Source: Desulfatibacillum sp.
Lineage (GTDB): Bacteria > Desulfobacterota > Desulfobacteria > Desulfobacterales > Desulfatibacillaceae
Assembly (NCBI GenBank): GCA_016342355.1
Contig: JAEINP010000027.1
Coordinates: 1 to 64,000, forward strand
Reading direction: 5' to 3'
Length of the DNA stretch: 64,000 nt
Positions 1-64,000 of the stretch are shown here, in pieces (within the stretch, counting starts at the first letter, position 1; each line of letters opens with the position of its first letter). The translations under genes were made by a program, and so were the position numbers. Below the pieces are notes generated by a model. That model saw only the letters and a list, made by a program, of their open reading frames with translations. It made no database searches and was not told where the DNA came from.

Positions 1-81
1 GTGGCTGACGTGGGAATCGTGGGCGACATCCTGGAAATCATGCCCGAAATGACCGAAAAGCTCGAAGAAATGAAGGGCTAA
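1..81 (+). CDS. etfA: Electron transfer flavoprotein alpha subunit, C-terminal end (partial)
   Basis: The frame is open from the first base and stops at TAA after 26 codons. The visible tail (ADVGIVGDILEIMPEMTEKL) matches the usual C-terminus of EtfA, where the FAD-domain ends in an A-D-x-G-x-V-G-D-L segment. EtfA with EtfB passes electrons from acyl-CoA dehydrogenases to the quinone pool, which fits the acyl-CoA dehydrogenase 22 bp downstream. The rest of the gene lies outside the window, so the call rests on a short segment plus context. Confidence 0.75.
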   Translation: MADVGIVGDILEIMPEMTEKLEEMKG

Positions 82-103
82 TTCTAAAAAGGGGAGTGTT
101 TCA

Positions 104-1258
104 ATGGATTTTTCTCTGAATAAGGAACAGCTTGACCTGCAGAAGGCAGCCAGGGAATTTGCCAAGGGCGAATTTGACATGGAACTTGCCAGGGATCTGG
201 ACGCCAAACACGAGTACCCCACCAAGATTTGGAAAAAGGCTGGTGAACTGGGTTTTATCGGGCTGCATTTTCCTGAGAAGTATTCCGGCATGGGATACGG
301 TGTCTTGGAAAACATTCTGGTTGCGGAAGAACTCTGCCGCGGCGATTCCAGTATTGGCGCTTGCATGATTCTTGCCGGATTCGCCTCTGAAATCGTTCTT
401 CGTTTCGGAAGTGACGCACAAAAGGAAAAGTGGTTGCCCCAGGTGGCTGAAGCCAAAACCTTGTCTGCTGGCGCTTTTACAGAGCCGGGACACGGTTCTG
501 ACATTACCAGCATGGACACCACTGCGGTTCTGGATGGAGACGAGTATGTTATCAACGGAACCAAAACCTTCATCACCAACGGAAACTTGGCCGGTTTTTT
601 CTGCACACTGTGCCAGACCGATCCGGACGCCAAACCGTCTTACCGCGGTCTGAGCCTGATTCTGGTGGAAGCGGACCGCGAAGGCCTGAGCACCACCTCC
701 GTGGGCGACAAACTGGGTATCCGCATGATGGATACGGCGGAAGTGGTTTATAAGGACGTGCGTGTTCCCAAAGAAAATATCATTGGCCAGGAAGGCAAGG
801 GCTTTTATCAAGTTCTTGAATTCTTTGACGAAAGCCGTATTCTCATTGCCGCCCAGGCATTGGGGACCGCCCAAGGCGCCCTGGACAGGGCTGTGGATTA
901 TGTCAAAGGACGTGAGCAGTTTGGTAAAAAATTGGCCCAGTTCCAGATCACCCAGCACAAACTGGCTGACATGGCTACCAAGGTCGAGCTGGCCCGCCTT
1001 ATGACCTACAAGGCTGCCTGGAATTACGACCAGGGCAAAATTGATCCCAAATTGACCTCCATGGCCAAAATGTTCGCCGCCCGTACGGCGGTGGAAGTTG
1101 CCGATGAAGCCATCCAGTTACTTGGCGGCTATGGTTATATGCGTGAGTATGACGTGGAAAGGTTCTACCGTGATGCCAAGATTACGGAAATTTATGAAGG
1201 AACCAAGGAAATCCAGAAGAATACCATTGCAAGCGCAGTGATCGGCAAGCTCAAGTAG
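104..1258 (+). CDS. Acyl-CoA dehydrogenase
   Basis: FAD-dependent enzyme that introduces the alpha-beta double bond into acyl-CoAs during beta-oxidation and passes electrons to ETF. At 384 residues it has the standard length and all three family domains: N-terminal helices, the central FAD/acyl-binding segment (GAFTEPGHGSD near residue 126, then FITNG), and the C-terminal domain with QLLGGYGYMREY and IYEGTKEIQ. Glu365 in the latter sits where the catalytic base of the short/medium-chain family lies. A GGGGAG ribosome site precedes the ATG by 8 nt. It follows etfA and is probably in the same transcript. Substrate (butyryl-, glutaryl- or longer acyl-CoA) cannot be fixed from sequence alone. Confidence 0.95.
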   Translation: MDFSLNKEQLDLQKAAREFAKGEFDMELARDLDAKHEYPTKIWKKAGELGFIGLHFPEKYSGMGYGVLENILVAEELCRGDSSIGACMILAGFASEIVLRFGSDAQKEKWLPQVAEAKTLSAGAFTEPGHGSDITSMDTTAVLDGDEYVINGTKTFITNGNLAGFFCTLCQTDPDAKPSYRGLSLILVEADREGLSTTSVGDKLGIRMMDTAEVVYKDVRVPKENIIGQEGKGFYQVLEFFDESRILIAAQALGTAQGALDRAVDYVKGREQFGKKLAQFQITQHKLADMATKVELARLMTYKAAWNYDQGKIDPKLTSMAKMFAARTAVEVADEAIQLLGGYGYMREYDVERFYRDAKITEIYEGTKEIQKNTIASAVIGKLK

Positions 1259-1282
1259 CACTAAGTTTGTTGTGAAAATACA

Positions 1283-1316
1283 AGGGGCGTTTTCCATGAG
1301 GAAAACGCCCCTTTTT
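1283..1316 (+). terminator. Intrinsic terminator between convergent acd and nusB
   Basis: A 13 bp perfect stem (AGGGGCGTTTTCC paired with GGAAAACGCCCCT, loop ATGA) is followed by five T. It ends the etfA/acyl-CoA dehydrogenase transcript; the stem could also act on the opposite nusB-end transcript. Confidence 0.9.
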
Positions 1317-1354
1317 ATATTACTATTTTCAGCTTTTACAAAACTGGCCTTTGG

Positions 1355-1780
1355 TTACTTTTGGCCGGATTTCTCTTTTCCCAGGAAAAGATGAATACTA
1401 TCCAGGATGCCGTTGATAAATGCCCCTGACTCCTCGGTTCCGAAACGCTTGCCTATATCAATGGCCTCATTGATGGAGACCCTGCGAGGAACTTCCGGGC
1501 AGTGCAAAAATTCATAAACCGCAATACGCATGAGGTTCAGGTCCACGGAGGAAATACGGTAGAGTTTCCAGTTTTTGGAGTGTTGTTCAATAAGCTGGTC
1601 AATCTCGTCTCGATTGTCAATGACCCCCATGACCAATTCCCTGAAAAAGAGATCCAGATCTTTTGGCGGAGGGAAATTTTTGCAAAAGAGGTCCAGGGCC
1701 TCTTCCGGGGAGACGGAGGTGGCGTCAGCATAGAACAACGATTGGAGCGCAAGCTCCCTGGCCCGGCGTCGTTTTCCCAT
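1355..1780 (-). CDS. nusB: Transcription antitermination protein NusB
   Basis: All-helical RNA-binding protein of 141 residues that with NusE (S10) binds boxA RNA and supports rRNA antitermination. The N-terminus (GKRRRARELALQSLFYAD), the middle WKLYRISSVDLNLMRIAVYEFL and the C-terminal EAIDIGKRFGTEESGAFING are classic NusB signatures. It starts 4 bp after the ribH stop, so the two are translationally close; the ribH-nusB pairing is common in proteobacteria. It is the last gene of the long minus-strand run. Confidence 0.95.
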   Translation of the reverse strand: MGKRRRARELALQSLFYADATSVSPEEALDLFCKNFPPPKDLDLFFRELVMGVIDNRDEIDQLIEQHSKNWKLYRISSVDLNLMRIAVYEFLHCPEVPRRVSINEAIDIGKRFGTEESGAFINGILDSIHLFLGKEKSGQK

Positions 1781-1784
1781 AAGT

Positions 1785-2252
1785 TTAGTTCAGTTGCTCC
1801 GAAAGGTTAGCCATTTCTATAGCGCCTATGGCTGCACTCCAGCCTTTATTTCCGGCCTTGGTACCAGCGCGTTCAATGGCCTGCTCTATGGTATCTGTGG
1901 TAATGATACCGAACATAACAGGGATGCCGCTGTTCAGGCTCACATGGGCAATTCCTTTGGATGCCTCGGCGCACACATAGTCGAAATGGGGTGTGGAACC
2001 CCTAATGACAGCTCCCAGACAGATGATGGCGTCGTATTTGCCCATTTTTGCCATTTTGTCGGCAATAAGGGGGATTTCAAAAGCGCCCGGAACCTTGGCT
2101 ACTTCGATATCTTCATCCTTGGCGCCGGAACGCACGAGGGCATCCAGCGCTCCGCCTAACAGTCTGTCCGATATGAAATCATTAAACCTGGCAACAATGA
2201 TCCCAAAGCGTTTGCCTTCCGCTGAGAGTTTTCCCTCAATGTAGCGTGGCAT
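1785..2252 (-). CDS. ribH: 6,7-dimethyl-8-ribityllumazine synthase
   Basis: Condenses 5-amino-6-ribitylaminouracil with 3,4-dihydroxy-2-butanone 4-phosphate, the penultimate step of riboflavin synthesis. The protein of 155 residues shows [26 protein letters not shown] and [15 protein letters not shown] with the catalytic His, then [16 protein letters not shown]. The ATG at 2252 is chosen because AGGAGG lies 6 nt upstream; an ATG nine codons earlier has no such site. It sits between ribBA and nusB in the riboflavin cluster. Confidence 0.96.
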
Positions 2253-2318
2253 AGTTATCCTCCTGTAATCCGGAAACAAATTTTCCGGGCTGGTTTATGT
2301 GCAGGGGTTGCCCCTGAT

Positions 2319-3533
2319 TTACTTGTATGCTTCCACATCCAACAAGTGCCCCATTTTGAGGGCCTTGCATTGGAGGTATTCCTTGTTATGGCAATTGGGC
2401 GATTCGGCCAGGGGCACCTGTTCCACTATGCTCAGGCCATATCCTTGCAATCCAACCATTTTTTTGGGATTGTTGGTCATGAGCCTCATTTTGCGAACAC
2501 CCAGATCCACCAGCACTTGGGCGCCGATTCCGTAATTGCGCTGATCCGCCTTAAAACCGAGTTTTTCATTGGCTTCAACGGTGTCCAACCCGCCGTCTTG
2601 CAGGGCATAGGCCTTGATTTTATTAACCAATCCAATGCCGCGGCCTTCCTGGCGGACGTACACTATAACCCCGGATCCTTCTTCATGAACCATTTTCATG
2701 GCGTGCTGGAGTTGGTCGCCGCAATCGCAACGTTGAGAACCGAAAATATCGCCGGTAAGGCACTCGGAGTGCACTCTCACCAAGACCGGGTTATCCTTAT
2801 TGATTTCCCCCTTTACAAGAGCGATATGCAGGTATTCGTCCACGTCGTTTTCGTACACCACAACCTTAAAGTCTCCGCCGTAGCTTGTGGGAAGTTTGGC
2901 TTCAGCCACACGGTGCACAAAGGATTCCTTGCTCATGCGATACTCAATGAGATCCTCAATGGTGCAGATGCCGATTCCATGTTCTTCGCTGAATACTTCC
3001 AGGTCAGGCATGCGGGCCATGGTGCCGTCGTCCTTCATGATTTCACAAATCACGCCGGCAGGCTTGCATCCTGCCAAGCGGGCAAGGTCCACGGAGCCCT
3101 CGGTTTGGCCTGTGCGCACAATGACGCCGCCGTTACGGGCGCGCAGGGGGAAAATATGTCCGGGGCGCACCAGGTCCTGGGCGGTTGCGTCGTCCGCCAC
3201 AGCGGTCAGGATGGTGGTGGCTCTGTCGGCGGCGGAAATGCCGGTCGTTACGCCGCAACGGGCTTCAATGGAAACCGTAAAACCTGTCTGGAAAGGTGAG
3301 GTGTTGTTGCCCACCATGGGGGGGAGATCCAGAATGTCTGCTTTTGCCTTGGTAAGGGAAAGGCAAATCAGGCCGCGCCCGTATTTTGCCATGAAGTTGA
3401 TAATTTCAGGGGTGACAAACTCCGCGGCAATTGCCAAGTCTCCTTCGTTTTCCCTGTCTTCGTCATCCACCAGGATGACCATCTTGCCATCTTTAATGTC
3501 CTGGATTGCCTGTTCTATACTGATTTTAGCCAT
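2319..3533 (-). CDS. ribBA: Bifunctional DHBP synthase / GTP cyclohydrolase II
   Basis: Fusion enzyme of 404 residues that feeds both branches of riboflavin synthesis. The N-terminal half (about 1-200) is 3,4-dihydroxy-2-butanone-4-phosphate synthase, with the acidic DDEDRENEGDL substrate/Mg site. The C-terminal half (about 206-404) is GTP cyclohydrolase II, with the zinc site HSECLTGDIFGSQRCDCGDQ (three Cys), RQEGRGIGL and a KLGFKADQRNYGIGAQ segment. Both halves keep their key residues, so both activities are expected. It lies between ribE and ribH; spacing to ribE is 9 bp. Confidence 0.96.
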   Translation of the reverse strand: MAKISIEQAIQDIKDGKMVILVDDEDRENEGDLAIAAEFVTPEIINFMAKYGRGLICLSLTKAKADILDLPPMVGNNTSPFQTGFTVSIEARCGVTTGISAADRATTILTAVADDATAQDLVRPGHIFPLRARNGGVIVRTGQTEGSVDLARLAGCKPAGVICEIMKDDGTMARMPDLEVFSEEHGIGICTIEDLIEYRMSKESFVHRVAEAKLPTSYGGDFKVVVYENDVDEYLHIALVKGEINKDNPVLVRVHSECLTGDIFGSQRCDCGDQLQHAMKMVHEEGSGVIVYVRQEGRGIGLVNKIKAYALQDGGLDTVEANEKLGFKADQRNYGIGAQVLVDLGVRKMRLMTNNPKKMVGLQGYGLSIVEQVPLAESPNCHNKEYLQCKALKMGHLLDVEAYK

Positions 3534-3542
3534 AGTTGCCTC

Positions 3543-4202
3543 TTATAAAAAGCCGTTCCTGGCAAGTAACGCCATGTTAATGCCCGGCAGTTGGGAATTT
3601 TCGTCCGCTTCTCCTTTAGATGCGGTGACAAAACGTTCCACATATTTTCCGATGATATCGGTTTCTATGTTAACACGAGCTCCGGGTTTGAGAAGCCCGA
3701 TGGTCGTGATTTTTGCTGTATGGGGTATGATGCTTACGGAAAATCCCGTTGACGAGCATTGATTGATAGTAAGGCTTATTCCGTCTATGGCAATAGAGCC
3801 CTTTTCCACCATGTAGCGGGTAAGATTTGCGGGCGCTTCAAAGCTGTACAGGATGGCGTTGGCGTCGGGAATGACGGAAGTTACCTTGGCCATGCCATCC
3901 ACATGGCCAGTGACCAAATGCCCGTCCAAACGCGATGAGAGCGTCAGGGCGCGTTCCAGATTCACCCGGTCTCCAGGTTTGGCATGGTTAAGGATTGAAC
4001 GGTTGGTGGTTTCGGGAGACACATCCACATCAAACATTTTGCCTTCCAGGCGAACCACTGTAAGGCATGCCCCGGATACAGCGATGCTATCGCCCAGTTT
4101 GACCCCTGTAAGGTCAAAGTCCGCCTGGACTTGCATGCTAACGCCTTGGCCCTTTCTTAGGCGCCTAATCGTTCCCAGGCCTTCTATGATTCCGGTAAAC
4201 AT
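3543..4202 (-). CDS. ribE: Riboflavin synthase, alpha subunit
   Basis: Dismutates two lumazine molecules into riboflavin and the ribityl-aminouracil precursor. The 219-residue protein starts with the family-typical MFTGIIEGLG and contains two lumazine-binding repeats (about 1-97 and 98-200), each with an LTV/LTINQ and a P-x-T segment. The C-terminal tail after residue 200 is a little longer than usual. Its start is 8 bp from the ribD stop, indicating tight operon coupling. Confidence 0.95.
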   Translation of the reverse strand: MFTGIIEGLGTIRRLRKGQGVSMQVQADFDLTGVKLGDSIAVSGACLTVVRLEGKMFDVDVSPETTNRSILNHAKPGDRVNLERALTLSSRLDGHLVTGHVDGMAKVTSVIPDANAILYSFEAPANLTRYMVEKGSIAIDGISLTINQCSSTGFSVSIIPHTAKITTIGLLKPGARVNIETDIIGKYVERFVTASKGEADENSQLPGINMALLARNGFL

Positions 4203-4210
4203 TGTGTTGA

Positions 4211-5329
4211 CTAATCCCGTTGGTCCAAAAAGTCCAAAACGTAACCTTCCACCATAATATCGTTGCCAAACCGATGCAGGTTGATGTCTGTCAGTTCAAT
4301 ACAGTCTGCCATAAAATCAGGCCCTGGCCCGGCAAACATGGGCACACCGTCATCCCCCCCGAGGATTTTCGGGGCATAGAACAGACAGACTTTATCCACT
4401 ATGCCGCTTTTTAACGCTGAAGAGTGGACATGCCCCCCTCCTTCAATGAGGAGGCTGTTGAGGCCTTTTTCTCCCAAATAGCGGCATATGAAGTCCAGGT
4501 TTAAAAAACCGCTCATTTCAGGGGCCTGGACAATTTCTGCTCCGGCCTTTTGCAAAAGATCCCAGTTTTTATCAGACGCCTGGGGGCCGCAAAAAATCAG
4601 TGTACCAGAATCAGATTCCTGGTGCAACATTTTGGCGTTGGGGTCCATGGAAAGCCGACTATCCAGGATAACGCGTAGAGGATCCAAGCCTTTGCCGTTT
4701 TCAATCCTGGCTGTCAGGCTGGGGTCGTCCATCTGTACTGTATTTATCCCAACCATGATGGCATCCATGGCGTGTCGCATTTGATGACCATAGGCCCTGG
4801 ACTCCTCCCCGGTCACCCATTTGGAGTCGCCTATGCGTGTGGCGATCCTGCCGTCCAGGGTAGCCGCACATTTGCTAATGACAAAAGGCCGCCCCGTTGT
4901 TACATGCTTTATGAAAAACTCGTTAAGTTTGAGGGCTTCTTTTTCACATACCCCCCATGAGGTTTCCACACCCTGGCTCTGCAGATAGTCCAGCCCGCCT
5001 TCGGCCTTGGGGTTGGGGTCTTTCATGGCAGCCACAACACGGGCAATGCCTGCTTTAAGTACGGCATGGGAGCATGGAGGGGTTTTGCCATGATGGTTGC
5101 AGGGCTCCAGGGTCACGTACAGGGTGGCGCCTTTCGCCTTATCCCCGGCTTCTTCCAAGGCAAATACCTCGGCATGATGGCCTCCGGCCTTTTGATGCCA
5201 ACCCTGGCCTATCACGGAGCCGCCTTTTACAATGACCGCCCCCACCATGGGGTTGGGAGAAGTAGCGCCAACTCCCTTTTCCGCCAAGGCCAATGCCTGG
5301 CGCATATATTGGATATCCTGTTCGCTCAT
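4211..5329 (-). CDS. ribD: Riboflavin biosynthesis deaminase/reductase RibD
   Basis: Two-domain enzyme of 372 residues. The N-terminal deaminase (about 1-145) has the zinc ligands HAE and PCNHHGKTPPC; the C-terminal NADPH reductase (about 148-365) has KCAATLDGRIA, VGINTVQMDDPSLTAR and LLIEGGGHVHSSAL. It converts the GTP cyclohydrolase product to 5-amino-6-ribitylamino-uracil phosphate. AAGGA precedes the ATG. It opens the rib cluster, right behind a terminator-like hairpin that separates it from nrdR; I see no FMN riboswitch in the 87 bp gap. Confidence 0.95.
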   Translation of the reverse strand: MSEQDIQYMRQALALAEKGVGATSPNPMVGAVIVKGGSVIGQGWHQKAGGHHAEVFALEEAGDKAKGATLYVTLEPCNHHGKTPPCSHAVLKAGIARVVAAMKDPNPKAEGGLDYLQSQGVETSWGVCEKEALKLNEFFIKHVTTGRPFVISKCAATLDGRIATRIGDSKWVTGEESRAYGHQMRHAMDAIMVGINTVQMDDPSLTARIENGKGLDPLRVILDSRLSMDPNAKMLHQESDSGTLIFCGPQASDKNWDLLQKAGAEIVQAPEMSGFLNLDFICRYLGEKGLNSLLIEGGGHVHSSALKSGIVDKVCLFYAPKILGGDDGVPMFAGPGPDFMADCIELTDINLHRFGNDIMVEGYVLDFLDQRD

Positions 5330-5340
5330 TCCGTCCTTGT

Positions 5341-5380
5341 AAAAAAAGACCGGGGGGTCCGTTAACCGGTTTCCCCCCGA
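5341..5380 (-). terminator. Intrinsic terminator/attenuator between nrdR and ribD
   Basis: Read on the minus strand, CGGGGGG pairs with CCCCCCG across a 15-nt loop and is followed after C by TCTTTTTTT. The U-tract ends only about 11 nt before the ribD start codon. It should reduce read-through from glyA-nrdR into the rib genes, or act as an attenuator; no ligand-binding motif is recognisable. Confidence 0.7.
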
Positions 5381-5416
5381 AAATCCATGTATTTAATTAT
5401 GCCCTGACAGGCCAGA

Positions 5417-5887
5417 CTATTTGTCGCTCTTTTGCTGCTGTTTGAGCAGGTACTTCAGTTCTGATATAAAATCGTTCACATGCTTGAATTCCCTGTACAC
5501 AGAGGCAAAACGGACATAGGCCACGTCATCCAATTCGTGGAGCTTGTTCATGATAGCTTCGCCCACTTGATTGGAAGGCACTTCCTTTTCTCCGGTTTCG
5601 CGTAAATCACGTTCCAGTTGTTCAATGAACTCGTCTATAGTGTGAACGCTGATATTGCGTTTTTCACATGCCCGCAGCATGCCAGAGCGCACCTTTTCGC
5701 CGTTAAAGACCTCTCTGCGACCATCTTTCTTGATGATCACCAGGGGCATGTCCTCCACCTTTTCATAGGTGGTGAACCGGCGGGAACAAGACAGGCATTC
5801 CCTGCGGCGACGAATGACATCTGCCTCCTTGCCCTGCCTGGAGTCAATGACTTTGTCTTCAGTCTCACCGCAATAGGGGCATTTCAT
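5417..5887 (-). CDS. nrdR: Transcriptional repressor NrdR
   Basis: Nucleotide-sensing repressor of ribonucleotide reductase genes. The 156-residue protein has an N-terminal zinc ribbon (Cys3, Cys6, Cys31, Cys34 in MKCPYCG and RECLSCSRRFTTYE) followed by an ATP-cone domain (about 46-136) beginning VIKKDGRREVFNGEKV. It acts on NrdR boxes upstream of nrd operons, none of which are in this window. It lies between glyA and ribD, a common neighbourhood for nrdR. Confidence 0.96.
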   Translation of the reverse strand: MKCPYCGETEDKVIDSRQGKEADVIRRRRECLSCSRRFTTYEKVEDMPLVIIKKDGRREVFNGEKVRSGMLRACEKRNISVHTIDEFIEQLERDLRETGEKEVPSNQVGEAIMNKLHELDDVAYVRFASVYREFKHVNDFISELKYLLKQQQKSDK

Positions 5888-5905
5888 ACCTTTCCTCCCA
5901 GTAGA

Positions 5906-7147
5906 TCATCCATAAATGGGGAAAGATTGGCAAAGGTCTTTGACCTTTGCACGAGTATTTTCAATCAAGGCCTGGTCCCGGGGATTTTTCAGGACACCCA
6001 CCAGGCAGTCGGCAATGATTTCCATTTCCGCCTCTTTCATGCCCCTGCTAGTGATAGTGGGAGTTCCAACCCTTATGCCGCTGGTAACGGCTGGTCCCAG
6101 CTTGTCGAAGGGTATGGTATTTTTGTTTACGGTCATGCCGGCCTGTTCCACAATTTTTTCCGCCTCTTTTCCTGTAATATTGAGGCTGGTTAAATTCAGG
6201 AGCATCATGTGGTTGTCCGTACCGCCGGAAACCAACTCCACACCCTGGTCCATAAGGCATTTGGCAAGGTGCGCGGCATTTTTTACGATTTGTTGCTGGT
6301 ATGTCTTGAATTCAGGAGTCAGGGCCTCCTTGAACGCCACGGCCTTGGCGGCAATCACATGCATAAGCGGGCCGCCCTGGATGCCGGGAAAAATCTGGCT
6401 GGAAAGTTTTTTGCCAAAGCCTTTGTTGGAAAGGATCATGCCCCCACGGGGTCCCCGGAGGGTTTTGTGGGTTGTGGTGGTCACCACATCGGCGTAAGGA
6501 AGGGGGGAAGGATGCTCCCCTACAGCCACCAAACCGGCAATGTGGGCCATATCCACCATGAAGTAGGCGCCTACTTCCTTGGCGATTTCTGAAAATAGGG
6601 GAAAGTCAATGATTCTGGGATAGGCGCTGGCGCCTGCCACAATGAGTTTAGGTTTGTGTTCCCTGGCAAGGGCGCGCAACTGGTCATAATCTATTGTGCC
6701 AGTTTCCTCTTTGACCCCGTAATGGATGAAATTGTAGATTCTGCCGGAAAAGCTGACCGGGCTGCCGTGGGTAAGGTGGCCCCCGTGGGAAAGATCCATG
6801 CCAAGCACTGTGTCGCCAAGTTCCAAAAGGGCGAAATACACACCCATATTGGCCTGGGAACCGGAATGGGGCTGGACATTGACATATTCCGCCTGAAACA
6901 ATTCCTTGGCTCTATCCCTGGCAAGGTTTTCCGCCACATCCACAAATTCGCATCCGCCGTAATAGCGGTGACCAGGATAGCCCTCGGCGTATTTATTGGT
7001 CATGACGCTGCCCTGGGCAGCCATGACAGCCGGGCTGGCGATGTTTTCCGAAGCAATCAATTCCAGGGTGAACTGCTGCCTGTCCAATTCCTGCTCCATG
7101 GCTTTTGCCATTTCAGGGTCTGTTTTTTTTATGGTTTCCAGATCCAA
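5906..7147 (-). CDS. glyA: Serine hydroxymethyltransferase
   Basis: PLP enzyme that interconverts serine and glycine while loading one-carbon units on tetrahydrofolate. Family motifs are [31 protein letters not shown] and the PLP lysine in [18 protein letters not shown] start at 7147 is chosen: AGGGAG lies 6 nt upstream and it gives a normal 413-residue protein beginning [13 protein letters not shown]; the frame runs open 26 codons further upstream, to an ATG whose extra residues match nothing in the family. It is followed 18 bp later by nrdR. Confidence 0.94.
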
Positions 7148-7265
7148 AGGTATACTCCCTTTTAATATGGTTCTTGCCGCACTCAAGAAACCGGTACTAA
7201 AATATTTGGGATATAACAAGTCCACAGATGGAATCTTGTTAAAAAAAATGAATACTTGGGCCTGT

Positions 7266-8516
7266 TTAAAGGCCGCTCTTCTTCAGGATTATAGCGGCGT
7301 TGGTGCCACCGAATCCAAATGAATTATTCATGGCCACGTTCACCACCTGTTTGCGGGCCTGACCCGGCACATAGTCCAGGTCGCACTCCGGGTCCGGGTT
7401 TTCCAGGTTGATGGTGGGGGGGATAATATCATTGTACACGGTGAGGGCCGTGAAAACGGTCTCAACGCCGCCTGCGCCGCCCAGAATATGACCGGTCATG
7501 GATTTGGTGGAACTGATGGCCAGTTTATAGGCATGTTCTCCAAAAACCTTTTTAATGCCCTGGGTTTCGCACAGGTCGTTAATCTGTGTGGAAGTGCCAT
7601 GAGCGTTGATGTAGTCCATGTCCTTGGGTTGCAGGCCAGCGTCATCCAGGGCGCTTTTCATGCACCTTCCCATGCCTTCACCCTCCGGGGAGGGGGCTGT
7701 CATATGATGGGCATCCCCGGACATTCCGTATCCTGCCACAGTGGCATAGATGCGCGCCCCACGTTTTTCAGCGTGTTCCCGGGTTTCCAGAATCAGGATT
7801 CCGGCGCCTTCCCCCACCACAAAGCCGTCACGTTGAGCATCAAAGGGACGGGATGCTTTTTCCGGCTCATCATTGCGAGTGGAAAGGGCTTTCATGGAGT
7901 TGAAGCCAGCTATGCACAGAGGTGTGATGACGGACTCCACCCCTCCTGTAATCATAACATCCGCCTGACCATGCTGGAGGATGCGCATGGATTCTCCCAC
8001 GGAGTGTGTGCCTGCGGCGCAAGCAGTTGCCACGCTGCAGTTGGGGCCTTTGGCTCCAAGGTGTATTGCGATCAGCCCGGGGCCCATGTTTCCAATGAGC
8101 ATGGGAATAAAAAAAGGGCTGACCCTGCCCGGTCCTTTTTGCACAATGGTATCCCTGCAATCTTCCATGGTTTGAAGACCGCCCAGACCACATCCTGTAA
8201 ACACGCCTACTCTTTCGGCGTTGCTGGCGTCAATGACCAGGTCCGCGTCATCCAAGGCCATTTTAGATGCAGCAATGGCGTAGGCGATAAACCGCTCAGC
8301 CTTGCGGGCCTCCTTTTTTGGCATGAAATCTTCTGCCTGGAAACCTTTGACTTCGGCCGCAATAGTGGTTTTAAAGCCCGTGGTGTCAAACCGGGTTATG
8401 GGCCCCACGCCGGACTTTCCCTGACACAGGGCGGACCAGGAAGCCTCCACACCTATACCCAGAGGCGTAACAAGGCCTAAGCCTGTGATCACAATTTCGG
8501 GAGTGCCGGTTTTCAT
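7266..8516 (-). CDS. fabF: 3-oxoacyl-[acyl-carrier-protein] synthase II
   Basis: Condensing enzyme of fatty acid elongation. The 416-residue thiolase-fold protein carries the Cys-His-His triad: Cys166 in [12 protein letters not shown], His in [11 protein letters not shown] and His in [13 protein letters not shown]. The C-terminus has the glycine-rich [15 protein letters not shown] loop. It stands directly behind acpP and fabG, the normal fab order, but fabD, fabH and plsX are absent from this locus. Confidence 0.96.
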
Positions 8517-8593
8517 TCCAACTCCTGCTAATGCGGTTTAGGGAAACGCCTTGGCGAACAGCAAGCCTGCCCCTGTCCCTACGCATGTACGGT

Positions 8594-8824
8594 TTAGGTA
8601 TGCGCCTTGATATATTCGATGACGTCCTTGACCTTGATGATTTTTTCGGCGTCTTCGTCGGAAATTTCCAGGTCAAAGGTTTCTTCCATGGTCATGATCA
8701 ACTCTACCAAGTCCAGGGAATCCGCCCCCAGGTCGTCTACAAAGGATGCTTCTTCAACGACTTCGTCAGGCTCTACACCCAATTTGTCCACGATTATGTT
8801 TTTAACTTTTTCTTCCAATGACAT
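8594..8824 (-). CDS. acpP: Acyl carrier protein
   Basis: Acidic helical carrier of 76 residues with the phosphopantetheine site Ser36 in [10 protein letters not shown]. The ATG at 8824 follows AGGAGG by 10 nt; an upstream in-frame start seven codons earlier would place that ribosome site inside the gene. It lies between fabG and fabF as in most bacteria and may have its own promoter (8888..8915), as is usual for this very highly expressed protein. Confidence 0.96.
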
Positions 8825-8887
8825 AATAACCAAACCTCCTTGCACTCGCAGGCGTCACAAGAGACCCTTACGATGGTTTTTTTTAGC

Positions 8888-8915
8888 ACTATATATATTG
8901 CTCAGGAAAAATCAA
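8888..8915 (-). promoter_or_regulatory. Putative sigma-70 promoter for acpP-fabF
   Basis: On the minus strand TTGATT and TATAGT are separated by 16 bp, 64 bp upstream of the acpP start and inside the 165 bp fabG-acpP gap. It would let acpP be made in excess of fabG. Confidence 0.45.
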
Positions 8916-9010
8916 GCATACAACTTATGGCTGCATACGATTCTCCCCATCCCTGTCAGTCGGCAACCCCGGCATGTATCCCAAAAACCTGTTCACAGAG
9001 CCGGATGCCG

Positions 9011-9760
9011 TCATCCCATATACATACCACCGTTGATATGCAATACCTGCCCGGTGATGAATCGCGACCCTTCTGAGGCCAGGAATTCAACGGCTGCAGC
9101 CACATCCTCAGGTTCTCCCATTTTTCCCATGGGGGTGGACTGCACAAAGGCTTCTTTGACTTCCTCGGACAAGATTTGGGTCATCTTGGTATTGATGTAT
9201 CCCGGCGCCACTGCGTTGACCAAAATACCCCGGGAAGCCAGTTCCCTGGCGGCAGACTTGGTCAGGCCGATGACCCCTGCTTTGGAAGCAACATAATTGG
9301 CCTGGGTGGGGTTGCCCATGGCGCCTACCACGGAGGAAATGTTGATGATGCGTCCTTCCCGCTGCTTCATCATAATCCGGGTGACTTCCTGCATGCACAG
9401 GAACACGCCTTTAAGGTTAATGTCAATCACGGCGTCCCAGTCCTGCTCTTTCATCCGGACCAAAAAGCCATCCCTGGTGATCCCTGCATTATTTACCAAT
9501 ACGTCAATACGCCCGGCTTCATCCATTACGGATTTAAAAAAGCCTTTGACCTCGGCCTTGTCCGCCACATTTACCTTAAACCCCTTGCCTGTGCCGCCTG
9601 CTTCGTGGATAAGGGTTTCGGTATTCTCAGATTCAGAGTTATCGGGGTCATAATGGCAAAAAAACACACTGGCGCCCTGACTTGCAAAGCGAAGGGCAAT
9701 GGCCCTCCCAATCCCCTGGGAACCGCCTGTGACTACAATGATTTTAGATTCTGGGTCCAT
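9011..9760 (-). CDS. fabG: 3-oxoacyl-[acyl-carrier-protein] reductase
   Basis: NADPH-dependent short-chain dehydrogenase that reduces beta-ketoacyl-ACP. The 249-residue Rossmann protein has TGGSQGIGRA for the cofactor, NNAGITRDGFL, and the catalytic Ser143, Tyr156 and Lys160 (YVASK). An AGGAGA site precedes the ATG. Its position directly before acpP and fabF supports FabG over other SDR functions. Confidence 0.94.
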   Translation of the reverse strand: MDPESKIIVVTGGSQGIGRAIALRFASQGASVFFCHYDPDNSESENTETLIHEAGGTGKGFKVNVADKAEVKGFFKSVMDEAGRIDVLVNNAGITRDGFLVRMKEQDWDAVIDINLKGVFLCMQEVTRIMMKQREGRIINISSVVGAMGNPTQANYVASKAGVIGLTKSAARELASRGILVNAVAPGYINTKMTQILSEEVKEAFVQSTPMGKMGEPEDVAAAVEFLASEGSRFITGQVLHINGGMYMG

Positions 9761-10100
9761 AACTGTCTCCTATATGAGATAGGACAAAACAGGCGCCATG
9801 GCTCTGGAGAAATTGCGCCAGGACGCCATAGGACTGCCAAGTTGATTTCTTCCCTGAATTTTCCGGACCCTCTGGGGAGCAGGAAGTCAGCAAGGGAAGC
9901 CGATTGTTTCGGGATTGTTTTTGGTATGGGGGAGCGCCATCCTTTTTGGTGTGTTCAGCTCCTGTTTGTTGGGTGAGGCCAAATGCAGTGATGCGGAGGA
10001 GGGGTGGCACGCCAGCCGGTGTATCCAGGGCAGATAGCCATTTTTTTGTTTTTAGGCCCCGGGGCCTGGACACTGAATGGGACATCCGCGCCGTCTCCTT
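9761..10100. other. Non-coding stretch between fabG and rpmF terminator; possible dispersed repeat
   Basis: This 340 bp holds no gene I can support. A 128-codon frame on the minus strand (9744..10130) runs into the fabG start but has no plausible ribosome site relation to fabG, no family resemblance and biased composition. The sequence has the look of a dispersed non-coding repeat, which a genome-wide search would settle. Confidence 0.35.
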
Positions 10101-10124
10101 AAAAAAATCCCCTTTTGGGGATTT
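10101..10124 (-). terminator. Intrinsic terminator downstream of rpmF
   Basis: On the minus strand AAATCCCC pairs with GGGGATTT around an AAAA loop and continues into a run of seven T. It lies about 210 bp after the rpmF stop and would end the rpmF transcript before the fab genes. Confidence 0.75.
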
Positions 10125-10185
10125 TGGCATTAAAACGATACAGCGGACCGGGTGTGTAAAATTATGGATAGGTTAGACGAAACAA

Positions 10186-10317
10186 GGGCCACATCTTAAG
10201 TATTCAATTCCCCCTGCTTTCTTGAAGAGAAACTCCCCAACATAGGGCTCGGCAGTTTTGATATTCGTCAGACTTGAATTACAAATCAACCCGTAATGAA
10301 TAATTAAGATGTGACCC
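10186..10317. repeat. MITE-like palindromic element with 24 bp terminal inverted repeats
   Basis: The two ends, 10186..10209 and 10294..10317, are inverted copies matching at 20 of 24 positions; both carry the core TTAAGATGTG followed by NCCC. The 84 bp between them has no gene. Ends of the form GGGTCACATCTTAA resemble those I associate with REP-type/IS200-like (Y1, RAYT) elements, so this is probably a non-autonomous derivative; that family link is from memory. It sits 15 bp downstream of the rpmF stop codon, so its RNA could fold into a long hairpin in the rpmF 3' region. Confidence 0.6.
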
Positions 10318-10331
10318 AACTCAAATGCTTA

Positions 10332-10508
10332 TCAGTCTGTCTCAATAAGTGTGCGGCCCTTGTAGGTTCCGCAACTGGGGCAGATGTGATGAGGCAGCTT
10401 GGGATCTCCGCATTGGGGGCAAGCTGTTACGTTTGGCGCCGTCAGAATTTGATGAGTACGGCGTTTGTCGCGTTTGGACTTGGATTTTTTTCTTTTTGGT
10501 AATGCCAT
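10332..10508 (-). CDS. rpmF: 50S ribosomal protein L32
   Basis: Small ribosomal protein of 58 residues starting MALPKRKKSKSKRDKRR, with a zinc ribbon formed by Cys30-Cys33 (CPQC) and Cys44-Cys47 (CPSC), so it is the zinc-containing C+ form. The ATG at 10508 gives the canonical N-terminus. In many bacteria rpmF is followed by plsX-fabH-fabD-fabG; here a terminator and a palindromic repeat separate it from fabG and the middle genes are missing. A good promoter lies at 10643..10671. Confidence 0.95.
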   Translation of the reverse strand: MALPKRKKSKSKRDKRRTHQILTAPNVTACPQCGDPKLPHHICPSCGTYKGRTLIETD

Positions 10509-10642
10509 GAGAATTCTCCCGGAAAATTTTATTATGGCCGGGTTGCCTTAAGGCCGCACCATTTAAGGCCCGTGGTTCCCGGCATGGTTTTTTTTGACGT
10601 GGGTGGAGGCCTTTCCGGCCGGTCACCCGGCAAAGCATGGAC

Positions 10643-10671
10643 ATATAAAGCATGTGCCGTCTACTTGTCAA
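10643..10671 (-). promoter_or_regulatory. Putative sigma-70 promoter for rpmF
   Basis: On the minus strand TTGACA and TTATAT are separated by 17 bp, about 135 bp upstream of rpmF. The rest of the 10509..11026 gap holds no gene. Confidence 0.6.
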
Positions 10672-10922
10672 GTCTTTTCGCATTTTTCGCTTTAACAGGG
10701 GAAATGCGGCCGTGCCGGATTGCTTGAGAGAGAAAGGCAGGGGGGCGGCAATAACTATAGGAGGAACATGGGTTTGTCCGGGTTCTTTTGAAGAAATAAT
10801 TGTCACAAGCAAAAGGCGGCAATATACTGGATTTCATAGCTACAAAGCAATGAAGCCAGTGATTGTATCTTGACTTTTCTACGGGAGTATTATCTACCAT
10901 AGACTTGAATATATCGCTTTGC

Positions 10923-10952
10923 TTGACCTTTAAGCCAAACCGGGGGTATTCT
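10923..10952 (+). promoter_or_regulatory. Putative sigma-70 promoter for the yggT-pilT operon
   Basis: TTGACC and TATTCT are separated by 18 bp, about 75 bp before yggT. A second TTGACT box lies further upstream near 10872. Confidence 0.4.
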
Positions 10953-10983
10953 GGAGCCCACGAGAGCATTGTGCCGGGCTTTG

Positions 10984-10999
10984 CCCTTGCATGCAAGGG
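10984..10999. promoter_or_regulatory. Perfect 16 bp palindrome upstream of yggT
   Basis: CCCTTGCATGCAAGGG is an exact inverted repeat without loop, located 28 bp before the yggT start and downstream of the predicted promoter. It could be a repressor site or a short RNA hairpin; no regulator is identified. Confidence 0.4.
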
Positions 11000-11026
11000 C
11001 GTTTATTTTGTTCAAGGAAAACTCTT

Positions 11027-11323
11027 ATGTTGGGATTTTTTTTTACCTCCATAGCCAATGTGCTGGACATAGTTTTGACCGTGTATATGTACACATTGAT
11101 TGTAGGGGCCTTATTGTCCTGGGTCAATCCGGACCCCTACAACCCTATTGTGCGTTTTGTCCATAATGTGACCGAACCGCTTTTAAGTCGGGTAAGACGT
11201 TATTTGCCGGTGAGTTTTTCCGGCATTGATTTTTCTCCCATGGTCGTGATCCTGGGAATAATTTTTCTCCAGGGATTTTTGGTCAATAGTATTCGGGCTC
11301 TGGGCTATAGGCTGATGCACTAA
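11027..11323 (+). CDS. YggT family membrane protein
   Basis: Small inner-membrane protein of 98 residues with two hydrophobic segments (about 4-28 and 64-90) and the family motif LLSWVNPDPYNPIVRFVHNVTEPLL followed by RRYLPVSFSGIDFSPMVVIL. YggT proteins are linked to osmotic tolerance, cell division and chloroplast nucleoid (CCB3) functions. The ATG at 11027 follows AAGGAAA. The divIVA-like gene follows 50 bp later; yggT-divIVA adjacency is widespread and suggests a role near the division or pole machinery. Confidence 0.88.
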   Translation: MLGFFFTSIANVLDIVLTVYMYTLIVGALLSWVNPDPYNPIVRFVHNVTEPLLSRVRRYLPVSFSGIDFSPMVVILGIIFLQGFLVNSIRALGYRLMH

Positions 11324-11373
11324 CGATGATAATTCGGATTAGGTGCTTTTCTTCCTAATAAGGAGGTTCCGTC

Positions 11374-11883
11374 TTGAAGGTCACCCCCATGGAGATACAA
11401 AAGCAGGAATTTAAGCGAAGCCTGTGGGGTTTCAACTCCGGGCAGGTGGAAAGTTTTCTGGAGTTGGTTTCCCAGGCCATGGAGGAAATGGTCCTGGAGC
11501 GTAGAAGCCTATCGGAGGCCAAGGCCTTGCTGGAGGCGGAAATCCACGGCTACCGAAAGCGGGAGGAGGGATTCCGGGAAAGTGTTCTTCATTCCAAACA
11601 TGTCATGGAGGGTATGGAGGACCATGCTAAAAAGCAAGCGGAGTTGATCATTTCCCAAGCTGAAATTCAGGCGGAAGATATCCTGAACCGAGCCCACCAA
11701 TCCTACGCAAAAATCAAGGAAGACATTATTGAGCTTAAAAGGCAACGGGCGGTCTTGGATGTGCGAATCCGTGGCGTTTTAGCGGCTCATAAGAAGATTC
11801 TGGATATCAGCCGGGAGGAAAACCAGGCCTTGGATTCCAGGGATGATAAAATTGCTGTTTTTCAAAAATCGCAGAGGAGTTAG
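11374..11883 (+). CDS. DivIVA domain protein
   Basis: Coiled-coil protein of 169 residues. The N-terminus (VTPMEIQKQEFKRSLWGFNSGQVESFLELV) is the DivIVA membrane-curvature-binding domain; residues about 45-150 form a long coiled coil. The TTG start at 11374 is preferred because AGGAGG sits 7 nt upstream, while the next ATG is 22 nt away. DivIVA proteins recruit partners to poles or septa; placement right before two twitching ATPases suggests it could position the type IV pilus retraction motors, which is inference. Confidence 0.85.
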   Translation: MKVTPMEIQKQEFKRSLWGFNSGQVESFLELVSQAMEEMVLERRSLSEAKALLEAEIHGYRKREEGFRESVLHSKHVMEGMEDHAKKQAELIISQAEIQAEDILNRAHQSYAKIKEDIIELKRQRAVLDVRIRGVLAAHKKILDISREENQALDSRDDKIAVFQKSQRS

Positions 11884-11886
11884 ACC

Positions 11887-12969
11887 ATGGCCAGAATTGA
11901 CGCGTTCTTCAAACTCATGCATGAGCAGGGTGCCTCGGACCTCCATCTTGTTTCAGGCCAGCAGCCTGCCTTGCGTATCCGGGGGGAAATGGAGAGGATT
12001 AAGTTTAAGGTTCTGGACAGTGATGACCTGCGATCCATGCTGTACGAAATCACCCCGGAAGAAAAAGTCAAGGTTTTCGAAGAAACCGGAGACCTGGACT
12101 TCGGGTACGAACTTCCCGGCGTGGCACGATACCGTGCTAATTTTTTTATGCAGAAATTCGGGGTGGCCGCGGTATTTCGTGAGATTCCCCAGACTATTTT
12201 GACGTCAGAGCAATTGGGCCTTCCCCCTGTGGTGCCCAAGCTGGCGGGTCTCCCCCGGGGGCTAGTGCTGGTGACCGGCCCCACAGGCAGCGGCAAGTCA
12301 ACAACCCTGGCCTCCATCGTGGACGTGGCCAACAGGCAACGTAAGGATCATATCATCACCATTGAAGACCCCATTGAATTTGTCCATGAATCCAAAAGTT
12401 GTATCGTGAACCACAGAGAAGTAGGCGCCCATACCAAAACCTTTGCAGCCGCATTGCGGGGCGCCCTGCGTGAAGACCCCGACATCATCCTGGTGGGTGA
12501 AATGCGCGACCTGGAAACCATCTCCCTGGCTATTGAAGCAGCTTCCACAGGCCATTTGGTTTTCGCCACACTCCATACGACAAGCGCAGCAAAAACCGTG
12601 GACCGCATCATCGAGGTTTTCCCGGCAAGCCAACAGGATCAGATTCGCTCCACACTGGCCGACGGACTCCGGGCCGTGCTGGCCCAGACCCTGTTCAAGC
12701 GGGTGGATAAAAAAGGCCGTTGCGCGGCCCTGGAGATTCTCATAGCCACCCCGGCGGTGCGTAACCTCATCCGGGAGAATAAGACCTATCAGATTCCTTC
12801 CGCAATTCAGACCGGAAAAAAATATGGCATGCAGCTTTTGGATGATGCAATTATGGAGTTGATCCACAAAGGCAGGATCGATCCTGAGGACGCCTATGCC
12901 AAGGCTAACGAAAAGGCCCGGTTCAGGCCTTTGCTCAAGCATCCGCCGTCCGATTTTACCGAGGCTTAA
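11887..12969 (+). CDS. pilT: Type IV pilus retraction ATPase PilT
   Basis: Hexameric ATPase that depolymerises type IV pili and drives twitching. The 360-residue protein shows the N-terminal SDLHL segment, Walker A GPTGSGKST (131-139), ITIEDPIE, an acidic Walker B/AIRAGEM-type stretch ILVGEMRD with Glu195, and the His box TGHLVFATLHT. It starts 3 bp after the divIVA-like stop. No pilin or assembly genes are nearby, so the pilus itself is encoded elsewhere. Confidence 0.94.
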   Translation: MARIDAFFKLMHEQGASDLHLVSGQQPALRIRGEMERIKFKVLDSDDLRSMLYEITPEEKVKVFEETGDLDFGYELPGVARYRANFFMQKFGVAAVFREIPQTILTSEQLGLPPVVPKLAGLPRGLVLVTGPTGSGKSTTLASIVDVANRQRKDHIITIEDPIEFVHESKSCIVNHREVGAHTKTFAAALRGALREDPDIILVGEMRDLETISLAIEAASTGHLVFATLHTTSAAKTVDRIIEVFPASQQDQIRSTLADGLRAVLAQTLFKRVDKKGRCAALEILIATPAVRNLIRENKTYQIPSAIQTGKKYGMQLLDDAIMELIHKGRIDPEDAYAKANEKARFRPLLKHPPSDFTEA

Positions 12970-13009
12970 GCCGACAGTTTTTTTGCCGGCTGCGTATGGG
13001 AGTGTTTTC

Positions 13010-14179
13010 ATGAGAAAACAGGAAATAGATCATATTCTGACCAGGATGCTGGACACGTTTGACAATGTGTCAGACCTCAATATAACTGCGGGAAGACCGT
13101 TTCAGGTGGAAAGTTCGGGAGTTCTTACGGGCGTTGACTTGAGCCCCCAGATTCTGGAATTGACCCCCTTCCAAACGGAGATTTTCGCCCTTAACCTGAT
13201 CCACGGAGACCGGCGGCTCAGCCAGATCCTCATGAAGGATGGTTCCTGCGACATGTCCTACGAGCTTCCTGGCAAGGCCCGGTTCAGGGTGAATATTTTT
13301 TCCCAACGGGGCAGTTACTCGGTGGTCCTGCGTAAGTTGGAAACTAAAATACCTACCATTGAGGAACTGGCCCTTCCCAACGCTTTTCACAAAATCGCCC
13401 TTGAAAAAAATGGCATCGCCCTGGTAACCGGCGCCACGGGTAGCGGTAAGTCAACCTCCCTGGCAGCCGTGCTTAACCAGATCAACGAAACACAACCAGT
13501 CCACATAGTTACGCTGGAAGACCCTGTGGAATTCCAGCATCCACATAAAAAGGCCACTTTCAATCAGCGGGAAATGGGCACGGATTTCGAGTCTTTTGCC
13601 GTAGGACTTCGTGCAGCCCTTCGCCAGGCCCCAAAAGTGATTCTGGTGGGTGAAATGCGGGACCGGACGACGGTTGAAATCGGCCTGGCTGCCGCGGAAA
13701 CCGGCCATTTGGTTCTCTCCACCATCCATACCGTGGACGCGGGGCACACCATCAACCGTATCCTGGGCATGTTCAACACGGAAGAGGAACAACAGATCCG
13801 TATCCGGCTGGCCGACACTCTCCGGTGGGTTGTTTGTCAAAGGCTCTTGCCCAAGGTGGGAGGGGGCCGGGTGGCTGCCTTTGAAGCCATGGGCTCCAAC
13901 GTTCGTGTCAGGGATGCCATCCTGAATGGAGAGTCCGAGGACAAAACGTTTAACAACATTATCTCCCAGGGCAAGGCTTTTGGAATGGTCACTTTTGACG
14001 ACTACATCGTCAACCTGTATGAACGGGGATTGATCACGGAAGAAACTGCCATTGCCTACTCCTCCCATCGGGATGTAACCGGGCGGGGAATCGATTCGGT
14101 TAAAAGCGCCCGGGGCGAAACCACCAGTGATATTGAAGACCTCCAGGTGGATATGGAGTACGGGAAAAAGAGAAATTGA
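13010..14179 (+). CDS. Second PilT/PilU-like twitching ATPase
   Basis: Paralogue of the preceding PilT, 389 residues. It keeps Walker A GATGSGKST (131-139), TLEDPVEFQ, ILVGEMRD and TGHLVLSTIHT, so it should hydrolyse ATP. The N-terminal domain reads SDLNITAGRPF instead of the SDLH of PilT, and the C-terminus carries an extra 30-residue charged tail, features closer to PilU-like accessory motors. The ATG at 13010 follows GGGAG by 7 nt. Tandem pilT-pilU genes occur widely. Confidence 0.9.
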   Translation: MRKQEIDHILTRMLDTFDNVSDLNITAGRPFQVESSGVLTGVDLSPQILELTPFQTEIFALNLIHGDRRLSQILMKDGSCDMSYELPGKARFRVNIFSQRGSYSVVLRKLETKIPTIEELALPNAFHKIALEKNGIALVTGATGSGKSTSLAAVLNQINETQPVHIVTLEDPVEFQHPHKKATFNQREMGTDFESFAVGLRAALRQAPKVILVGEMRDRTTVEIGLAAAETGHLVLSTIHTVDAGHTINRILGMFNTEEEQQIRIRLADTLRWVVCQRLLPKVGGGRVAAFEAMGSNVRVRDAILNGESEDKTFNNIISQGKAFGMVTFDDYIVNLYERGLITEETAIAYSSHRDVTGRGIDSVKSARGETTSDIEDLQVDMEYGKKRN

Positions 14180-14219
14180 ACCTGGGGCCCGACCGCCCCC
14201 GTTCTCCCAGGAGTAAACC

Positions 14220-14912
14220 ATGAATATTACATGCCAGCATTGTAAGGGGCAATTCCGCATTCCTGATGAAAAGGTGCCCAAGGGCCAATCCTTTTCCCTG
14301 GGGTGCCCCAAATGCAAAGAAAAGATTACCGTGGGCGCACCACAGCCTGCACCAGCCAAAAGTGGTTCTTCAAGCAAACCCGCTGATCATCCTGCAAACC
14401 AGGAGAAGTCCGGCCTCGTGGAAGATGTTACTTCCGGCGGTTATAACGACGACGACAGACCCTTTGACTTTTTGGAGGAGGGCACCCGTACCGCATTGCT
14501 CTGCGAGTTGGATCCGGTGTACAAGGCCAAAATTAAAGACGCCCTAACTGGTATGGGTTACTTGATCACCGAACCCGGGACAGCTCGGGAAGCCCTCAAA
14601 CAGATGCGTTTTCACGTTTTTGACATGGTGGTGCTTAACGAAACCTTTGACACGGATGACCCCGAGAGTAACCATGTCTTGAAGTTTTTGAGCAGAATGG
14701 CTATGTACACCAGAAGAAAGGTTTTTGTTGCGCTCATCACAGAAGCCTATAGAACAATGGACAATATGGCCGCTTTTGCCAAAAGCGTAAATATTATCAT
14801 TAATCCCAATAGCATTGACGACGTGGATAAAATTCTGACCCGCGCCTTTGCAGAGAACCAGGCCTTTTACAAGGTTTATATGCAGGCCATGGATAGTGCA
14901 GGAAAGTTATGA
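14220..14912 (+). CDS. Zinc-ribbon protein with degenerate receiver-like domain
   Basis: The first 40 residues form an MJ0042/DUF-type zinc ribbon (Cys5, Cys8, Cys29, Cys32 in CQHC and CPKC). After a linker, residues about 85-225 resemble a response-regulator receiver fold (RTALLCELDPVYKAKIKDALTGMGY, FDMVVLNETF), but the usual phospho-acceptor aspartate after the third strand is replaced (VVLNE), so it is probably not phosphorylated. It follows the pilT pair by 40 bp and overlaps the next small gene by ATGA. A regulator or adaptor of the pilus motors is a reasonable inference. Confidence 0.7.
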   Translation: MNITCQHCKGQFRIPDEKVPKGQSFSLGCPKCKEKITVGAPQPAPAKSGSSSKPADHPANQEKSGLVEDVTSGGYNDDDRPFDFLEEGTRTALLCELDPVYKAKIKDALTGMGYLITEPGTAREALKQMRFHVFDMVVLNETFDTDDPESNHVLKFLSRMAMYTRRKVFVALITEAYRTMDNMAAFAKSVNIIINPNSIDDVDKILTRAFAENQAFYKVYMQAMDSAGKL

Positions 14913-15061
14913 CAGGAAAGTACACATGTCAGGATTACCGGGCTGAAATGACCCTTCTGGGACTAAAACGACGCCTGATCGATAAAACCCTGGCCAAGGA
15001 AGAAAAAGAGGCTCTGGTTGCGGAAATCAAGAAAATTGAAAAGGATATGGGGCTGGACTGA
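14909..15061 (+). CDS. Small conserved hypothetical protein
   Basis: A 50-residue charged, helical protein (MTGKYTCQDYRAEMTLLGLK, ending KKIEKDMGLD). Its start overlaps the previous stop codon as ATGA, which argues for translational coupling and a real gene. Proteins with the pattern EM-x-LLGLKRRL ... EIxKIEKxMGLD are frequent in Desulfobacterota genomes; no function is known to me. It is followed 25 bp later by the metallo-beta-lactamase gene. Confidence 0.75.
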   Translation: MTGKYTCQDYRAEMTLLGLKRRLIDKTLAKEEKEALVAEIKKIEKDMGLD

Positions 15062-15086
15062 ATCTGTCCACCCACTTAAAACATAG

Positions 15087-15989
15087 ATGGAACTGCATCG
15101 CATCACCCCCGAGCTTACCCTTATCCCCCTGGATCAGCAATTGCGAGGGTTCCATTCTTTTATCGGAGCCTGGTTATATCAGGGGGATGCCACTTTTTTG
15201 GTGGATGTGGGACCCGCCGCCACAGTGCCGCTTCTGTGCCAAGCCCTGGAAGAATTGGAAGTGACGACGTCCCTTGACGCCCTACTCCTGACCCATATTC
15301 ACATAGACCACGCCGGAGGGGCCGGGGATTTTTCCCGCCGCTTTCCCCGAACCCCCGTCGTCTGCCACCCCAAGGCCCTGCCCCATATGGGCGATCCGGA
15401 GCGTTTGTGGCAGGGCAGCCTGAAAACCCTTAAAGACACCGCCCGAGCCTATGGTCCCATCAAGGCTGTCCCTAAGGAAAATTTGGTGAGTTCCCGGGAT
15501 TTTTCCGGCCTGGGCGTGCAGGTCCTCGACACCCCGGGGCATGCTGTGCATCATGTGAGCTATGTAAAAGAAGATATCCTTTTTGCCGGTGAAACCGGGG
15601 GAGTGCGGGTGGATGTCCCAGGCAAAGGCACTTGGTTAAGGCCTGCAACTCCTCCCAGATTTCTGATGGAAGTCAGCTCCGCCAGCCTGGATATTCTTAT
15701 GGACACGCCGCACAATATTTATTGCTACGGGCATTTTGGGGCAGTGAAAGGGAATAATACGCCCCTTCTTGCCGCCCACAAGGAACAACTGAAGCTATGG
15801 GCCGAAGTGGTTGGAGAGCAAATGGCCCTGTCTGAAGAAAGTCTGGAAGCCAGGTGCCTGGAAGTCCTTTTGGCCCGTGATCCAAACCTGAGTGTCTACC
15901 CCCACCTCCCTGATGACGTAAGGCATCGGGAACATGGGTTCATGGAAAACAGCATTAGGGGTATTGCGGGGTATCTTCGCGAAAAATAG
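15087..15989 (+). CDS. Metallo-beta-lactamase fold hydrolase
   Basis: A 300-residue hydrolase with the metal-binding motif LLLTHIHIDHAGGAGDF (HxHxDH), a third His in DTPGHAVHHVSY and a late His in CYGHFG. It looks like the glyoxalase II-like branch; substrates cannot be predicted. It closes the yggT-pilT operon with a 25 bp gap to the previous small gene. Confidence 0.85.
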   Translation: MELHRITPELTLIPLDQQLRGFHSFIGAWLYQGDATFLVDVGPAATVPLLCQALEELEVTTSLDALLLTHIHIDHAGGAGDFSRRFPRTPVVCHPKALPHMGDPERLWQGSLKTLKDTARAYGPIKAVPKENLVSSRDFSGLGVQVLDTPGHAVHHVSYVKEDILFAGETGGVRVDVPGKGTWLRPATPPRFLMEVSSASLDILMDTPHNIYCYGHFGAVKGNNTPLLAAHKEQLKLWAEVVGEQMALSEESLEARCLEVLLARDPNLSVYPHLPDDVRHREHGFMENSIRGIAGYLREK

Positions 15990-16106
15990 CCGCTGCCTTG
16001 CCGTACTTTTATCATGGGCTGACGAATTGATTTTGCCGCTTCCTTCCGGTTGCGCCGGATTGGCATTGTTCCTCCTGCAATAACTTGAGAGAGAGACCCA
16101 CTGGCC

Positions 16107-16694
16107 ATGCCTGAAAAGTCCATTCTTCTCGTAGACGACGACATCCTGGTTCTGCGTGGCATCGGGGGCTTTTTAACAGCTCTTGGATACACCGTGACGG
16201 AAGTCAGCGACCCGGCTAAGGCTCTGGGACTGCTGGGGGACACAAGTTTTGACTTGGTAATTACCGATCTCGTCATGGGAGTGGTGGATGGCATTGCCAT
16301 TCTGCATAGGGCAAAAAAAACCGCCCCGCTTACCCAGGTCATTATCCTCACGGGATACGGAGACTTGTCGTCGGTTATTGAGGCCATTCGCCTGGAAGCA
16401 GATGACTACCTGCTCAAACCTTGTGAGATGGAGGAAATTCAGTTTAAGGTGGATAAATGCTTTGAAACCCGGGAGCAAAAAAGGAAAATCAAGGCCTACG
16501 AAACCACCCTTCCGGTTTGCGGGGCCTGCAAAAAAGTGTGGGATGACCTGGGCGGAGACCAGAGTGAGGGCAAATGGGTTTCTGTGGAGCAATATTTACA
16601 CATGCGGGCCAGGATGAACGCCTCTTCCACCTACTGCCCGGAGTGTTTTGCCAAGGCTCAAAAACAACTGGAAGATGATATCCAAAAAGGCTGA
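16107..16694 (+). CDS. Response regulator with Cys-rich C-terminal module
   Basis: Residues 1-120 form a canonical receiver with acidic pocket DDD10-12, phospho-acceptor Asp54 (VITDLVMG), Thr in ILTGYG and Lys in LLKP. The tail (about 130-195) has no DNA-binding domain; it contains CGACKKVWDD and YCPEC, the pattern seen at the end of many PAS/receiver proteins of delta-proteobacteria, possibly a zinc or redox site. It is a single-gene unit; its partner kinase is not adjacent. Confidence 0.88.
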   Translation: MPEKSILLVDDDILVLRGIGGFLTALGYTVTEVSDPAKALGLLGDTSFDLVITDLVMGVVDGIAILHRAKKTAPLTQVIILTGYGDLSSVIEAIRLEADDYLLKPCEMEEIQFKVDKCFETREQKRKIKAYETTLPVCGACKKVWDDLGGDQSEGKWVSVEQYLHMRARMNASSTYCPECFAKAQKQLEDDIQKG

Positions 16695-16735
16695 CTAACC
16701 AGCCTTGGAGAACGGAACAAGGGCAGGCCCCTACC

Positions 16736-17146
16736 ATGGCGACAAGACTGTCAGTCATTCTGTGTTCTCTATTTTTTTTATGTCCCCTGGCAGTTCGCGC
16801 CCAGGACCCGGCTCAGGATTTCGTCCGCCTGTATTATGACCTGTCCCTTCAACAGCCACCCTTAATCCATGATCTGTGCAAAGCCTTTGTGGACACGTCT
16901 TCCCAGCATGATAACCGGGGCACGGGTATCAATGCCTTCTATTGGGTGCCTGATGAAAGGTATGGGTCGCTTTTTTTGGGAATAGGTCTGGATGACATCC
17001 ATGGAATAAAACTGGAAATGACAGGGGCGAATCAAACCGGGCACACCGCTCCGGAAGCCCATGAAGGAATGGAAGCTCCGGCAAGCCACGGTGGCACGGA
17101 AACCAGTGGCACGGTGTACATCATCCAACCGGCGCCAACTCCCTGA
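16736..17146 (+). CDS. Exported hypothetical protein
   Basis: A 136-residue protein with a clear signal peptide (ATRLSVILCSLFFLCPLAVRA, likely cleaved before QDP). The mature part is hydrophilic, with a C-terminal His/Glu/Gly-rich stretch (TGHTAPEAHEGMEAPASHGG) that could bind metal. I do not recognise the family. It converges on the minus-strand gene at 17171. Confidence 0.6.
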   Translation: MATRLSVILCSLFFLCPLAVRAQDPAQDFVRLYYDLSLQQPPLIHDLCKAFVDTSSQHDNRGTGINAFYWVPDERYGSLFLGIGLDDIHGIKLEMTGANQTGHTAPEAHEGMEAPASHGGTETSGTVYIIQPAPTP

Positions 17147-17170
17147 TGGACCTCGCGCCAGGCGCTTTGA

Positions 17171-18070
17171 CTATTTTCCTTTTTTTTTCTGGGGCGACTT
17201 GGATTTTGCAGGTTCTTGGGTTGGTGCGTCTGTCTGGGCCGGCTCGGCCATTTTTGCTTCTTCCAGGGTGTCTGGCGTCCGGGGTTCCTCTTCTTTCCTT
17301 TGTTCACTGATTTCAGCCAGACTGTAGGCATAGTCCATCATTTTTTCCATAAGGTCGGTATGCCTGCCAATGACCTTGTCCAATTCCTTTCGGATAAGAA
17401 CGGCATGACGCTGGTTGTCCAGGCGGTCCAGCCAGGTATCCATGCAGGCCAGTGAAAGGGCGAGGTCCTCGGTGTCTTCATCCACCAGGGCAGCCATGAC
17501 CTTTCTTAGAAAAAGAGTCTGGCTGCGCATGAGGGGAACCCCCAGACCGATGAGAACCACCAGTATGGCGGGGACAGCCATATACCATGTGAGGGGAATC
17601 AAAACCCATGCCGCTACAATGCCAATCACCACAATCAGGGTCAGGAGAGAAAAAAGGACATTGGTTTTTTCAAATCCGGACTGTTTGCCCACAATCAAAT
17701 ATTGGGAATCCAGTTCCGTGAATTGCTTTTCAGCGCGTTTGGCCAAGACTTCCCTGGCAAGATCCTCCTTGGATTTGGCGGGGGGGGGCGGTTTTTTCGC
17801 CTCCGCTTTTGGAGGAGCGCCCCCTGGAGCTGTTTTATCTGCCATGACCAGACATTCGGCGCCCAGTTGGGCAAAAATTTCCTTGAATTTTTTGGCGGCT
17901 GTTAAGTCCAAATTCCTTTTTATCGCCACGGGCCTGCCGGAAAAAATCTTGTCAACCCGGGCGTCCTGCATGTTAAACCGCAGGGCTACATTATTACGTA
18001 CGTTTGCAATAGCGTGGCCTGGCATAGGTTTGCCGGTGATCACAACCATATATCTGGAATTCTCAGTCAT
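17171..18070 (-). CDS. Membrane protein with N-terminal conserved alpha-beta domain
   Basis: A 299-residue protein. Residues 5-80 (RYMVVITGKPMPGHAIANVRNNVAL, FSGRPVAIKRNLD, QLGAECLVM) match a small domain that recurs at the start of bacterial membrane proteins with varied tails. Then come a Pro/Lys linker, two adjacent membrane segments (about 140-185) and a helical C-terminus ending in a very basic KSKSPQKKKGK. The ATG at 18070 with AAGAGG upstream is preferred to a start 38 codons earlier, which would overlap the promoter at 18164..18192. Function unknown. Confidence 0.7.
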   Translation of the reverse strand: MTENSRYMVVITGKPMPGHAIANVRNNVALRFNMQDARVDKIFSGRPVAIKRNLDLTAAKKFKEIFAQLGAECLVMADKTAPGGAPPKAEAKKPPPPAKSKEDLAREVLAKRAEKQFTELDSQYLIVGKQSGFEKTNVLFSLLTLIVVIGIVAAWVLIPLTWYMAVPAILVVLIGLGVPLMRSQTLFLRKVMAALVDEDTEDLALSLACMDTWLDRLDNQRHAVLIRKELDKVIGRHTDLMEKMMDYAYSLAEISEQRKEEEPRTPDTLEEAKMAEPAQTDAPTQEPAKSKSPQKKKGK

Positions 18071-18146
18071 GGAAACAGGCCTCTTGGGATCGGGGTCTTG
18101 GACAGGGCGACAGGGCCGAAATGTTTTTGGATTAGTGCTATGCACA

Positions 18147-18160
18147 TATCCATTTGGATA
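18147..18160. promoter_or_regulatory. Operator-like inverted repeat downstream of the 18164..18192 promoter
   Basis: TATCCA and TGGATA face each other across 2 bp, placed 4 bp downstream of the predicted -10 box, over the transcription start. This is a typical repressor-site position; no regulator is known. Confidence 0.35.
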
Positions 18161-18163
18161 CAT

Positions 18164-18192
18164 ATCATACCACAAAGAATGCATAACTCCAA
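18164..18192 (-). promoter_or_regulatory. Putative promoter for the membrane protein gene at 17171
   Basis: On the minus strand TTGGAG and TATGAT are separated by 17 bp, about 95 bp before the gene. Confidence 0.45.
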
Positions 18193-18233
18193 CATAAGGA
18201 TTGCAGAGAGCCGGTCCTTGTCACCGGGAAATG

Positions 18234-19625
18234 TCATGAGCGGAACCGCAGGGGGCTTTGACCCTTCAGGCCAAGCTGGCGATAGGCTTCCAAACGGGAT
18301 TGGAAGGATGCCTGAAGCACACCGGGCTTGTCTACATAGTCAAACACAGTGGCCTTCTCTTTGCCTTGCTGGGCCCGGAGAACCCGTCCAACCACCTGGA
18401 GCACCCTTCCCGAAAACTTGACCGGCGTGGCCATAAACAGGGCGGACAGGGCAGGACAGTCAAAGCCTTCCCCGATCAACTGGACGGTGGCCACCAGAAT
18501 GTCCACTTCCCCCTGATTAACGCTACGCACAATTTCCTTGCGTTTGACATCAGGAAGGTCGCCGGTCAGCACGCTCACCCGGGCGCCTTTGTCGGCCATG
18601 AGGGAACCTAATGCACGGCAATGGCTTTTGCGGTCCGAGACCACAAGGGCCGTTCCACTGCCGGTGGCATGAAATTCCACCGCATCGGAGGCTATAAGAA
18701 GGTTTCGGTCATAGTCTCCAACCAATGCCGATATCATCTGGTGGTAATCGTCTTCATAGGGGTAGTCGAAACAGGTATTGCGCACCACGAGTTTTGCCCG
18801 GGAAATCCGGCCCTTTTCCTGAAGGTCCATGGCATTCACCTCGCAAATCGAATCCCCCATATACAGGGGGATAAGCGGGGTGAGGCCGTCCCTGCGAAAG
18901 GGTGTGGCGGATAGCCCCAGCATGTATCTGGAGTCAAAGGTGCGGACAGCTACTGTAAAGCTGCGGGATGGAATCCGGTGGCATTCGTCCACGATCAGGT
19001 GACCTGTCCCTTTTTTCAACTGGCCTGCGCATTTGTAGAGCGAATTGACCACACAGATGGTCAGGCTGCGGTCCATCTGTTTTTTTCCGTCACCCACCAA
19101 ACCGATATCCTGCTCCCGGATATCCAAAAAATCCAAAGCCCTGTCCCGCCACTGGTACAGGAGTTCCTTTGTGTGGACCACCACCACCGCAGGCTGGGCG
19201 CGCTCACTGATGCAATAAAGGGCCAGGACGGTTTTTCCTGCCCCTGTGGGCATACGGGCCACTCCAAAGCGGCGGGAAAGAATCCTTTGCGCGGCATGCT
19301 GCTGGAATCCGTAAAGTTCTCCCATAAAGCCGAACTGGATTTCAGGGAGTATCCGTGTTTCATCCACCAAATCATATTCCATGTCAGACTTGGAAACCCA
19401 TGTAAGCAATTGGCGCGCAAATCCCCGGGGCATGGTAATGACGTCGCCCCGTTTCCAATAAAACTGGAGATGCTTTTTCACGCCCTGATTGTATCTTCCG
19501 AATTTCTGGTTTTCCAACCAAACCGGATTGACTATGGTCAGGCGTTGCTTTAGGTATTCCTCTAACTCATGCTCCACAGGACCTTCAATGCGTAAAGAGG
19601 AACCTATTATTACACGGATTTTCAT
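18234..19625 (-). CDS. DEAD/DEAH-box helicase, XPB/Rad25-like
   Basis: Superfamily 2 helicase of 463 residues. Motif I is MPTGAGKT, motif II is VDECH, motif III LSATPFR; the second RecA domain (about 285-455) contains FDCPALSALFMATPV and QVVGRVLR. About 105 N-terminal residues (RVIIGSSLRIEGPVEHELEEYL) precede the helicase core and resemble the N-terminal part of XPB-like/DISARM-unrelated stand-alone helicases. No nuclease domain or restriction partner is nearby, so a DNA repair role is more likely than defence. Confidence 0.85.
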   Translation of the reverse strand: MKIRVIIGSSLRIEGPVEHELEEYLKQRLTIVNPVWLENQKFGRYNQGVKKHLQFYWKRGDVITMPRGFARQLLTWVSKSDMEYDLVDETRILPEIQFGFMGELYGFQQHAAQRILSRRFGVARMPTGAGKTVLALYCISERAQPAVVVVHTKELLYQWRDRALDFLDIREQDIGLVGDGKKQMDRSLTICVVNSLYKCAGQLKKGTGHLIVDECHRIPSRSFTVAVRTFDSRYMLGLSATPFRRDGLTPLIPLYMGDSICEVNAMDLQEKGRISRAKLVVRNTCFDYPYEDDYHQMISALVGDYDRNLLIASDAVEFHATGSGTALVVSDRKSHCRALGSLMADKGARVSVLTGDLPDVKRKEIVRSVNQGEVDILVATVQLIGEGFDCPALSALFMATPVKFSGRVLQVVGRVLRAQQGKEKATVFDYVDKPGVLQASFQSRLEAYRQLGLKGQSPLRFRS

Positions 19626-19816
19626 GGACTGACTCCCTAAAGTTCATGGCTTTGAGTTAGCATTGACTTGGTTGCTTGTAAAGCTGGGAAGGTTCTGCTT
19701 GACTTTAGACCTGTTCTGGATTCACAATAGGCAGGTCCAAACATCCTACCAGGACGGGGGTTTCATTCAGCTTTTTTTCATGGAACAGCTTTTTATCGAA
19801 CACAAAGGAGAAGGAT

Positions 19817-20389
19817 ATGAAGAGGATTGTAATTGCAGTGCTGGTATTACTGATGGCCGCTCCCATTGCTTATGCAAAGAGCTACGGTGGCGCGGAAATT
19901 CCTGACACTGTGACCATCGAAGGAAACAAACTGGTTTTGAATGGCGCTGGTGTTCGGAAAAAATTCGGGTTGGTAAAGGTTTATGCCGGAGCCTTGTACC
20001 TGACCAACAAAAGCTCCGATGCCAACAAGATCCTGGATGCCGATGAGCCCATGATGATCCGCATGCATTGCATCCGCGCCGGGGTTTCTCCCCAAAAACT
20101 GATTGATTCCTGGAACGAAAGTTTTGCCAATATCACCAACAACAACCTGGCTCCGTGGCAGGCCCAGATCGACAAGTTCAATTCCGCCTTTACCACGGAA
20201 ACCGTTGAAGACCAAAAATACGATATCACCTATCTGCCTGCCAAGGGTTTGGTCGTGTATATTGACGGCGTGGAAAAGGTTGCCATTGCCGATAAAAAAT
20301 TCAAACGTCTGGTTTTTTCCATTTGGCTGGGAGACCGTCCCCTGGACGGCGGCCTGGAAAAACTTAAGAATCAAATGCTGGGCAAATAA
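19817..20389 (+). CDS. Chalcone isomerase-fold secreted protein
   Basis: A 190-residue protein with a signal peptide (KRIVIAVLVLLMAAPIAYA) followed by a chalcone-isomerase-like domain (VLNGAGVRKKFGLVKVYAGALYL, SWNESFANITNNN, FSIWLGDRPLDGGLKN-like end). Bacterial members are periplasmic, often bind fatty acids or haem-like ligands and rarely catalyse the plant reaction. A strong terminator follows. AAGGAG lies 7 nt before the ATG. Confidence 0.85.
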   Translation: MKRIVIAVLVLLMAAPIAYAKSYGGAEIPDTVTIEGNKLVLNGAGVRKKFGLVKVYAGALYLTNKSSDANKILDADEPMMIRMHCIRAGVSPQKLIDSWNESFANITNNNLAPWQAQIDKFNSAFTTETVEDQKYDITYLPAKGLVVYIDGVEKVAIADKKFKRLVFSIWLGDRPLDGGLEKLKNQMLGK

Positions 20390-20407
20390 ATTTTACAGAA
20401 TAACATC

Positions 20408-20449
20408 AAAGGCCGGACCGCCTTCCCAGGCTGCCCGGCCTTTTTTTTT
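20408..20449 (+). terminator. Intrinsic terminator after the chalcone isomerase-like gene
   Basis: AAAGGCCGG pairs with CCGGCCTTT and runs into nine T. It separates this gene from the converging histidine kinase. Confidence 0.85.
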
Positions 20450-20513
20450 CTTTGAGGCTCCCCGCCAAATAGTTGTTTTCCCGGCAGCAAACCAGGTTGA
20501 ACAGGCGCCTTCG

Positions 20514-22901
20514 CTATTCCCCCAAAACCTTGCGTATGGTCTGCCCCAAGTCATGGAAAATGGCCGGTTTGTTAAGGAAGGCCTTGATGCCGACTTTTTC
20601 CACTTCGCTGGCGGTAATTCTTTCGGAAAATCCTGTGCACAATATGATGGGTAAGGAAGGGACCACTTTCAGCATTTGTTCCGCAAGGGATACTCCAGTC
20701 ATTTTGGGCATGGTAAGGTCGGTAATCACCACGTCAAATGCTTCGGGCCTTTGCAGGAAGGCCGAAAGGGCTGTCAGGCTGTCCCGGAAGCAGGTCACCT
20801 TATATCCCAGTCTGTGCAGCATTTGGGCAAGCATGTTTAGGATGGACTCTTCGTCATCCACGAGTAAAACGCTCTCGCGGCCCTTTGGGACCGGGCCTCT
20901 TTCCTGTTTGCAGGGTGCGGCTATCGCGCCCGGAACAATGGGGAAAAATACATCAAAGACGCTACCCTTTCCCTCTTCCGAGTCCACAGTAATGCGCCCT
21001 TCCAGCTTTTCCACAATGGCATGGACGGTGGCCAGGCCAAGGCCTGTTCCTTCCCCGGCAACCTTTGTGGTAAAATAGGGCTCGAAAATGCGGTCCAGCA
21101 CATCCCTGGGGATGCCGCAACCCGTATCCCTGATTGTAACCCTGGCATAATGGCCCGGAGGCAGGGGGCCGGAGCCCGGGAACTTGCCTTTGCCAATTTC
21201 CACCTCACGGAGGCTCACATGCAACAGGCCCCCCTTTTCCAACATGGCATGATAGGCATTGGTACACAGGTTCATAAGCACCTGATGCACCTGAGTGGGG
21301 TCTGCCAGCACCAGGCGGCATCTGCTGCAAATGTTTCTCCGTATTTGAATAGTGGATGGGAAAGCCGCCCGAACCATTTTCAATACATCTTCCAAAGCAG
21401 TTTGTATGGCCACGGGGACGATTTCCTGCTCAGATGGCCGTGAAAAAGACAGGATTTGCTGGACCAAATCCTTGGCCCTGTGAGCCGATTTTTCGATCTC
21501 CACCACATTTTTGTAGGTGATGGACTCTTCGTTCAGGTCGTCCTTAATCAGCTCAGCGTATCCCATTATTGGGTAAAGAATATTGTTGAAGTCGTGGGCT
21601 ATTCCTCCTGCCATGGTGCCGAGGGCCTCCATTTTCCGGGATTGGACCAGTTGTCTTTCCAGGCGTATTTTTTCTTCGATCGCTATTTTGGTAGGGGTCA
21701 CATCCTCCAAGAAATTTTGAAAGCCCACAATTCTTTTGCCGCCGTCGGGTCCCTGTTCCAGGATTACCTGGGGGATGGTGCGCAGCCAGCGAATATCACC
21801 GGACGAAGAAACCATGCGCACTTCGTAGGGCTCCACACTTTTCAATGTACGGATGGCGCATTCCCTTTGCCTCAAAATAATGGGAAGGTCCTCAGGGTAC
21901 ACCAGAGGGAAAAAATTGACATTAAGCCAGTCTTCCTTTTTGTAGCCGGTAATTTCCCCAAGTTTTCTGTTGGCATATATGACCAGCCCTTCCAAATCGG
22001 TAATCATCATGCCAATGGGGGCGTTTTCAATAAAATCCTTGTGTTTGGCCAAGCTTTGGGCCAGTTGCATAATAGTCATTTTTCTTTCGGTAATGTCGGC
22101 GTGGTGTCCGATCAAAGCTATGACACGGCCTTCGGAATTTGTTATTCCATCTGCTTGCAGGGAAACAGTGATTACCTTTCCGGCCTTGGTGCGCATTTCA
22201 ACCTCACCAGCCCAGGACTCTCCTTTTCCTATGGCTTCAAAAATTTCCCGCGCCTGCTCCTGGTTGCAATAAAGCACTTGAGGGTGCCTGGAACTCATTT
22301 CATATACAGAATACCCGAACATGCGGGTAAATGCCTCGTTGTGATAAAAATGCCTGGAATGGGGATCAGCCATGCCAACGGCGTCGCTGCTTCCCCGGAT
22401 AGCAGCCTTTAACCAAAGCAGTTCCGTTTCACCCTGTCCATCCAGCCTATCCTCCGTTATTAGTCCGACTATCCTGCAAGGCTTACCATCCCGAATAATA
22501 GCCTGAACCTTGAGCAAACTGGCGATTTGCCGTCCATCCTTGGTGGTCATGGCAAAGGGAACCATAGCGGTAGGCCCACCAGTGTTGCCAATCCCTTGAA
22601 GAAAGGAGTCCAAGGCGGTTCTATCCAGGAGAAGGACTTTCAGGGAAATGTCTGCCCTCATCAATTCTTCCCGGGAATAGCCTGAAAGTTGGCAGAACAA
22701 TTGATTGACTCCGACAATGCAGGCATCGGCCAAATCAATTTCCACGTATCCCATGGGCAGATGTTCCACACTGCATAAGGGACCAAGGCCAGGCCGTTCG
22801 TCCGAGTGAGCGTCTTTTAGGCTGTTTTCGCCCATGGAGTCGTTGATATTCAGAATGGTTTTATTTTCAAAAACAGGCCTTTGTCCCACGTTCCCCCCCA
22901 A
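20514..22901 (-). CDS. Hybrid sensor histidine kinase with three PAS domains
   Basis: A soluble 795-residue kinase. Three PAS/PAC units occupy about 45-165, 170-285 and 290-420 (motifs FCQLSGYSREEL, FTRMFGYSVYEM, LGEITGYKKEDW). The HisKA domain has the phospho-acceptor His436 in GGIAHDFNNIL; the ATPase domain has NLCTNAYHAM, DTGCGIP and GTGLGLATVHAI; a C-terminal receiver carries Asp728 (VITDLTMP). The frame begins with TTG at 22901; GTG at 22889 and ATG at 22835 are alternatives, none with a clear ribosome site. No membrane segments, so it senses a cytoplasmic cue. Confidence 0.9.
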   Translation of the reverse strand: MGGNVGQRPVFENKTILNINDSMGENSLKDAHSDERPGLGPLCSVEHLPMGYVEIDLADACIVGVNQLFCQLSGYSREELMRADISLKVLLLDRTALDSFLQGIGNTGGPTAMVPFAMTTKDGRQIASLLKVQAIIRDGKPCRIVGLITEDRLDGQGETELLWLKAAIRGSSDAVGMADPHSRHFYHNEAFTRMFGYSVYEMSSRHPQVLYCNQEQAREIFEAIGKGESWAGEVEMRTKAGKVITVSLQADGITNSEGRVIALIGHHADITERKMTIMQLAQSLAKHKDFIENAPIGMMITDLEGLVIYANRKLGEITGYKKEDWLNVNFFPLVYPEDLPIILRQRECAIRTLKSVEPYEVRMVSSSGDIRWLRTIPQVILEQGPDGGKRIVGFQNFLEDVTPTKIAIEEKIRLERQLVQSRKMEALGTMAGGIAHDFNNILYPIMGYAELIKDDLNEESITYKNVVEIEKSAHRAKDLVQQILSFSRPSEQEIVPVAIQTALEDVLKMVRAAFPSTIQIRRNICSRCRLVLADPTQVHQVLMNLCTNAYHAMLEKGGLLHVSLREVEIGKGKFPGSGPLPPGHYARVTIRDTGCGIPRDVLDRIFEPYFTTKVAGEGTGLGLATVHAIVEKLEGRITVDSEEGKGSVFDVFFPIVPGAIAAPCKQERGPVPKGRESVLLVDDEESILNMLAQMLHRLGYKVTCFRDSLTALSAFLQRPEAFDVVITDLTMPKMTGVSLAEQMLKVVPSLPIILCTGFSERITASEVEKVGIKAFLNKPAIFHDLGQTIRKVLGE

Positions 22902-23015
22902 TCAAAAGAAGATGCATTTTAATGTTAGCATATAGTGAAGGCAAGTTGCGCGTATATCAATGTGGGCGACAGATGTGTTGAGGCAGGCTGACGCAGTGAC
23001 AGACGCTTGCCTAAG

Positions 23016-23042
23016 TTATTAACACAAAAGCGCCTGTGTCAA
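23016..23042 (-). promoter_or_regulatory. Putative promoter for the hybrid histidine kinase
   Basis: TTGACA and TAATAA on the minus strand, spacing 15 bp (short of the optimum), about 115 bp before the kinase. Confidence 0.35.
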
Positions 23043-23115
23043 GGATGGGTTTCTTGTGTTCAGATTTATTTTTGGAAGTGGATTGGCGAAGCAACGAAAT
23101 GTCAGGGGGTTCAAA

Positions 23116-23637
23116 CTATCCCAAGGCGTTCAAAAGAAATCGTAAAAAAGCCAGGGCGTCTTTCGCCACATAGTCCACTCGGGCTTCTTCGGCCAGGTCC
23201 GGGTCATGGAAAAAAGCCGCTCCGCCAGCAATGAAAAGGGTTTGCTCGGGAATGGCCTGGCCAATGCGTACGGCGTCTTCATCGGAAAACTGGTGGAGTA
23301 CTGTCAGGCCTAACACACGGGCTTGAACCTCATGACATTTTTTGATGATAAGGTCCGGAGCCTGGAGCAAACCCAGTTCAACTAGCTTCAGGCCCGCAGC
23401 GCGGGCGTATAGATGGATGAGTTCCAGCCCATGGCCCATGCCGTCGTCCAGGGTGGCTGTCACCATGACGGGCGGGGGATTCCACAGGCCGACAACCCCA
23501 CTTGCCTGTTTCCATTCCAGAACGGTTTGAATCCCGTCCTCCATTTCAGAGCGGGTTGCCTTTTTGTTTGTGAAGCAGGCAATGAGACTGTCCAGTTTTT
23601 CCCTCAACAGGGCTGGGCTATTGGTTTTCCCGGGCAT
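23116..23637 (-). CDS. B12-binding-fold protein
   Basis: A 173-residue protein with the layout of cobalamin-binding modules: a helical cap (about 5-55), then a Rossmann-like domain (VMVTATLDDGMGHGLELIHLYARAAGLKLVELGLL, LGLTVLHQFSDEDAVRIG, LFIAGGAAFF). The usual D-x-H-x-x-G lower-ligand motif is altered to DDGMGHG, so base-off cobalamin binding is doubtful. It overlaps the end of purQ and so belongs to the purL-purQ transcript. A GTG three codons earlier is an alternative start. Link to purine synthesis is unknown. Confidence 0.65.
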   Translation of the reverse strand: MPGKTNSPALLREKLDSLIACFTNKKATRSEMEDGIQTVLEWKQASGVVGLWNPPPVMVTATLDDGMGHGLELIHLYARAAGLKLVELGLLQAPDLIIKKCHEVQARVLGLTVLHQFSDEDAVRIGQAIPEQTLFIAGGAAFFHDPDLAEEARVDYVAKDALAFLRFLLNALG

Positions 23638-24439
23638 AATCCACACCGTTTTTGATCATAAGCAGGCCGGGGGCTGTGGCGAATTGCGGATCTATGCCCT
23701 GGCGCTTTTTTTCTTCCTTAATCCGTGTCCACTGGGGATGATTGGAGTAATGCACCGTCGCCTCGGGATGGGGCATCAGCCCGAATATGCGCCCGGTGGG
23801 GTCGCATATGCCCGCAATGTCATCCACGGAGCCGTTGGGATTTTCCGGAAATTTTCCCAAGGCGGGCGAGCCGTCCGCCAGGGCGTAGCGCAGAGCAATC
23901 TGATTATTCTGCTGCAAGCGTTTGATGACCGCATCGTCCGCACAAAGTTTGCCTTCTCCATGGCGCACGGGCAGGTCGAATACCCCCAGGTTTTTCGTGA
24001 ATACGCACGGAGACTGGGGGTTGGTCGCCATGTAAACCCAGTCGTCCCGAAAATTGCCGGAATCATTATAGGTGAGGGCCACGGTTCGGGCGGTGTAATC
24101 GTTATCCAAACCAGGAAGCAGCCCCAGGTTGACCACAGCCTGGAATCCGTTGCAAATGGCTATGACCAAACCCCCGTCCCGGACAAATTCCAGCAACTGG
24201 CCGCCCAGGTTGTTTTTCATTCTGGTGGCCTGGATTACCCCGGCCCCGTGATCGTCCCCCCAGGAAAAACCGCCTCCAAAAGCCAGGATTTGGAAATCCT
24301 TCAGGCGTTCTTCCCCGGCAATCAGACTGTTTATATGCACCCGTTTGGGCTCGGCCCCGGCCAAAGAAAAAGCATGCGCTGTTTCATGGTCGCAATTCAG
24401 GCCGTATCCGGTAAGGACTAGTACCCGGACCTTCTTCAT
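23618..24439 (-). CDS. purQ: Phosphoribosylformylglycinamidine synthase, glutaminase subunit
   Basis: Class I glutamine amidotransferase of 273 residues that supplies ammonia to PurL in step four of purine synthesis. It shows the nucleophile elbow AICNGFQ and the MPHPEA His-Glu pair; FGGGFSWGDD is also typical. The ATG at 24439 overlaps the purL stop as ATGA and follows GGAGG, so the two are translationally coupled. It is longer than the 220-230 residue PurQ of Bacillus and close to the glutaminase domain of large PurL. Confidence 0.94.
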   Translation of the reverse strand: MKKVRVLVLTGYGLNCDHETAHAFSLAGAEPKRVHINSLIAGEERLKDFQILAFGGGFSWGDDHGAGVIQATRMKNNLGGQLLEFVRDGGLVIAICNGFQAVVNLGLLPGLDNDYTARTVALTYNDSGNFRDDWVYMATNPQSPCVFTKNLGVFDLPVRHGEGKLCADDAVIKRLQQNNQIALRYALADGSPALGKFPENPNGSVDDIAGICDPTGRIFGLMPHPEATVHYSNHPQWTRIKEEKKRQGIDPQFATAPGLLMIKNGVDYARENQ

Positions 24440-27432
24440 GTCAAACCTCCAAAGCGTCTTTTCCACGCATCTTTCATATCCCGCACTTCCGCACGGACAA
24501 TGGCGCTGCCATTCAGGCCCTGCACAGTAAGAACAGGCTCCTGGACAACCTGGCCAATGCAGGCCACAGGCAGGTTTGCAAAGATCTTTTCAAAACGGTC
24601 TTTGTCCGAAGGAGCCACTGTCAGGATAAAACGGCCTGCACTTTCGGAATAGAGCAGGACGTCGTCCCGGTATGCGCCCTGAGTGGGGACCTTGCCCAGA
24701 TCCACGTCCATGCCCAGGCAACCGGCCATGGAGCACATGGCCAAGTGAACCCCCAGCCCGCCCCGGTAGATTCCCCGTACCGAGGCTGCCAGATCCGCGG
24801 TCATGGCCTTGTGCAGGGCCTTGTACAGGGCCACGTTGGCCTCGGCGTCCACATGGGGTACGTTCAAACCCAGGTGCCCCAGGTGCTCGTAATATTCCGA
24901 AGCGCCTAGTTCGTTTTTGGTGAACCCCGCCACATAAACAAGATCCCCGGGCATTTTCACATCCATGGTCTTGCAATGAGCCACGTCATGGACCAATCCG
25001 GTAGTGGTGAACTGGAGCGTTTCCAGGGCCGAAACCTTATGCCGCTCCCCGTAGCGTCCGGGCAGGTGGCCGTCCACATACATGCTGTCCTTGCCCGAGA
25101 GCAGCGGCATTTCATAGGCATTGCACAGATCCCGCAGGGCCAGGCACGATCTTACCAACTGGGCGGCTTTGTGTTTGCCGTCGGGATTTTGCTTGTCATC
25201 GTAAATAATAGTGGGCCAGCAGAAGTTGTCCACCCCGCCGATTTGTTCCGGGTCCGCGCCCACGGCAATCACCCGCCGCACAGCCTCGTCCATGACACAG
25301 GTGGTCATGTGATAGGCGTCGATGGCCGAGTACGTGGGAAGCACGGCCTGGGAAATGGCGATGCCTCCTTCCGAAGACAATACAGGCCGGACCACAGCCC
25401 CGTCGCTTGGCAGGTCCCGCTCCAGGCCGACCAGTGGTTTGATGGCGCTGGCGCCCTGGACTTCGTGGTCGTATTGCCGGGTGATCCATTCTTTGGAACA
25501 AATATTGGGCCGGGCCAGCATATCCAGCAGCAGGCGGTTGTGGTCTGCGGGAACGGAGAGCACAGGCTCTCTCAGGCCCCTGAGCCGGGGCGGCGTCCAT
25601 TCGGCCTCGAACTCCCATTGGGGGAACCGGGCGGTGAGCAGGTCCATGTCCACATAGGCGCAGGTATCGTTCTTATAGGTGATGTGCAGCTTGCCGGAGT
25701 TGGTATAGGTTCCGATGACCGTGCATTCCACGGCGTGCTTGTCGGCCAGGTCCAGGAATTGTTTTTCGTGTTCCGGCTTGATGGACACGGTCATGCGTTC
25801 CTGGGATTCTGATATCCAGATTTCCCATTGGTCCAGGCCGTCGTACTTGAGGGGGACCTTGGCCAAGTCCACCTTGCATCCGTTGGAAAAACGGGCGGAT
25901 TCTCCTACTGACGAAGACAAGCCCCCGCCGCCGTTATCCGTAATATAAGCGATGAGACCCTGGTCCCGGGCTTCCAACAGGAAGTCGTGCATTTTCTTTT
26001 GCGTATAGGGATCGCCAATCTGCACATGCCCTGCCGGGGTGCGTTCGGAAAAGACCTCGGAAGAGGCGGTCACCCCGTGGATGCCGTCCTTGCCGACACG
26101 GCCCCCGCACATGACCACCAGTTCGCCGGGGGATGTGGTTTTTTCTTCGGAAGGGCCGCCATCCACTATGGCGGGCATAAGGCCCAGGGCTGTGACGAAA
26201 ACCAGGCTTTTGCCAATGTAACCGGCATCAAAACAAACCTGTCCGAAAGCCGTGGGAATCCCGGACTTGTTCCCTCCGTCCTTTACGCCTTCGATAACGC
26301 CGTCCAGCAGCCGTCTGGGGCTCAGGCGGGGTTTCAATTCTCCGTCGTAATCCCGGGGACCCACGCAAAAGCCATAGGTCCCGGCAATGAGCTTGGACCC
26401 TTTGCCCGTGCCCATGGGGTCTCTGTATACGCCCACGATACCGGTAATGGCGCCGCCGTAGGCTTCCATGTTGCTGGGGGAATTGTGGGTTTCTCCGGTG
26501 ATGGTATAATAATGGTCTTCGTCGAATTTTCCCACGCCTGCGTTATCCCACAACACGGAAATCACCCAGGGCTTTTTGTCGGCAATGGCCAGGGTCGGTT
26601 CCTTGATGCAGGAACTGAACAGGTTGTCCATGACCATTGCGTCGCCGGTGGACAGATCCGTATAATGAAACTTACCGCAAAATGTATTGTGGTTGCAATG
26701 GTCGCTGCGGGCCTGGGAAATGTATTCCAGTTCCAGGTCCGTGGGCTCGGAAAGCCCGACGGTTTTGCGGGCTTCCAGCACATCTTCCCGCAGGAAATAG
26801 GAGCGGATTGTTGGGATATCGTTGGGATTGAGGGCCAGGTTCCGTTCGTCGGAAATCCGCATGAGCTCTTCGTCGCTGGCTATGGAAACCTTGGACACCG
26901 AAGGCTCGTGGTTCAGTTCGACCTTGGGAATAATTATCCCTACTCCGGTTTTCGGGTCCCATTCCTCCCGGCTGAACACCTTCCATTGCTGGATGATGTC
27001 GTTGGCCAGAATTTCCTTGGCGATTTTTTCCATGTCCTGTCGGGTCAGCCCTGCGCCTTTGCAGCAATACCGGATACTGGTGTACACAGCCTGGTCCTTG
27101 GTGAATTTCAGGCCCAACAGGTCCTCAATGGCCTCCACGGCCGTGGCTCCGGGATTGTCCCTGACGCCGGGCCGGTATCCCACCCAGATTACCCAGTCAA
27201 AATCCAGGTCCAGGGGGGTATAGCCCGATACCTGGATGACCGGGTTGGTGAATATTTCCGTGCGGAGCCGTTCCATCTGATCCGTTGAAAGGTTTGCGTC
27301 CAGGGTCAGGATGTTCACGGAACGCACACTTTCCAGGGTAATGCCAAAATAGCTTTTGGCCTTTTTTGCAACCCCTGCCCCATGGGCATCGGCCAAATAG
27401 GGCTTCAAACTGATTTCAAGGCATGAAGACAT
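24436..27432 (-). CDS. purL: FGAM synthase, PurS-PurL fusion
   Basis: ATP-dependent FGAM synthase synthetase chain of 998 residues. Residues 1-150 (LEISLKPYLADAHGAGVAKKAK, VNILTLDANLSTDQMERL) look like the PurS-type domain; about 190-980 is PurL proper with GETHNSPSNMEAYGGAITGIVGVYRD, LSGKDSMYVDG and GGLGVHLAMCSMAGCLGMDVDL. It is intermediate between the small PurL (about 740, needing PurS and PurQ) and large PurL (about 1300 with built-in glutaminase): PurS is fused, PurQ remains separate. It leads the purL-purQ-B12-fold operon. Confidence 0.93.
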   Translation of the reverse strand: MSSCLEISLKPYLADAHGAGVAKKAKSYFGITLESVRSVNILTLDANLSTDQMERLRTEIFTNPVIQVSGYTPLDLDFDWVIWVGYRPGVRDNPGATAVEAIEDLLGLKFTKDQAVYTSIRYCCKGAGLTRQDMEKIAKEILANDIIQQWKVFSREEWDPKTGVGIIIPKVELNHEPSVSKVSIASDEELMRISDERNLALNPNDIPTIRSYFLREDVLEARKTVGLSEPTDLELEYISQARSDHCNHNTFCGKFHYTDLSTGDAMVMDNLFSSCIKEPTLAIADKKPWVISVLWDNAGVGKFDEDHYYTITGETHNSPSNMEAYGGAITGIVGVYRDPMGTGKGSKLIAGTYGFCVGPRDYDGELKPRLSPRRLLDGVIEGVKDGGNKSGIPTAFGQVCFDAGYIGKSLVFVTALGLMPAIVDGGPSEEKTTSPGELVVMCGGRVGKDGIHGVTASSEVFSERTPAGHVQIGDPYTQKKMHDFLLEARDQGLIAYITDNGGGGLSSSVGESARFSNGCKVDLAKVPLKYDGLDQWEIWISESQERMTVSIKPEHEKQFLDLADKHAVECTVIGTYTNSGKLHITYKNDTCAYVDMDLLTARFPQWEFEAEWTPPRLRGLREPVLSVPADHNRLLLDMLARPNICSKEWITRQYDHEVQGASAIKPLVGLERDLPSDGAVVRPVLSSEGGIAISQAVLPTYSAIDAYHMTTCVMDEAVRRVIAVGADPEQIGGVDNFCWPTIIYDDKQNPDGKHKAAQLVRSCLALRDLCNAYEMPLLSGKDSMYVDGHLPGRYGERHKVSALETLQFTTTGLVHDVAHCKTMDVKMPGDLVYVAGFTKNELGASEYYEHLGHLGLNVPHVDAEANVALYKALHKAMTADLAASVRGIYRGGLGVHLAMCSMAGCLGMDVDLGKVPTQGAYRDDVLLYSESAGRFILTVAPSDKDRFEKIFANLPVACIGQVVQEPVLTVQGLNGSAIVRAEVRDMKDAWKRRFGGLT

Positions 27433-27471
27433 GAGAAGAATCCTCTGTTTTATTAGATAGATAAAATCTTA

Positions 27472-27496
27472 ACGCCCGTATTCCGGAACCGGGCGT
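27472..27496 (-). promoter_or_regulatory. Hairpin in the purL 5' leader
   Basis: CGCCCG and CGGGCG pair around an 11-nt loop between the predicted promoter and purL; the bases after it (TTAAGATTTTATC on the minus strand) are only moderately U-rich. It may be an attenuator or simply a leader stem-loop. Confidence 0.35.
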
Positions 27497-27507
27497 CATT
27501 GTCATTG

Positions 27508-27534
27508 TCTATAGAGACGGCCCTGGCTTGTCAA
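27508..27534 (-). promoter_or_regulatory. Putative sigma-70 promoter for purL-purQ
   Basis: TTGACA and TATAGA on the minus strand with 15 bp between them, about 75 bp before purL. Confidence 0.4.
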
Positions 27535-27608
27535 GAAAAGAAACCCCGGCAAATCTTCCCAAACCTTGGCCTTTATTCGCGCTTCCGTATATGATACTAT
27601 GACAGGTT

Positions 27609-29462
27609 ATGAAGTACTATTATAAAATGCTTATAAACCTTTTGGTTTTATTGCTTATTACCGGCCCGGCGCTGGCTGCGCCTGGGGCTGACTGGATCGT
27701 GGACAAGGTACAGATCCACGGGTTGAAGACAGTTTCCCCTAAAAAGGCCAAGGCTGTGCTCTCCGTGAAACCCGCCAATATTCGGCCTTGGGTAAAAGAC
27801 CAGACTTACGTCCCCGCGCTGGTGGATGCGGATCTAAAGACTCTTTTGAACCTCATGAACCAGGAAGGCTTTTTCGAGGCGGAGGTAACTTCGTCCCTGG
27901 AAGAAAAGCCAAAAAAGAAAAAGGTCACAGTCCTATACACGATCAAGGAAGGCCCGCCTGTTTTGCTTGAAAGTATGGAGATCCAGGGAATCGACGGCCT
28001 GCCTCATGATTTGCAAAAAGCAATCCAGGGCTTTACCCCCCTGAAACCCGGGGAAAGGCTCAGGACAGAATCCTACGGATACGCCAAGGATCAGATAGTC
28101 ACCCTTCTGAACAACAATGGCTATCCCCATGCCGTGGTTTCGGGCTCCATTATGGTGGACAAAAAAAAGAAAACCGCTAACGCCGCCATAACCGTGGCGC
28201 CGGGAGCCTATTCCCTTTTCGGGCCTGTTTCAGTGACCGGCCTGGAAAAAACCGATCCGGATGTGATTCTTTCCCGCCTGACCTTTGAAGAAGGGCAAAT
28301 GTATACCCGCAAAGAAATCGTCGAGACCCAGCGGGAAATTTTCGCCCTGGGATTTTTGTCCAAGGTTTCCATCCTGCCTGCTGAAGCGCCGGAACAGGCC
28401 CCTCAAGCGTCAGAGACCACCGCCAGCACGGGCGAACCCGGTAATGTTCCCCTGGAGATATCCGGAGAATATAAAAAATTCAAAAGCCTGCGTTTTGGGG
28501 TTGGCTATGGAACAGAGGAAAATGTCCGGGTCCAGGCAGGATGGCGGCATCGCCACCTTACTTCCCAGGCCAGGCGTTTTGAATTATCCTTGAAGTACTC
28601 CGGAATTGTCCAAAGCGCTGAAGCTGAAATTTTACAGCCTCGTTTTTTTTCCAATAAACAAGAACTTAAGGATACTCTGGGCGCAAAACGCCAAGACGAA
28701 ATCAGCTACATTGACGTATCGGTCTATAACGATATTTCCGTCAGCCGGAAGCTCTCCAGGTATTGGCAGGGAACCCTCGGCCACCAGTTGGAGCTTCACC
28801 GGCCCGAGGAGTATTCTGTGGACCTGACAGGGGATGCAACGGAAACCCAAACCAATTACCTGATTTCCTCCCTGGCCTTTGGATTGGAACGGGATACCCG
28901 GCCCAAGGTTCTCACCCCCCGGTCCGGCGCCTTTTTTTCCAATCATTATTGGTATGGAAGCTCGGACATCGGATCAGAAATCGATTACTATAAGATTTCC
29001 GTGGAAGGCTCTGTGTTGATCCCGTTGGGGGACTATTTGGTTTTGGCTACAAAGGCCCATTTTTCCGGCATTGAAGCCCTGGAAGACACCGAAACCGTCC
29101 CCCTGTTCATGCGCCTGTTTGCCGGAGGGACCCGCAGTGTCCGGGGCTATGCATACCAGCAAATGGGACCCACAAACGAGGACGGCGATTTTGTGGGCGG
29201 GCAATCCCTCTGGGAGGGTTCCGTGGAATTGCGGTTTCCCATTTACCAAAAGATTTCGGGGGTGGTTTTTTCCGACTGCGGGTCTGTTGTGGAAGAACCT
29301 TTTTCCTTTGATGGCCGTTCGTTCCGATATACGACAGGCCCGGGCCTGCGTTACGAGTCCCCGGTGGGAGCCCTGAGCCTGGATATCGGGTATCAACTCA
29401 ACCCCCAGGACGATTACAAAGACACCTATCGCGTCCACTTTAGTGTGGGTAACGCCTTCTAA
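27609..29462 (+). CDS. TamA/BamA-family outer membrane protein
   Basis: Omp85 protein of 617 residues. A signal peptide (about 1-24, LLITGPALAAP) is followed by POTRA domains (about 30-235, beginning WIVDKVQIHGLKTVSPKKAKAVL) and a C-terminal 16-strand barrel (about 290-617) with the conserved FAGGTRSVRGYAYQQMGP loop and a terminal aromatic. It ends exactly one base before the TamB-like gene, so the two form a TamA-TamB translocation and assembly module linking inner and outer membranes; BamA itself is expected elsewhere. Confidence 0.88.
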   Translation: MKYYYKMLINLLVLLLITGPALAAPGADWIVDKVQIHGLKTVSPKKAKAVLSVKPANIRPWVKDQTYVPALVDADLKTLLNLMNQEGFFEAEVTSSLEEKPKKKKVTVLYTIKEGPPVLLESMEIQGIDGLPHDLQKAIQGFTPLKPGERLRTESYGYAKDQIVTLLNNNGYPHAVVSGSIMVDKKKKTANAAITVAPGAYSLFGPVSVTGLEKTDPDVILSRLTFEEGQMYTRKEIVETQREIFALGFLSKVSILPAEAPEQAPQASETTASTGEPGNVPLEISGEYKKFKSLRFGVGYGTEENVRVQAGWRHRHLTSQARRFELSLKYSGIVQSAEAEILQPRFFSNKQELKDTLGAKRQDEISYIDVSVYNDISVSRKLSRYWQGTLGHQLELHRPEEYSVDLTGDATETQTNYLISSLAFGLERDTRPKVLTPRSGAFFSNHYWYGSSDIGSEIDYYKISVEGSVLIPLGDYLVLATKAHFSGIEALEDTETVPLFMRLFAGGTRSVRGYAYQQMGPTNEDGDFVGGQSLWEGSVELRFPIYQKISGVVFSDCGSVVEEPFSFDGRSFRYTTGPGLRYESPVGALSLDIGYQLNPQDDYKDTYRVHFSVGNAF

Positions 29463-32400
29463 ATGAAACGACTTTTTAAAATATTCCTATGGGGCATTTT
29501 TATAGCTCTGGCCGTGGGCTTTGTCATTATTCCCCTGGCCCTGCGTACGGATTTTGCTCAGGAACGCCTGGCCCAGGTCGCCCGAAACGCCACCAAGGAC
29601 CTGCCTGTCACCATTTCCTTTTCCCGCATCATGCCCGATGTGCTTTCCCGGGTGAAAATCTCGGGCCTGGAAATTTCTTCCGGAGGCAAAATTCTCCTGG
29701 AGGCGGACACCCTTACTGTGGGGCCTTTGCTGCCGGGCATTTTAGGGAAGGAACGGTCCCTGGGGCGCGTCAGGCTGGAAAACCCGCGCATCAGCCTGGT
29801 TAGAAACGCCGACGGGTCATGGAACGCGGCTTCCTGGTTCCCCTCCGGGGATTCTGGTGATGCAGGCGAAAAAACGGAGTTCACAGGCTTTCCCGTCACC
29901 ATCCCACGGATAGTGTTGGAAAAAGGTTTGGTCAACCTGAAGATCCTTGGAGAGGACGAGTCCTCCCTGATTGATACCTCCTTGCAGGTGGACCTGGCTG
30001 GCAGTCTGGATTCAACCCTTGCCACGCTGAATAGTTGCACAATCCTGGAGCCCGGACAAGGGCCATTTGGCCCCACTCAAGTGAGCGCGGAGGGAACGTT
30101 TGATGTGCAGCATCCCGCAAACTCCCAAGCCCTCCTGCAGGCGAACACAGCATCCCTGGCGCGTTGGCAGGCTCTTGCGCCCGAGCTGCCAGCCCTGGAA
30201 AAATTAAAGACGACAGTGCGCGCCAAGGGGCCGTTTGACAAACCCAACCTGGATTTTGCTGTTTCCTTTGCCCCGGAACAATCGGTGGAAGGAACTGTTC
30301 AACTGGATTTTTCAGCTTCCGAATTGGTTGTTCAGGGCGAAGCCACGGTCAAAGATATTGAAATTCTGAGTTTTTACAAAGAACTTCCCGGAAATGTCAA
30401 CGCGGCCATAAAGGCCCGTATTACCGGCGCCTGGCCTAACATGGATCTGGCCGCCAGCGCCGACGTCAGTGCATCCCAAGTCCTATCCTATTCCATAAAT
30501 GGCTGCCGGATTTCCCTGGATTTTAAGCGGGAAGGCCATGCAGACCTGACTGTGGCCGGAATAGTCAATCAGGCCAACCTGGACCTACATGCCCAAGGCA
30601 TGGCCAAGGGGCTATATGACGAAACAGCGTCCCTGGCTTTGGATGTGAAGGGGGCTTTCCAAAACGTCAATCCCCGGAAAATGGCCTTTGATTCCAGGGC
30701 TCCTTCCGGGGATCTTAATTTTTCCCTGGCAGGCAGGGTGGACAAAAAAGGGGGCGAAAGCCTTCTCCAGTCCAAAATTTCCCTTACGGCGGATTTTCAA
30801 CCCTCCCGGGTGGAGCAGGTGGAAATCGCCTCCGCAACTATTGCAGCCATTGTTTCCCGGCAGGGTGTGGAAGTTAAAAATGCCCGGATTTCAGGCCCGG
30901 GGGGGGATCTGGCTTTTTCAGGCGTAACAGACTATTCCGCCAAAGGCCGCATAAAGGCCAATGCCAAAATTTCCAACCTTTCGGAACTTACTGGTCTTTT
31001 TCTGAAAGAACCGGTTAAAGGCTCGGCCGATGTCAAACTGACAGCCCAGGGCGACCTGACCGATCCTATAATTCAGGGGCGGGTGAAAGCCCGTTTACCC
31101 GACCTGGAATCTTTGACCGGCCAGTTTTTGAAAGCCCGGGTTAAGGGTTCTGCCGACGTGGACCTGACAGCCCAAGGAAACTGGGCAAACCCGGAAATTG
31201 ACGGAAAGGCCAAGGCGGTCCTGCCTGATTTGACGAGATTAACCGGAGCCTACTTAAAGGACCCTGTCCTGGGCTCCGCCAACGTGGATGTGATTGCCAG
31301 GGGACCGGCCTTAAAACCGGTTATCCAGGCGGAAATTGCGGCGCGTGACATACAATACCTTGAATACGGATTTGCCAAGGCGGATTTTTCAGCCAAGGGA
31401 AACCTGGAAAAAATGACCGCTTCGGTCCGGGGCAAGATTCACGGCGTGCAGTTTGCGGGGCAGGGTGCGGACGACCTGTCCCTGGATGTGGCCCTGAACA
31501 AGGAAACCGTGGATTTTTCCCTTTCCTCCACCGGGGGGATTGTGGACAGCCTGGATACCAAGGGAAGCCTGTCACACTATCTCAAGCCCGAGAAAACCCT
31601 GCAAGTGGATTCCCTGGAAATGGTTTACCAAGGCAGGCAGGTAAAGACCCAAAATCCTGTCGTCCTCAAAATCACCCCCACCGCCGTCACCATTCCGGGC
31701 ATGGCCCTGGCCTGTGAAGGCCAGGTTTTGGTCATCCAGGGATTATATGGATTTGACGGCGCACTGGACGCCAAGGCGGGTGTTGAAGAACTGGACCTTG
31801 CAGCGCTTTCCCGGGCTTTAAGCCTCCCCATGCCACTAAACGGAACAGGCCAGGCAGCCCTCACGGTCAAGGGCACTCTGGCAAAACCTGTGGCAGACCT
31901 GGAAATTAACGCCCAGGATGTCAAAATCGATAAAAATCTGCCCGGTGTTTCCCTTATTGCTTCCGCCAGTTACCGGAACGGCCTTGCCACCATGCAGGCT
32001 GAGTTGAAACCGGAAACAGGCGGAAATCTGAAAGCCACAGCTCGCTTGCCTGTGGAATTGGGCGTTCCGCTGAAGGAAAACTTCCTGCCCGAATCAGGGT
32101 TGGACGCCTCCATCAAGGGCCAGGGCCTTAGCCTTGCCTTTGTACCCCAGTGGGTGAGCGGCCTGGATGCCCTGGACGGCACCCTGGATGTGGATGGCGC
32201 CGCCACCGGCAATCCCAAATCCCCCGAATTGCAAGGCACGGCATCCCTGATTTCCAACAACATGGTTTTGCAAGCCTGGAAAGACCCCATCCGGAACGTG
32301 AAAGCAACGATAGCGTGGACTCCCGTCCTCATCACAATCAAAGAGCTTTCGGCCCGTACTCAAACAGAAGGGGAATTGCAGGGGTCCGGCGCCATCGCCC

Positions 32401-33386
32401 TGGAGGACCTCAAGCCCACCAAACTTGATATCACCCTCCAAACCCGTAAATTTGACTTGTCCTACTGGTCCATGTTCACGGCCCGGGCCGATTCCGACCT
32501 CAGGATAGTGGGACAATGGCCCCTGGTGGATCTGACGGGCTCCGTAACCGTGGGCAAGGGAGAGTTTCGCCTTGACCGCTTTATGGCGACCCGGCGTCAG
32601 CAGGTCTCGGTGGAAAAGGACATCCACATTGTAGGGGAAGAGGTCGTTGAGGAAAAATCTGTAATTGAACCATTCGGAATGGATCTGGATATCGTAATTG
32701 CTGGCCCCATGTGGGTGCGGGGCGAGGGCGCCCAAATCGAAGTGGGCGGAAACCTTCAGGTCAGCAAAAGGCGCAATACCCAGGTTGTTGCCTGCAAAGG
32801 GTATTTGGCAACCAAACGCGGGGTGTATGAGTTCCGGGGCAAGAGCTTTAACGTAGATAAGGGACGGGTGGATTTTATAGGCAACTATCCTCCTGATCCG
32901 GTGCTGGAAATCGTGGCTTCCCATAAAACGGCGGGAGTCATTATTTATTTGGAAATCGGCGGCACTCCGTCTTCCATGACCATTACCCTGTCTGCTGACC
33001 CGGCAATGGACCAGACCGACATCGCTTCCCTGCTGTTGTTCGGGAAAAAATCTTCGGACCTGAGCAGTGGAGAGTCCAAATCTTTGGAATCCCAGGGGAC
33101 CGCTATTCTGGCTGCCAAGGCCCTGAACGAATTCAAACAAATTGTTGGCGCGGATGTGCCCGTGGACATGATCAGCGTCAGGAGCAACGGACTGGGAACC
33201 GGCCAGGACCTGTTGGTCGGAAAGTATCTTTCCCCTAAATTGTTTATCACATACAAAAGGGGCATTTCCTCTCAGGGTTCCAATGAGGTGCAATTGGAAT
33301 ATCAATTAACCCCAAAAATCTCCGTGGAAAGCCAAATCGGGGAATCAGAGTCCGGGGTGGATCTTTTTTGGAATTACGATTACTGA
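29463..33386 (+). CDS. TamB-like (DUF490) envelope-spanning protein
   Basis: A 1307-residue protein with an N-terminal membrane anchor (about 4-26) and a long beta-rich groove ending in the TamB/DUF490 C-terminal domain (about 950-1307; VEKDIHIVGEEV, GDVE-like, KRGISSQGSNEVQLEYQLTPKISVES). Such proteins are thought to carry phospholipids between the membranes or to assist outer-membrane protein assembly. It starts right after the TamA-like stop. Residues about 509-634 are three tandem 42-residue repeats. Length matches E. coli TamB (1259). Confidence 0.88.
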   Translation: MKRLFKIFLWGIFIALAVGFVIIPLALRTDFAQERLAQVARNATKDLPVTISFSRIMPDVLSRVKISGLEISSGGKILLEADTLTVGPLLPGILGKERSLGRVRLENPRISLVRNADGSWNAASWFPSGDSGDAGEKTEFTGFPVTIPRIVLEKGLVNLKILGEDESSLIDTSLQVDLAGSLDSTLATLNSCTILEPGQGPFGPTQVSAEGTFDVQHPANSQALLQANTASLARWQALAPELPALEKLKTTVRAKGPFDKPNLDFAVSFAPEQSVEGTVQLDFSASELVVQGEATVKDIEILSFYKELPGNVNAAIKARITGAWPNMDLAASADVSASQVLSYSINGCRISLDFKREGHADLTVAGIVNQANLDLHAQGMAKGLYDETASLALDVKGAFQNVNPRKMAFDSRAPSGDLNFSLAGRVDKKGGESLLQSKISLTADFQPSRVEQVEIASATIAAIVSRQGVEVKNARISGPGGDLAFSGVTDYSAKGRIKANAKISNLSELTGLFLKEPVKGSADVKLTAQGDLTDPIIQGRVKARLPDLESLTGQFLKARVKGSADVDLTAQGNWANPEIDGKAKAVLPDLTRLTGAYLKDPVLGSANVDVIARGPALKPVIQAEIAARDIQYLEYGFAKADFSAKGNLEKMTASVRGKIHGVQFAGQGADDLSLDVALNKETVDFSLSSTGGIVDSLDTKGSLSHYLKPEKTLQVDSLEMVYQGRQVKTQNPVVLKITPTAVTIPGMALACEGQVLVIQGLYGFDGALDAKAGVEELDLAALSRALSLPMPLNGTGQAALTVKGTLAKPVADLEINAQDVKIDKNLPGVSLIASASYRNGLATMQAELKPETGGNLKATARLPVELGVPLKENFLPESGLDASIKGQGLSLAFVPQWVSGLDALDGTLDVDGAATGNPKSPELQGTASLISNNMVLQAWKDPIRNVKATIAWTPVLITIKELSARTQTEGELQGSGAIALEDLKPTKLDITLQTRKFDLSYWSMFTARADSDLRIVGQWPLVDLTGSVTVGKGEFRLDRFMATRRQQVSVEKDIHIVGEEVVEEKSVIEPFGMDLDIVIAGPMWVRGEGAQIEVGGNLQVSKRRNTQVVACKGYLATKRGVYEFRGKSFNVDKGRVDFIGNYPPDPVLEIVASHKTAGVIIYLEIGGTPSSMTITLSADPAMDQTDIASLLLFGKKSSDLSSGESKSLESQGTAILAAKALNEFKQIVGADVPVDMISVRSNGLGTGQDLLVGKYLSPKLFITYKRGISSQGSNEVQLEYQLTPKISVESQIGESESGVDLFWNYDY
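30987..31364 (+). repeat. Three tandem 126 bp coding repeats in the TamB-like gene
   Basis: The protein repeats a unit of 42 residues three times: LTGLFLKEPVKGSADVKLTA, LTGQFLKARVKGSADVDLTA and LTGAYLKDPVLGSANVDVIA mark the starts. DNA copies have diverged more than the protein, suggesting an old duplication that lengthens the beta-groove. Confidence 0.75.
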
Positions 33387-33399
33387 TAATACTCCCCGG

Positions 33400-33429
33400 T
33401 TGACACTTTTCCTGAAGCTCTGCTACCCT
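33400..33429 (+). promoter_or_regulatory. Putative promoter for the PP2C response regulator
   Basis: TTGACA and TACCCT separated by 18 bp, starting 14 bp after the TamB-like stop codon and 60 bp before the next start. Confidence 0.45.
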
Positions 33430-33489
33430 TGTGTATAAGGCTGTTTGGCGTTTTTTGCATTATGCCATCGTGGCGGAGGCTTGAATCTG

Positions 33490-34746
33490 GTGATTGAATC
33501 TGCGCCAATACTGATTGCGGACGACGATGAGGGCATTCGGAATCTGCTCATTGAGGGCCTTTCCGCTTGGGGCTACCAGGTGCTGGTGGCTAAGGATGGC
33601 GAGGAAGCCTGGGAGATTCTGAAAAGTATTCCCGTATGGCTGGTTATCTCCGACTGGATGATGCCTGGAATGGACGGCCCGGAACTATGCCGCCGTATTC
33701 GTTCCGCCAGCTTTCCTTTCTATGTTTACGTGATCCTCCTCACCGCCAAATCCCAAAAGGACGATCTGCTTCAGGGCATGGCAGCCGGAGCCGACGATTT
33801 TATGAATAAACCCTTTGGCATGGCCGAACTCAGGGCCAGGATTTCCGCGGCCGAACGTATCCTCCGTTTGGAACGGAGTTTGGAAGAGAAAAACGCCAAG
33901 CTCCAGGAGGTGAATGATCAGCTCCAGCGGGCGAATGACATGATCAACAAGGACATGGAAGCCGCCGCCTGGATCCAGCAAAGTCTTCTCCCTAACCCGG
34001 GAACCATTTACGGCTTGAATTTTGATTCCCTGTTCATCCCTTGCAGCGTGGTTGGCGGGGATATTTTTAACTATTTTCCCGTGGGAAAGCACCACTTGGC
34101 TTTTTATTCCCTGGACGTTTCGGGCCATGGCATACCCGCCGCCATGCTTTCGGTGACTGTCAACAAGACCATTACCACCATGCCTTTCCACGAGGCCCGT
34201 TTTTTTTCAGGGTCAGACGGGTCGGATTTTAATCGAAGCATCTCCCCTGCTTCCATGGCCAGGGAGCTTAATCTGCTGTTTCAGCGGACGGAAACCGTGG
34301 AACAATATTTCACCATGGTATACGGAATCGTGGACCGCAGGAACGGGAACATTATACTCACCCAGGCTGGACATCCCTATCCCATACTGGTTCCCGCCCA
34401 AGGAGAAGCCCGTCTTCTGGGAAGCGGCGGTTTGCCGGTGGGTCTTCTGCCTGACGCCGAATTTACAGAGGACCTATACAGAATTGAGCCCGGTGACCGG
34501 TTGTTTTTATATTCGGACGGGATTACTGATTGCACCAATGAGAAGGGGGAACGGTTTTCGCAGGAAAAACTTGTAAACTTTCTTTCCGCAAATCGCGACT
34601 GTTCTTTGAACAGGCTTATTCGGAAAATGGGGGAGGAGTTGATGCATTTTCATGGCAGCCATTCTTTTGATGACGATGTCTCCCTTATGGTCATGGAACG
34701 GATCGGAGACGAGAGGATAAACAATACCGAAAGATTAGGGGGCTGA
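33490..34746 (+). CDS. Response regulator with SpoIIE/RsbU-type PP2C phosphatase
   Basis: A 418-residue protein with a receiver (about 5-122; ILIADDDEG, phospho-Asp in VISDWMMPGMDG, LTAKS, MNKPFG), a coiled-coil linker (about 125-165) and a PP2C-type serine phosphatase (about 180-410; VVGGDIFNYFP, SLDVSGHGIPAAMLS, DRLFLYSDGITDCTNEKGE, FDDDVSLMVM). It should dephosphorylate an anti-sigma-factor antagonist, but no STAS or RsbW gene is adjacent. The GTG at 33490 follows GGAGG by 10 nt; the ATG 15 codons upstream has no such site. Confidence 0.9.
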   Translation: MIESAPILIADDDEGIRNLLIEGLSAWGYQVLVAKDGEEAWEILKSIPVWLVISDWMMPGMDGPELCRRIRSASFPFYVYVILLTAKSQKDDLLQGMAAGADDFMNKPFGMAELRARISAAERILRLERSLEEKNAKLQEVNDQLQRANDMINKDMEAAAWIQQSLLPNPGTIYGLNFDSLFIPCSVVGGDIFNYFPVGKHHLAFYSLDVSGHGIPAAMLSVTVNKTITTMPFHEARFFSGSDGSDFNRSISPASMARELNLLFQRTETVEQYFTMVYGIVDRRNGNIILTQAGHPYPILVPAQGEARLLGSGGLPVGLLPDAEFTEDLYRIEPGDRLFLYSDGITDCTNEKGERFSQEKLVNFLSANRDCSLNRLIRKMGEELMHFHGSHSFDDDVSLMVMERIGDERINNTERLGG

Positions 34747-34768
34747 GGCCCGGAAAAAGGATTGTGCA

Positions 34769-35497
34769 ATGAAAAAAATGTTAGTCGTATTGGCAGTCGC
34801 TGTAACCCTTGGCGCCGCCGGATGCAATACTTATAAGGCCCAGCCATTGTCCTTCAAGGCCCCCACAAGTTATGCCAACTCCCAGGAAGTGGCCGGGGCG
34901 GTCATTGCAGCCAAGGCATATGCGGATGTGGTCGAGGCCAAGGAGAGCTTTGGCTTTGACGTCCGTAAAGCAGGCCTATTGCCCGTATTGGTGGTTTTTG
35001 ACAACCAGGGAGGCATCCCTTTAAGGATTAATGGGGAACAGACCTTTTTGGAAGACGGGGAAGGTAATATATGGCCTGTCCTTGCTGACAAACTGGCCTA
35101 TGAGCGGGTGACCAAATACGCGGATACCGAGGAGATTTTCACTGCCGCCGGGAAAAACGGTCTCTTAGGGGCTGCCGCCGGAGCCCTTATAGGGGCTGCC
35201 ATAGGCGTGGTTACGGGGGACTCCATTGGTAAAAGCATAGGCAAGGGCGCTGCTGTGGGAGGCGCAGCCGGGGCAACCTTGGGAGGCGCGTCCAAATTCG
35301 GCAGCGAAGAAGCCAGCGATGCCATCATAGATGATTTGGAATCCAAAACCCTGGAAAACAAACCCATCCCGGGCCAGGGTCTGGCCTATGGCTATATCTT
35401 TTTTCCCGGGGAAGCGGCTTCCGCCAAAATCCTGCGTTTACAGCTAAAGGAAGAAGGAAAAGAACCCAAAAGCCACGCCCTGCGTTTTGCCTTGTAG
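34769..35497 (+). CDS. Glycine-zipper lipoprotein
   Basis: A 242-residue protein with a lipoprotein signal (KKMLVVLAVAVTLGAAGC, Cys19 as lipid acceptor although the lipobox -3 is Ala). Residues about 130-175 are a glycine zipper (GLLGAAAGALIGAAIGVVTG, then GAAVGGAAGATLGGA) of the kind that inserts into membranes or oligomerises. The C-terminus has a beta-sandwich-like GYIFFPGEAASAKILRLQL. It follows the phosphatase by 22 bp. Confidence 0.7.
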   Translation: MKKMLVVLAVAVTLGAAGCNTYKAQPLSFKAPTSYANSQEVAGAVIAAKAYADVVEAKESFGFDVRKAGLLPVLVVFDNQGGIPLRINGEQTFLEDGEGNIWPVLADKLAYERVTKYADTEEIFTAAGKNGLLGAAAGALIGAAIGVVTGDSIGKSIGKGAAVGGAAGATLGGASKFGSEEASDAIIDDLESKTLENKPIPGQGLAYGYIFFPGEAASAKILRLQLKEEGKEPKSHALRFAL

Positions 35498-35518
35498 GGT
35501 GGGCTTCACAATATTTTA

Positions 35519-35556
35519 AAACCCGGAAAAAGCCATGATGCGGTTTTTCCGGGTTT
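35519..35556 (+). terminator. Terminator between convergent lipoprotein gene and small gene
   Basis: AAACCCGGAAAAA pairs with TTTTTCCGGGTTT across a 12-nt loop. The symmetrical A/T ends let it work in both directions. Confidence 0.8.
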
Positions 35557-35557
35557 C

Positions 35558-35734
35558 CTATTTCTGGGAATCCTGGGAGTCGTTTGAAGAAGCGTTTTCA
35601 TCCACCGCTTCCTTGACCGCCTTGTAAACATCTTTAAAGGTCTCGCCAAAAGAGGCAGGGGATACCCGGCCCACTTCGATGAATTTGACTACGATTTCCT
35701 TGCTTACGGTCAATATTTTTTCTTCAATTGCCAT
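35558..35734 (-). CDS. Small conserved hypothetical protein
   Basis: A 58-residue protein (MAIEEKILTVSKEIVVKFIE, ending SSNDSQDSQK). The first 43 residues look like a helical domain and the tail is Ser/Asp/Gln rich. It lies 39 bp downstream of the RNase Z-like gene on the same strand, with AAGG before the ATG, and its stop is next to a terminator, all of which support a real gene. I recognise similar short proteins in other delta-proteobacteria but no function. Confidence 0.65.
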   Translation of the reverse strand: MAIEEKILTVSKEIVVKFIEVGRVSPASFGETFKDVYKAVKEAVDENASSNDSQDSQK

Positions 35735-35773
35735 GGTTGTCGCCTTGTATTCCAGAGCCGTTAAAGGGTGTCC

Positions 35774-36592
35774 CTAAATCTCCACTTCCCACCCTTCCTT
35801 GGCCATATAAGTCTTGGGGAAAATGGCCCGGGCCTTTTTCAGCATTTCATCCAGCATGTCATCGGTGTGGTTGGGGTGGTGGTGAAAAAGATGGAGGGAT
35901 TTTACCCCGGCCTCTTTGGCCAGTTTAATTCCCTCTTCATACGTGCTGTGGCCGTATCCCACAAAATCGGGATATTCTTCGGGGGTGTATGTACTGTCAT
36001 AAATAAGGATGTCTGCGTCTTTGCACAGGGGGATGAGTTTGTGATCCATGGAGTTATAATGCTCTGTATCCGTGGCATATACCACGGTTTTATCTTTCCA
36101 TGTTACCCGGTAACCAAAAGACCCCCCGGGATGATTCATCTCTGCGGTTTCTACACCCACATCCCCGATCCTGTGACTGACCCCTTCTTCCAGAGCCTTG
36201 AAAGTAATCCTGGATGGCATCTGGCTCAAAAGGACGGGAAAATTCTGGTATTGTTGCTGGTAGTGCAAGGCGGTTTCCAGACCCTTGTTGATCTGGTGCG
36301 CCCCCATAATACGGATGACATTGCCCTGGATATATCCCGGGGAAAAAAAAGGAAAACCCTGGATGTGGTCCCAATGGGTATGGCTTATGAGAAGCGTGGC
36401 GCTGCCCTGGCCTTTCCCAAAACGGGTTTGACCCAACTCGTCTCCCAGGACCCGCAGGCCAGTTCCCGCGTCCAGGATAACCAGTTCCTTGCCGCACCAA
36501 ACAGCAACACAAGGAGTATTCCCCCCGTAACGGATGGTGCTCTGGCCCGGAGTGGCTACTGTACCCCTTACGCCGTAGTATTTGATTTTCAC
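35774..36592 (-). CDS. RNase Z-like metallo-beta-lactamase fold hydrolase
   Basis: A 272-residue hydrolase starting VKIKYYGVRGTVATPG. Motifs are RYGGNTPCV, ISHTHWDHIQGFPFF (HxHxDH), VVYATDTEH, LIYDSTYTPEEY and LFHHHPNHTDD, matching the cyclic-phosphodiesterase/RNase Z-like (PhnP/ElaC) branch. The GTG at 36592 behind GGGGG gives the family-typical N-terminus; a start 29 codons upstream adds unrelated sequence. Substrate may be a cyclic nucleotide or phosphodiester. Confidence 0.85.
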   Translation of the reverse strand: MKIKYYGVRGTVATPGQSTIRYGGNTPCVAVWCGKELVILDAGTGLRVLGDELGQTRFGKGQGSATLLISHTHWDHIQGFPFFSPGYIQGNVIRIMGAHQINKGLETALHYQQQYQNFPVLLSQMPSRITFKALEEGVSHRIGDVGVETAEMNHPGGSFGYRVTWKDKTVVYATDTEHYNSMDHKLIPLCKDADILIYDSTYTPEEYPDFVGYGHSTYEEGIKLAKEAGVKSLHLFHHHPNHTDDMLDEMLKKARAIFPKTYMAKEGWEVEI

Positions 36593-36785
36593 GTGGTTTG
36601 CCCCCAGGGCAGTATCTATCAAAGGCCAAGAACATGTGTCAAGCAAACTTGGGGCCAAGGACGTAAAATATTGACGCATTTTCTCCCATCGGGTATAGAC
36701 CCATTACTGTGTGGTGTTCGGCAAGTGACCGGGCATAGCTATTTCTCCGGGGCATGGGCTTCGGAACCAAAAAGGGACAAGGATT

Positions 36786-37175
36786 ATGACCGAAAACAAA
36801 AGACTCAAGGTGGAAAGCCCGGATACTGTGGATGCTTCGGTGCTGGAAACCATCGAGTACCAATATCAGACAAAACGGGACATAGACATACGGATAGAGC
36901 AGCCCGAATTCACATCCGTATGCCCCATGACCGGGCTGCCGGATTTTGGCGCCATCACCATCAATTATTGCCCGGATAAAAAAATTGTGGAGTTGAAAGC
37001 TCTCAAATATTATTTTCTCCAATATCGGAACGTGGGCATTTTTTACGAGCATGTGGTCAATAGAATTCTGGAAGATCTGGTGGAGGCCCTGCAGCCTAAG
37101 AGGTTGGAAGTTGTGGGAAATTTCACCCCTCGCGGCGGCATCAGCACCCAGGTAAGCGCCCAATACATCAAATAG
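36786..37175 (+). CDS. queF: NADPH-dependent 7-cyano-7-deazaguanine reductase
   Basis: Type I QueF (129 residues) reducing preQ0 to preQ1 in queuosine biosynthesis. It carries the catalytic Cys46 and Asp53 in FTSVCPMTGLPDFG, then the substrate-binding ELKALKYYFLQYRNVGIFYEH. AAGGA precedes the ATG. No preQ1 riboswitch motif is evident in the preceding 100 bp. Confidence 0.95.
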   Translation: MTENKRLKVESPDTVDASVLETIEYQYQTKRDIDIRIEQPEFTSVCPMTGLPDFGAITINYCPDKKIVELKALKYYFLQYRNVGIFYEHVVNRILEDLVEALQPKRLEVVGNFTPRGGISTQVSAQYIK

Positions 37176-37194
37176 TATAACCAGGCGGAGCATA

Positions 37195-38130
37195 ATGACA
37201 AAATTTGTCCGGACATCAAGCCTCCTGATCGCTTTGCTATCCCTGGCCCTTTTGGGTTCCGGGTGTTCCACAATCAATTTTTACACATCTTCTCCCCAGG
37301 AACTGGCCCAGGAACTTATGGGACCTCCGGGAAAGCTGAAAAAGCAGTTGATTGTGGCCCAGTTTTATAACCCTTCCCAGGCAAAAGACCTGGATTTGAA
37401 CGAACTGCTGGGAGATCCCTTAAAGGCCCGTTTGAAGAAAAAATGCAACAGGGGTTTTGTTCAGGATTCTCCCCGAGTGGAATACCTGGTCACAGAATAT
37501 TTCGGCCCCATCACAGGAGTGGACAGGAACTTGGCCCTCATGGCCGAAGCCCGGGCTACTGGCGCGGGAATCGTCGTCACCGGCTCCTTATGGAAAGTTG
37601 CCGTGGAAAAGGAAAAACGGGGGATATACCCGTTCCGGGATTTTGTGGAGGTTATCAAGGTCAGCCTGGATCTGTGGGTTTACGACTCCCTTACAGGCGC
37701 CAAGATCGCCGATACCCGCATTTCTTGCGAAAGGGAATTAAAGGCGGGCGAGGACTTCTCCACAGTTGAGTGGAAAAAACAAGTCTTTGCCGAGCTGGTC
37801 AACAAGATGGAAGACCGCATTTCCGATTCCCTGAAAGACCTGCCCTGGACCGGTTTTGTAACCCGGGTGGACGGCCGGTCCCTGACCATTGCCTCGGGAA
37901 AAGATATTGGGCTTAGTGCTGGCATGCTTCTGTGGGTGTGTGCGGACGGCCGCGTTGTGGACGGGGTTAAGGGAGAACAATTTGTGGTTCCGGGCAAGCG
38001 GCTTGCCAGGGCCAAGGTCGTGGAAGTGGATTCCAGTACATGCCGGGCCGAATTGGTGGAAGACGCGGATATTTCCGAGGCAGCCTGGGTCTCCATACGG
38101 AACCGGAGAGACAGTATCAATCCCCTGTAG
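37195..38130 (+). CDS. Lipoprotein with FlgT-like C-terminal domain
   Basis: A 311-residue protein with signal peptide and lipobox LLGSGC (Cys24). The middle (about 90-215) resembles CsgG/PEGA-type outer-membrane assembly proteins in its VTGSLWKVAVEKEKRGIYPF segment; the end (about 220-305; GFVTRVDGRSLTIASGKDIGLSAGMLL) is similar to the C-terminal domain of the flagellar protein FlgT. It follows queF by 19 bp. Function unknown. Confidence 0.65.
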   Translation: MTKFVRTSSLLIALLSLALLGSGCSTINFYTSSPQELAQELMGPPGKLKKQLIVAQFYNPSQAKDLDLNELLGDPLKARLKKKCNRGFVQDSPRVEYLVTEYFGPITGVDRNLALMAEARATGAGIVVTGSLWKVAVEKEKRGIYPFRDFVEVIKVSLDLWVYDSLTGAKIADTRISCERELKAGEDFSTVEWKKQVFAELVNKMEDRISDSLKDLPWTGFVTRVDGRSLTIASGKDIGLSAGMLLWVCADGRVVDGVKGEQFVVPGKRLARAKVVEVDSSTCRAELVEDADISEAAWVSIRNRRDSINPL

Positions 38131-38138
38131 TCATGAGA

Positions 38139-39137
38139 TTACGCGAGAACGGGTAAGTATTCCTCTTCCTGTTCCTCCAGGGTGGCAAAATAGTCTTCGA
38201 TCAAGCCCCGGGCCTGTTCCCGGGATGCGATACGGGTGGTGCTTGCCCTGAACTGGGCCGCATTAGGCAGGCCCTTGACAAACCACGCCAGCCTGCTGCG
38301 CATAACCCGGCATGCGTGTTCTTCTCCCATGTAGTCCACCGTGTCGTCGAAATAGTCCCAAAGAACCTTTTTTCGGGCGTTCAGATCCACTTCTTCAAGG
38401 TCCCCCCCGTTGAGAAGGGATAGGGCCTGACGAAAAATCCACGGGGCATGCAAAACAGCCCGGCCGATCATTACCCCGTCACACCCTGTTTGCTCCATCA
38501 TTTCCAATACCTGTTCCGGCCTGACCACATCCCCATTGCCAATTACTGGAATGCTGACTTCTTGTTTAACCCGGCGAATCAGGCTCCAGTCCGAAATCCC
38601 CGAAAAACCCTGTTTTGCAGTGCGGGGATGCAGGGCCAGCGCGTCCACCCCGGCGTCCTGGGCGATTTTTGCCAGAGCCATGGCTTCATCGCCAGACCGG
38701 TCCCAGCCGGACCGCATTTTGATGGTAAAGGGCAGGGATATGGCCCGGCGAACCTCTTTCAGAATTTTTTCGGCTTTTGGCAGATCGGCCATGAGGGCGG
38801 ACCCGGATCCGCTTTTCAGAACTTTTTTCACGGAACACCCGAAGTTGATATCAACCAGGTCCGCACCATAATCGGCGACCATACGGGCCGCGTCCGCCAT
38901 GATGCCGGGGTCCGCCCCGAAAATCTGTATGGACAAAGGCCTTTCCTGCGGCAGGCTTCTCAAGAGATCCAGTGTTTTTTGGGAAGAATGGATCAAACCA
39001 TTGGCGCTGATCATCTCGGAGCAGACCAGCCCGCAACCGTGTCTTTTGGCCATAAGGCGAAAAGGAAGATTGGTCACACCTGCCAGGGGCGCGCAAATAA
39101 GAGGGTTTTCCAATTCTAATGAGGCAATTTTTAACAT
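38139..39137 (-). CDS. dusB: tRNA-dihydrouridine synthase
   Basis: FMN-dependent TIM-barrel enzyme of 332 residues reducing specific uridines in tRNA D-loops. It shows APLAGVTNLPFR, the catalytic Cys101 in DINFGCSVKKVLKSGSGSALM (the usual P after Cys is Ser), and GNGDVVRPEQV, with HPRTAKQGF. The DusB-type assignment is by overall layout. It stands alone and converges with the lipoprotein gene. Confidence 0.9.
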   Translation of the reverse strand: MLKIASLELENPLICAPLAGVTNLPFRLMAKRHGCGLVCSEMISANGLIHSSQKTLDLLRSLPQERPLSIQIFGADPGIMADAARMVADYGADLVDINFGCSVKKVLKSGSGSALMADLPKAEKILKEVRRAISLPFTIKMRSGWDRSGDEAMALAKIAQDAGVDALALHPRTAKQGFSGISDWSLIRRVKQEVSIPVIGNGDVVRPEQVLEMMEQTGCDGVMIGRAVLHAPWIFRQALSLLNGGDLEEVDLNARKKVLWDYFDDTVDYMGEEHACRVMRSRLAWFVKGLPNAAQFRASTTRIASREQARGLIEDYFATLEEQEEEYLPVLA

Positions 39138-39191
39138 GGGGTTTCACTATTCCAGGGGGCGAAGATTTGCAAGTCCAAGATACCCGAAAAC

Positions 39192-39222
39192 AAAAAATGC
39201 CTGCATTTTGTTTATGCAGGCT
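39192..39222 (-). terminator. Terminator downstream of the riboswitch-controlled gene
   Basis: On the minus strand GCCTGCAT pairs with ATGCAGGC across a 7-nt loop and is followed by ATTTTTTG. It ends the transcript of the small secreted protein before dusB. Confidence 0.8.
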
Positions 39223-39283
39223 TTGGGGTAGCTTGTTCCCTCAGTAGCGCCATCATGTCGTGAATTGTAGCAGAGCAAGGTTT

Positions 39284-39634
39284 TCAACGAATTACTGTCA
39301 CCCTGGCGGTAATCTTCATGGTTAAATTGCCTATGAAAAAGGCGCCGAATTGGGTGTCTGAAGTTATGAACTCAATGGTAATGGTGGTTGGTGCGATGTT
39401 TAGCTCCACACCATGTTGGTCTTGCGTCAGGTAATTTGTGAAAAGTTCCGGTGTCTCGGTCAAAGCGCTCAGCATTTCCGTGGTCATATCGGAGGCGATA
39501 TCTACTCCAGGTCCCCATCCCTGTGCGGAAATTCCCGCCAGTTCCATGTCGGTCATTTCGATTTTTTCCGCCATAGCCGGAATGGCGAGCAATGTACCGA
39601 AGACAAAAATGGTACAAAACACTAGTATTTTCAT
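39284..39634 (-). CDS. Small secreted protein under GEMM riboswitch control
   Basis: A 116-residue protein with a signal peptide (KILVFCTIFVFGTLLAIPAMA) and a mature start EKIEMTDMELAGISAQGWG. Short D-x-E-L-x-x-I-x-x-Q-G starts after signal peptides recur in secreted proteins of Desulfobacterota. The rest is Thr-rich and beta-prone (APTTITIEFI, LTMKITARVTVIR). GAAGGAG precedes the ATG. Two tandem GEMM aptamers stand upstream, so expression should follow cyclic dinucleotide levels; a role in surface attachment is inference. Confidence 0.75.
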   Translation of the reverse strand: MKILVFCTIFVFGTLLAIPAMAEKIEMTDMELAGISAQGWGPGVDIASDMTTEMLSALTETPELFTNYLTQDQHGVELNIAPTTITIEFITSDTQFGAFFIGNLTMKITARVTVIR

Positions 39635-39645
39635 GTTGTCTCCTT

Positions 39646-39662
39646 CAGCAGTGTAGCTGCTG
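39646..39662 (-). promoter_or_regulatory. Expression-platform hairpin abutting the Shine-Dalgarno
   Basis: CAGCAG pairs with CTGCTG around CTACA directly between the second aptamer and the GAAGGAG ribosome site, sharing its first base with the aptamer 3' end. There is no U-tract, so translational control is more likely than termination. Confidence 0.5.
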
Positions 39663-39735
39663 GTAACCCGGCTATCCGCATCAGTGAGGGACCCGTGGCT
39701 TTCCGCCCCTGCCTTGCGACAGGTTTGGCTTTATC
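39662..39735 (-). ncRNA. GEMM (c-di-GMP class I family) riboswitch aptamer, gene-proximal copy
   Basis: On the minus strand: GCCAAACC, a stem CCTGTC/GGCAGG closed by a GCAA tetraloop, then GGAAAGCCACGGGTCCC and a 3' end AGCCGGGTTACC. This is the layout of GEMM-I aptamers (AAACC, GNRA-capped arm, CAAAGCC-like joint, GGGUUACC). Ligand could be c-di-GMP or a variant such as cGAMP; the residues deciding this cannot be assigned safely by eye. Confidence 0.85.
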
Positions 39736-39742
39736 TTTCCGC

Positions 39743-39812
39743 CGGCGGCCCGGCAGTCCCCTAAAACTGGGACCCGTGGCTTTCCGTCCCTGTCTTGCGA
39801 CAGGTTTGGCAA
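39743..39812 (-). ncRNA. GEMM (c-di-GMP class I family) riboswitch aptamer, distal copy
   Basis: A second complete aptamer upstream of the first: GCCAAACC, stem CCTGTC/GACAGG with GCAA loop, GGGACGGAAAGCCACGGG, then GTCCC/GGGAC arm and 3' end TGCCGGGCCGCC. From GCCAAACC to GGGTCCC it matches the proximal copy at all but two positions, while the second arm differs in length, so the pair are distinct but related aptamers. Confidence 0.8.
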
Positions 39813-40136
39813 AAAGAGACGATTGACATGATTGCGCTACTCAAGGAAAAGCGTTCCCGGATTGTCTGGTCCGGGCAAATTGTCAAAGAGCAGGATTTCT
39901 TAGCTTGCCAACCCAAAGGCGAGGAAGAATCGCCTATAAAAAATTGATTGGCTTGTAAGTTTCATCGGAAGAGTAGGCGAAAACCTTTAGAGAAATTAAG
40001 GCGGCAGAGGGGAGTGTTTGGATAACGTTTGATATCAGCATGTTATTGTAAAACAACAGAGTGCGGAAAGCGGCATACTGGGGGAGGCCCAGCAAGGCAC
40101 TATCCCCGAGGCAGAGTAAAATCCCCGGAGATTAAT
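39813..40136. other. Upstream region of the riboswitch gene; no gene seen
   Basis: About 320 bp without a supported gene. It should hold the minus-strand promoter for the riboswitch transcript; a TTGACA box is present near 39880 but no convincing -10. A 39-codon frame on the plus strand (39829..39948) lacks a ribosome site. Confidence 0.4.
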
Positions 40137-40170
40137 AAAGAACGGCTTTCCTGCCCACGCAGGAAAGCCG
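40137..40170 (-). terminator. Terminator after the nitroreductase gene
   Basis: A 12 bp perfect stem CGGCTTTCCTGC/GCAGGAAAGCCG with a 4-nt loop, followed on the minus strand by TTCTTTATT. Confidence 0.75.
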
Positions 40171-40230
40171 GATTACCTGATTGCTAAATTGGGAGAATAG
40201 TCGGAATAGGCGTGCGGATGGAGCGGCGGA

Positions 40231-40905
40231 TCAATCAAACCCCACCCAGGTGGTGAGGTCGCTGGCTGGCGCCCGTTTGCTTTTAATGGAGTTGGCGGGA
40301 AAATCCCAGTCAGGATAACCCACAGCCACAGCCATGATGATGCGCTTTTCATCCGGGATGCCGGCGATTTCCCGCAGGGTTTTGGGATACATCACTCCCT
40401 GGTCCTCGATGCAGGTGCCCAGGCCGTTTGCCACGCACAAAAGGCAAAAGGTCTGCAAAAACCCTCCAATATCCAGCAGAGGGCCGGATTCCGGCAGGCA
40501 TTTGCCTGTAACCACTATCAGGGCGGTAGGAGCGTTGAAATACCCGAATCCCCGTTCCATCCAATTCACCCTACCCACGTGGTCGTCCCGTTGGATGTCC
40601 ATAAGCCGGAACAGGTCCTTGGCCAGATCCACCTGACGGGTGCGGTAAACCGAGTCCTTGGGCCAGTCAATATGTACGCTTTCCGGCTCGGGAAATACGC
40701 CGGCCCTGAGTTGTTCCAGGTTTGTTTGGCGCACTTTTTCCAAAGCCTTCCCGCCCAGAAAAAAAAATTCCCAGGGCTGGGTGTTATTTGCGGATGGGGC
40801 CCGGCATGCTTCCTGAAGTATTGCAGCCAGCAGATCTTTCGGTACCGGGTCCGAGAAAAAATTCCTGATACTTTTCCGTGCTTTCACTGCATCCTGGATG
40901 TTCAT
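40231..40905 (-). CDS. Nitroreductase family protein
   Basis: FMN-dependent oxidoreductase of 224 residues. It begins with IQDAVKARKSIRNFFSDPV and has APSANNTQPWEFFFL, LDIGGFLQTFCLLCVANGLGTC and the C-terminal AVAVGYPDWDFP, standard nitroreductase/NfsA-like landmarks. Substrates range from quinones to nitro compounds. AAGGAG lies 10 nt before the ATG. It is monocistronic. Confidence 0.9.
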   Translation of the reverse strand: MNIQDAVKARKSIRNFFSDPVPKDLLAAILQEACRAPSANNTQPWEFFFLGGKALEKVRQTNLEQLRAGVFPEPESVHIDWPKDSVYRTRQVDLAKDLFRLMDIQRDDHVGRVNWMERGFGYFNAPTALIVVTGKCLPESGPLLDIGGFLQTFCLLCVANGLGTCIEDQGVMYPKTLREIAGIPDEKRIIMAVAVGYPDWDFPANSIKSKRAPASDLTTWVGFD

Positions 40906-41095
40906 GAAAAAAGGCTCCTTGCCATGGCTTTTTACATCCTGTTAGTTAAGGCTGGGCCTATTGCCCTGGTGTTTGCCCGAGCAGCCATGTCTGTGAAGGG
41001 TTGAAAGGTGGATTCCCCAAATAAAGATGGATGGAAAATCTGGAATCCAATTGTGCCGATTCAAGAATAATGCAATGATAGAAATATATAGCTTA

Positions 41096-41101
41096 TATAA
41101 T
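41096..41101 (+). promoter_or_regulatory. Possible -10 box before the SGNH hydrolase gene
   Basis: A consensus TATAAT stands 21 bp before the chosen ATG in an AT-rich stretch; no good -35 is visible. Transcription starting here would give a very short leader and excludes the GTG at 41107 as the start codon. Confidence 0.35.
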
Positions 41102-41121
41102 AGACAGTGTGCCCCAAACTT

Positions 41122-42156
41122 ATGAAAAAATCAACAAAAACACTCCTGAGCTGCTGTATTGCCTTGATCGTGCTGGTTATCCTTGCCGAAGTGGAATTGC
41201 GCGCGTTGGGCGCTTACGGCACATGGGAGGAAAACAATCAGGGCGAGTATGTTTCCCCCTTTGCGGTGCAAAAGGCTTCGTGGCACATGCTCAGGCCAAG
41301 CAATGAAAAAACCAAGTACTCCCGGCCCGAATTTTCCTTTCCCCTGACTACCAACTCACTGGGGCTCCGGGATACGGAACATGCAATTCAAAAACCCCAG
41401 GGTAGCAGACGCATTGTTATATTGGGCGATTCGTTGGTGGAAGGACAGGGGGCTCCTTTTGAGTCCACTTGGCCAAAAATATTGGAAAAACACCTGAATA
41501 GATACCCCGGCCCGGTCACTACTGAAATACTCATGGGTGGAGTGGCAGGCAGCGACCCGTTTTTTTGCGTCCAGTTGCTGGAGGACCGACTGCTTGGTTT
41601 TCAGCCGGATATGTTGGTCATGGCCCTGAGTTCTTTTGACATCATGGACATCATCGCCAGAGGAGGGAAAGAGCGATTCCTCCCTGATAACAGGATTCAA
41701 TATAATACAGCGCCTTTCTGGGAGCCCTTGTTCGCCAAAAGCAGGCTGGTGCGTTTTGTCTTCATCCGCCTGTTGGGTTACGACTGGTTGCTCATGCCGC
41801 CCAAAAATCAAACCAGCGCCAGGAAAAAGGCTCATGATCAGATTGTCGAACTGGCCCTGGATTTGGACAGGTTGGGCAGGGAGAACGGATTTTCCCCCAT
41901 TTTTGTGCTGCAGCCGCACATCCATGAGTTGCAGAAGGGGGGCTATGACAGGGGATTGGAAGATTTAGGTGAAAAGATCCGGGATGCAGGTATTGAAGTA
42001 GTCGATCTTCTTCCCTGTATGGAAAAAACTCTTCGGGAAACAGGGGAATCCCTGGAATCATTTTTTTGGGAAAAGGATTACCATCCTAACAGCCAGGGAT
42101 ACGCCCTGTATGCAGACTGCGTGGGCGATTACCTGACGGCCGCCAGACTGCCCTGA
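41122..42156 (+). CDS. SGNH/GDSL-type hydrolase, membrane anchored
   Basis: A 344-residue protein with an N-terminal membrane anchor (about 6-24, LSCCIALIVLVILAEV) and an SGNH hydrolase fold: block I ILGDSLVEGQG with the nucleophile Ser, and DYHPNSQGY with the Asp/His pair near the end (FWEKDYHPN). Such AlgJ/AlgX-like or lipase-type enzymes act on acylated or acetylated glycans at the cell surface. The ATG at 41122 is preferred to a GTG five codons earlier because of the TATAAT box. It is monocistronic. Confidence 0.8.
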   Translation: MKKSTKTLLSCCIALIVLVILAEVELRALGAYGTWEENNQGEYVSPFAVQKASWHMLRPSNEKTKYSRPEFSFPLTTNSLGLRDTEHAIQKPQGSRRIVILGDSLVEGQGAPFESTWPKILEKHLNRYPGPVTTEILMGGVAGSDPFFCVQLLEDRLLGFQPDMLVMALSSFDIMDIIARGGKERFLPDNRIQYNTAPFWEPLFAKSRLVRFVFIRLLGYDWLLMPPKNQTSARKKAHDQIVELALDLDRLGRENGFSPIFVLQPHIHELQKGGYDRGLEDLGEKIRDAGIEVVDLLPCMEKTLRETGESLESFFWEKDYHPNSQGYALYADCVGDYLTAARLP

Positions 42157-42382
42157 ATTGCCGGATCAAAAAAGGGTGTAAGGCTCTGCGCCCTTGACCA
42201 TGTGGTTTGGGTGCATCTGTCTGCCTTGGGAGGAATATTCCTTGACGGAATCAGACAAATAGCCCTATCAGAGGAAAAAGGCAAGGTTTCATGGGTGGTT
42301 CAAACTCCTGGCCCCTTTATAATAAGCCATTTCCCGATCAGGTTCTATGACATTTCTTTTACTCCCCGGGAAAGTGGAACTG

Positions 42383-42411
42383 TTGACTTTTGACGCGTGA
42401 TGCCATAGCTT
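42383..42411 (+). promoter_or_regulatory. Putative sigma-70 promoter for panC
   Basis: TTGACT and TAGCTT separated by 17 bp, about 45 bp before panC. The preceding 220 bp (42157..42382) contain only a short hairpin at 42171..42194 and no gene. Confidence 0.45.
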
Positions 42412-42453
42412 AATCACCTGTTAACAACCCAAATAAAACCACGGAGGAGCCAC

Positions 42454-43299
42454 TTGGAAATCATTTCGGACAAAGCCGCCATGGCAATCCGCTGTGACGC
42501 AGTGAGGCGGGAAGGCAAGACCATTGCCTTTGTTCCCACCATGGGCTATTTGCACCAGGGGCACCTGACCCTTCTAAAAGAAGGCAGGAACCTGTGCGAC
42601 TATCTTGTCCTGAGTATTTTTGTCAATCCCACCCAGTTTGGCCCCAATGAAGACTTGGACGCTTATCCAAGGGACGGGGAACGGGACATGAAAGTAGCCA
42701 GGGAAGCGGGCGTGGACACAATTTTCACCCCCTCCAACGAAATCATGTACGGCCCCAATTATCAAACCTACGTAACCCTGGAAAATCTGCCCCACCACCT
42801 GTGCGGCCTTTCAAGGCCTGTGCACTTCAGGGGAGTTGCCACGGTGGTCACCAAATTGTTTAATATAGTCCAGCCTCATGTGGCGCTTTTTGGGGAAAAG
42901 GATTTTCAGCAGCTTGCGGTTATTCGCCAGTTGGTTGCCGATTTGGATTTTTCAATCAAAATCCAGGGAGTAGCCACTGTGCGCGAGTCCGATGGCTTGG
43001 CCATGAGCTCCCGGAACGCCTATCTCACGCCGGAACAGCGTAAAAATGCGGTGGTCCTGTATAAATCCCTAAACCAGGCCCAGGAACAGGTGGCCGGGGG
43101 AGAAAAGGACGCATCAATCGTTATGGAAAAGGCCAAGGCAACCATATTGTCCATGCCGGGAGCCGAGATAGATTATATCAGGTTGTGCGACCCTCAAACC
43201 CTGGACGATGTGGCTGCTATAACCGGTCCCACCCTCATGGCCCTGGCGGTCAAGGTCGGCCAGACAAGGCTCATCGACAATAAGGTGCTTGAGCCCTGA
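42454..43299 (+). CDS. panC: Pantothenate synthetase
   Basis: Joins pantoate and beta-alanine in an ATP-dependent reaction, the last step of pantothenate synthesis. The 281-residue protein has the HIGH-type motif PTMGYLHQGHLTLL, FVNPTQFGPNEDLDAYPRD, FGEKDFQQL and the KMSKS-like MSSRNAYL. The start is TTG at 42454, placed by GGAGG 6 nt upstream. It is followed by metK 80 bp later. Confidence 0.96.
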   Translation: MEIISDKAAMAIRCDAVRREGKTIAFVPTMGYLHQGHLTLLKEGRNLCDYLVLSIFVNPTQFGPNEDLDAYPRDGERDMKVAREAGVDTIFTPSNEIMYGPNYQTYVTLENLPHHLCGLSRPVHFRGVATVVTKLFNIVQPHVALFGEKDFQQLAVIRQLVADLDFSIKIQGVATVRESDGLAMSSRNAYLTPEQRKNAVVLYKSLNQAQEQVAGGEKDASIVMEKAKATILSMPGAEIDYIRLCDPQTLDDVAAITGPTLMALAVKVGQTRLIDNKVLEP

Positions 43300-43379
43300 T
43301 TTTTTTTGTCAATTGTATCTGTTAAAACACTTTTTCCACTTCGGAGAGGTCTAATATCACACGAGAAGGGAGCCGTTTT

Positions 43380-44549
43380 ATGAGCGACAACAAATTCTTT
43401 TTTACCTCGGAATCGGTTACGGAAGGACATCCTGACAAGGTTGCGGACGCCATTTCGGACAACATCCTGGACGCCATCATGGCTCAGGACAAAAATTGCC
43501 GGGTAGCCTGCGAAACCCTGGTGACCACAGGCCTGGCCTTTATTGCGGGCGAAATTTCCACGAGTTGTTATGTGGACATTCCCAATATTGTCCGGAATAC
43601 TATCAAGGAGATCGGTTATAATTCATCCCAGATGGGCTTTGACTGGCAGACCTGCTCGGTGCTTACCAGCATCGACCACCAGTCCGAGGACATCGCCCTA
43701 GGCGTGGATGAGCAAACCGCCCAGTTCAAGGAGCAAGGGGCCGGCGACCAGGGGCTCATGTTCGGTTACGCCACTGACGAAACCCCCGAACTCATGCCCA
43801 TGCCCATTATGTACGCCCATAAGCTGACCCGGCGCCTTGCCAAGGTAAGAAAAAATGGCGCCCTCGACTTCCTCAGGCCTGACGGCAAAAGCCAGGTGAC
43901 CATAGAGTACGTGGATGGCCAGCCCAAAAGGGTGGACACCATTGTCATCGCGGCCCAGCACAAACCCGATGTGACCCAGGCCCAGTTGCAGGAAGCCGTT
44001 ATTGAAGAGGTCATTAAAAAGGTGATCCCGGCGGAAATGATGGACGGCGACACCCGCTTTTTTATCAACGCTACAGGCCGTTTTGTCATTGGCGGCCCCA
44101 TGGGAGACTGCGGACTCACCGGCAGGAAAATCATCGTGGACACCTACGGCGGACAGGGAAGCCACGGCGGCGGTTGTTTTTCTGGCAAAGATCCCTCCAA
44201 GGTGGACCGGAGCGCTTCCTACATGGGACGCCACATTGCCAAGAACATCGTGGCGGCAGGCCTTGCCAAAAAATGCGAAGTCCAGGTGGCCTACGCCATT
44301 GGCGTGCCCCATCCGGTTTCCGTCATGGTGGACCCCATGGGTACGGGCGTGATTCCCAAGGACAAAATCAAGGAAATCATCCTGGAAGTCTTTGACCTGC
44401 GTCCGGCAGCCATTATCCAATACCTGGACCTTCTTCGGCCCATTTATCGGAAAACCGCCGCTTACGGACATTTTGGCCGCGAAGACGAGGATTTTGGCTG
44501 GGAAAAAATAAACAGGGTGGATGAAATCCGGGCCAAGGCCGGAATCTAA
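43380..44549 (+). CDS. metK: S-adenosylmethionine synthetase
   Basis: Makes S-adenosylmethionine from ATP and methionine. The 389-residue enzyme has [52 protein letters not shown] and [16 protein letters not shown], all catalytic landmarks. AGAAGGGAG precedes the ATG. I find no SAM or SAH riboswitch in its leader and no ahcY follows. A strong terminator lies 86 bp after it. Confidence 0.97.
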
Positions 44550-44634
44550 AACCCTGCCGGGAGGGGGATTGGGCAATGCCGCGCACATAACGGCATAAAT
44601 CCGCCCCACATTCCCGGAAAAAACATGCTCAATC

Positions 44635-44674
44635 AAACCGCCTGTCCCGCACACCACGGGCAGGCGGTTTTTTT
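44635..44674 (+). terminator. Intrinsic terminator after metK
   Basis: AAACCGCCTG(T)CCCG pairs with CGGG(C)AGGCGGTTT and is followed by a T run (seven T in all). Confidence 0.85.
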
Positions 44675-45432
44675 GATTGTGATCCATGCCGAGAATGCGG
44701 CAGATCGTAAACCGTCATTTTACCGGCTTCATTGGCAACAACTTTTGAAAAAAATGGTCTTTGGAGTCTCCTTGATCTTCTCCCATCCTTTTCATCGCCT
44801 TCCATGGTGGATGGATATTTACCAGTGCATTGATAGTCACCAATCAAAGGTGTGAAATCAAAAATTCCACGCCCCCCCCCTTTTCATGAGTGGGTGGAAA
44901 ATTCCCCCCGGGGCGTCTGTTGGCGCGGAAGAAAGTCTAACCTACTGGAAACAGGCTTAAAATATCAATATGTGCCTGTCAAAATACTGATTCTGGAACC
45001 CTATCGAAAAAAGAGGCTCAATTAAACCTTAATTTGGGCGTGTAGTGGATGCAAGTATCTGAAAAAAGTACTCTTCAGTTTATTCCTGAATACTTCTCCC
45101 CTGTAAACATTCTGTTCTTGACTTGACCAGAACGGCAATGTACCATTCCATATCCCATACTATTACTTTTAGGGAGGGGGATTTCCCACAATTTGTGGCA
45201 AGTGCGTAGCCTTTGTATTTGCCATAAATGTATCTCCGTTCAGTCAAGACATTACCAATCATGACATTGCTGATTTTTATCATATGCACCGGTTTGCAAA
45301 GTGTTTGGCATTCCAGGGAGAACTGCGCACAGGACTCGGAAATGCACTGTCGCGCTTTTCAGTTCTGGTATTGCCCTCTGGAAAGAGGCGTCTGGAATTT
45401 ATTGTTCACTCACTAATTGCAAGGAGGGGGTT
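44675..45432. other. AT-rich intergenic region upstream of the HAF/dockerin gene
   Basis: About 750 bp without a supportable gene. It includes a run of nine C (44872..44880), a 6 bp TTCCAC/GTGGAA inverted pair around it, and promoter-like TTGACT/TTGACC boxes near 45118..45128. A 69-codon minus-strand frame (45080..45289) shows no family likeness. The base composition is more AT-rich than the flanks, in keeping with horizontally acquired or fast-changing DNA. Confidence 0.4.
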
Positions 45433-48276
45433 ATGCAAAGGAGATGTGCATCGGTTTTTAAAGCGGTTTTTTTGTGTCTTGCCCTGTCGGTCTCTCTGGG
45501 AGAGTGGGCATTGGCTCTGGAGCAAGAGATCAAGATTGAAGTCATCGATATTACCCAAATGATCAATATGCGAGGCATCAGCGATGATGGCACGGCCGTG
45601 GGTTTTAAAAAAAATTCAGGAGGCTTTATCGACAGTGCGGCAGATGGCTGCGTTTCTTTGAGTTTGGCCGTTATCTCGAATACTGTGGGGGCCACTTCCG
45701 TTTTTCCCATGGACATTAGCAGCAATGGCGAAATGGTTGGCGGTTTCTATGAGGATGGCTTGGACTCCCAATCCGGATTTATTTATAACACGGTCTCAGC
45801 CAATACCCAGGCTATAAAACGCGATGGCTTGCAGACCATCATCAATGGCATGAATGATGTTGGCGAATTTGTGGGCGTCACAGTTTCAGGCGCAACGCTA
45901 ATATCCAGCACCACTGTTCTGGAGAGCTTCTGGTCCAATGGATCAGAATATCAGAATATCTTATATCCTGGCTCTGATGTGAGCATGACTGTGGCGTATG
46001 ATGTCAACAACGACAAGGTTGTTGCCGGGCATTTTTTGGATGACACCGGATGGCATGGGTTTACATATGACATGGACTTGGGCGCGGCTGGCTATTCCGC
46101 CCCCATTAACTTTAATGCCCAAGGCTCACCCCGTCATACTTTTATAACCGGCATAAACTCTCAGGGCGATCTCGCCGGGTATTACATTGAGCAGGGAGGC
46201 CTGGACGGTCTGGAGCATGTGGAGGGGTACAAGAATTTTCGTCCCACCGGAGAGCGGCGCCTTTTTCAGGGCTTTGTGTATGATAAAACCCTAAACCGGT
46301 TCGCTTCTGTTGACGGGACTTATGTGCTTGCCCACAGAATGACGGATGATCAGTTTACTTTGTTGAGTTCGCAGGTTTTTGGATTAAGTGTTCGTGTGCA
46401 GTTCACCTCTGAACCCGCACAGCCGGTCCAACCCGCTGATTCCCCCGTGCACACAGGATACAGCTTTGCTGAAATTGCGGCTCCTGACGTCATTTCCACC
46501 AGCTATTTGCCGATCCATATGATTCCGAGAGCAATTAATAACAACGGCGTGGTGGTGGGAGGAATGGCGGACCCCCTTTCAAGCACCCATCCACCCAAAC
46601 CATTCGCGTGGATGGGAGCAGGCGATCCTGTGCTGTTGTACCCTGAGTGTGACTTGGGAGTTGCAACCGATATTAATGATCACGGCACTGTTGCTGGTGT
46701 GATTATGGACGCAAGTTTTGAAGCATTTGTAGATATTACTGAGCTGCCGTATGCCTTTTCAGGCCCCGTCACCGGCACATTGAATATGGAACTGGTCCCG
46801 ATTGTTCCATTTGTGGGCAGTGATTTGAGCTCAAATGCGCTTAACGTTCTGATTAACAACAACGACGAAATGGCTGCAAACTTTGTTTTTGGGGGGGGCA
46901 TATGCTGGAACCGGGGCACATTTGAAGATAGTTCCGGACTTATGAATGGCTCCTTTGTAAACGGCAATTATGTCAATTATTTAATGGATATCAACGACTA
47001 CGGCCAAGTGGCTGGAGCCGGTGAGGCCATGAATGCTGATCCAGACTATATTAATATTTGTACCGGAATGGTCTGGGACAAAAATTGCGGGCCTCCAAGA
47101 CGATTCGATTCGGGCGCGGTTATATCCATGCCCACGGGTATCAACAACAGCGGTCTCATTTGCGGTAATGTCATCACGGTCGCGGATCTTTCCGAGGACG
47201 GTCCAACATGGCAATCCGTGGAACATGTCCGGCCCTTTGTGGCCGAGCCAGGAGGAATCTCCAGTGAGCTGCCCCTGCTTACCGGATACAATCACGCAAT
47301 GGCCACGGATGTGAACGATGAGGGCGAGATAGTTGGGTTTGCCTACGAAAACTACAATTTCAACAACTGGAAACTGATTATATGGCATCGCAAAGAAGGC
47401 GTCTATACTCAGGAACCCGATGATCTGGATTACTCCCTGGACGCTGGCTATAACTTTGTGCCCTGGGCCTATTCTCCCTCCCATCTTGAGGCATTAGGCC
47501 AGGCTGGGCTGGCGGCTGACATGGAGGCGAACTTACCATTTGTTTTGATCAATGCTTTCCAGCCCAAGATCAATGACAAAGGGCAAATTGTCTCCCTTGC
47601 GTATAAGGACGATGGGACTTCCGTGGGCGTGGTTCTCTCTCCCCTGGATGGATGCGTGGAAGACGATTTCGGACTCTTGGACGTGATCGGGCAGCCCTTT
47701 TGCACCGGCGGCGCACTGGACGTGCCTATCCAGATCCAAGGCGCTCCGGACGTAGTTGACGCCTTGGGTTTTGAAGTCACCTTTGATCCCGCAATCCTCC
47801 AGTTTGACAGCGTGATCACCGATGTGCCCGGTATCGACGGCGAGCTTTTAGCCTCCTTTGACTACTGGGACGCCAATCTGGTGGCCCCCGGCGTAGTGCG
47901 CATAGGCGCTTACACCATCGGGAATAAGATTCCGATAGGCGCGGAAGGCATACTGGCCCATATCCGTTTTATCCCCCTGGCAGCTCAGGAAACTCAGGTG
48001 GGACTCCAAAATCTCATCGACGACATGGTCGACTGGACTGCTTCTCCGGGGTGCCTGACCCGGGCCAACGGAGATATCAACCTGGATGGCGACGTGACGC
48101 CCTCCGACGCCCTGTGCGCCCTGGAAAAAGCATCCCTGGTGTGCGACACAACCTGCAGCCCCTGCGAAAGTACGCCCTGCGACGTGAACATGGACTGCGA
48201 CTGCACCGCTGCAGACAGTATATGTATGCTGGATTTTTATCTGGAATTGCCAAGTTGCTTGGACGATTTGCCGTAA
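45433..48276 (+). CDS. Secreted HAF-repeat protein with cohesin-like and dockerin-like modules
   Basis: A 947-residue exported protein (signal peptide about 1-30, ending EWALALEQ). Residues about 40-770 contain many HAF/PEP-CTERM-type repeats of the pattern DINDxGxVxG (DINDHGTVAG, DINDYGQVAG, DVNDEGEIVG, AINNNGVVVG). Residues about 790-890 (VPIQIQGAPDVVDALGFEVTFDPAILQFDSV) resemble a cohesin domain. The C-terminus holds two Ca-binding dockerin-type repeats, GDINLDGDVTPSDAL and CDVNMDCDCTAADSI, separated by a Cys-rich loop. AAGGAGG lies just before the ATG. It would form part of an extracellular cohesin-dockerin assembly. Confidence 0.8.
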   Translation: MQRRCASVFKAVFLCLALSVSLGEWALALEQEIKIEVIDITQMINMRGISDDGTAVGFKKNSGGFIDSAADGCVSLSLAVISNTVGATSVFPMDISSNGEMVGGFYEDGLDSQSGFIYNTVSANTQAIKRDGLQTIINGMNDVGEFVGVTVSGATLISSTTVLESFWSNGSEYQNILYPGSDVSMTVAYDVNNDKVVAGHFLDDTGWHGFTYDMDLGAAGYSAPINFNAQGSPRHTFITGINSQGDLAGYYIEQGGLDGLEHVEGYKNFRPTGERRLFQGFVYDKTLNRFASVDGTYVLAHRMTDDQFTLLSSQVFGLSVRVQFTSEPAQPVQPADSPVHTGYSFAEIAAPDVISTSYLPIHMIPRAINNNGVVVGGMADPLSSTHPPKPFAWMGAGDPVLLYPECDLGVATDINDHGTVAGVIMDASFEAFVDITELPYAFSGPVTGTLNMELVPIVPFVGSDLSSNALNVLINNNDEMAANFVFGGGICWNRGTFEDSSGLMNGSFVNGNYVNYLMDINDYGQVAGAGEAMNADPDYINICTGMVWDKNCGPPRRFDSGAVISMPTGINNSGLICGNVITVADLSEDGPTWQSVEHVRPFVAEPGGISSELPLLTGYNHAMATDVNDEGEIVGFAYENYNFNNWKLIIWHRKEGVYTQEPDDLDYSLDAGYNFVPWAYSPSHLEALGQAGLAADMEANLPFVLINAFQPKINDKGQIVSLAYKDDGTSVGVVLSPLDGCVEDDFGLLDVIGQPFCTGGALDVPIQIQGAPDVVDALGFEVTFDPAILQFDSVITDVPGIDGELLASFDYWDANLVAPGVVRIGAYTIGNKIPIGAEGILAHIRFIPLAAQETQVGLQNLIDDMVDWTASPGCLTRANGDINLDGDVTPSDALCALEKASLVCDTTCSPCESTPCDVNMDCDCTAADSICMLDFYLELPSCLDDLP

Positions 48277-48309
48277 TATTGGCATAGTCTGACATCATTC
48301 CGCTGTAAC

Positions 48310-48353
48310 CCCGGGCGGCGAGGCTTTTTCAAGCCCATGCCGCCCGGTTCTTT
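48310..48353 (+). terminator. Terminator after the HAF/dockerin gene
   Basis: CCGGGCGGC pairs with GCCGCCCGG across a 19-nt loop, followed by TTCTTTC. Confidence 0.7.
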
Positions 48354-48450
48354 CAGGGGCCGTGATCAAGAAATACGCTCAAAACACAGTTTTTCCGTCT
48401 CCGGGCGCGGTCCCATTCCATAATGCAAAAAGTATTTTCCACGAGATCAG

Positions 48451-49206
48451 TTAGCCTTTAGGCCGGAACGGCCCCTGGCCCGTGAGAAACGATTTCACAA
48501 AATCAAAGCCCAAAAGCATCATGTCCGGGTCGGAATCCCGTGCTGTATCCAGGCGCTCTTGAGGAACATCAAACCGTTTGGAAAATGAACTGTTCAAGAC
48601 AAAATCCCGGAACCGGTCCACGTTAAAGCAGGCCATGGAGGCCATTTTTAAGGCCGGATTTTGAAGGCCCTGCGGCCCCCATGGGTTGGAACGAAACAGG
48701 GTGTCCATTTCCACCCAATGGGAGTTCATGACGTTGTAACCCCCCATTTTCTGGTCCCTGATCCATTCTTCGGCGGTCCATTCGCGGCCTTGTCCATGCC
48801 CGTGGCAATGGTCATGCACTGAAATAAAGTAGGCCACCTGATAATACCCGCCCACCCGCGAAACAGCAGGCTCCAGGGGGTAGGCCCGGCAGGAAAAGGG
48901 ACGGTCTTCGTACACTGAGCATCCCTGACCAGTGAGAAAAGGACAAGGCAGGCCTTCTATTTGGGACATTTTTAGCATGACACTGGGAAAAAACTCATTG
49001 TCCCGGTAATCGGAATAGGTGTGCTTTTCCAGGAATTCGTCCGAGGACATGCCCAGGCGGTTTTTCATGCGAATAATATCGTAGGGATACAGGTACATAT
49101 CCGCATTGTGGCAGCAGTTGGTAAAGCAGTCCACCTGATCATTGCAGGCGAATTGAAAGGTTTCCTCGGCGACAAGAATATGCCGGCCTGTTTTGATATC
49201 TGTCAT
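48451..49206 (-). CDS. YkgJ-family cysteine cluster protein
   Basis: A 251-residue protein with the zinc/iron-chelating CxxxCxxCC type cluster: FACNDQVDCFTNCC at about 19-32, then CPFLTGQGCSVYEDRPFSCRAYPL at about 90-115. Members of this family (UPF0153/YkgJ) bind a metal cluster of unknown role. The ATG at 49206 lies behind AAGGAAG; an upstream TTG 12 codons earlier is less likely. Divergent from yidD. Confidence 0.85.
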   Translation of the reverse strand: MTDIKTGRHILVAEETFQFACNDQVDCFTNCCHNADMYLYPYDIIRMKNRLGMSSDEFLEKHTYSDYRDNEFFPSVMLKMSQIEGLPCPFLTGQGCSVYEDRPFSCRAYPLEPAVSRVGGYYQVAYFISVHDHCHGHGQGREWTAEEWIRDQKMGGYNVMNSHWVEMDTLFRSNPWGPQGLQNPALKMASMACFNVDRFRDFVLNSSFSKRFDVPQERLDTARDSDPDMMLLGFDFVKSFLTGQGPFRPKG

Positions 49207-49461
49207 TGGAGGTGGCTTCCTTTCTTTCAGCCCTTTTTCCAAAAGGGCGTTTTGTCCTCATTCATATTTCATGCTTTGGCTTTTTGGCTTTGCGCCAAAA
49301 CCAAAAACACTGTACCCGAAAAAATCCTCCCCGTCACCTTTCAGTGTTTAGAGCGCTGTCGTAAGCTATTTCTGGACAAAAGACATGCCGAGTTCCGGTT
49401 GAATGGATTGCGCCCTTGTTTTCCACTTGACAGGCAGGCCAGGAAATTGTCTCCTGAAATT

Positions 49462-49857
49462 ATGAAAAGGTTCTCTTTGGGCATATTCCTGGCCTTTTTC
49501 CTGATGCTAACGGCGTGCCCCGTCCTTGCTGGCGGCAACCCCATGAAAGGGCCTCAGAAGAGCGCTAAGGCCGCTGCAATCGACCATGAGAACAACGTGG
49601 GCGAGGGATTCATGATTACGGTTTACCAGAGGGCTTTGTCCCCTGTGGGCGGCGCCCGGTGCAGGATGCACCCCAGTTGCTCCCGTTACGGCAGACAGTG
49701 CCTGGAGGAGTTCGGCCTGATGAGAGGATATATCATGACCTGTGACAGGCTGCTTCGGTGCGGCAGGGATGAAATAACCCTGGCGCCGTACGTTTGGGTA
49801 AACGGGAAGAAGAAATGCTGGGACCCTGTGTCTGAAAATTCTTTGAAAAGTAATTAG
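49462..49857 (+). CDS. YidD-family protein with an N-terminal export signal
   Basis: A 131-residue protein. Residues about 50-120 (ITVYQRALSPVGGARCRMHPSCSRYGRQCLEEFGLMRGYIMTCDRLLRC, read in two halves) are a YidD domain with its three conserved Cys. Unlike normal YidD (70-90 residues, cytoplasmic), it starts with a signal sequence KRFSLGIFLAFFLMLTACPVLAGG; LTAC is a lipobox with Cys19, and VLA is an alternative cleavage site. It is followed 59 bp later by a YkgJ gene. Either a periplasmic YidD variant or a wrongly inferred start. Confidence 0.8.
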   Translation: MKRFSLGIFLAFFLMLTACPVLAGGNPMKGPQKSAKAAAIDHENNVGEGFMITVYQRALSPVGGARCRMHPSCSRYGRQCLEEFGLMRGYIMTCDRLLRCGRDEITLAPYVWVNGKKKCWDPVSENSLKSN

Positions 49858-49916
49858 GAGTAATGTGTCCAGGCCGTGGAGCTTTGTGCTCCGGCGCTGG
49901 AAGGAAGGAACATAGA

Positions 49917-50603
49917 GTGGCTGTTGATTCACCCGACACTGGCAAGGCTTTGCCGCGTAGCGTCTGCATCCAGTGCGGCACATGCTGCACCAAGGGAGGT
50001 CCTGCGCTGCATAAACAGGATATGGAGATTATCAGGCGCGGCGTTATAATGCCCCAGCATCTGTTTTCCCTACGGAAAGGGGAAAAGGTCTTTGAGAATG
50101 TCAAGGCAGCGGTAGTCCCCCTGGCTGAGGAAATGATTAAGATTAAGGGCAAACCCGGTTCGTGGACGTGCATGTTTTTTGACGATAAATCCAAGCAGTG
50201 CGCTATTTACGAAAACCGGCCCCTGGAGTGCCGGGCCCTGGCCTGCTGGGACACCTCTGCAATCGAGGCAATATACACCAAGGATCGCATGACCCGGCAT
50301 GATCTGATAGGCCCCAAGGATGCCGTGCATAAATTCATGGATGCCCACGAAGAAAAATGTTCGCACAGTGAACTGGCGCGGTTGACAGCCCTGTTGTCTA
50401 CGGATGACGTGGACCAATCAGCCAACCGGATACTGGACATGATTCTTTACGAGAATGATATGCGGGCCATGCTGGTGGAAAAGGCCGGATTGCAAAACGA
50501 TTATCTGGATTTTTTGTTCGGCAGGCCCATGGGGGAAGCTCTGAAAGGCTACCGCCTGGAGGTCAGGAATATCCGTGGTAAACTTACCTTGATGCCCCTA
50601 TGA
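49917..50603 (+). CDS. YkgJ-family cysteine cluster protein
   Basis: A 228-residue member of the family: CIQCGTCCTKGGPALHKQDM near residue 17 and CAIYENRPLECRALACW near 95. GTG at 49917 behind AAGGAAGGAA gives the start; an upstream ATG would add unrelated residues. It follows yidD on the same strand and is one of three such proteins in the window. Confidence 0.85.
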   Translation: MAVDSPDTGKALPRSVCIQCGTCCTKGGPALHKQDMEIIRRGVIMPQHLFSLRKGEKVFENVKAAVVPLAEEMIKIKGKPGSWTCMFFDDKSKQCAIYENRPLECRALACWDTSAIEAIYTKDRMTRHDLIGPKDAVHKFMDAHEEKCSHSELARLTALLSTDDVDQSANRILDMILYENDMRAMLVEKAGLQNDYLDFLFGRPMGEALKGYRLEVRNIRGKLTLMPL

Positions 50604-50635
50604 GAGAATTTGGACCCGGTCGCAACTCTATGGGC

Positions 50636-51595
50636 TCAGGCAGCCTTGGTATCCTTTTGGCAATCCTTCGCCTCCAAGGCCAGCTCCACCAAACGGTTCA
50701 TCAGCGTAGGAAAATCCATGCCCGCGGTTTTAGCTGCCTTGGGCAGCAAACTGTTGGCTGTCATGCCCGGGATGGTGTTGGTTTCCAATATGTATAGCCC
50801 ATCCTTGCCAAGAATCATGTCCGAGCGGCTATACCCCTTGCAAAATAAAGCCCGGTGAGCCTCCATGGCCATGGTCATGGCCTCTTGAGTCTGATCCTCA
50901 CTGATGCGTGCAGGACAGATCTCCTGGGTGGCGTCTGCCGCATACTTGGCCTCATATTCAAAAAAAGCGAATTCTTCCCCTGGCACGATTTCTATAAGAG
51001 GTAGGGCTTCCAGTTCCCTATTCCCCAGGACTGCGCCCGTGATTTCCACCCCGGCCACATAGCCTTCCATGAGCAGGGTGGTATCCTGGGCAAAAGCAAC
51101 ATCCAGGGCCGTTTCCAGGTCTGATGGGGCTTTAACCAGGGTCATGCCAATGGAGGACCCTCCCACACAGGGTTTAATAACCACGGGGTAGCCCAGCGCT
51201 TTTGCCAGTTCCGGGGCAATAGCCCGGTTATCCGGCGTGATTACGCGATAGGGTGGAACCCGAAGACCAGCCTGCTGGTAAATCCTTTTGGAAGCCAATT
51301 TATTCATGGCCAAGGAACTGCCCAGGACCCCGGACCCCTGGTAGGGGATGTCCAGAAGATCCAGGAGTCCCTGAATTCTACCGTCTTCTCCGTATTCGCC
51401 ATGCAGAATGATCAATGCCAGATCGATATTACAGGCGTCGTGGACCAAACGCGGAATGTCGGTTTTGGGGTCGTAGCAACGGACAATATAACGGTCTGGG
51501 TCCAGGGCGTTCAGGACCTGCCTGCCGCTTTGTATGGAGACCTTCCGTTCCGCGGATATGCCGCCGAAGAGAAGAGCAAGGTTCAACCTTTTCAT
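50636..51595 (-). CDS. ddl: D-alanine--D-alanine ligase
   Basis: ATP-grasp ligase of 319 residues making the D-Ala-D-Ala dipeptide of peptidoglycan. It shows LALLFGGISAERKVSIQSG, LHGEYGEDGRIQGLLD, YPVVIKPCVGGSSIGMTLV and the C-terminal metal site LYILETNTIPGMTANSL. It sits outside the division/cell-wall cluster, with a 77 bp gap to the next minus-strand gene. Confidence 0.94.
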   Translation of the reverse strand: MKRLNLALLFGGISAERKVSIQSGRQVLNALDPDRYIVRCYDPKTDIPRLVHDACNIDLALIILHGEYGEDGRIQGLLDLLDIPYQGSGVLGSSLAMNKLASKRIYQQAGLRVPPYRVITPDNRAIAPELAKALGYPVVIKPCVGGSSIGMTLVKAPSDLETALDVAFAQDTTLLMEGYVAGVEITGAVLGNRELEALPLIEIVPGEEFAFFEYEAKYAADATQEICPARISEDQTQEAMTMAMEAHRALFCKGYSRSDMILGKDGLYILETNTIPGMTANSLLPKAAKTAGMDFPTLMNRLVELALEAKDCQKDTKAA

Positions 51596-51672
51596 GGGTT
51601 CCCCCAGGGATGGATTGCTTTAGTTTTAGGGTATCTTTGACCGAAAAACGGTTTTAACCAAACCCAGGCCGA

Positions 51673-52170
51673 CTATTTCAAGAGCCCCTGCTTGGCTTTC
51701 TGATATTCAGCCGAGGTTATGAGATTTTTCTCGAACAACCTGGCCAGTTCCTTAAGCTCACGCAAGCGCATGGCCTCGGGCCCTTCCAATTGGGCAATAT
51801 GGCGCGGCCCTGCCAATCGTTCTGCCGCGCCTCTTCCATCCATCCGCAAGGATACCAATCCGCCCAAAAAGGTGACTTCCACCTCCTTACCGTTAAGGAG
51901 AGGATCGGAAAGAACCTCGGAAAGGCTTTTGCCTTCGCGTTTCAGCTTTTGGAAAAACCGGTATCCTGAATAGAGGGCAAGGGCGGTGCCGCCGAAAAAA
52001 ATCCAGGGCATGAACTGGACCACGCCTCCGAAAAAGAGCACTATGCCCCCCAGCCCCATAATCAGAACAACATGCAGGAGCAGGATGAAATAGGCTAAAA
52101 ATACGCTTTTTAAAACGCCGGCATTTTCTGACGGACGTTTTGGGGTCTTTCTATCACGGCTAAAAAACAT
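51673..52170 (-). CDS. Membrane protein with SHOCT-like C-terminus
   Basis: A 165-residue protein with two membrane segments (about 21-45 and 52-72; VVLIMGLGGIVLFFGG and MPWIFFGGTALALYSGY) and a C-terminal RELKELARLFEKNLITSAEYQKAKQGLL, a SHOCT-type short helix pair found at the end of many membrane proteins. The ATG at 52170 is 4 bp inside from the end of the DUF1992 gene. Function unknown. Confidence 0.7.
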   Translation of the reverse strand: MFFSRDRKTPKRPSENAGVLKSVFLAYFILLLHVVLIMGLGGIVLFFGGVVQFMPWIFFGGTALALYSGYRFFQKLKREGKSLSEVLSDPLLNGKEVEVTFLGGLVSLRMDGRGAAERLAGPRHIAQLEGPEAMRLRELKELARLFEKNLITSAEYQKAKQGLLK

Positions 52171-52174
52171 GCTG

Positions 52175-52543
52175 TCATTTCTTCCCGAATTTTTCCACCA
52201 GCTTGTGCTCGTAACACTCGGGCACATCCAACTCCACCGGGCCTGTACGCATCAGGTTGAGCTTGGTTATCAGGTGGTTCAATTTCTTCATGGCTTTATA
52301 TTTTTCCCGGGTGTCTTCCATGCCTGCCATTAACTGCTCAATATGGGCGATGTCCTTTTTGACTTCCAACTCCGGAGGCAGGCATCCTGCGTTCTTCAGT
52401 ATCCGGTAGACCATGCGCAAATCCTCGGGTATCTGGAAGTCTTTGTCCAGATCCAGAGGACTACCCGCCCCTGGCAGGTTGTCGAACATCCCTTTACGTT
52501 GAGCGTCAAGGATGCGTTGTTCTACGATTTTGTCAAAACCGCT
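52175..52543 (-). CDS. DUF1992 (DnaJ-homologous C-terminal-like) protein
   Basis: A 122-residue helical protein with the family start FDKIVEQRILDAQRKGMFDNLPGAG and GSPLDLDKD. DUF1992 proteins resemble the DnaJC28 conserved domain; their biochemical role is unknown. A GTG at 52543 with GGGGGA upstream is chosen over an earlier in-frame start. It overlaps no gene and precedes the membrane protein by 4 bp. Confidence 0.82.
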   Translation of the reverse strand, partial: SGFDKIVEQRILDAQRKGMFDNLPGAGSPLDLDKDFQIPEDLRMVYRILKNAGCLPPELEVKKDIAHIEQLMAGMEDTREKYKAMKKLNHLITKLNLMRTGPVELDVPECYEHKLVEKFGKK

Positions 52544-52632
52544 CACACATTCCCCCGTTAAGGAGTAGTTCCGGGAGTTCTGTTCCAAAACTCCCGGCTA
52601 AAGATAAAACATTCCTTGGCCTGTGGCAACTA

Positions 52633-52673
52633 AAAAACCCCCGAGAGGGCCATGTGCCTCCCGGGGGTTTTAT
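52633..52673 (-). terminator. Terminator downstream of tRNA-Met
   Basis: AAAACCCCCGRGAGG-like stem (AAAACCCCCGAGAGG with CCTCCCGGGGGTTTT); T-runs on both sides make it bidirectional. On the minus strand it follows the tRNA by a few bases. Confidence 0.8.
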
Positions 52674-52680
52674 TAGCAAG

Positions 52681-52757
52681 TGGTGGCGATGCAGGGATTT
52701 GAACCCCGGACACTGCGGATATGAGCCGCATGCTCTGACCGACTGAGCTACATCGCC
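52681..52757 (-). tRNA. tRNA-Met (CAU), elongator type
   Basis: Read on the minus strand it folds as a full cloverleaf of 77 nt including an encoded CCA: acceptor GGCGATG/CATCGCC, D-loop GCTCAGTCGGTCAGAGC, anticodon arm TGCGG-CTCATAT-CCGCA, T-arm with GGTTCAAATCC. The anticodon is CAU; the acceptor starts with a G-C pair, so it is not the initiator. A tRNA-Ile2 (lysidine-modified CAU) is a less likely alternative. Confidence 0.9.
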
Positions 52758-52772
52758 GAAACAGAGAAAGCG

Positions 52773-52801
52773 CTTTTACCACGTGATTTGTCCGGCGTCA
52801 A
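52773..52801 (-). promoter_or_regulatory. Putative promoter for tRNA-Met
   Basis: TTGACG and TAAAAG on the minus strand with 17 bp spacing, 16 bp before the tRNA 5' end. Confidence 0.5.
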
Positions 52802-52844
52802 CCCGGAAAATTCATCTCTGTCTGCAAATTTTAAAAACAATCAA

Positions 52845-55775
52845 TCACTGGCCGGGTTGGGCTCCGGCAAGTAATACATCCACCGAATCCAGCGCCTCAG
52901 GCGGATTGAAGAAGGCCACTGTATATTCCAAAACTCCGTTGGGTGCAACACCTAAATTACTATTTTGCACACCAGCTTTATTGGACATGGATAGTTTGAT
53001 CTCTGCCTGGGACATATTTGCCAACCGGGCATCGCTCAAGGGGTTCCCGGCGTAGACCATAACCTGGGTCAGGGTGGCGCCGTTGGCATCCTTTAGGATG
53101 CCTTTCAGGCGAATATAGCTGCAAGGCGCGTTATATCCGTTTTCCACCTGGCCTGTGACTACCAGCATCCATTGCCCGTCCGCACCTTGCACCCAGTGGT
53201 GTTCAGAGGGGCCGAAATTAATCTGGCCCGTGATAGCGGGGGATGTCGCTGCCGGGGCAGGCATGGCCGTTTCAGGCCTTGGAGCAACCATGGGTTTTGG
53301 CTGAACGGGCTGGGGCGCAGGCTTAGGTTTTACCGGGGTGGGCATGGCCGCCGGTTGGGGTTTGGGGCTTTCCAACCCAAGGAATTCGGAAACAAAGGGA
53401 ATCTCAAATGGCAATTGAATTCCCAAGTATTTAACAGCTGCAAAGCCTCCTCCCAACAGAATAAGCAGCAGGAGCACAAAAATGAGGAACTTGCTGACGC
53501 CCTTTTTCTTTGGAGAAACGGGGGCGATTTCCTCATCCTCATCGTCATCCAGGGGCGGCGGTGGCGGTCCGGCGTTTTGATAACCTGCGTCCATGGCCTC
53601 GGCAGGCAATTCCATGGTGTCTCCCGGTTCCATTTCCATGGTTTCTATACCCCGGTCTTCCCGGGTGAATTCCATGGTTTGGATGGCATCTCCGATGGGG
53701 GCGTCCACGTGGAAATCATCGGTATCTTCGTTTATCTCCATGTCCACATCCTGCTCATCATCATCAACCATCTGGACTTCCAAGCCGTCCGAGGCGATTT
53801 CGCCTTCCAGATCAATGTCCAGGTCCATGCCGCCGTCATCGCTATGGCTGTCCCCGTCCATATCCATATCAAAATCCAGGTCCATGCCTTCATCTCCGGT
53901 TTTCTGGGGAGAGGTGGGCTCGGGTGCGCCGGAATCCATGGTGAGATCAAAGCTGTCCAAATCAATGGACATTTCTTCTGTTGCTTCTTCTTCAGTCATT
54001 TCCAACTCTGCCTCGGGTTCCATTTCCAGATCCCCCAGATCCAAGTCAGATACCGGACTATTCTTGGCAGGCGCTTTTCCTGTGCCTGCTGTCAGGTCAT
54101 CAATTTCCAAATCGAAATCCTCTCCAAGGCCTGAAGAATCATCTTCCGTGTCCGGAATAAGCAATTCTTCGGTGAGGTCCATTTCCCCAAGTCCCAGGTC
54201 ATCGGCGTCTTCAACGTCACCAGGAGCGGTGATTTCTCCGTCGTCGGAAAAGCTGTCCAAGTCCAATTCCAGGTCATTGGTGGAGTCTTCAAGGGGGAGG
54301 GGCGTGGAGTCCTCGGCAGATCCCATGTCTTCCAGTTCCAGTTCCAGGTCCAGGTCCCCAGTAGACTCGTCGTCGTCATCCTGCATTTTTAGGTCCTCTA
54401 AGGTATCCATGTCACCCAAATCCACATCCAAATCAGCGGAATCCGCAGCAACTTCCGGTTCCTTAACGCCTTCCATGTCCATGGTCATTGTGTCTCCTAA
54501 TTCCAGTTCAGGCAGGGCATCTGCAGGTTCATCAACTTCCTGGGGCGCCCCGGCTGCCAGATCATCTTCCAGATCATCAAAGCCAGGAAGATCCAGGTTT
54601 AGCGGGCCATCGTCAGGTGCGTCAAGGCCATCAGGCATGGAATCCAGATCTGACAGATCCAGGCTTTCTCCTTCCTGGATTGTTTGGGCTTCCGAAATAC
54701 CCTCCAGGTCAGGCAATCCCAGTCCATCATTATCGGCTTCCTGGAGGTCTATGTTGCTAGAAATATCATCCAAATCAGGCAGGCCCAGTTCGTTGGAGTC
54801 GTGATCCTGCTCTTCCAGGTCATTGGATGCGTCATCCAGGTCAGGCAATCCCAATTCATTGGCGTCCTGGCCGCCGGCAGATAGAGAATCAGTAGCGGAA
54901 TCCATGTCCGGCAGATCCATATCCATGTCCGGAATTTCCAGGGCGTCATCCTCGGAAAAGCCGGAAGCCGAATCGTCTGCCGTGTCTCCTTCCATGTCCG
55001 GCAGGCCCATGTCCAGCTCGGGCAATTCCTTGTCTAACTCATCGCCCACTTCTTCTAAAATATCTTCGCCAGCCATGTTGTCTTCCGGAACCATGTCCAG
55101 TTCCGGCAAACCCAGGCCATCATCCCGACTGGAAAAGTCGGAATCCGGTTCCACGGCATTGAGGTCTCCTACGCTTTCCACCAACTGGTCTCCCAGTTCA
55201 TCTTCCAGGTCCGGCAAATCTATTTCTGTCGCCTTGGGTCCGGGAACGACCTTGGACACAAAGGCCAGATTTTCGGCCAGTTGGTCTTCCAGTTCAGGGG
55301 TGCCCAAGTCATCTTCCAATTCAGGAAGGTCCACATCCAGGTCAAATGTATCTTCATCGGGGGTATAGGAGTCCCCAAAATTCAGATCCGTGTCCAGGTC
55401 GGGAAGGTCCTCACCCAAAGACTTGGGTTGGGTTGGCCTGTCCAAGGCGAGGTCGGAGACATCCAAGGAGTCTGTATTGGCCTGGGCTCTTCCCTGAGCG
55501 CCCCCCTGAGCCAATGCATCGGAATCGGAGCCTCCGTCCAAATCCATTTCAAGGCCGGAAAGATCCATGTCCAGGTCATTGTCCAAAGAAGACAGATCCA
55601 AATCCGCATCCAGGGAAAGATCTCCGCCGCTGCCGGGAGAGGATTTGCCCCCTCCGCCCTCGCCAGCCATATGGAAGCGATGGCAACCCGGGCAGCAGGT
55701 ATTGGGCAGGCCCCAAAGCCGTGTGCTATGTTCTGTGTCAGTATAAAAGGCGCATCTTAGGCATGTGGCAATCAT
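52845..55775 (-). CDS. Giant acidic zinc-ribbon protein with membrane segment and DUF3426 domain
   Basis: A 976-residue protein. The N-terminus has a zinc ribbon (Cys5, Cys8, Cys28, Cys31: CLRC and CPGC). Residues about 50-735 are an extremely acidic, Leu/Asp-rich low-complexity region built of motifs such as LGLPDLDD, LDLDLD and DLDLPDMD. A basic PKKKGVSKF patch precedes a membrane segment (about 761-783), followed by a Pro-rich linker and a C-terminal DUF3426-like domain (about 845-976; HHWVQGADGQWMLVVTGQVENGYNAPCSYIRLKG). The topology suggests a cytoplasmic acidic tail and an external folded domain. Function unknown. Confidence 0.75.
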   Translation of the reverse strand: MIATCLRCAFYTDTEHSTRLWGLPNTCCPGCHRFHMAGEGGGGKSSPGSGGDLSLDADLDLSSLDNDLDMDLSGLEMDLDGGSDSDALAQGGAQGRAQANTDSLDVSDLALDRPTQPKSLGEDLPDLDTDLNFGDSYTPDEDTFDLDVDLPELEDDLGTPELEDQLAENLAFVSKVVPGPKATEIDLPDLEDELGDQLVESVGDLNAVEPDSDFSSRDDGLGLPELDMVPEDNMAGEDILEEVGDELDKELPELDMGLPDMEGDTADDSASGFSEDDALEIPDMDMDLPDMDSATDSLSAGGQDANELGLPDLDDASNDLEEQDHDSNELGLPDLDDISSNIDLQEADNDGLGLPDLEGISEAQTIQEGESLDLSDLDSMPDGLDAPDDGPLNLDLPGFDDLEDDLAAGAPQEVDEPADALPELELGDTMTMDMEGVKEPEVAADSADLDVDLGDMDTLEDLKMQDDDDESTGDLDLELELEDMGSAEDSTPLPLEDSTNDLELDLDSFSDDGEITAPGDVEDADDLGLGEMDLTEELLIPDTEDDSSGLGEDFDLEIDDLTAGTGKAPAKNSPVSDLDLGDLEMEPEAELEMTEEEATEEMSIDLDSFDLTMDSGAPEPTSPQKTGDEGMDLDFDMDMDGDSHSDDGGMDLDIDLEGEIASDGLEVQMVDDDEQDVDMEINEDTDDFHVDAPIGDAIQTMEFTREDRGIETMEMEPGDTMELPAEAMDAGYQNAGPPPPPLDDDEDEEIAPVSPKKKGVSKFLIFVLLLLILLGGGFAAVKYLGIQLPFEIPFVSEFLGLESPKPQPAAMPTPVKPKPAPQPVQPKPMVAPRPETAMPAPAATSPAITGQINFGPSEHHWVQGADGQWMLVVTGQVENGYNAPCSYIRLKGILKDANGATLTQVMVYAGNPLSDARLANMSQAEIKLSMSNKAGVQNSNLGVAPNGVLEYTVAFFNPPEALDSVDVLLAGAQPGQ

Positions 55776-55791
55776 GTCTTTTCCCCGTCAG

Positions 55792-56310
55792 CTAGGGTTT
55801 TAAAGTATAAATTCCCGGAAGAGACCGGTAGTTTTCGTCAAAGTCCAGTCCGTAGCCCACCAGAAAGCCTTCCTCTACCTTGTGGCAAACATACTTGATG
55901 GAGATAGGCGTCTCTCGGCGTTGGCTTTTGTCAATCATGGCGCAAATTTCTATGGAGCGAGGAGAGAAGTTTTGGAAGTAAGCCTTGAGGAAGTCCATAG
56001 TCAGGCCGGAATCCACGATGTCCTCTACAATAAGGACATCCTTTCCCTTGATGTCGATTTCCAGGGGCTTGGTCAACCGGTGCTTGCCTGATGAGGTGTC
56101 GCCGGATCCATAACTGGAAACCCGGACAAAATCCACGCCAACAGGTTTTTCAATGTGCCGCACCAAATCGGCCATAAATATGAATGCTCCGTTAAGCACT
56201 CCTATCACCACAAGCTCGGAATCCTTGTAGTCCTGGGAGATTTTACGAGCCACGGCAGCCACCTTTGCTTCAATATCCTGGGCGGAAAGAAGCGGGGTTA
56301 ATTGCGCCAT
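55792..56310 (-). CDS. hpt: Hypoxanthine phosphoribosyltransferase
   Basis: Purine salvage enzyme of 172 residues. It carries the PRPP-binding LIVEDIVDSGLTM, ELVVIGVLNGAFIFMADLVR and the C-terminal FLVGYGLDFDENYRSLPGIY. The ATG at 56310 gives the normal length; an upstream in-frame ATG adds 22 unrelated residues. A promoter-like TTGACA/TATGTC pair lies at 56385..56413. Confidence 0.92.
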   Translation of the reverse strand: MAQLTPLLSAQDIEAKVAAVARKISQDYKDSELVVIGVLNGAFIFMADLVRHIEKPVGVDFVRVSSYGSGDTSSGKHRLTKPLEIDIKGKDVLIVEDIVDSGLTMDFLKAYFQNFSPRSIEICAMIDKSQRRETPISIKYVCHKVEEGFLVGYGLDFDENYRSLPGIYTLKP

Positions 56311-56384
56311 AAATATGCCCCAAAAATCATCTGTGTTGTATTGTAAAGGAGTTTTTGCGTTTAAAACACAAAACAATTTGATTT

Positions 56385-56413
56385 GACATACAATAAAAAC
56401 GCTGTGGTGTCAA
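56385..56413 (-). promoter_or_regulatory. Putative promoter for hpt
   Basis: TTGACA and TATGTC on the minus strand, spacing 17 bp, about 75 bp before hpt. Confidence 0.4.
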
Positions 56414-56426
56414 CGTATTGAATGGA

Positions 56427-56460
56427 TTCTTCCTGCCCCGGCAACCCGGGGCAGGAAGAA
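56427..56460. repeat. Strong 14 bp hairpin between cbpA-like and hpt genes
   Basis: TTCTTCCTGCCCCG pairs perfectly with CGGGGCAGGAAGAA across a 6-nt loop. It lies 26 bp after the end of the DnaJ-like gene on the minus strand and has no U-tract on either side, so it may protect the mRNA 3' end or terminate weakly. Confidence 0.6.
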
Positions 56461-56485
56461 CTACGCCTGATTGGCAGGAGAAGGA

Positions 56486-57406
56486 CTACAGACCGGTGTC
56501 CGAAAGTTCCTTTAATAGTTCTATCTGCTTGTCGGTTAGCTTCGCAGGAGAGATAACCAGTACTCGTACGAAAAGGTCTCCCTTCTTGCTTCCCCCCATC
56601 TCAGGCAGGCCATATCCGGGCAAACGCAACTTGGTCTGGTGCCGGGTGCCAGGGGGGACTTTCATGTTTACCTCGGCGCCATCCAGGGTGGGCGCCTTGA
56701 GGCTGGTTCCCATGAGTGCCTCGGTCCATCTGACTTCTTTATTGATAAAAACATCAAGTCCCTCCAGGCCAAACACGGGGTCCTGAATGACCTTGGATTG
56801 GATATACAAATCACCGTTCGGACCTCCGTTGGGGCTGGCTTCACCCTTTCCTGCCAAACGGATTTTCTTGCCTGTGACCATGCCTTTGGGAATCCTGACA
56901 GAAATTTTTTCCTGGCGGCCCTTGTGCGCCAGGGAAACCGTCTTGGCCGCCCCTTCGGAAACTTCCCGCAATGTCAGGGGGATCTCATATACAAGATCCG
57001 ACCCCTTGGTCTGAAAGGAACGTCCTGCCCCGCCAAAAGGATCGCCTCCCGTATTGAAGGAAAAACGCCGCCCCCCCCCGCCCCTTCCCCCGGAAAATGT
57101 ACTGTTTTCAAAGCCAAACTCCTTGAAGAGGTCTCCCATGTTGAAGTTTTTGAATATGTCTTCCTGGGTGAAACGCTGCTGGAATCCTTCGGTGCCGTAG
57201 GTGTCGTATTCCTTGCGCTTTTCATCGTCGCTTAACACAGCGTAGGCTTCGCTTATTTCCTTGAACTTGTCCTCGGAGGTTTTGTCGTTGCTCTTGGCAT
57301 GGTCCGGATGGTATTTCATGGCCAACTTACGGTAGGCCTTCTTGATTTCGTCCTTGGTGGCTGTTTTGGCCACTCCTAACAGCTTATAATAATCCTTTTC
57401 CGCCAT
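56486..57406 (-). CDS. cbpA: CbpA-type DnaJ co-chaperone
   Basis: A 306-residue J protein: J domain (about 1-70) with the HPD motif in KYHPDHAKS, a Gly/Phe-rich linker (GGRGGGGRRFSFNTGGDPFGGAG), and two C-terminal beta-barrel domains (about 120-300). The zinc finger of DnaJ is absent, which defines the CbpA subtype. AGGTGG precedes the ATG at 57406. It is transcribed from a very good promoter at 57550..57578. Confidence 0.92.
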   Translation of the reverse strand: MAEKDYYKLLGVAKTATKDEIKKAYRKLAMKYHPDHAKSNDKTSEDKFKEISEAYAVLSDDEKRKEYDTYGTEGFQQRFTQEDIFKNFNMGDLFKEFGFENSTFSGGRGGGGRRFSFNTGGDPFGGAGRSFQTKGSDLVYEIPLTLREVSEGAAKTVSLAHKGRQEKISVRIPKGMVTGKKIRLAGKGEASPNGGPNGDLYIQSKVIQDPVFGLEGLDVFINKEVRWTEALMGTSLKAPTLDGAEVNMKVPPGTRHQTKLRLPGYGLPEMGGSKKGDLFVRVLVISPAKLTDKQIELLKELSDTGL

Positions 57407-57549
57407 ATTCATCCACCTGTCATAGTTCATTGAAAATACATAACAATTGATGGCCGGGAAATGGCTCTACAGCCTTATTGACTGTTTCCTGCATTTTACG
57501 CCCGGTCTTGCGACCAGGGGTCTTCCAATAACTCCCCGGGCCTTTTAGA

Positions 57550-57578
57550 ATAATAAGGTTAGGAAGGGTCTGTGTCAA
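57550..57578 (-). promoter_or_regulatory. Sigma-70 promoter for the cbpA-type gene
   Basis: TTGACA and TATTAT on the minus strand with 17 bp spacing, about 145 bp before the gene. It is divergent from and 32 bp away from the plus-strand promoter at 57610..57637. Confidence 0.6.
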
Positions 57579-57609
57579 GAAAGGGAATGTCTCCTGCTGC
57601 AAGGCGGTG

Positions 57610-57637
57610 TTGACAGAATGATAATCCTTCCTATATA
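57610..57637 (+). promoter_or_regulatory. Sigma-70 promoter for the rimO operon
   Basis: TTGACA and TATATA separated by 16 bp, about 105 bp before the small membrane protein gene. Confidence 0.6.
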
Positions 57638-57742
57638 CAACACCTTGGAAGTTCGCCTTATATTCTGTCTGCAAGCTGTCTGCAAGGGCAGGAGGCATTT
57701 CAGGGCGATGCGCCTATGTCTTTTAAAGGAGATTTGCAGGTA

Positions 57743-57883
57743 ATGAATACCATGACCCTGTTCCTTGTGTTTCTGTTGCTCAAAATTATTGTTGGCCTGG
57801 CGCTGCTGCTGTGGCGTTTCCCCTGGTTGTGGGACATCCTGTCCCCGGCTCTGGGAGGCCCGGTGGAAGATACTGCTGCCTAA
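57743..57883 (+). CDS. Small membrane protein
   Basis: A 46-residue frame (start MNTMTLFLVFLLLKIIVGLA) with one strongly hydrophobic helix (about 5-25), then RFPWLWDILSPALGG and an acidic tail. AAAGGAG lies 12 nt before the ATG. It sits between a good promoter and rimO, 27 bp before rimO, and its hydrophobic-helix-then-short-tail shape is typical of real small membrane proteins. It is outside known families to my knowledge. Confidence 0.5.
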   Translation: MNTMTLFLVFLLLKIIVGLALLLWRFPWLWDILSPALGGPVEDTAA

Positions 57884-57910
57884 CCTGGGGTTTTGCCCCG
57901 AAAGATACTC

Positions 57911-59263
57911 ATGAGTACTCCCGTTGAAAACCAGGAAATCGTTCACCTTGTCAGCCTGGGGTGCGTCAGAAACCTTGTGGACAGTGAACTGATCCTGGGC
58001 AACCTGGCTGCGGCCGGGTTTGCCATTACCGAGGACCCTGCCCAAGCCGGAATCATCATCGTCAATTCTTGCGGATTTGTCCGGGCTGCCGTGGACGAGA
58101 CCATAGACACTGTCCTGGAGATGGCCCAATACAAGGAAGACGGCGAATGCCAAAGGCTGGTCCTTTGCGGTTGCATGGCCCAGCGCTACGGCAAGGATCT
58201 GGAGGAAGCCCTGCCCGAGGTGGATATTGTGCTGGGGCCGGGGGCGCACCATGACTTGGTTTCCCTGCTGAGACAGCCGGGCCAGTTTGTGTGCCAGGTC
58301 CCGGACCCCTCCCTGACCCCCTTGCAGGAGGCTGGATCTCCCCGAATATGCAGCACCCCCCACATGGCCTATATTAAAATTTCAGAAGGTTGCCCGGACC
58401 GTTGCACCTTCTGCATGATTCCCCAATTGCGCGGCGCATGGAGAAGCCGTCCGTTGCAGGATATTGTGGAGGAGGCCCGGAACCTGGTTAACTGGGGCGC
58501 CAAGGAACTCATCCTGGTTGCCCAGGATACCACGGCCTATGGCCTGGATTTTGACAAGCAAAATCAGTCCAGCTTGGCGGAACTTCTAAACAACCTTTGC
58601 ACCCTGGACGGGGATTGCCGGTTCCGTTTCCTGTACGGGCATCCCAACCGGGTCACGGGCGCTCTGCTGGACACCGTGGCCTCCCAGTCGCGGGTTTGCT
58701 CCTATTTTGACCTGCCAGTGCAGCACGGCAGCGACCGGATTTTAAAAAAAATGGGACGCCGGAATACCCGGGATGAAATGATTCGCCTGTTTGAGAAAAT
58801 TCGCTTTCAGGTGCCGGACGTGGCCCTCCGTTCCACGGCCCTGGTAGGTTTTCCAGGGGAGACGGAGGAGGATTACAATCTTCTGGTGGATTTTGTCCAG
58901 GAGGTGCGGTTCGATCATCTTGGAGTTTTCGCCTATTCCGATGCCGAAGAACTCCCCTCTCACCATCTGCCGGACCATGTTCCCGAAGAAGTTGCCTTGA
59001 AGCGGCAGGAATTCATCATGGACGCCCAAAACACGATTTCCCTCGACAACAACGCGGACCGTGTGGGAAAGATTTACACAGCCTTGATCCAGGGCCCCTG
59101 CGACGACCCGGACTATCCATACTGGGGCAGGACCTGCCTCCAGGCCCCGGATGTGGACGGCGTCACCCTGATCCAGGGGGAAGGCCTTGTTTCCGGAGAA
59201 ATGATCCGGGTGAGCGTACACGGGGCGGATGTCTACGACCTTTTAGCGGAAACGGAAGATTGA
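57911..59263 (+). CDS. rimO: Ribosomal protein S12 methylthiotransferase RimO
   Basis: Radical SAM enzyme of 450 residues that methylthiolates an Asp of ribosomal protein S12. The N-terminal UPF0004 domain has VSLGCVRNLVDSE and VNSCGFVRAAVDE; the radical SAM cluster is GCPDRCTFCMIP (CxxxCxxC); a TRAM domain closes the protein. The ATG at 57911 gives the usual start; a TTG six codons earlier is an alternative. It leads the rimO-polyprenyl synthase pair. Confidence 0.94.
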   Translation: MSTPVENQEIVHLVSLGCVRNLVDSELILGNLAAAGFAITEDPAQAGIIIVNSCGFVRAAVDETIDTVLEMAQYKEDGECQRLVLCGCMAQRYGKDLEEALPEVDIVLGPGAHHDLVSLLRQPGQFVCQVPDPSLTPLQEAGSPRICSTPHMAYIKISEGCPDRCTFCMIPQLRGAWRSRPLQDIVEEARNLVNWGAKELILVAQDTTAYGLDFDKQNQSSLAELLNNLCTLDGDCRFRFLYGHPNRVTGALLDTVASQSRVCSYFDLPVQHGSDRILKKMGRRNTRDEMIRLFEKIRFQVPDVALRSTALVGFPGETEEDYNLLVDFVQEVRFDHLGVFAYSDAEELPSHHLPDHVPEEVALKRQEFIMDAQNTISLDNNADRVGKIYTALIQGPCDDPDYPYWGRTCLQAPDVDGVTLIQGEGLVSGEMIRVSVHGADVYDLLAETED

Positions 59264-59310
59264 ATAGGGAGGCAGGAGAAACATAAGTCCCTGATCCCCG
59301 GGAAATAATA

Positions 59311-60288
59311 ATGAGCCTTAAACAAGAAATATTCGATTTTGTGGAAACAGACCTTTTGAAAATCGAAAAGGCCCTGGAATCCAACCTCAATCCCTACCTG
59401 GACCTGGTGAGGGATGTGTCCAGCCACATCCTTTTTGCAGGAGGCAAACGCCTGCGCCCGGTGCTCATGATGCTGTGCGCCCGGTTATGCGGGTGCAGGA
59501 ACGGGGAGGAAGTCAACCTGTCCACCATTTTCGAATATCTCCATACTGCAACCCTGCTCCACGACGACATCGTGGACGGTGCCGATACCCGCCGCGGCAA
59601 AACCGTGGCCCACAAAATCTGGGACCCTGCAACTGTCGTCCTGGTGGGGGATTTCCTGTTGTCCCGCACCTGCACCATTGCCACGGATACGGGCAAGCTG
59701 CCCATTATCCGAGTGATCACCAATGTGACGGGTGTCATGTCAGAAGGCGAAATCCAACAACTCCTGAATAAAAAACGCCTGGACCTGACCGAAGACCAAT
59801 ATATGGACGTGATCTACCGCAAGACCGCCGTGCTTATCTCCGCCGCCTGCCAGGTGGGTGGGCTTTTGGCCGATGCTCCGGAATCCGAGGTCCATGCCCT
59901 CAGTGAATACGGCAGGCACCTGGGCATTGCTTTTCAAATGGCCGACGACCTCCTGGATTACGTGGCTGACCCCAAAATCACGGGAAAGGCCGTGGGTACC
60001 GATTTGGCCGAAGGAAAGCTGACCCTGCCCCTGATCTACGCCCTTGAAAAAGCCGATTCCCAAACCCGCCCTGCCATGGAAAAAATAATCCTGGACGAGC
60101 AGGCCACGGACGCTGATTTCTCCTATGTGGTGGACCGGATCATTCTTTCCGGGGGCGTGGATTATACCAACCAAAAAGCCCGGGAACATGTGGCCGCCGC
60201 CAAACAATGCCTGGACATCTTCCCCCCAAGTCCTGAAAAAGACGTGCTCTTGAAAATCACCGATTTCGCCGTCAGCCGGGACAGTTGA
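59311..60288 (+). CDS. Polyprenyl (octaprenyl-type) diphosphate synthase
   Basis: A 325-residue trans-prenyltransferase with both aspartate-rich motifs: LLHDDIVDGADTRRG and QMADDLLDYVAD. It should build the side chain of menaquinone or ubiquinone from farnesyl diphosphate. The size and the TATLLHDDIVD segment favour the long-chain (IspB-like) class over IspA. It follows rimO by 47 bp and is probably co-transcribed. Confidence 0.9.
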   Translation: MSLKQEIFDFVETDLLKIEKALESNLNPYLDLVRDVSSHILFAGGKRLRPVLMMLCARLCGCRNGEEVNLSTIFEYLHTATLLHDDIVDGADTRRGKTVAHKIWDPATVVLVGDFLLSRTCTIATDTGKLPIIRVITNVTGVMSEGEIQQLLNKKRLDLTEDQYMDVIYRKTAVLISAACQVGGLLADAPESEVHALSEYGRHLGIAFQMADDLLDYVADPKITGKAVGTDLAEGKLTLPLIYALEKADSQTRPAMEKIILDEQATDADFSYVVDRIILSGGVDYTNQKAREHVAAAKQCLDIFPPSPEKDVLLKITDFAVSRDS

Positions 60289-60385
60289 AGCCAAACTGAC
60301 AGGAAAAATTTGTTTCTGACATGGCTTCTGTCTGGCATTGAGGCAAGCGGGAGCCTATGTGTCCCGCCCTTGCCTTCAAATGCCA

Positions 60386-60589
60386 CTATATAGACCGGCC
60401 AATCTCAAAGGTCAGGCAATCTCCGCCCTGGCACATGACTTCCAGGGTGGCGCTTTCAGCACCCACCAACTCCTCCCGCATACTGCGCATAAACTCCAGA
60501 AATTCGTTACCGAGCGACCCGTTTTCCAGGTCGGTCTTTACCACCACTTTCTGATCGCGGTTAACAAGGGATAGTTTCATGGTTTCCAT
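60386..60589 (-). CDS. Small hypothetical protein
   Basis: A 67-residue protein (start METMKLSLVNRDQKVVVKTD) with a long charged helix region and a Cys pair at CQGGDC near the end. AAGGAGG lies 6 nt before the ATG at 60589, which supports a real gene; an ATG 45 codons upstream would run through non-coding-like sequence. It is convergent with the polyprenyl synthase. No family recognised. Confidence 0.55.
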   Translation of the reverse strand: METMKLSLVNRDQKVVVKTDLENGSLGNEFLEFMRSMREELVGAESATLEVMCQGGDCLTFEIGRSI

Positions 60590-60872
60590 GGCCGCCTCCT
60601 TTCCCTGCAAGCAGGGCCTTGGGGTTAAAAACATTGGCGCGCATGCATCCCAAATATACTCAGATAGGGCTAATAGAAGTGATAAATTATTAAGTATAAA
60701 TAATAATATCAACATCTTATACAATAATTACACACGGAGCGCCGGGCGTCAAGCTCTATCTTCATATTCTTTTTCAACGTGACTGGGAGCATATCCCACT
60801 CCCGGGAAACCCGCTCGGGGACAGAAGAACCACCAGTTTCACGGAAGACATTTTCAGCCCCATCAATTTGCA
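60590..60872. other. Intergenic region between small gene and third YkgJ gene
   Basis: About 280 bp of AT-rich sequence with no gene that I can support; the promoter at 60873..60900 lies at its right end. Confidence 0.4.
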
Positions 60873-60900
60873 TTGACATTTTTCACCATGGGTTTATATT
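60873..60900 (+). promoter_or_regulatory. Sigma-70 promoter for the third YkgJ gene
   Basis: TTGACA and TATATT separated by 16 bp, 52 bp before the gene. Confidence 0.55.
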
Positions 60901-60952
60901 GCGCCGTCCTGCAGCTCGGGGCGTGGTTCGGACCTTGTGGAAAATGTGATAA

Positions 60953-61336
60953 ATGTTTGAAATAGAAAAAAATTCATGTTGCGAATGCGGCGCGTGCTGT
61001 GCATATTTCCGGGCGTCCATTTACTGGGGGGAAACTGACGAGGCAACGCCCGGCGGCATCCCCATGGACATGTGCGAAAAACTGAACGATTTTTTTGTGG
61101 TTATCAAGGGAACCAACGATCTTCCTCCAAGGTGTTCCGCCCTCATGGGAATAATTGGAAAATCAGTCCATTGCAGTATTTACGAAAGACGGGCTTCGGC
61201 TTGTAGGGATTTTGTGCCGTCCTGGGAAAATGGCGATTCCAATCCCCGATGCGACCAGGCACGGGCCGCCCATGGATTGGAGCCCATAGTCCCGACCCCC
61301 TGGCCCAAACCCAGAAATTTTCCCCGGGCTGCCTGA
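60953..61336 (+). CDS. Short YkgJ-family cysteine cluster protein
   Basis: A 127-residue member with CCECGACCAYFRASIYWGE at about 8-26 and CSIYERRASACRDF at about 72-86, the two halves of the metal-binding cluster. It is the smallest of the three in this window and stands alone between two promoters, 270 bp before the ACS-like cluster. Confidence 0.85.
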   Translation: MFEIEKNSCCECGACCAYFRASIYWGETDEATPGGIPMDMCEKLNDFFVVIKGTNDLPPRCSALMGIIGKSVHCSIYERRASACRDFVPSWENGDSNPRCDQARAAHGLEPIVPTPWPKPRNFPRAA

Positions 61337-61481
61337 TTAAGGGGTATTGGCCAGGCTGGAAATCAAGGCATGGATCGAAGTATAATGCAATTGCGGGCCT
61401 GTTGACCGGCGGCGCGCTGTGCAGTTTCACAGCTGTTTATTTGGGACTAAGCATTCGAGGATGCTCCCTTGAAACATTCGC

Positions 61482-61510
61482 TTGACTCACCGCGTCATTT
61501 GGGTTATATT
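61482..61510 (+). promoter_or_regulatory. Sigma-70 promoter for the ACS-like/CooC-like/dehydratase cluster
   Basis: TTGACT and TATATT separated by 17 bp, about 100 bp before the first gene. Confidence 0.6.
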
Positions 61511-61514
61511 TTTA

Positions 61515-61524
61515 ACCAGTCGGT
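61515..61524. promoter_or_regulatory. TetR-type operator-like site at the cluster promoter
   Basis: ACCAGTCGGT is an imperfect palindrome with ACC/GGT arms, 5 bp downstream of the -10 box. A related GACCGTTCG lies at 61575..61583. Both recall TetR/FadR-family operators (ACCGACCGGTCGGT-like), an inference from pattern only. Confidence 0.3.
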
Positions 61525-61608
61525 CAAATGTATGCCTTAACCATCCGAGTTTTTTTGTAATCCTTTTTTATATCGACCGTTCGTTTGAAGGACGGCCACC
61601 CCGGGAAA

Positions 61609-62454
61609 ATGCCAATGGCGTCAAATCAGGCCAATGCGGGGCAAGAAGCCCCGGCTCTCCAGCCAAACACTCCGGACCAACCCATAGAAGCGGTGGACAT
61701 GGCGCCCCTGATTGCCCGGGCGCGGGAATTCCTGGACCAGCACAGGGAGTCGGTAGCTGTCCATAATGCGCCAGTGACTGATTCCGTATTGGAGGGGAAG
61801 TTTGGCTTTGCCCCCAAGGGCAAGGGTAAACCCGAGGTGATCCTTGCCGAGGAAGTGCATGTTGAGTTGGGACACCCTTCCCTGGCGTCTCAGGCCATGG
61901 TGCTGACCACTTATGATAAGAGCCTCCTGGAACACGGCCGGGTCAGTTTGGCAGGGCCGGACCTTCAAACGATGAAGCCAGGCAGCCGTCAAGCCTTTGC
62001 CCAGATAGTTCTCCTTGCCTTGGACCGAAACCTCATGCCCGACCCCTTTAACCTGGAAAACACCCAATATCTTATGCATCGCCTTCCAGGGTATATGGTG
62101 CGCTCCGTTCCAGGCAGGCTCTGGGTTCGGGTGGGGCGCAAACAATACGCCCAAGGCCTGGACCTCCATACTGTGGGCTCCGCGCTTGTTAAGGCGTATT
62201 CGGATGATTTTCAGGGGGTGATCCGGGCCGAGGCGATTTTTGTCACTCTGGACAGGCAGGATGTGGCGTCTTTGGAGCCCCTTGCCACGGAGGCGAAGGT
62301 CCTGGCCGGGCGCCATAAGAAACTGGCCCTGGGAGTGGACGGCGCCATTGAGTGCAGCGAGTTGAATTGCGAAGAATGTGACGAAAAACCGGTTTGCGAC
62401 AATTTGCGGGACGTGGTTGTTCGCAGGCGCAAACAGCGGAAAGACGGGAAATAA
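61609..62454 (+). CDS. ACS-like (CdhC/AcsB-related) protein
   Basis: A 281-residue protein resembling a segment of the acetyl-CoA synthase beta subunit: ILAEEVHVELGHPSLASQAMVL, HGRVSLAGPDLQTM, PGYMVRSVPGRLWVRVGR and VGSALVKAYSDDFQGVIRAE line up with CdhC/AcsB order. The C-terminus has a four-Cys cluster (CSELNCEECDEKPVC, spacing C-x4-C-x2-C-x5-C), fit for an iron-sulfur cluster, but it lacks the Cys-Gly-Cys that holds nickel in the A-cluster. It therefore is unlikely to be a working ACS. A following CooC-like ATPase supports a metal-centre role. ATG at 61609 is one of several close starts. Confidence 0.7.
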   Translation: MPMASNQANAGQEAPALQPNTPDQPIEAVDMAPLIARAREFLDQHRESVAVHNAPVTDSVLEGKFGFAPKGKGKPEVILAEEVHVELGHPSLASQAMVLTTYDKSLLEHGRVSLAGPDLQTMKPGSRQAFAQIVLLALDRNLMPDPFNLENTQYLMHRLPGYMVRSVPGRLWVRVGRKQYAQGLDLHTVGSALVKAYSDDFQGVIRAEAIFVTLDRQDVASLEPLATEAKVLAGRHKKLALGVDGAIECSELNCEECDEKPVCDNLRDVVVRRRKQRKDGK

Positions 62455-62460
62455 AAAGGT

Positions 62461-63216
62461 ATGGCCAACCCAAGGAATCATTCAAAGCCGATTTTTTCAG
62501 TCTGCGGGAAAGGCGGAGTGGGAAAAACCGCCGTATCCGCTTTGCTGGCAAGGGCCTTTTTGGATCTGGGGCCACGTCCGGTGCTGCTTATTGATGCCGA
62601 CCCGGCGGGCGGCTTGGTTTCGGCCATTGGAGAACAGGCGGAAAAAACTCTGGCCAGCGCCAGGGATCAACTCATTGCCGCGGCCCGGGGGGCGGGGGAT
62701 TCGGAAAAAACCCGTCTTGCCCAGAACCTGGACTACCTGGTTATGGAGGCCCTGGTGGAGGGGCCGGGTTATTCCCTGTTGGCCATGGGCCGTATGGAAG
62801 CCCAAGGCTGCTTCTGCCCTGCCAATACGTTGCTCAGGGAGGCTATTGACCTCCTGGCCGAACCTTTTTCCCTGGTACTCATTGACGCCGAGGCAGGCCT
62901 GGAACAAATCGCCAGACAGGTGACCCGCAGCGTCACCCGGGTGATCGCCCTGTCGGACGGGTCTTCCCGCAGTGTGCAAACCATAGAACTTATAACCCAA
63001 ATGGTGGACCCCGCCATTATGGGAGTGATCGGCAACCGGGTCGATAGGGTGGATGACCTGGACCTGCCCCCCAACGTGGAGTTTTTGGGGATCATCCCCG
63101 AAGACTCCCAAGTGCGATCCTTTGACCGCCAGGGCCGCTCCCTGTGGGATCTGCCGCCGGAGAATCCCGCCTTGGCCGCAGCCAGGTCAGTGGCGGAAAA
63201 ACTCATCAACCATTAA
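62461..63216 (+). CDS. CooC/AcsF-type nickel-insertion ATPase
   Basis: A 251-residue MinD-family ATPase with deviant Walker A VCGKGGVGKTA (about 14-24), LIDADPAGGL and the CooC-specific metal motif QGCFCPANTLLRE (Cys-x-Cys), used by CooC/AcsF dimers to carry Ni to CODH or ACS. It starts 6 bp after the ACS-like gene, so the pair are co-expressed. Its likely client is the ACS-like protein or the dehydratase-family protein next to it. Confidence 0.85.
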   Translation: MANPRNHSKPIFSVCGKGGVGKTAVSALLARAFLDLGPRPVLLIDADPAGGLVSAIGEQAEKTLASARDQLIAAARGAGDSEKTRLAQNLDYLVMEALVEGPGYSLLAMGRMEAQGCFCPANTLLREAIDLLAEPFSLVLIDAEAGLEQIARQVTRSVTRVIALSDGSSRSVQTIELITQMVDPAIMGVIGNRVDRVDDLDLPPNVEFLGIIPEDSQVRSFDRQGRSLWDLPPENPALAAARSVAEKLINH

Positions 63217-63233
63217 CAATTTCGAGGCCTTGC

Positions 63234-64000
63234 ATGAAACAACCTTTCATACCGGATTTTTTTTGCCAACTTATTGACCAACCGGTAAATACTCTTGTGG
63301 ACCAGGCCCAGGCCCAAGGCAGAAAAGCCATTGCCTACACGTGCAGCTATGTACCCCAGCCCCTTTTGTCCGTGGACGGCCTGTTTCCCATCCGGGTTCG
63401 GGCGCCCAACGTGGTGGGCACCCCCATGGCGGACACCTATATGTCTTCGGTCCTGTGCTCCTACACCCGAAGTATTTTGGAACTGGCTCTGGAGTGGGCT
63501 TTTGACTCCATAGACGGCTGGGTATTCACTGCCAGTTGTGACCACCTGCGCCGCCTTTACGACAATTTGGAGTATTTAAACAAGCCCGCCTTCAACCATA
63601 TCGTGGATCTGCCCCACAGAAGCGGGGAGGCTGCGGAAAAATGGCTGGCCAGCGAGTTCAGGATTTTGGCGGACGCCCTGTCCCAGGCTTTTGGGGTGGA
63701 TACCGGGGACCAGGCCTTGGCCAAAGCCATCAAGGTCCACAACCAGTATCTCACACTCATGCGGGAAATCAGCGCCATGCGTATGGAGGACAACCCTCCC
63801 GTTACCGGCGCCATGTTTCAAACCCTTTTGGCCGCAACTAGCAGTTCCCCTAAGGATCTTTTGATGGATCAGCTTGGGGAATTGAGGGACACCCTCGGGA
63901 AAAGCGAGGGCGTCACGGGTTACCGGGCGCGGCTACTGTTAGCTGGAAGCCACTGCGACGATCCTGCCTACATCGAGGTAATGGAAAAAACCGGGGGCTT
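63234..64000 (+). CDS. 2-hydroxyacyl-CoA dehydratase / benzoyl-CoA reductase family subunit (partial)
   Basis: The frame is open from the ATG at 63234 (GAGG 6 nt upstream) to the end of the window, giving 255 residues of an incomplete protein. KAIAYTCSYVPQPLLSVDGL, VLCSYTRSILELALEW and FTASCDHLRRLYD give the three conserved cysteines that ligate the Fe-S cluster in HgdB/BcrC-type subunits. Such subunits reduce activated acyl-CoA or aromatic substrates at low potential; a related group carries double-cubane clusters. It belongs to the same transcript as the ACS-like and CooC-like genes. Confidence 0.85.
   Translation, partial: MKQPFIPDFFCQLIDQPVNTLVDQAQAQGRKAIAYTCSYVPQPLLSVDGLFPIRVRAPNVVGTPMADTYMSSVLCSYTRSILELALEWAFDSIDGWVFTASCDHLRRLYDNLEYLNKPAFNHIVDLPHRSGEAAEKWLASEFRILADALSQAFGVDTGDQALAKAIKVHNQYLTLMREISAMRMEDNPPVTGAMFQTLLAATSSSPKDLLMDQLGELRDTLGKSEGVTGYRARLLLAGSHCDDPAYIEVMEKTGG

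Follow-up and report, generated by a model that had tools for sequence, protein, structure and literature searches.

A candidate rRNA-precursor-like messenger RNA enclosing a tandem c-di-GMP-I riboswitch in Desulfatibacillum

On the minus strand of a 64,000-nt stretch of a Desulfatibacillum sp. contig (JAEINP010000027.1; hereafter the window), which is also the strand of all window features given below, two GEMM-family aptamers precede a single small gene, raising the question of whether this locus is one more tandem riboswitch or part of a larger RNA architecture. The preliminary description of the region had proposed tandem aptamers of this family and a search with the Rfam c-di-GMP-I models. 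In that search, run with cmscan, both the upstream copy (aptamer A, 39740..39819) and the downstream copy (aptamer B, 39658..39738) exceeded the curated thresholds of two covariance models, with 62.1 and 67.1 bits, respectively, for c-di-GMP-I-GGC (RF03167, threshold 59), the best Rfam label of both, and 59.3 and 64.3 bits for c-di-GMP-I (RF01051, threshold 35). No other riboswitch matched in the whole window, where the sole further match was a tRNA. The AAACC, GCAA-loop and GGAAAGCCACGGG cores previously noticed are indeed common to both aptamers. The copies do adjoin each other, but the 7-nt gap first given between them depends on the chosen aptamer end: the covariance-model spans lie 1 nt apart, and 15 nt separate C92 of the upstream copy from G20 of the downstream one. 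The pair is also kept in Desulfatibacillum alkenivorans, ahead of a 66% identical protein. The presence of c-di-GMP-I is in itself ordinary here, because this class was found in 281 of the 389 genomes of the order Desulfobacterales, and published counts of tandem c-di-GMP-I riboswitches amount to 347 doublets and 12 triplets (PMC9481103). The tandem riboswitch alone, as first described, would be ordinary. A domain-swapped composite aptamer, built from the 5′ half of A and the 3′ half of B, was the minimum-energy fold in the window; we dropped it because it was not the minimum-energy fold in D. alkenivorans.

Covariance-model alignments placed G20, A47 and C92 at the ligand-contacting positions of both window copies, which we take to be the canonical c-di-GMP set in the numbering of the Vc2 structure. 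Despite the RF03167 scores, neither copy has a GGC-type G at position 47. The RF03167 consensus carries a G at the A47-equivalent position, to which, judging from that consensus, the name c-di-GMP-I-GGC presumably refers, whereas RF01051 has an A there, as do both copies. Neither do they have the A at position 20 that marks cGAMP riboswitches of the GEMM-Ib type, both copies being G20. That a ligand-contacting G or A separates c-di-GMP from cGAMP binding has been tested in aptamers of D. acetoxidans (PMC9481103). The predicted ligand of both copies is c-di-GMP. The earlier suggestion that the copies might differ in ligand is unsupported, G20, A47 and C92 being identical in A and B. A scan of the window found no terminator-like site between the two copies, and therefore, with identical contact bases, neither the two-input logic that had been considered nor two independent switches are indicated. 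A steeper dose response from the tandem copies, the other effect put forward, is possible. In all eight Desulfatibacillum aptamers aligned, the pair beside position 20 is flipped (GCC...CGG versus GGC...CGC). The GGGACGG of the other seven genus aptamers is GGGGCGG in aptamer B (39709-39703), a change that might weaken this copy; copy A of D. alkenivorans deviates elsewhere, in P3. Among the relatives introduced below, one (L105, = L078; 1321-1475) has the cGAMP-type A20 in the third of its three aptamers and a G in the first, a possible mixed-ligand array.

Downstream of the pair we found, as initially claimed, a single small exported protein, encoded by one 116-aa ORF (39284..39634) with a signal-peptide-like N-terminus by eye and the motif MTDMELAGISAQG. 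Searching it against Pfam and NCBIfam returned no model past its cut-off, with a weak hint of PF19657 (DUF6160; E=0.11, 13.2 bits versus a cut-off of 27), and its AlphaFold2 model, with a mean pLDDT of 52.6, was not strong enough for further use. An intrinsic terminator-like hairpin followed by ATTTTTTG lies further downstream (39199..39221); it is the one site in the scan, for which shuffles gave a mean of 1.4, and is weak alone. The window genome carries four c-di-GMP-I aptamers at three loci, namely the tandem pair, one aptamer before a 118-aa paralogue and one before a lipase-like secreted protein, and the same three loci occur in D. alkenivorans DSM 16219, the other genus genome compared. 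At the lipase-like genes (L002, 1501-1605 (+); L012, 1580-1475 (-)), a single c-di-GMP-I aptamer is followed by a T-run, and the 3′ strand of the L012 aptamer is part of a hairpin (1480-1495 with 1505-1520). This arrangement reads as a different, terminator-like expression platform within the same genus. Neither of these two lipase loci yielded a boxA-like motif or arms of the kind described below, nor any arm complementarity above shuffles.

We then considered how ligand binding could be conveyed to the tandem-pair gene. The hairpin that had been placed beside the ribosome site is present: CAGCAG-CUACA-CUGCUG (39646..39662, pairing 39662-39657 with 39651-39646; dG -8.7) abuts the Shine-Dalgarno region AAGGAGAC read in the sequence at 39638..39645, and local structure with dG below -2 occurs at the same place in 16 of 19 loci. 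Upstream, a candidate anti-Shine-Dalgarno GUCUCUUU (39813..39820) pairs with AAGGAGAC, and the leader bases UCAUGU (39826-39831) face the start codon; the two pairings together can enclose both aptamers. P1 pairs are absent from copy B in the model alignments and number at most three in copy A. When both aptamers were enforced, the probability of the anti-Shine-Dalgarno helix was 0.71-0.99 in the window and 0.38-0.98 in D. alkenivorans; its complementarity is modest, shuffled linkers equalling it in 7% of cases in the window, 7-68% at the four genus loci and 7-89% at all 19. Since this helix stands in place of a strong P1, c-di-GMP binding would most likely stabilise it and repress translation, and we propose with moderate confidence a translational OFF switch by c-di-GMP. 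Within the complete transcript, the leader bases opposite the start codon are also part of the 5′ arm described next, so that closure of the arms would free the start codon from the leader, which we offer as an idea. By eye, the arrays of several relatives show CCUCC just ahead of the last aptamer, and six loci (L104, L106, L108, L110, L112 and L113) have GCCUCCU or ACCUCCU, that is, anti-Shine-Dalgarno stretches, right after the penultimate aptamer.

The larger architecture became apparent outside the region covered by the preliminary description. A 5′ (leader) arm at 39825..39848 is complementary in 21 of 24 positions to a 3′ (trailer) arm at 39236..39259, 24 nt past the stop codon. At the other three Desulfatibacillum loci of the same protein type the complementarity is 25/26, 19/22 and 24/29, and each of the four loci beat 300 of 300 shuffles. 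Folding of the full mRNAs rendered arm pairing probabilities near 1 along most positions at all four genus loci, with values of 0.76-1 in the window except at two positions. Relatives were then collected across the order with a profile of the four genus proteins followed by a profile of seven distant relatives, which uncovered additional short exported proteins built alike, with an N-terminal signal and an xDxELxxITGQ-like motif. Thirty-four loci were parsed, 14 of them without a gene by the gene motif; of those 14, the four with aptamers (L114, L117, L134 and L135) were followed by hand and the other ten, with no motif-found aptamer, were omitted. A covariance-model scan of the 17 remaining loci, including those ten, revealed no aptamer. 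L084 was excluded for its weak aptamer (35.3 bits) on the far side of the gene, and L082, a two-aptamer locus of another family that the gene motif had missed, was added last. Covariance-model counts reach four aptamers in L134, five in L114 and three in L104, L106, L110, L112, L113 and L135, and, counted by motif, these eight arrays have four to six aptamers each. In L114, the covariance model places five c-di-GMP-I aptamers in one leader (701-1207), to which the motif adds a sixth, an array exceeding the doublets and triplets in the accessible part of the published survey (PMC9481103); a sub-threshold group II intron match lies at 207-282 of the same locus.

Arms with a score of at least 10, a cut-off chosen after the scores were known, were found in 16 of the 19 aptamer-bearing loci of this protein type, and in 17 of 20 with L082 added; they span seven families (f1, f10, f18, f30, f35, f47 and f60). 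L082 was tested after the idea had been formed: its GCTCTTTGA is immediately followed by CATGCTGCCAGGGTA, to which a perfect complement (15/15) occurs 27 nt past the stop codon, and its 5′ arm shares two bases with the 11-nt boxA. The arms vary in sequence, with GGGTAAAAGAGTAAC in one family, GGAGATAAAAGGG at another locus and AATTGGCAGAGACTGTCGG in a third family, each pairing with its own 3′ region, and several are only 10-15 nt long. When partners were swapped among loci, none of 20,000 permutations reached the observed sum, be it for the 16 loci above the cut-off, for 12 representatives or for all 20 loci unselected (observed 283; permuted sums averaged 174 and peaked at 230). As controls, 29 c-di-GMP-I loci of other genes, drawn from the 30 best-scoring aptamers and not at random (L034 was too short), scored at most 11.5 in an approximately seven times larger search space, a range that includes L106 (10) and L115 (10.5). 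Owing to the relatedness of the loci, their counts suggest more independence than there is: L110, L112 and L113 carry the same 15-nt arms, and the arms of close relatives often fit one another as well as their own partner.

Upstream of the 5′ arm, the leader contains a boxA-like element, TGCTCTTTGACA, which continues with ATTT (39881..39892) and is a proposed NusB/S10 site. The window reads TGCTCTTTGACAATTT and the E. coli rrnB leader TGCTCTTTAACAATTT, with 15 of 16 bases equal. With respect to the published gamma-proteobacterial boxA consensus GYTCTTTAANA (PMC5725501), GCTCTTTGACA shows one departure, G for A; a search of nine genomes for rRNA, whose own boxA would be the direct comparison, found none. 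A short hairpin, CCCGG...CCGGG (39856..39875), is seen between boxA and the 5′ arm, and a hairpin is evident by eye at the same place in D. alkenivorans and several relatives. The motif G[ACT]TCTTTGA precedes the 5′ arm at every one of the 17 arm-bearing loci, L082 included; a stricter first version had matched 13 of 16 loci and was widened afterwards to include GATCTTTGA, giving 16 of 16. It was detected in none of the three arm-less loci (L107, L109 and L111, one-aptamer relatives), in one of 29 other c-di-GMP-I loci (L053 being too short for this count) and in none of 12 similar genes without aptamers, with a chance expectation of ~0.004 per 220 nt. These 12 are the distinct loci among 14 rows (L090 = L124, L094 = L127), two of them with 47 and 319 nt upstream. 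Motif and arms seem to come and go together, because L107, L109 and L111 lack both. Over its two strands together, the window contains three copies of the motif, and arms follow only the one at this locus (score 16.5 versus 9 and 10). Exact boxA-like matches elsewhere numbered 36 in 11 genomes, and the 30 examined lay mostly inside ORFs; five non-coding sites had no arms, with best scores of 8-10. A title-level literature search, of which most subscription journals were no part, listed no title on boxA-riboswitch mRNAs or on boxA with a riboswitch or c-di-GMP, and for the letters TTCTTTGA with boxA no title among the matches listed was evidently about boxA RNA. The reading that we put forward, at even balance between belief and doubt, is that of an rRNA-precursor-like c-di-GMP-sensing mRNA combining a boxA tether, a leader-trailer helix and an enclosed translation switch.

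Four other explanations have to be weighed against it. The arms could pair in the mRNA with boxA uninvolved, CTTTGACA being part of a promoter and the 5′-3′ pairing governing stability or translation; we regard this as unlikely, while giving it serious weight. TTGACA is the sigma-70 -35 hexamer, and the TTTGACA of the element is readable as a -35 box; moreover, there is precedent in icaR, where the paired 5′ and 3′ UTRs are cut by RNase III (PMC3868564). However, no consistent -10 was seen by eye at ~17 nt in the leaders inspected, and a scan of the window region found no promoter. Furthermore, in L117, L115 and L082 the motif is so close to the start of the 5′ arm, at a few bases, that as a -35 box it would leave the arm untranscribed. 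L110 offers by eye a TTGACA-N17-TATATT upstream of the motif, and the match to the E. coli boxA runs past the hexamer, both of which also speak against the promoter.

If instead the arms acted as DNA, either delimiting a mobile element or serving as recombination sites of an invertible segment, the inverted repeats on either side of riboswitch and gene (10-38 nt) and a TAAAAG core common to ten loci would be natural, but several lines of evidence make this improbable. The motif sits on the aptamer-side arm in 17 of 17 cases with no flipped state, at one assembly per species, and exact copies of the genus arm motif occur only three times in the window genome, always at these loci. Besides, arm sequence varies from one lineage to the next and is not the same at the two loci of one genome, and the arms covary pair by pair. 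For the latter analysis, ten loci were aligned on the TAAAAG core, and the four Desulfatibacillum loci were aligned separately; the anchors of arm alignments A4 and A5 were set manually. Both sides had changed in 7 of 16 pairs of the ten-locus alignment (14 cells, versus 4.8 in shuffles) and in 8 of 24 pairs of the genus alignment (versus 4.4), with 1-3 and 0-3 such pairs, respectively, in slid versions. Four of five covariation measures were above all 500 shuffles in both alignments, the shuffles taking no account of relatedness; for the fifth, further pair types, 377 and 470 of 500 shuffles were at least as high. All four genus loci have one unpaired position, with G opposite G. The non-Watson-Crick departures in the best arms comprise 14 G.U, 3 A.C and 10 others (P=0.006 for G.U versus A.C if independent, weakened by shared ancestry), an excess expected if the sense RNA pairs, whereas a DNA-level repeat predicts equality. 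From this comparison of loci, the pairing of the arms is well supported. We also considered a dispersed repeat as the source of the arms and rejected it: a pattern of the genus arm with one mismatch occurs in 39 of 40 genomes, but all three exact matches of the window genome fall at these loci, and the additional two of D. alkenivorans look coding by eye.

Equally improbable in our view is an intrinsic terminator split over the transcript, with the 5′ arm, made available by leader tethering, as its first half and the 3′ arm with a following U-tract as its second. At least five T within 12 nt follow 9 of 16 arms, as in GTTACTCTTTTACCC-TTTTTTTTT of L112, but 29% of all 12-mers in these regions are equally T-rich and the window locus has its separate local terminator-like site. 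That this is an ordinary tandem c-di-GMP-I riboswitch with chance or irrelevant arms, for which the published doublets and triplets would be parallels, we consider very improbable in view of the permutation, control-locus and covariation tests and the later locus L082.

The rRNA-precursor-like reading brings together features evident at the level of sequence, namely aptamers with canonical contacts, covarying arms in seven families and the co-occurring boxA-like motif, and would operate as follows. Transcription would start upstream of boxA, which NusB and S10 would bind in the nascent RNA, holding the leader by the RNA exit channel as proposed for rRNA antitermination, while both c-di-GMP-I aptamers loop out together with the short coding region. 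The emerging 3′ arm would then pair with the tethered 5′ arm, forming a leader-trailer helix of ~24 bp around riboswitch and gene that may protect the mRNA or present it to RNase III. Inside, the GUCUCUUU/AAGGAGAC helix would enclose both aptamers, replacing a strong P1 stem, and c-di-GMP would most likely stabilise this inner helix, with repression of translation as the outcome. We infer NusB binding, tethering, the role in RNase III cleavage or stability, the direction of control and the ligand. More tentatively, though still as a real prospect, we extend this reading to a class of mRNAs that use rRNA transcription machinery, being boxA-tethered and closed, with one to at least five c-di-GMP aptamers inside that control translation of a small exported protein.

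One close likeness is to the rRNA precursor, as depicted in the accessible part of a report (PMC10250234), where a boxA is followed by a 5′ arm whose pairing partner is a 3′ arm in the trailer, both arms being variable yet covarying. Here too, a covarying helix is found downstream of a boxA-like motif, as in leader-trailer structures of the rRNA type. In rRNA, boxA and NusB are proposed to hold the leader strand until the trailer emerges; mutation of boxA had no more than a two- to three-fold effect, while loss of the helix abolished activity (PMC10250234). Unlike the rRNA precursor, the helix at our locus encloses aptamers and a coding region, and its NusB site is putative. Base pairing between the 5′ and 3′ UTRs of a single mRNA is also known from icaR of S. 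aureus. That pairing takes place at the Shine-Dalgarno region itself (PMC3868564), whereas the 5′ arm described here lies upstream of the aptamers and comes with a boxA-like motif and a riboswitch. A boxA in an mRNA leader, which the boxA-like element here would also be, is known from suhB of Enterobacteriaceae, for which the accessible portion of the source describes neither riboswitch nor trailer arm (PMC5725501). As to tandem GEMM-I riboswitches, such as the triplet of B. thuringiensis (PMC4759541, PMC9481103), the repeated class-I aptamers, their core and contact bases are the same as here. In contrast to those examples, as far as their accessible descriptions go, the copies of our pair have no terminator-like site between them and lie inside an anti-Shine-Dalgarno/Shine-Dalgarno helix and leader and trailer arms, and relatives hold three to at least five copies.

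A leader-trailer design would be unexpected for a riboswitch-controlled gene. Leader-trailer helices with boxA are known from rRNA; if they truly surround coding mRNAs, the machinery of rRNA transcription and folding would have been reused for regulated mRNAs, and a riboswitch would operate within a closed, rRNA-like transcript. If so, this locus would also be a small, probably non-essential model for the boxA-tethering idea, and it would link a second messenger of biofilm life to the closure, stability or antitermination of an RNA.
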